Below are positions 1 through 9,426 of a DNA stretch of 9,426 nt, piece after piece. The translations under genes and the position numbers were made by a program. The number at the start of each line of letters is the position of its first letter. The stretch's first letter is position 1. This stretch comes from Bacillota bacterium (GTDB taxonomy: Bacteria; Bacillota; Sulfobacillia; Symbiobacteriales; Symbiobacteriaceae). The notes under the pieces were generated by a model. It was not told the origin of the DNA, did no database searches, and saw only the letters and a list, made by a program, of their open reading frames with translations. Location: contig JAQBPS010000513.1 of assembly GCA_028287415.1 (NCBI GenBank), forward strand, positions 1 through 9,426. Direction: 5' to 3'.

Positions 1-1190
1 CGCTGGAGCAGTATGAGGGGGACTTTGTGCCAGAGGCGGACCTGGAACTGTGGCCGGGCAAGCGGATCAGCTATCCGCAGATCTACATCTGGTTTCATGA
101 GCAGTACAAACTCTACTCGCTCAACACCCGCAAGAAGCGGATCCTCTCCCGGCTGCGTACGTGGGCCAAGTCGCAGGTCGAGGCCTACATGGGCACGCTG
201 GAGGAGGGGGCGCGCCGCAAGGCCATGGCGACAGCTGTACGGCACTACACGGCCCTCTGGCCGAACCACAGTGCCCTCACGCTCTACAAGGAGATCCTCG
301 GGCTGGGCGCGCCACGGGGCAAGCGGGCGGTCGAGCTGGGCTCACCGGACATCCCGGATGCGGTGGTGCGGGAGTCGCGGGAACTGTTCAAGGAGGGCGT
401 GGTCGCTCCTGAGGATCTGGCGCCCCTGGTCTACCTGGAGGAGCGGCTGCATGGCCGCAAGGAGACGCGGGAACTGGACCACGTCGTGATCGATGAGGCG
501 CAGGACGTGACGCCCTTCCAGCTGGCCCTGCTCCGGCGACTGACCCGCAGCGATTCGTTCACGATCCTCGGCGACCTGTCGCAGGGGATTCATACCTACA
601 CCGGCATCGCCAGCTGGGATGAGTTCATGGCGGTCTTCCCGCCGGGCGCCGTTTCCTACCACGTGCTGGAGCAGAGCTACCGATCGACTCACGAGATCAT
701 GACCTTTGCCAACCAGGTGCTGATTCGGTCCGGGGCAACGGGGCCGTTGGCGAAGCCGGTCTTCCGAGCGGGCGAGCAGGTGCGCCTGCGGCAGACGGAT
801 CCGGGCCAGCTCCACGAGGCGATCGCTGCAGAGGTTCGGCGCCTTCAGCAGCAACACGCATCGGTTGCGGTCGTTGCCCGCACGGATGACGAGTCTAAGG
901 CGGTGCACCGTGCGCTGCTGGACGCGGGGCTCGATGCCGAACGGATCGTCGCGGATCAAGGGCGGTACAAGGGCGGGCTCTCGGTGATTCCCAGCTACCT
1001 GACCAAGGGACTGGAGTTCGACGGCGTGATCGTTGCGGATGCATCGGCCGACAACTACGGGGTGAGTCCCCGGGATGCACGGCTGCTGTATGTGGTCTGC
1101 ACGCGGGCGCTGCATGACCTGACCCTGCTGTACACCGGGGAAATCTCGCCCCTGCTGGATGCGGTACCTCGCGAAATGTATCAGAAATAA
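1..1190 (+). CDS. helD: HelD-like UvrD/Rep-family helicase, C-terminal part (5' end outside window)
   Basis: This is the C-terminal ~395 residues of a superfamily 1A helicase; the reading frame is open back to base 3 with no start, so the N-terminal ATPase part lies outside the window. Motifs seen in order: motif II DEAQD (492-506), motif III GDLSQG (570-587), motif IV EQSYRS (669-686), motif V around TKGLEFDG (from ~1002), and motif VI around VVCTRAL (from ~1092). The sequence between motifs (QGIHTYTG, EQSYRSTHEIM) resembles the Bacillota RNA-polymerase recycling factor HelD more than UvrD or PcrA. HelD proteins use ATP to release stalled RNA polymerase from nucleic acid in the cytoplasm. 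Walker A cannot be checked here. A strong terminator follows the TAA stop immediately. The helicase family is secure; the HelD assignment is likely, with a generic helicase IV as the alternative. Confidence 0.85.
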   Translation, partial: LEQYEGDFVPEADLELWPGKRISYPQIYIWFHEQYKLYSLNTRKKRILSRLRTWAKSQVEAYMGTLEEGARRKAMATAVRHYTALWPNHSALTLYKEILGLGAPRGKRAVELGSPDIPDAVVRESRELFKEGVVAPEDLAPLVYLEERLHGRKETRELDHVVIDEAQDVTPFQLALLRRLTRSDSFTILGDLSQGIHTYTGIASWDEFMAVFPPGAVSYHVLEQSYRSTHEIMTFANQVLIRSGATGPLAKPVFRAGEQVRLRQTDPGQLHEAIAAEVRRLQQQHASVAVVARTDDESKAVHRALLDAGLDAERIVADQGRYKGGLSVIPSYLTKGLEFDGVIVADASADNYGVSPRDARLLYVVCTRALHDLTLLYTGEISPLLDAVPREMYQK

Positions 1191-1191
1191 G

Positions 1192-1231
1192 AACCGGCCA
1201 GGCACTGCGAGTGTCTGGCCGGTTTCGTTTT
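1192..1231. terminator. Strong intrinsic terminator after helD, shared with the convergent gene
   Basis: The 15-nt arms AACCGGCCAGGCACT (1192-1206) and AGTGTCTGGCCGGTT (1210-1224) pair with a single G-U wobble around a 3-nt loop. They are followed on the + strand by TTTCGTTTT. The hairpin starts one base after the helD stop and abuts the stop codon of the opposing creatininase-family gene (1230-1232). It probably also protects that gene, although the minus-strand U tract is weak. Confidence 0.9.
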
Positions 1232-1934
1232 AGCGGCCCCAGGAACCGGTGAGGAGCGCCCGGGTCTCGGCCACGGCCACCTCCCAGATCGCCAGCATTT
1301 CCGCGTCGGGGCGCTGGTGGTAGCCGCCGTAGTTGCCGTCCACCAGGAGCTGCTTGACGCCCTGCGGATCCTGCATGCGCAGGCTGGCCATGTCAACCAG
1401 CGGCTTCTGCGCTGACGGCATGGCCACGCCGGCGAGCCGTGTCCAGGGGAAGTTCTCCATCCAGGAGGCGTGGGAGGCCAGGCGGTCGGTCTCCATCACC
1501 TTGGCCCAGGTCTGCGGGGCGTTCCACCAGTTGTGGAACTGGACGGTGCAGCCCGGGTGGTCGGCCATCCACTCGCCCACGAAGCCCTGGGCCGGCGAGT
1601 TGCCGCCGTGCCCGTTGACGATGAGGATGCGCCGGAAGCCCTGCTCCGCCAGGTTGTCCAGAATGTCCCGGACGACCCGCAGATAGGTCTCCACCCGTAG
1701 CGTGACGGTGCCGGGGAAGGCCTTGAAGTACGGGGTAATGCCGTAGGCCAGGACCGGGAAGACAGGAACCCCGAGGGGTTCCGCTGCCTCCGCCGCCACT
1801 CGCTCAGAGAGGATCGAATCGACGCTGAGGCTGAGGTGGCTGTGCTGCTCGGTGCTGCCAAGGGGCACTACGGCGCGGTCGTCCCGCTTGAGGTACTCCT
1901 CTACCTGCATCCAGTTCATATCGGCGATGTTCAT
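1230..1934 (-). CDS. Creatininase-family amidohydrolase
   Basis: This 234-aa protein has the length of the creatininase family (cytoplasmic, Zn/Mn-dependent cyclic amidohydrolases, which also includes MftE and FAPy deformylase). Putative metal ligands are visible: Glu29 and His31 in GSTEQHSH, Asp39 in SVDS, His109 in NGHGGN (107-112), and Glu160 after LASHASW. The first motif reads EQHSHLSLSVD rather than the common EQHGPHLPLxTD, so it is one residue shorter; a divergent subfamily seems likely. The substrate cannot be inferred. The ATG at 1934 is supported by an AAGGGAG ribosome binding site at 1945-1951, ten bases upstream. The gene is transcribed divergently from the niacin transporter and converges on helD. 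I see no pathway partner beside it. Confidence 0.85.
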   Translation of the reverse strand: MNIADMNWMQVEEYLKRDDRAVVPLGSTEQHSHLSLSVDSILSERVAAEAAEPLGVPVFPVLAYGITPYFKAFPGTVTLRVETYLRVVRDILDNLAEQGFRRILIVNGHGGNSPAQGFVGEWMADHPGCTVQFHNWWNAPQTWAKVMETDRLASHASWMENFPWTRLAGVAMPSAQKPLVDMASLRMQDPQGVKQLLVDGNYGGYHQRPDAEMLAIWEVAVAETRALLTGSWGR

Positions 1935-1944
1935 AGTCGTTTTG

Positions 1945-1951
1945 CTCCCTT
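1945..1951 (-). promoter_or_regulatory. Ribosome binding site of the creatininase-family gene
   Basis: The minus strand reads AAGGGAG ten bases before the ATG at 1934, which fixes that start. Confidence 0.7.
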
Positions 1952-2017
1952 CGAACGCGGTGCTCTAGCCGAAATCATTCACTATATAAATTGTTTCTTC
2001 CTCTAAGGGAAAGGGGG

Positions 2018-2122
2018 CACAGCCACGACAGTGATGTCGGCGCTCCGGTGCCCTTGCGTTTGTTCCGCTTGAATGACATGCTCCAAGCCCCCTCCATCGC
2101 TGAAGTTTGGGGCAGTCTATGC
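2018..2122 (-). pseudogene. Decayed copy of a ~105-bp repeat containing a small ORF (copy 1)
   Basis: This stretch aligns to 5982-6088 in the same orientation at roughly 80% identity by eye, with a few single-base gaps. On the minus strand both copies show a GGAGG-type ribosome binding site, the spacer GCTTGGAGC, and an ATG (here 2079) followed by a peptide containing NKRKGT. In this copy one base is missing near 2042 relative to copy 2. The frame therefore shifts after KGT and the peptide ends differently (…RGRNNLYSE), so it is probably a non-functional relic. It lies in the divergent spacer between the creatininase-family gene and niaP. A repeat (for instance a small mobile or paralogous cassette) fits as well as a pseudogene. 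Confidence 0.6.
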
Positions 2123-2133
2123 TTATTAAGCAT
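2119..2133. promoter_or_regulatory. Perfect 15-bp palindrome upstream of niaP, candidate operator
   Basis: ATGCTTA-T-TAAGCAT is a perfect 7-bp inverted repeat with a one-base centre, about 40 bases before the niaP start and overlapping the end of the repeat copy. It is the right size for a dimeric repressor site. In related Bacillota niaP is often controlled by the niacin-responsive repressor NiaR, but I cannot match this site to a known NiaR motif, so its identity is open. Confidence 0.35.
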
Positions 2134-2157
2134 GGCCGTGTCCCCGCATGCTGCGTG

Positions 2158-2165
2158 AGGAGAGG
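2158..2165 (+). promoter_or_regulatory. Ribosome binding site that sets the niaP start
   Basis: AGGAGAGG lies seven bases before the GTG at 2173. It argues for that start over the upstream in-frame ATG at 2107, which has no such site and would prepend 22 atypical residues. Confidence 0.75.
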
Positions 2166-2172
2166 AACATTC

Positions 2173-3381
2173 GTGGGTAACATATCTGCCGGTCTGCCCG
2201 GCCAACGCAAGCTGCTCTTTACCGCCGGGCTCGGCTGGCTGTTTGATGCGATGGATGTGGGACTCTTATCATTTATTTTGGCGGCCCTCGCCACGGATTG
2301 GCGACTGACCACCCAGCAGGTCGGCTGGCTGGGGAGCATCAATTCCATCGGGATGGCGGTAGGCGCCCTGCTGGCCGGTGTTCTGGCCGACCGGGTGGGC
2401 CGGAAGCCCGTCTTTCTCTTCACCTTGCTGCTCTTCAGCGTGGCAAGCGGGCTTTCCGCCATGGCCACCACCTATGCGGTCATGGCCCTTTTTCGCTTCT
2501 TTGCCGGTGTGGGGGTGGGCGGCGAGCTGCCCGTCGCTTCCACGCTTGTGGCGGAGAGTGTGCCGGCCAGGGAACGCGGACGGATCGTGGTGCTGCTCGA
2601 AAGCTTCTGGGCCGGCGGCTGGATTTTGGCGGCGGTGGCCGGGTACTACCTGATCCCCGCCTACGGCTGGCGATCGGCGTTCCTGGTGGGGGCGATACCC
2701 GCGCTCTACGCGGTCTACCTGCGCGTGCAGCTGCCGGATTCTCCCCGCACACCGGTCCCGGCGGCCCGCACGAAGCGCTCCGTCTTTGCAAACATGGCCG
2801 CCGTATGGTCCCGTGAATATGTGCGCCCAACGCTGATGCTCTGGGTGCTTTGGTTCTGTGTCGGCTTCTCCTATTACGGCATCTTCCTCTGGTTGCCGAG
2901 TGTCTTGCTGTTCAAGGGGTTTGGGCTGATCAAGAGCTTTCAATACGTCTTGATCATGACCCTGGCGCAGCTGCCGGGGTACTTCAGCGCAGCCTACCTG
3001 ATCGAGCGGGTGGGGCGCAAATTCGTGCTCGTCACCTACCTGACCCTGACGGCAGTCAGCGCCTATTTCTTCGGCAACGCCACCGGTCTGACGACGCTGC
3101 TGATCGCCGGCAGCCTCCTCTCCTTCTTTAACCTCGGGGCCTGGGGCGCCCTCTATGCCTACACACCGGAAACTTACCCCGGTGCCTTCCGGGCCACTGG
3201 TGCCGGCATGGCCGCTGCCATTGGACGCATCGGCGGGGTCCTGGGGCCGCTGCTGGTGGGTTATTTGGGCAAAGGCAGGGTCGGGTTGATCTTTAACCTC
3301 TTTTTTATCATCATCATGATTGGTGCCATTGCCGTCCTGCTGCTGGGCCGGGAGACAAAGGCAGAGGAACTGCTCGATTGA
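2173..3381 (+). CDS. niaP: Niacin (nicotinate/nicotinamide) transporter, MFS family
   Basis: This 402-aa inner-membrane protein is predicted to take up niacin for NAD synthesis. It shows the 12-helix major facilitator pattern: the FDAMDVG signature at residues 24-30 in helix 1, motif A (GVLADRVGRKP, 70-80) between helices 2 and 3, and RFFAGVGVGGELPVAST in helix 4. It also has LPGYFSAAYLIERVGRK after the central loop and LGAWGALYAYTPETYP near the C-terminus. From memory these stretches are very close to Bacillus subtilis NiaP (YceI) along the whole length, which is why I name it; other MFS subfamilies with FDAMD (aromatic acid, sugar acid carriers) are the alternative. The GTG start at 2173 is chosen for its ribosome binding site. 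The gene stands alone, with no NAD-synthesis genes beside it in this window. Confidence 0.85.
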   Translation: MGNISAGLPGQRKLLFTAGLGWLFDAMDVGLLSFILAALATDWRLTTQQVGWLGSINSIGMAVGALLAGVLADRVGRKPVFLFTLLLFSVASGLSAMATTYAVMALFRFFAGVGVGGELPVASTLVAESVPARERGRIVVLLESFWAGGWILAAVAGYYLIPAYGWRSAFLVGAIPALYAVYLRVQLPDSPRTPVPAARTKRSVFANMAAVWSREYVRPTLMLWVLWFCVGFSYYGIFLWLPSVLLFKGFGLIKSFQYVLIMTLAQLPGYFSAAYLIERVGRKFVLVTYLTLTAVSAYFFGNATGLTTLLIAGSLLSFFNLGAWGALYAYTPETYPGAFRATGAGMAAAIGRIGGVLGPLLVGYLGKGRVGLIFNLFFIIIMIGAIAVLLLGRETKAEELLD

Positions 3382-3695
3382 ATGCGGGGGCAACCCGAAC
3401 CTCAGCCGACACCCGGCGGGCGGGCGCCCGGGTCCAAAGGCCACTTCGCACAGGTGATACGCACGTTCCTGATCGGTCAGAGACGGCCACCGTATCGGGG
3501 ACTCTTCTGACCGGCCCGGTGACAGTCGGTCGGCGACTACGAGGGCATGGTTGCGGGCTGCAGGCAAGGCCCTGGCGGCTCAGCAGATGCTCGGCAAGCC
3601 CAACAAGGGCGGGGGCGCTCCTGCCGTGTAAGCTCCACCCATTTGCACCTGACGAACGCACACTACGGAAATACGAGACGCCGATGGGCGCGCAA
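3382..3695. other. Intergenic region between convergent niaP and spoVR, no convincing gene
   Basis: About 310 bases hold no gene I can support; the long open frames across it have arginine/proline-rich, low-complexity translations typical of GC-rich shadow frames. A few dyads are visible, such as GATACG (near 3455) with CGTATC (near 3491), and GGTCAGA (near 3475) with TCTGACC (near 3507). They could fold in a 3' untranslated transcript, but none is followed by a U tract and none matches an RNA class I recognise. Confidence 0.5.
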
Positions 3696-3724
3696 GGACG
3701 CCTCCGCACATGTCGGAGGCGTCC
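3696..3724 (-). terminator. Hairpin downstream of spoVR, probable operon terminator
   Basis: Perfect 11-bp arms GGACGCCTCCG and CGGAGGCGTCC flank a 7-nt loop about ten bases past the spoVR stop. The stem is very stable, but on the minus strand it is followed only by TTGCG, so the U tract is poor. On the + strand CTCTTT follows, so it may also stop transcripts coming from niaP. Confidence 0.65.
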
Positions 3725-3732
3725 GCTCTTTG

Positions 3733-4345
3733 CTAAGTCACCTTCCGCTGTACCTGATCCCCGTCGCACGAGAGCACCACGTTCTGGTCCCCCTGCTTTG
3801 TCTCGAGGTGCACCTGCCGGCCCCAGAGCTGGTAGACATAGTGCAGCGTGCGCTCCGCGTAGGGCAGGTCGAGGTCCTGACCATCGTACTGATGCTGAAG
3901 GTACAGCTCCCGCTTGCCCCCGTAGTCGCCATCAACCACAACGATATAGGGCTGTCCGAAGTTGGTCATCGCCTCGCAGATCGTCTCCCGAACGCGCTCC
4001 CAGGCCTTGTCGGTGATCTTCCAGTCGCCTTCGTCCAGCTTGTAGACGAACAGGTCCAGGTCATGGCAGAGTTCCTCCGTCAGATACGAACGGATAAACG
4101 ACGCATCGTTCTCCATCTCCCGCACCTCGAAGATCTTCTCCCGCCCCAGGCGACGCTCGATGTCCTCGAAGATCTTGAGGCCCACATAGTAGGGGTTGAG
4201 CCGCCTGCGGCCCGGGGTGCAGACGCCGCTGTGCAGCCTGCCAAACTCGATGAACTCAGCGTCCGTCAGGTTGATCTCCCGCATGATCCGGTTGTGCCAG
4301 AACGAGGCCCAGCCCTCGTTCATGATCTTGGTCTGCATCTGCGGG
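3733..4345 (-). CDS. spoVR: SpoVR-family protein, C-terminal part of an interrupted gene
   Basis: These ~204 codons are the C-terminal ~45% of SpoVR, a cytoplasmic sporulation protein linked to spore cortex formation in Bacillus; its biochemical activity is unsettled. The segment begins inside the att core with PQMQ and continues TKIMNEGWASFWHNRIM, a hallmark of the family, then HSGVCTPGRRRLNPYYVGLK and VVDGDYGGKRELYLQH. The frame stays open a further 62 bases into the inserted element (to 4407), but that piece is element DNA with no family similarity. No ribosome binding site or plausible start precedes it, so this half is not expected to be translated while the element is present. The N-terminal half is at 8193-9017, and deleting one 3,914-bp unit between the direct repeats joins the two in frame. 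The TAG stop is at 3733-3735. Confidence 0.9.
4332..4345 (+). repeat. attL core, 14-bp direct repeat TCTGCATCTGCGGG
   Basis: Identical to 8246-8259. Left of it is spoVR coding sequence (TKIMNEGW on the minus strand); right of it is element DNA. On the minus strand the core encodes the end of a Pro-Gln-Met-Gln stretch, so crossover anywhere within it leaves the spoVR codons unchanged. Confidence 0.9.
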
Positions 4346-4346
4346 T

Positions 4347-4375
4347 TAATAAGCACTACACAGCGATCGTACAAT
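4347..4375 (+). promoter_or_regulatory. Candidate sigma-E-like promoter of the recombinase
   Basis: TAATAAG (4347-4353) and CGTACAAT (4368-4375) are separated by 14 bases. The Bacillus sigma-E consensus is approximately KMATATT, 14-15 bases, CATACAnT, so both boxes match in part (central ATA; TACAAT). TACAAT alone also suits a sigma-A -10 element, but no TTGACA-like -35 stands 17 bases upstream. The predicted transcript start would be only a few bases before the ribosome binding site, which weakens the call. The site lies wholly inside the element, two bases from the att core. Confidence 0.35.
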
Positions 4376-4383
4376 GAGGTCAC

Positions 4384-4390
4384 GAGGTGA
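4384..4390 (+). promoter_or_regulatory. Ribosome binding site of the serine recombinase
   Basis: GAGGTGA lies six bases before the GTG at 4397 and supports that start. Confidence 0.75.
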
Positions 4391-4396
4391 CGGCGC

Positions 4397-5854
4397 GTGA
4401 ACGACAATCACTACAACAATCACAACGTGACTGCGGCATTATATATTCGGTGGAGCACAGACGACCAGGGCACAGGAACCACTCTCGATGTGCAGAGGGA
4501 CGGTTGCCTGAAATGGGCCGGCGATCGCGGCTTGACCGTGGACCCAGCGTTCATCTTCGTGGATGAGGGTGTGTCGGGTGCCAAGGAACACCGTCCTGCG
4601 CTTGACCGCATGAACCGTCTAATCCAACAGGGAACGGTCAACCTCGTAATCGTGTATAAGCTTGACCGGCTTGCCCGTTCACAGTATGTCATGTTTAAAC
4701 TGGTCGAAAAGGACTGGCATAAAAAGGCCAGCATCGCTTCTGTCATGGAAGCTGCGATCGACACGACTACGACTCATGGCAGAGCGGCCTTTGGCATGTC
4801 AGCCTTGTTCGCATCAACGGAAAGGGACATGATACGCGACCGCACCTTGTCCGGCAAACGTAAACGTGCCAGCGAAGGCCGGAATCCTGGTCTCCGTCCG
4901 TCCTACGGCTATGACGTTGTCGATAAGCGGTTCGTCATCCTGGAGCATGAGGCCACCCTCGTTCGCCGCATCTTCGATGAGTACGTCAACAACGGTCGCA
5001 CTGGCGGACAAATCGCACGGCTGCTGAACGACTCCGGCATTCGCACTAAAAAGGGCGGGCCGTGGCACATCTCCGCTGTGCAGCGCGTCCTCAAAAACCC
5101 CGGCTACAAGGGAACGCTCATCTACCGTGACATTATTGCTGAACACGCCTTCCCGATCATCGTGGAGCCGTCAATCTGGGCACAGGCACAGGGCGTCCGC
5201 AACCAGAAGGCGAAGCTCCATCCCCGACGCCTGGCAGCGGATTCGCCATACATCCTTTCGGGCCGGCTGACTTGCGCCAAGTGCGGGCGCCCGATGAACG
5301 GCCGGGTATCCAGGAACGGCAAAGCCGCGAATCGGTACTATGCCTGTGCGGGCTACAGCCAGTTTCGCGACTGCGACTGTCTCACAGTGCGTCAGGATAA
5401 GCTGGAGGACGCGGTGGTCCGCAGCCTTCTCCCCTTGCTGGATGAAGCTGAACTTGGCCGGCGCATTGCAGCACGTACTGGCGTGGCCCTGGCGTTGCTT
5501 GGGCAAGAGGTGACTGGCATGGAAGCCCGTAAGCGTGAGTTGGCGCAGGAACTGACCCGGGTGCGCCAAGATTACCGCCGTGCCAAGATCGATGCCGATA
5601 CGTTTAATGCGCTTCGTACAGCGATCGAAGCCGATCAGGGAACCGTCGAGCGCAGTCTGGCGGGCAAAAAGACGAACCTGCTGGTTGCTCAGACAGATGC
5701 CAAAGTCGGCGATGAGGTCCGGCAGGCCGTTAACCTACTCCGAGCCTGGGAGGGTCTCTCCTATGCACAGCGAAAGCAGGTCATCCATCTGCTAACCGAG
5801 CGGATTGTCTGGGACTACCACGCCCAACAGTTAACAGTCCAGAGTGCAGTTTGA
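4397..5854 (+). CDS. Large serine recombinase (site-specific integrase/excisionase)
   Basis: This 485-aa protein cuts and rejoins DNA at att sites through a 5'-phosphoserine intermediate. The N-terminal resolvase domain (~12-155) has YIRWSTDDQ with catalytic Ser20, DEGVSGAKEHRPALDRM (56-72), YKLDRLAR (87-94) and ERDMIRDRT (142-150). The recombinase domain (~165-265) includes GGQIARLLNDSGIRT and NPGYKGTLIYRD. A zinc ribbon follows (Cys293, Cys296, Cys317, and Cys326 or Cys328). The region ~350-450 is charged and helical, fitting the coiled coil that governs synapsis. Domain order and length are complete for the family, with no break visible. It sits 51 bases inside attL and reads into the element, opposite to spoVR, and ends at a hairpin facing a convergent small ORF. 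SpoIVCA and SprA are the functional comparison; orthology to either is not claimed. Confidence 0.95.
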   Translation: MNDNHYNNHNVTAALYIRWSTDDQGTGTTLDVQRDGCLKWAGDRGLTVDPAFIFVDEGVSGAKEHRPALDRMNRLIQQGTVNLVIVYKLDRLARSQYVMFKLVEKDWHKKASIASVMEAAIDTTTTHGRAAFGMSALFASTERDMIRDRTLSGKRKRASEGRNPGLRPSYGYDVVDKRFVILEHEATLVRRIFDEYVNNGRTGGQIARLLNDSGIRTKKGGPWHISAVQRVLKNPGYKGTLIYRDIIAEHAFPIIVEPSIWAQAQGVRNQKAKLHPRRLAADSPYILSGRLTCAKCGRPMNGRVSRNGKAANRYYACAGYSQFRDCDCLTVRQDKLEDAVVRSLLPLLDEAELGRRIAARTGVALALLGQEVTGMEARKRELAQELTRVRQDYRRAKIDADTFNALRTAIEADQGTVERSLAGKKTNLLVAQTDAKVGDEVRQAVNLLRAWEGLSYAQRKQVIHLLTERIVWDYHAQQLTVQSAV

Positions 5855-5868
5855 CCCGCTGCACGGAA

Positions 5869-5903
5869 AAGCCGGGCTCCCTGATCAAGAGAGTACCCGG
5901 CTT
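5869..5903. terminator. Bidirectional terminator between the recombinase and the leftward genes
   Basis: Arms AAGCCGGG (5869-5876) and CCCGGCTT (5896-5903) enclose a 19-nt loop. On the + strand CGTTCATT follows, 14 bases beyond the recombinase stop. On the minus strand the stem runs into TTTTCC, six bases after the 44-aa ORF stop, so it should end both convergent transcripts. Confidence 0.75.
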
Positions 5904-5909
5904 CGTTCA

Positions 5910-6044
5910 TTATGCGATTTTGCTTGCCGCCAAGATTTGATAGACATGATCCAGCACGTCACAATTCGGGGCTGTCGGACGCACAACCACCACAGTGATG
6001 TCGGCGGTTCTGGTGCCCTTGCGCTTGTTCCCATTTGCTGACAT
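5910..6044 (-). CDS. 44-aa basic small protein, unknown function (copy 2 of repeat)
   Basis: I do not recognise this family. The ORF opens MSANGNKRKGT, a basic lysine/arginine-rich start, continues with a hydrophobic TADITVVVVRP stretch, and ends in a short helix-like segment (DVLDHVYQILAASKIA). There is no signal peptide, cysteine pair or membrane helix. The case for it being real is a very good GGAGGAGG ribosome binding site eight bases before the ATG, a terminator right behind the TAA, and a related, frameshifted copy at 2018-2122 with the same ribosome binding site, spacer and NKRKGT segment. It is convergent with the recombinase and lies 78 bases downstream of the last pilin-like gene, so it could share that transcript. 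Size and charge are compatible with a recombination directionality factor such as SprB, but nothing in the sequence proves it. Confidence 0.6.
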   Translation of the reverse strand: MSANGNKRKGTRTADITVVVVRPTAPNCDVLDHVYQILAASKIA

Positions 6045-6088
6045 GCTCCAAGCCTCCTCCACTCTTGGAGTGCTGGTGCAGTCTATGC
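5982..6088 (-). repeat. ~107-bp repeat, copy 2 (matches 2018-2122)
   Basis: Direct repeat of the copy upstream of niaP, roughly 80% identical by eye. The conserved blocks are CAGTGATGTCGGCG, GTGCCCTTGCG, TGACATGCTCCAAGCC and GCAGTCTATGC. It spans the first two-thirds of the 44-aa ORF and its upstream region. The minus-strand motif GCATAGACTGC, about 30 bases before the ribosome binding site in both copies, may be a shared regulatory element. Confidence 0.75.
6053..6060 (-). promoter_or_regulatory. Ribosome binding site of the 44-aa ORF
   Basis: GGAGGAGG on the minus strand, eight bases before the ATG at 6044; the corresponding GGAGGGGG is retained in the relic copy. Confidence 0.7.
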
Positions 6089-6122
6089 GGGAGTCGCCAT
6101 CTGAGCAACTGCTATTCGCCGC

Positions 6123-6659
6123 TCAAGTCTCCACGAAACCCGAGAAGCCGTGAACACGAATGAGCCGTCCGATTGACCCAACCTGGCATATCTCCGCGCC
6201 GTTAGCATCCTTGGCCACAATGCAAACCCGAATCTCGGTTGTGCTCCCGAGGAATTGACCCGTTCGGTCAAACACCAGGGTTGCTACGGGAGCGCCACCT
6301 GCCGCCGGCAGGAGGCCGAGGCCTCCGTCGAGATCCACTTCGCGTTGCGTGGTCCAGCCGCCGGCACACGCGGCGCCCGGGGCGCTAACCGTGAGGGGAC
6401 AGGACTCCAACAAGTAGCTGTGGAATACTTGCGACCCCGCAATCGGATTGGGCACGAATTGAATGCGCCACTGTTCGTACCGGCCGATAGCGTTTTGCCG
6501 CGACAAAGAGACGCTGTCCGCCATGGCCGACGCTGCTCTCGACATGCGACTGCTCATGAGCAGGTGAACACTACTGAGCGTAGCGATACCGCTGAGGAGT
6601 GCGATCAGGGCGACAACTACTACCAGTTCGATAAGGGTCAGCCCATTTTCGTCCCGCAT
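6123..6659 (-). CDS. FimT/GspH-like type IV pseudopilin
   Basis: This 178-aa protein has a short charged leader MRDENG, a prepilin peptidase cleavage site G|LTLIE with Glu at +5 of the mature chain, and a ~20-residue hydrophobic helix (VVVVALIALLSGIATL). A soluble domain of ~150 residues follows. The segment MADSVSLSRQNAIGRYEQWRI and the later VFDRTGQFLGSTTEIRVC resemble GspH/FimT minor pilins, which sit at the tip or initiate assembly of a pilus or type II-like pseudopilus. The ATG at 6659 is supported by GGAAGGGGGAG six bases upstream (6666-6676). It is the fourth and last pilin-like gene of the leftward operon, 23 bases after the PilX-like stop, with no terminator directly behind it. There is no assembly ATPase or prepilin peptidase in the window, so it must use machinery encoded elsewhere. 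Confidence 0.85.
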   Translation of the reverse strand: MRDENGLTLIELVVVVALIALLSGIATLSSVHLLMSSRMSRAASAMADSVSLSRQNAIGRYEQWRIQFVPNPIAGSQVFHSYLLESCPLTVSAPGAACAGGWTTQREVDLDGGLGLLPAAGGAPVATLVFDRTGQFLGSTTEIRVCIVAKDANGAEICQVGSIGRLIRVHGFSGFVET

Positions 6660-6682
6660 GGCGAGCTCCCCCTTCCACGCTG

Positions 6683-7144
6683 CTAGGGCCTGTAGCTGGT
6701 CGTTACTGCATAATCGGGGTTCGGCTTTGGCTTCGGCCTCGCCGAAATGGTGCCGGCGACGACCCGCTTGCCTGCTGTGGCGCCCGTTCCTGCCGTACCG
6801 GTGGACACCACCGCATAACTCTGATCGCCGACCTTGCTCACCTGAATCGTGTAATGACCGGCCGGCGCGCCGCTGTCAAGCAACAGCGTCTCTGCACGGC
6901 CATCCAACGCAAGTATTGCCGTGTCGTCGCCCTGTTTGGTGAGCCGAGCCCGGACTCGGTTGAACCCAGCTTCCGCCGCGTAAAACGCAGCCTCGCTGTT
7001 CTCGCTTGTTTTCGTGACCCTGATCTCTCGTATCGAGCGTGCCGTGGTTTCGCTGGCGAACAGCAAGAACACCGCGATCGCGACCAACACCAGCACCAGC
7101 GCGTAGCCCTGCTCAGTTCGCCCTAAGGAAGCCAGTGGCTTCAA
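6683..7144 (-). CDS. PilX-like minor pilin protein
   Basis: About 153 aa. The N-terminus EQG|YALVLVLVAIAVFLLF is a prepilin-like cleavage site plus membrane helix, without the usual Glu at +5. Lacking that Glu is common in PilX- and GspK-type tip pilins. After the helix comes NSEAAFYAAEAGFNRVRARL, the AAEA signature of PilX proteins; the C-terminal tail is rich in Pro and Lys (RPKPKPNP). I place the start at TTG 7144, preceded nine bases upstream by GAGGT; this overlaps the end of the PilW-like gene by 32 bases and suggests translational coupling. The open frame extends to 7321, but the extra residues are shadow of the PilW-like gene and would put ~70 residues ahead of the leader. A role as minor pilin in the same complex is inferred. 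Confidence 0.75.
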   Translation of the reverse strand: MKPLASLGRTEQGYALVLVLVAIAVFLLFASETTARSIREIRVTKTSENSEAAFYAAEAGFNRVRARLTKQGDDTAILALDGRAETLLLDSGAPAGHYTIQVSKVGDQSYAVVSTGTAGTGATAGKRVVAGTISARPKPKPNPDYAVTTSYRP

Positions 7145-7706
7145 GGACGACCGACCTCGTTCCCGATTTGGACACCAGCTGTTTAACCAGGTGGATCTTC
7201 GCAGTGGTACGTAGTGGTGCGTCGACCGTACAACCGAACCACGTGTAATCCACCTGGTTGGGATCGCTGGGGTCAACCTTGACCAGATTCCAGCCCACGA
7301 TGTCGTCACGCTCGACTGCACCTCCCTTGACCACCCACCGATGCAGGTTGTGGGGATCGTCCGTCACATCGTGGGGACTGCCACCGATGGGCGCAGAAGC
7401 AAACCGATACATGACATATTCCGTGACTGCGGCGTTTGTGGCGATCTGGAGATACTCACTAACTTGGCAACTCACCGTTGTCGCAAAGCGGGCGTCCAAT
7501 GTAACCATGGACGCTGGCAAGCGCAACGCTTCATAAGCGTCTGTCTGCTGTTGAAGCAGGCGCTTGTTCGTCATTGTCATAAACAACAACGACGTGACCA
7601 CCAGGATCACCATGCACGTGATTGCCGCGGCGGCCAACAGCTCGGCCAGGCTCATGCCTGCCTGTGACCGCATCAGCCACCGGCCCACAGCATTACAATT
7701 TTTCAA
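7113..7706 (-). CDS. PilW-like minor pilin protein
   Basis: About 197 aa from the TTG at 7706. Leader ending RSQAG, cleavage before MSLAE (Glu at +5), then a hydrophobic helix (LLAAAAITCMVILVVTSLLF) and MTNKRLLQQQTDAYEALRL, typical of PilW/ComGF-like minor pilins. The C-terminal half is globular, with several aromatic residues and two cysteines that may pair. The TTG start overlaps the preceding PilV-like gene by 14 bases and has GGTGGCGGTG upstream. An ATG at 7673 would give the six-residue leader MRSQAG, like that of the FimT-like gene; I cannot decide between the two. It is second in the leftward operon. The pilin-class call is firm; the PilW label rests on helix context and gene order. 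Confidence 0.8.
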   Translation of the reverse strand: MKNCNAVGRWLMRSQAGMSLAELLAAAAITCMVILVVTSLLFMTMTNKRLLQQQTDAYEALRLPASMVTLDARFATTVSCQVSEYLQIATNAAVTEYVMYRFASAPIGGSPHDVTDDPHNLHRWVVKGGAVERDDIVGWNLVKVDPSDPNQVDYTWFGCTVDAPLRTTAKIHLVKQLVSKSGTRSVVLEATGFLRAN

Positions 7707-8124
7707 GCACCGCCACCACTTTCACGGGAGGAAATGGCCTCGGGCAGTTGTTGCACGACACCGTCATAGTGGCTTTGCGAAGTTGACTCTGTTCTGCAGG
7801 GTAGTCATTCGCAGTTGCGGGCGTATACGCACTAATGGTCCAGCCAAGCGTGAACGAGAACTGCCCCACGTCAACCACCTTGGAGTCCGATTTAGGCCAG
7901 AAAGTCGTGCGGTAGGCCTCGTGTCCCAGTTCCTCGATCTTGCTGCTGGCGAGGTTGATCGCAATTTGCCGCTGGAAGGGCGCTGCTCCCCGGATACTGG
8001 CGGTAAAGTCAAGCATCGGTACTGCCACAGCGGACAATAGAGCCACGGCGACAAGGACCTCGACGAGACTCACCCCGTCGCAAGATACAAGCATACGGCG
8101 GAACCAAGAATGCCCGCTGCTCAA
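7693..8124 (-). CDS. PilV-like minor pilin protein, first gene of the pilin operon
   Basis: About 143 aa from TTG 8124. Cleavage site CDG|VSLVE with Glu at +5, then hydrophobic VLVAVALLSAVAVPML and a globular domain ending KVVAVLEKL. The VSLVEVLVAVALLS segment is the classic PilV/GspI N-terminus. Two cysteines (CNNC) lie near the C-terminus. The frame is open up to 8196, but the -35 and -10 boxes at 8168-8196 lie inside that stretch, so the start must be downstream. TTG 8124 has GGGGGTG six bases upstream; ATG 8094 (seven-residue leader) lacks a ribosome binding site but cannot be excluded. It heads a co-directional PilV-PilW-PilX-FimT set, the usual minor-pilin arrangement. Confidence 0.75.
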   Translation of the reverse strand: MSSGHSWFRRMLVSCDGVSLVEVLVAVALLSAVAVPMLDFTASIRGAAPFQRQIAINLASSKIEELGHEAYRTTFWPKSDSKVVDVGQFSFTLGWTISAYTPATANDYPAEQSQLRKATMTVSCNNCPRPFPPVKVVAVLEKL

Positions 8125-8167
8125 ACTCCGCACCCCCAACGCGGACCTGTGTTCGCTATGTATGTAA

Positions 8168-8196
8168 ATTATCTCCAGTACATGAATAAATGTCAA
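8168..8196 (-). promoter_or_regulatory. Near-consensus sigma-A promoter for the pilin operon
   Basis: The minus strand reads TTGACA (8196-8191), 17 bases, GATAAT (8173-8168): a perfect -35 and a -10 with one mismatch to TATAAT at optimal spacing. The start of transcription would fall near 8161, giving a ~37-base leader before TTG 8124. The promoter is about 50 bases inside attR and belongs to the element. The TGA closing the truncated spoVR frame lies within the -35 box. Confidence 0.8.
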
Positions 8197-9017
8197 GTGG
8201 CGATAATGTGTATATTTGGTCCGGAAGGTGCTATGTACCCGTTGATCTGCATCTGCGGGACGAAATAAAGGCTCTCGGCCCGCACGATGGAGAGGACATC
8301 ACGCTGCCAGTCATCCAGGTTGTCGGCGTGCGTCATCAGGAAGTGGAGCAGGTCCTTCTCGGGCTCGGGCGGCACCCGCCGGCGGGCGGGCGGACGGGCC
8401 TCGCCCTTGAGGGGGCGCCCGGTGGCAAGGCTGGGGCTGGGGCCAGTGCCGGGGAACAGGTCGCCGTAGGCGTCCTCCCCGCTTCCGCCGTCGTGTTCTC
8501 TGTGTGTGCGCTCCCGGCGTGGGTACGGATCGATGTGGTCCGAAATGGCGAGTGCGGCGTCGAGGAAGCGCTCCACCGCCAGGTTACCCTCATCGATGCC
8601 GTACTGGCGGATGCGCTGGGCATTCTGCGAGACGGACTCCACCATTTGCCGGTTGGTCGGCTCGAACCAGACGTTGTGCTTGAAGAAGTCCGTGTGGCCG
8701 AACACGTGGGCGACGACGAACTTGTTATGCAGCAGGGAGTTGGTATCCAGGAGAAAGGCATAGCTCGGGTTGGCGTTGATCACCAGCTCGTAGATCTTGC
8801 TGAGGCCGTAATCGTAAGAGGCCTTCATCGTGTAGTAGGCCTTGCCGTGGGTCCAGTGTGAGAACCGGCCTGGCAGCAAGTAAGCCCCGAACTCGTACAG
8901 AATCGTGGCAGGCACGATTTCGAAGTGCGTGGGGAACGGGTCGAGTCCCATCGCGTGCGCCTGATCCCAGATCATCCCGATCGCTGCCTCCAGCCGCGGC
9001 AGGTCGAGGTCATCCAA
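8193..9017 (-). CDS. spoVR: SpoVR-family protein, N-terminal part of an interrupted gene
   Basis: The first ~258 codons are genuine SpoVR: MGLDPFPTHFEIVP, YEFGAYLLPGRFSHW, SKIYELVINANPSYAFL, then VVAHVFGHTDFFKHN with its conserved histidines, and SIVRAESLYFVPQMQ at the insertion point. Beyond the att core the frame continues for about 17 element-encoded residues to the TGA at 8193, giving a 274-aa chimera if translated. The start is TTG 9017, seven bases after GGGGAGGT; it overlaps the yhbH stop by eight bases, which implies translational coupling. Rejoined to 3733-4345 the protein would have 456 residues, close to the ~468 of Bacillus SpoVR. In Bacillus, yhbH and spoVR are sigma-E (mother cell) genes. 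No terminator separates this half from the downstream, co-directional pilin genes. Confidence 0.92.
   Translation of the reverse strand: MDDLDLPRLEAAIGMIWDQAHAMGLDPFPTHFEIVPATILYEFGAYLLPGRFSHWTHGKAYYTMKASYDYGLSKIYELVINANPSYAFLLDTNSLLHNKFVVAHVFGHTDFFKHNVWFEPTNRQMVESVSQNAQRIRQYGIDEGNLAVERFLDAALAISDHIDPYPRRERTHREHDGGSGEDAYGDLFPGTGPSPSLATGRPLKGEARPPARRRVPPEPEKDLLHFLMTHADNLDDWQRDVLSIVRAESLYFVPQMQINGYIAPSGPNIHIIAT
8246..8259 (+). repeat. attR core, 14-bp direct repeat TCTGCATCTGCGGG
   Basis: Identical to 4332-4345. Right of it is spoVR coding sequence (minus strand SLYFVPQM); left of it is element DNA. Confidence 0.9.
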
Positions 9018-9426
9018 TCGGCACACCTCCCCGGCTGAACCACTTCTGGAGGGCGGGGTAGACGTCTTTCTTCTCAGCAATGGTGACGATGACAAACTTG
9101 GGGTCCCTCACCTCGGTAAACGCACCCATGAGCGAGCTGGTGTAGCCGCCGTCCCGGATCTCGCCGTAGCCGAACAGGTTGGAGACGCTGAGCAGCTTCT
9201 GCACCAGGTCCAGGCAGACCTTGTTGTCGCTGTCGCTCCAGTTGTCCCCGTCGGAGAAATGGAACGGGTAGATATTCCAGCGCTCAGGGTCGTAGCGCTC
9301 ATTGATGATGTCCCAGGACAGGCTGTAGGCACTGGAAACCTTGGTGCCGCCACTCTCTGCCAGATGGAAGAAAGTTTCCTCATCCACCTCCTGCGCTTCA
9401 CTGTGGTGGGTGATGAACACGATCTC
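9010..9426 (-). CDS. yhbH: YhbH-family (DUF444) protein, C-terminal part (N-terminus outside window)
   Basis: These ~138 codons are the C-terminal third of the YhbH/YeaH family, von Willebrand A-like proteins that act with the PrkA kinase and SpoVR/YcgB. The frame is open to the right edge. Recognisable segments are EIVFITHHSEAQEVDEETFF, ESGGTKVSSAYSL, YDPERWNIYPFHFSDGDNWS and a C-terminus ending WFSRGGVPIG. The ESGGT and HFSDGDNW stretches are diagnostic of the family. In Bacillus, yhbH is expressed in the mother cell under sigma-E. Here it directly precedes spoVR with an eight-base overlap, so the two form one operon; a prkA gene would be expected to the right of the window. GTG 9420 is internal and not the start. 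Confidence 0.92.
   Translation of the reverse strand, partial: EIVFITHHSEAQEVDEETFFHLAESGGTKVSSAYSLSWDIINERYDPERWNIYPFHFSDGDNWSDSDNKVCLDLVQKLLSVSNLFGYGEIRDGGYTSSLMGAFTEVRDPKFVIVTIAEKKDVYPALQKWFSRGGVPIG
9025..9032 (-). promoter_or_regulatory. Ribosome binding site that sets the spoVR TTG start
   Basis: GGGGAGGT on the minus strand, inside the last codons of yhbH and seven bases before TTG 9017. The in-frame GTG at 9026 overlaps this site and the ATG at 9095 lies deep in yhbH, so both are unlikely starts. Confidence 0.75.

Follow-up and report, generated by a model that had tools for sequence, protein, structure and literature searches.

A compact element with one serine recombinase and minor-pilin-like genes interrupts spoVR in a Symbiobacteriaceae genome

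The window analysed here, a stretch of 9,426 bp that makes up an entire short contig of a draft Symbiobacteriaceae metagenome genome (822 contigs, 77.8% complete), contains a spoVR gene split into two halves, both on the minus strand, by a 3.9-kb element that carries one large serine recombinase gene and four overlapping minor-pilin-like genes (Table 1). The element is bounded by a perfect 14-bp direct repeat, TCTGCATCTGCGGG, the two copies of which are offset by 3,914 bp. In the 5' half, the SpoVR residues stop at about position 8247; from there the frame runs into the element, which supplies the tail INGYIAPSGPNIHIIAT and the stop codon. In-silico deletion of 3,914 bp fuses SLYFVPQMQ to TKIMNEGWASF in frame and yields a spoVR of 456 codons, confirming the two halves in the same orientation, the repeat and the restored frame as described in an earlier note on this DNA. 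That note had also suggested looking for uninterrupted spoVR in related genomes, and such orthologs, 73-74% identical to the rejoined protein, were found in all three sister-genus genomes (G001, G003 and G004), with end-to-end alignment in blastp at 73.5-73.7% identity.

Table 1. Features of the interrupted spoVR locus (positions in the window)
Feature	Position	Strand	Basis
spoVR 3' half	3733..4344	-	PF04293 255-406 and PF24755 (SpoVR_C domain)
attR core, 14-bp direct repeat	4332..4345		repeat comparison and in-silico join
sigma-E-like promoter immediately ahead of the recombinase gene, TAATAAG-14-CGTACAAT	4347..4375	+	consensus match
485-aa large serine recombinase; domains: resolvase, recombinase, zinc ribbon	4397..5854	+	PF00239, PF07508 and PF13408, all above cut-off
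44-aa ORF, directionality factor candidate	5913..6044	-	behind a GGAGG stretch; speculative
fimT/GspH-like minor prepilin (ENG^LTLIE)	6123..6659	-	N_methyl 28.6 bits, above cut-off
pilX/GspK-like minor prepilin (EQG^YALVL, no Glu5)	6683..7144	-	two matches below cut-off: GspK NF037980 (E 7.7e-5), PilX_N (E 0.0076)
pilW/GspJ-like minor prepilin (QAG^MSLAE)	7113..7706	-	N_methyl 18.4 bits (under cut-off 21.2); motif; operon position
pilV/GspI-like minor prepilin (MLVSCDG^VSLVE)	7693..8094	-	N_methyl 20.5 bits (just under cut-off 21.2); TIGR02532 17.7 bits (over cut-off 16.3)
sigma-70-like promoter, TTGACA-17-GATAAT (11 of 12), in the element, towards the pilin genes	8168..8196	-	consensus match only
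spoVR 5' half, TTG start	8193..9017	-	PF04293 positions 3-259; start by alignment with the G003 spoVR start
attL core, 14-bp direct repeat	8246..8259		repeat comparison and in-silico join
yhbH (DUF444) 3' part, truncated by contig end, upstream neighbour of spoVR	9010..9426	-	PF04285 E 2e-46

The 14-bp repeat is not significant by itself, because the same window holds another perfect 14-bp pair (3863/8998). What speaks against chance is that deletion restores a conserved protein exactly and that independent sequences, described below, break at the same point; a chance repeat was rejected on this basis.

The recombinase, the only one in the element, keeps the catalytic-type motif RWST, as read from its sequence, and was identified as a phage-type integrase in a PHROGs scan (phrog_95, E 1.4e-105). 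This was the sole clear match among the 6 ORFs scanned; fimT weakly resembled a pilin PHROG and some unknown ones, and no ORF matched a conjugation family in Pfam. Of the absence of phage and conjugation genes stated in the earlier note, the PHROGs scan addressed the phage part. The element is not nearly empty: besides the recombinase it has the four prepilin-like ORFs, which the note had overlooked. Two of these scored above the cut-off of prepilin models, fimT (N_methyl and TIGR02532) and pilV (TIGR02532), and the other two, pilW and pilX, scored below and were assigned by motif and gene order; the pilW-like ORF had no NCBIfam match. The fimT protein, the only one of the four used as a query, had two relatives besides itself in a search that reaches only proteins with common short exact words (85% and 83%; their contigs measure 987 and 2,429 bp), so that a cargo common to the whole element family finds no support in this search. 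The sizes of these two contigs coincide with those of none of the contigs that carry the related recombinases described below.

The sole remaining candidate in the element for a directionality factor, a speculative one, is the 44-aa ORF. Its best hit in 153 other genomes of the class, at E 0.03, is not a convincing relative, so that conservation of the ORF as a directionality factor finds no support there. An 81% partial copy of its DNA, with the frame shifted, lies outside the element at 2017-2122.

Scored against what we take to be the sigma-E consensus, the site upstream of the recombinase gene is the only one with at least 12 of 15 matches on either strand of the window. Block-shuffled windows contain 1.0 such site on average, so only its place speaks for it: shuffling the 62 bases before the recombinase gene produced such a site in 12 of 2000 cases. 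The same place also gives a sigma-70 match of 9 of 12. This site is the sole, weak hint of what might be developmental control. Within 3700-8300, 5 sigma-70-like sites of the kind found ahead of the pilin genes were present, against 1.3 expected. The palindrome in the putative attP arm is weak (14 of 25) and was reached by 105 of 2000 shuffles.

The window's recombinase forms a separate, tight clade with 24 further recombinases at 58-85% identity, the next relative being at 35%. Four of the 24 are encoded on contigs of the same sizes as those of truncated SpoVR C-halves (394154, 207386, 12605 and 4901 bp), compared with 2 of 95 listed recombinases outside the clade, one of these a whole chromosome; the remaining 20 members, including 7 of the 10 on contigs above 10 kb, matched no listed C-half. 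Equal contig size is indirect evidence of linkage. Among 120 listed C-halves, nine, including that of the window, switch from a foreign N-terminus to SpoVR at Q^TKI(M/I)NEGW, 98 are native, 10 are too short and 3 lack the motif. In two of the nine the foreign N-terminus is less certain: that of P0138 still has 5 of 9 native residues, and that of P0168 is only 8 residues long. Ile occupies the same arm position in seven of the nine foreign N-termini, followed by Asn in four, as if these junctions had an attP arm in common. Although their sequences are divergent, the C-halves with foreign N-termini keep an open frame to the end. The bacteria with related recombinases and SpoVR proteins that appear cut at the same codon likely belong to the same family as the host of the window, so that elements of this kind probably land in spoVR regularly. 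A genome of another family of the class has its spoVR interrupted four codons beyond this point, adjacent to a different serine recombinase.

These independent junctions also bear on the possibility that the window is a chimeric contig. The fragmentation of the genome and the extent of the window, a whole contig, would allow such an artefact. However, in independent sequences, one on a 394-kb contig, foreign sequence meets the C-half at this very codon, and a contig of the same size as that one carries a recombinase of the clade, so we give an assembly artefact almost no credence.

No member of the clade was present among the best 80 of 314 confirmed loci in named genomes (top identity 36%), the top identity among the best 80 of 399 loci in viral contigs was 35%, and none of the 153 other genomes of the class, with at most 10 candidates scored per genome, gave a match at E <= 1e-100. 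No spoVR-like coding motif was found in the 9.4-kb stretches of the Geobacillus phages whose recombinases are the closest among phages (31% and 28%).

In the spoVR tree, the interruption is scattered, with 6 changes, at least 3 of which are forced by well-supported branches, and recombinase similarities and spoVR similarities do not follow each other, in an informal comparison of the trees. A single ancient insertion followed by vertical inheritance is not supported by these trees. The scatter favours a recurrent family of mobile elements over one domesticated switch and, with the uncoupled similarities, points to mobility. What stands of the earlier interpretation is a serine-recombinase intervening element that would rebuild spoVR, in a host lineage with sporulation genes, SpoIVA being encoded in the host genome (G000) and in all four other genomes of the family (5/5); the attributes 'domesticated' and 'developmentally regulated', as worded there, are not supported.

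A second, intact spoVR, which had been named beforehand as evidence against this interpretation, does occur in the host genome (C445), but it is a paralog with 50% identity and its own prkA and yhbH, not the ortholog. Its presence makes the essentiality of the interrupted spoVR doubtful, and rejoining of the gene may not matter. Accordingly, spoVR might be dead in this lineage, with a permanent insertion, decaying halves and the paralog covering its function. Against this, the recombinase is complete and neither half has a stop or frameshift. Compared with the three sister orthologs, both halves show dN of 0.16-0.20, dS of 0.66-0.91 and dN/dS of 0.20-0.27, against 0.14-0.20 between two uninterrupted orthologs, values that for the halves mostly reflect the time before insertion. 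We consider a dead spoVR quite improbable.

The same paralog would suffice if this were an ordinary serine-integrase mobile element for which spoVR is merely a conserved attachment site and excision is rare, random and unlinked to sporulation. The scattered interruption, the uncoupled similarities, the phage-type integrase and a sigma-E-like site no more frequent per window than by chance all fit such an element. However, both halves are intact and constrained, divergent C-halves with foreign N-termini remain open to their ends, and for elements known from comparable genes, excision during sporulation has been described (PMC4191935, PMC5595907). An ordinary mobile element is thus a possible, though in our judgement unlikely, account. 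We favour, as fairly probable, an integrated element that its own recombinase likely inserted at a fixed spoVR codon and would excise again, probably in the mother cell during sporulation, so that spoVR is rebuilt.

Measured against the class of sporulation gene-intervening elements (skin, vfbin, vrin, SP-beta, gin and yin), the element lies inside a sporulation-associated gene and has its own site-specific recombinase, end repeats and frame-restoring excision in silico. The earlier suspicion that spoVR insertions might have been listed elsewhere was right: in another spore former, Geobacillus thermoglucosidasius C56-YS93, the same gene is interrupted by an intervening element named vrin (Abe et al. 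2013, as cited in PMC4191935 and PMC6957869). According to PMC4191935, phage-related genes are part of vrin, whereas the integrase is the only phage gene found in our element, next to minor pilins. Like skin (sigK) and SP-beta (spsM), as these are described, it combines a serine recombinase and a short att core with in-frame rebuilding of a sporulation gene; in contrast, those two are prophages or prophage remnants with reported directionality factors and excision in sporulation, and excision of ours is a prediction. The gin element (gerE) of Bacillus cereus ATCC10987 is likewise described as free of phage-related genes, but it spans 28.6 kb and encodes three serine recombinases, and its factor has been identified as GirX (PMC5595907); the element here has 3.9 kb, one recombinase and a pilin operon. 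The yin element (yabG) of Clostridium botulinum shares the 14-bp end repeat and a recombinase and is reported to be excised as a circle, but it is prophage-like and resides in another gene and host (PMC10747680). With a single recombinase, our element departs from the gin type (no phage genes and several serine recombinases), and with no phage genes beyond the integrase among its 6 ORFs in the PHROGs scan, also from the prophage-like type of skin, vrin and yin.

Mechanistically, the recombinase would act between attP, composed of a spoVR-like core and element arms, and attB, the PQMQT codons of spoVR, with the crossover predicted at the C-A step of ATGCAGA. Excision would require a directionality factor, perhaps encoded by the 44-aa ORF, and might be driven in the mother cell by the sigma-E-like promoter; loss of the element would cost nothing there. 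Since the pilin genes appear to be under their own vegetative-type promoter, the integrated state would give minor pilins for the type IV pilus of the host, and the excised state would give whole SpoVR. A broader scheme, which we put forward tentatively and regard as rather unlikely, is that spoVR of Symbiobacteriaceae is a standing landing pad, with a dedicated integrase clade repeatedly entering one codon, and that the compact element swaps a complete minor pilin set, when integrated, for SpoVR, when excised in the sporulating mother cell, one DNA cut exchanging pilus assembly and spore formation.

To conclude, the sporulation intervening elements that we found described come from Bacilli and Clostridia and are mostly prophages. 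Here, in a little-studied family of spore formers, a dedicated clade of integrases appears to invade one sporulation gene repeatedly, at a single codon, and the cargo in the present case is tiny and non-viral. This system offers a set of recombinases with one common natural target, and makes it possible to ask directly whether attachment sites in mother-cell genes are preferred because insertion costs nothing there.

Deleting in silico the 3,914 bp that separate two copies of a perfect direct repeat, TCTGCATCTGCGGG, fuses both spoVR halves as a single 456-codon gene, and the joined protein is 73–74% identical over its full length to the SpoVR of the three sister-genus genomes compared (G001, G003 and G004), in all of which the gene is uninterrupted. 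Thus, the anatomy described in the earlier note, a spoVR split by a recombinase element whose removal restores the frame, is confirmed. The window is the complete contig C68 (9,426 bp); it belongs to a draft assembly in 822 contigs, 77.8% complete. Because a second perfect 14-bp repeat is present elsewhere in the window, the repeat by itself proves little, and the case for a real interruption is the exact restoration of SpoVR together with the independent cases rather than the repeat alone. Substitution rates indicate that both halves are still constrained (dN 0.16–0.20 and dS 0.66–0.91 against the three sister orthologs, ratio 0.20–0.27, although most of these substitutions may be older than the insertion); the ratio between two uninterrupted orthologs, those of G003 and G004, is 0.14–0.20.

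SpoIVA was found in all five genomes of the family, and the host therefore very likely sporulates. The same genome does carry a second, intact SpoVR, which the earlier note had named as evidence against a switch (on contig C445, accompanied there by a separate yhbH and prkA), but this is a paralog with 50% identity to the joined protein and not the counterpart of the interrupted gene. Because the yhbH of C445 is 86% identical to the yhbH adjoining the SpoVR copy on contig C209 of G002, a member of the same family, we take these two SpoVR proteins to be mutual counterparts, both paralogous to the interrupted gene. Additional SpoVR copies (44–46% identity) are also present in G001, G003 and G004, whose other gene is the nearest to the interrupted copy. 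The G002 relative of the interrupted gene (72%) begins at a contig end, 27 residues past the T of TKIM, so that the junction lies outside the sequence. G003 also contains, 3.6 kb downstream of its intact spoVR, a degenerate further copy that lacks the central part. Two neighbours of spoVR in the window, named by eye as a creatininase-like ORF and an MFS transporter, were found near spoVR in none of the relatives compared.

Features of the interrupted spoVR, its insert and related loci
Feature	Location	Coordinates	Remarks
Creatininase-like ORF	window	1230-1934	
106-bp stretch	window, outside element	2017-2122	81% identical to small-ORF region; frameshift present
MFS transporter	window	2107-3381	named by eye
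Direct repeat copies	window	4332-4345; 8246-8259	
Small-ORF region	window, inside element	5981-6090	
Large serine recombinase	insert		485 aa; start 51 bp inside attR; PF00239, PF07508, PF13408 over cut-off
fimT	insert		N_methyl over cut-off
pilV	insert		TIGR02532 over cut-off; N_methyl just under
pilW	insert		18.4 bits, cut-off 21.2
pilX	insert		GspK model, E 7.7e-5, under cut-off
Degenerate spoVR	L226 (G003:C48)	6649-7327	
spoVR N-half and serine recombinase	L249 (G090:C13)	4211-4942 and 2718-4214	
spoVR C-half	L257 (G090:C174)	9555-10163	
TadC-like ORF	L232 (G000:C585)	4280-5086	268 aa; named by eye

In the element that the earlier note called very compact, the recombinase is accompanied by four ORFs that look like minor prepilin genes; a PHROGs scan of six ORFs gave no clear match to a phage gene beyond the integrase. 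The four ORFs are closely spaced, with the first three overlapping, and run in the direction of spoVR, opposite to the recombinase. A prepilin cleavage motif with Glu5 is visible in fimT, pilV and pilW; pilX has no Glu5, as is the case in PilX/GspK-type prepilins. Type IV pilus-type loci occur outside the element at C405 of the same genome and at C90 and C149 of G002, where PilB- and PilC-like ORFs (named by eye) adjoin prepilin genes. The 106-bp stretch resembling the small-ORF region has no third copy in the contigs of the genome.

A sigma-70-like promoter (11/12 consensus match) lies inside the element before pilV, and the sole sigma-E-like site in the window, with 12/15 matches to the consensus, directly precedes the recombinase gene. 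Since block-shuffled windows average 1.0 such sites, a single one is no excess in number; when the 62 bases preceding the gene were shuffled 2000 times, a site arose in 12 cases, so that only the place of this candidate appears notable.

Scoring of the 7,997 candidates with the greatest word overlap with the recombinase yielded 256 matches, and among the 120 listed, 24 recombinases form a clade with that of the window (58–85% identity; next, 35%). A search for SpoVR C-halves, with a length limit excluding full-length SpoVR, gave 1,054 matches; of the 120 listed, 98 have native SpoVR before TK..NEGW, nine, the window's included, are foreign up to the Q codon, ten are too short to judge and three lack the motif. 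The least certain foreign N-termini are those of P0138, which retains 5/9 native residues, and of P0168, with 8 residues and 57% identity. Among the matches listed, a recombinase and a C-half share an identical contig size for five of the 25 clade recombinases (the window and contigs of 394,154, 207,386, 12,605 and 4,901 bp) vs two of 95 non-clade recombinases, one on a whole chromosome (4,308,746 bp) and one at 6,262 bp pairing a JGI recombinase with a Pyrinomonadaceae SpoVR. The linked C-half P0135 (12,605 bp) begins at an internal Met past the site, and its sequence excludes the junction. As 20 of the 24 other clade recombinases, including 7/10 on contigs >10 kb, have no partner among the C-halves listed, part of the clade may be located outside spoVR.

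All nine interrupted C-halves agree only from the Q codon onward, so the crossover should fall close to where the core ends in CAGA; a weak attP palindrome is centred on the C-A step there. Ile occupies position -5 from Q in 7/9 foreign N-termini, and Ile-Asn occurs in 4/9, as would be seen with a conserved attP arm (GTGCTTATTAA in the window). Three of the 120 listed C-halves (P0123, P0129 and P0136) have apparently foreign sequence before VAHVFGHTDFF, upstream of the Q|T junction, where spoVR may have a second site of insertion.

The earlier note viewed the element as domesticated. A tree was built from 31 C-halves, comprising nine genome sequences and 22 of the 120 listed matches; six rows whose sequence begins at the site, and one that begins at a contig end, were treated as separate groups. 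On this tree, the nine interrupted rows require six changes, at least three of them forced by well-supported branches. Label shuffling gave a mean of 8.0 changes, with 32/500 shuffles as low as six, suggesting clustering that is at most weak. In linked pairs, SpoVR and recombinase similarities do not track each other (80% and 68% between the window and the 394-kb contig; 71% and 71% for the 4,901-bp contig). Together, the scatter and the untracked similarities favour repeated insertion or loss at one spoVR codon over a single domesticated insertion.

SpoVR was searched in 154 genomes of the class, at least 77 of which had a match. In G090, from another family, the N-half ends ...RTKIMN|ITWCGRTG, and ~22 bp from this junction lies the end of a different serine recombinase, encoded on the other strand and 29% identical to that of the window over 353 aa. 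A separate contig holds the C-half (...VT|NEGWATLW), preceded by XRE, ImmA-like and Cas3-like ORFs (named by eye) that may belong to the element. The cut falls at the Asn codon, four codons beyond Q|T, and only three bases (AAC) are common to both junction sides. This split is probably a second, larger spoVR-intervening element. Elsewhere in the window's genome, a TadC-like ORF beside two tandem serine recombinases matches a longer G002 ORF (293 aa; 54% over 257 aa) before its 3' end diverges, and is perhaps another interrupted gene.

From its sequence, the element is very likely excised site-specifically by its own recombinase, and timing of this predicted excision to sporulation is plausible. 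Among published elements, vrin lies in spoVR of Geobacillus thermoglucosidasius (cited in PMC4191935), spoVR is listed among interrupted genes (PMC6957869), and gin (PMC5595907) and yin (PMC10747680) show that non-phage elements and further gene targets exist. A search of titles and abstract openings, with subscription journals mostly uncovered, found neither a spoVR element in Symbiobacteriaceae nor a pilin-carrying intervening element. Elements of this kind are already known; what this case adds is a new host family, a compact cargo of pilin-like rather than viral genes, and evidence of recurrent interruption of spoVR at the same codon by a dedicated recombinase clade.
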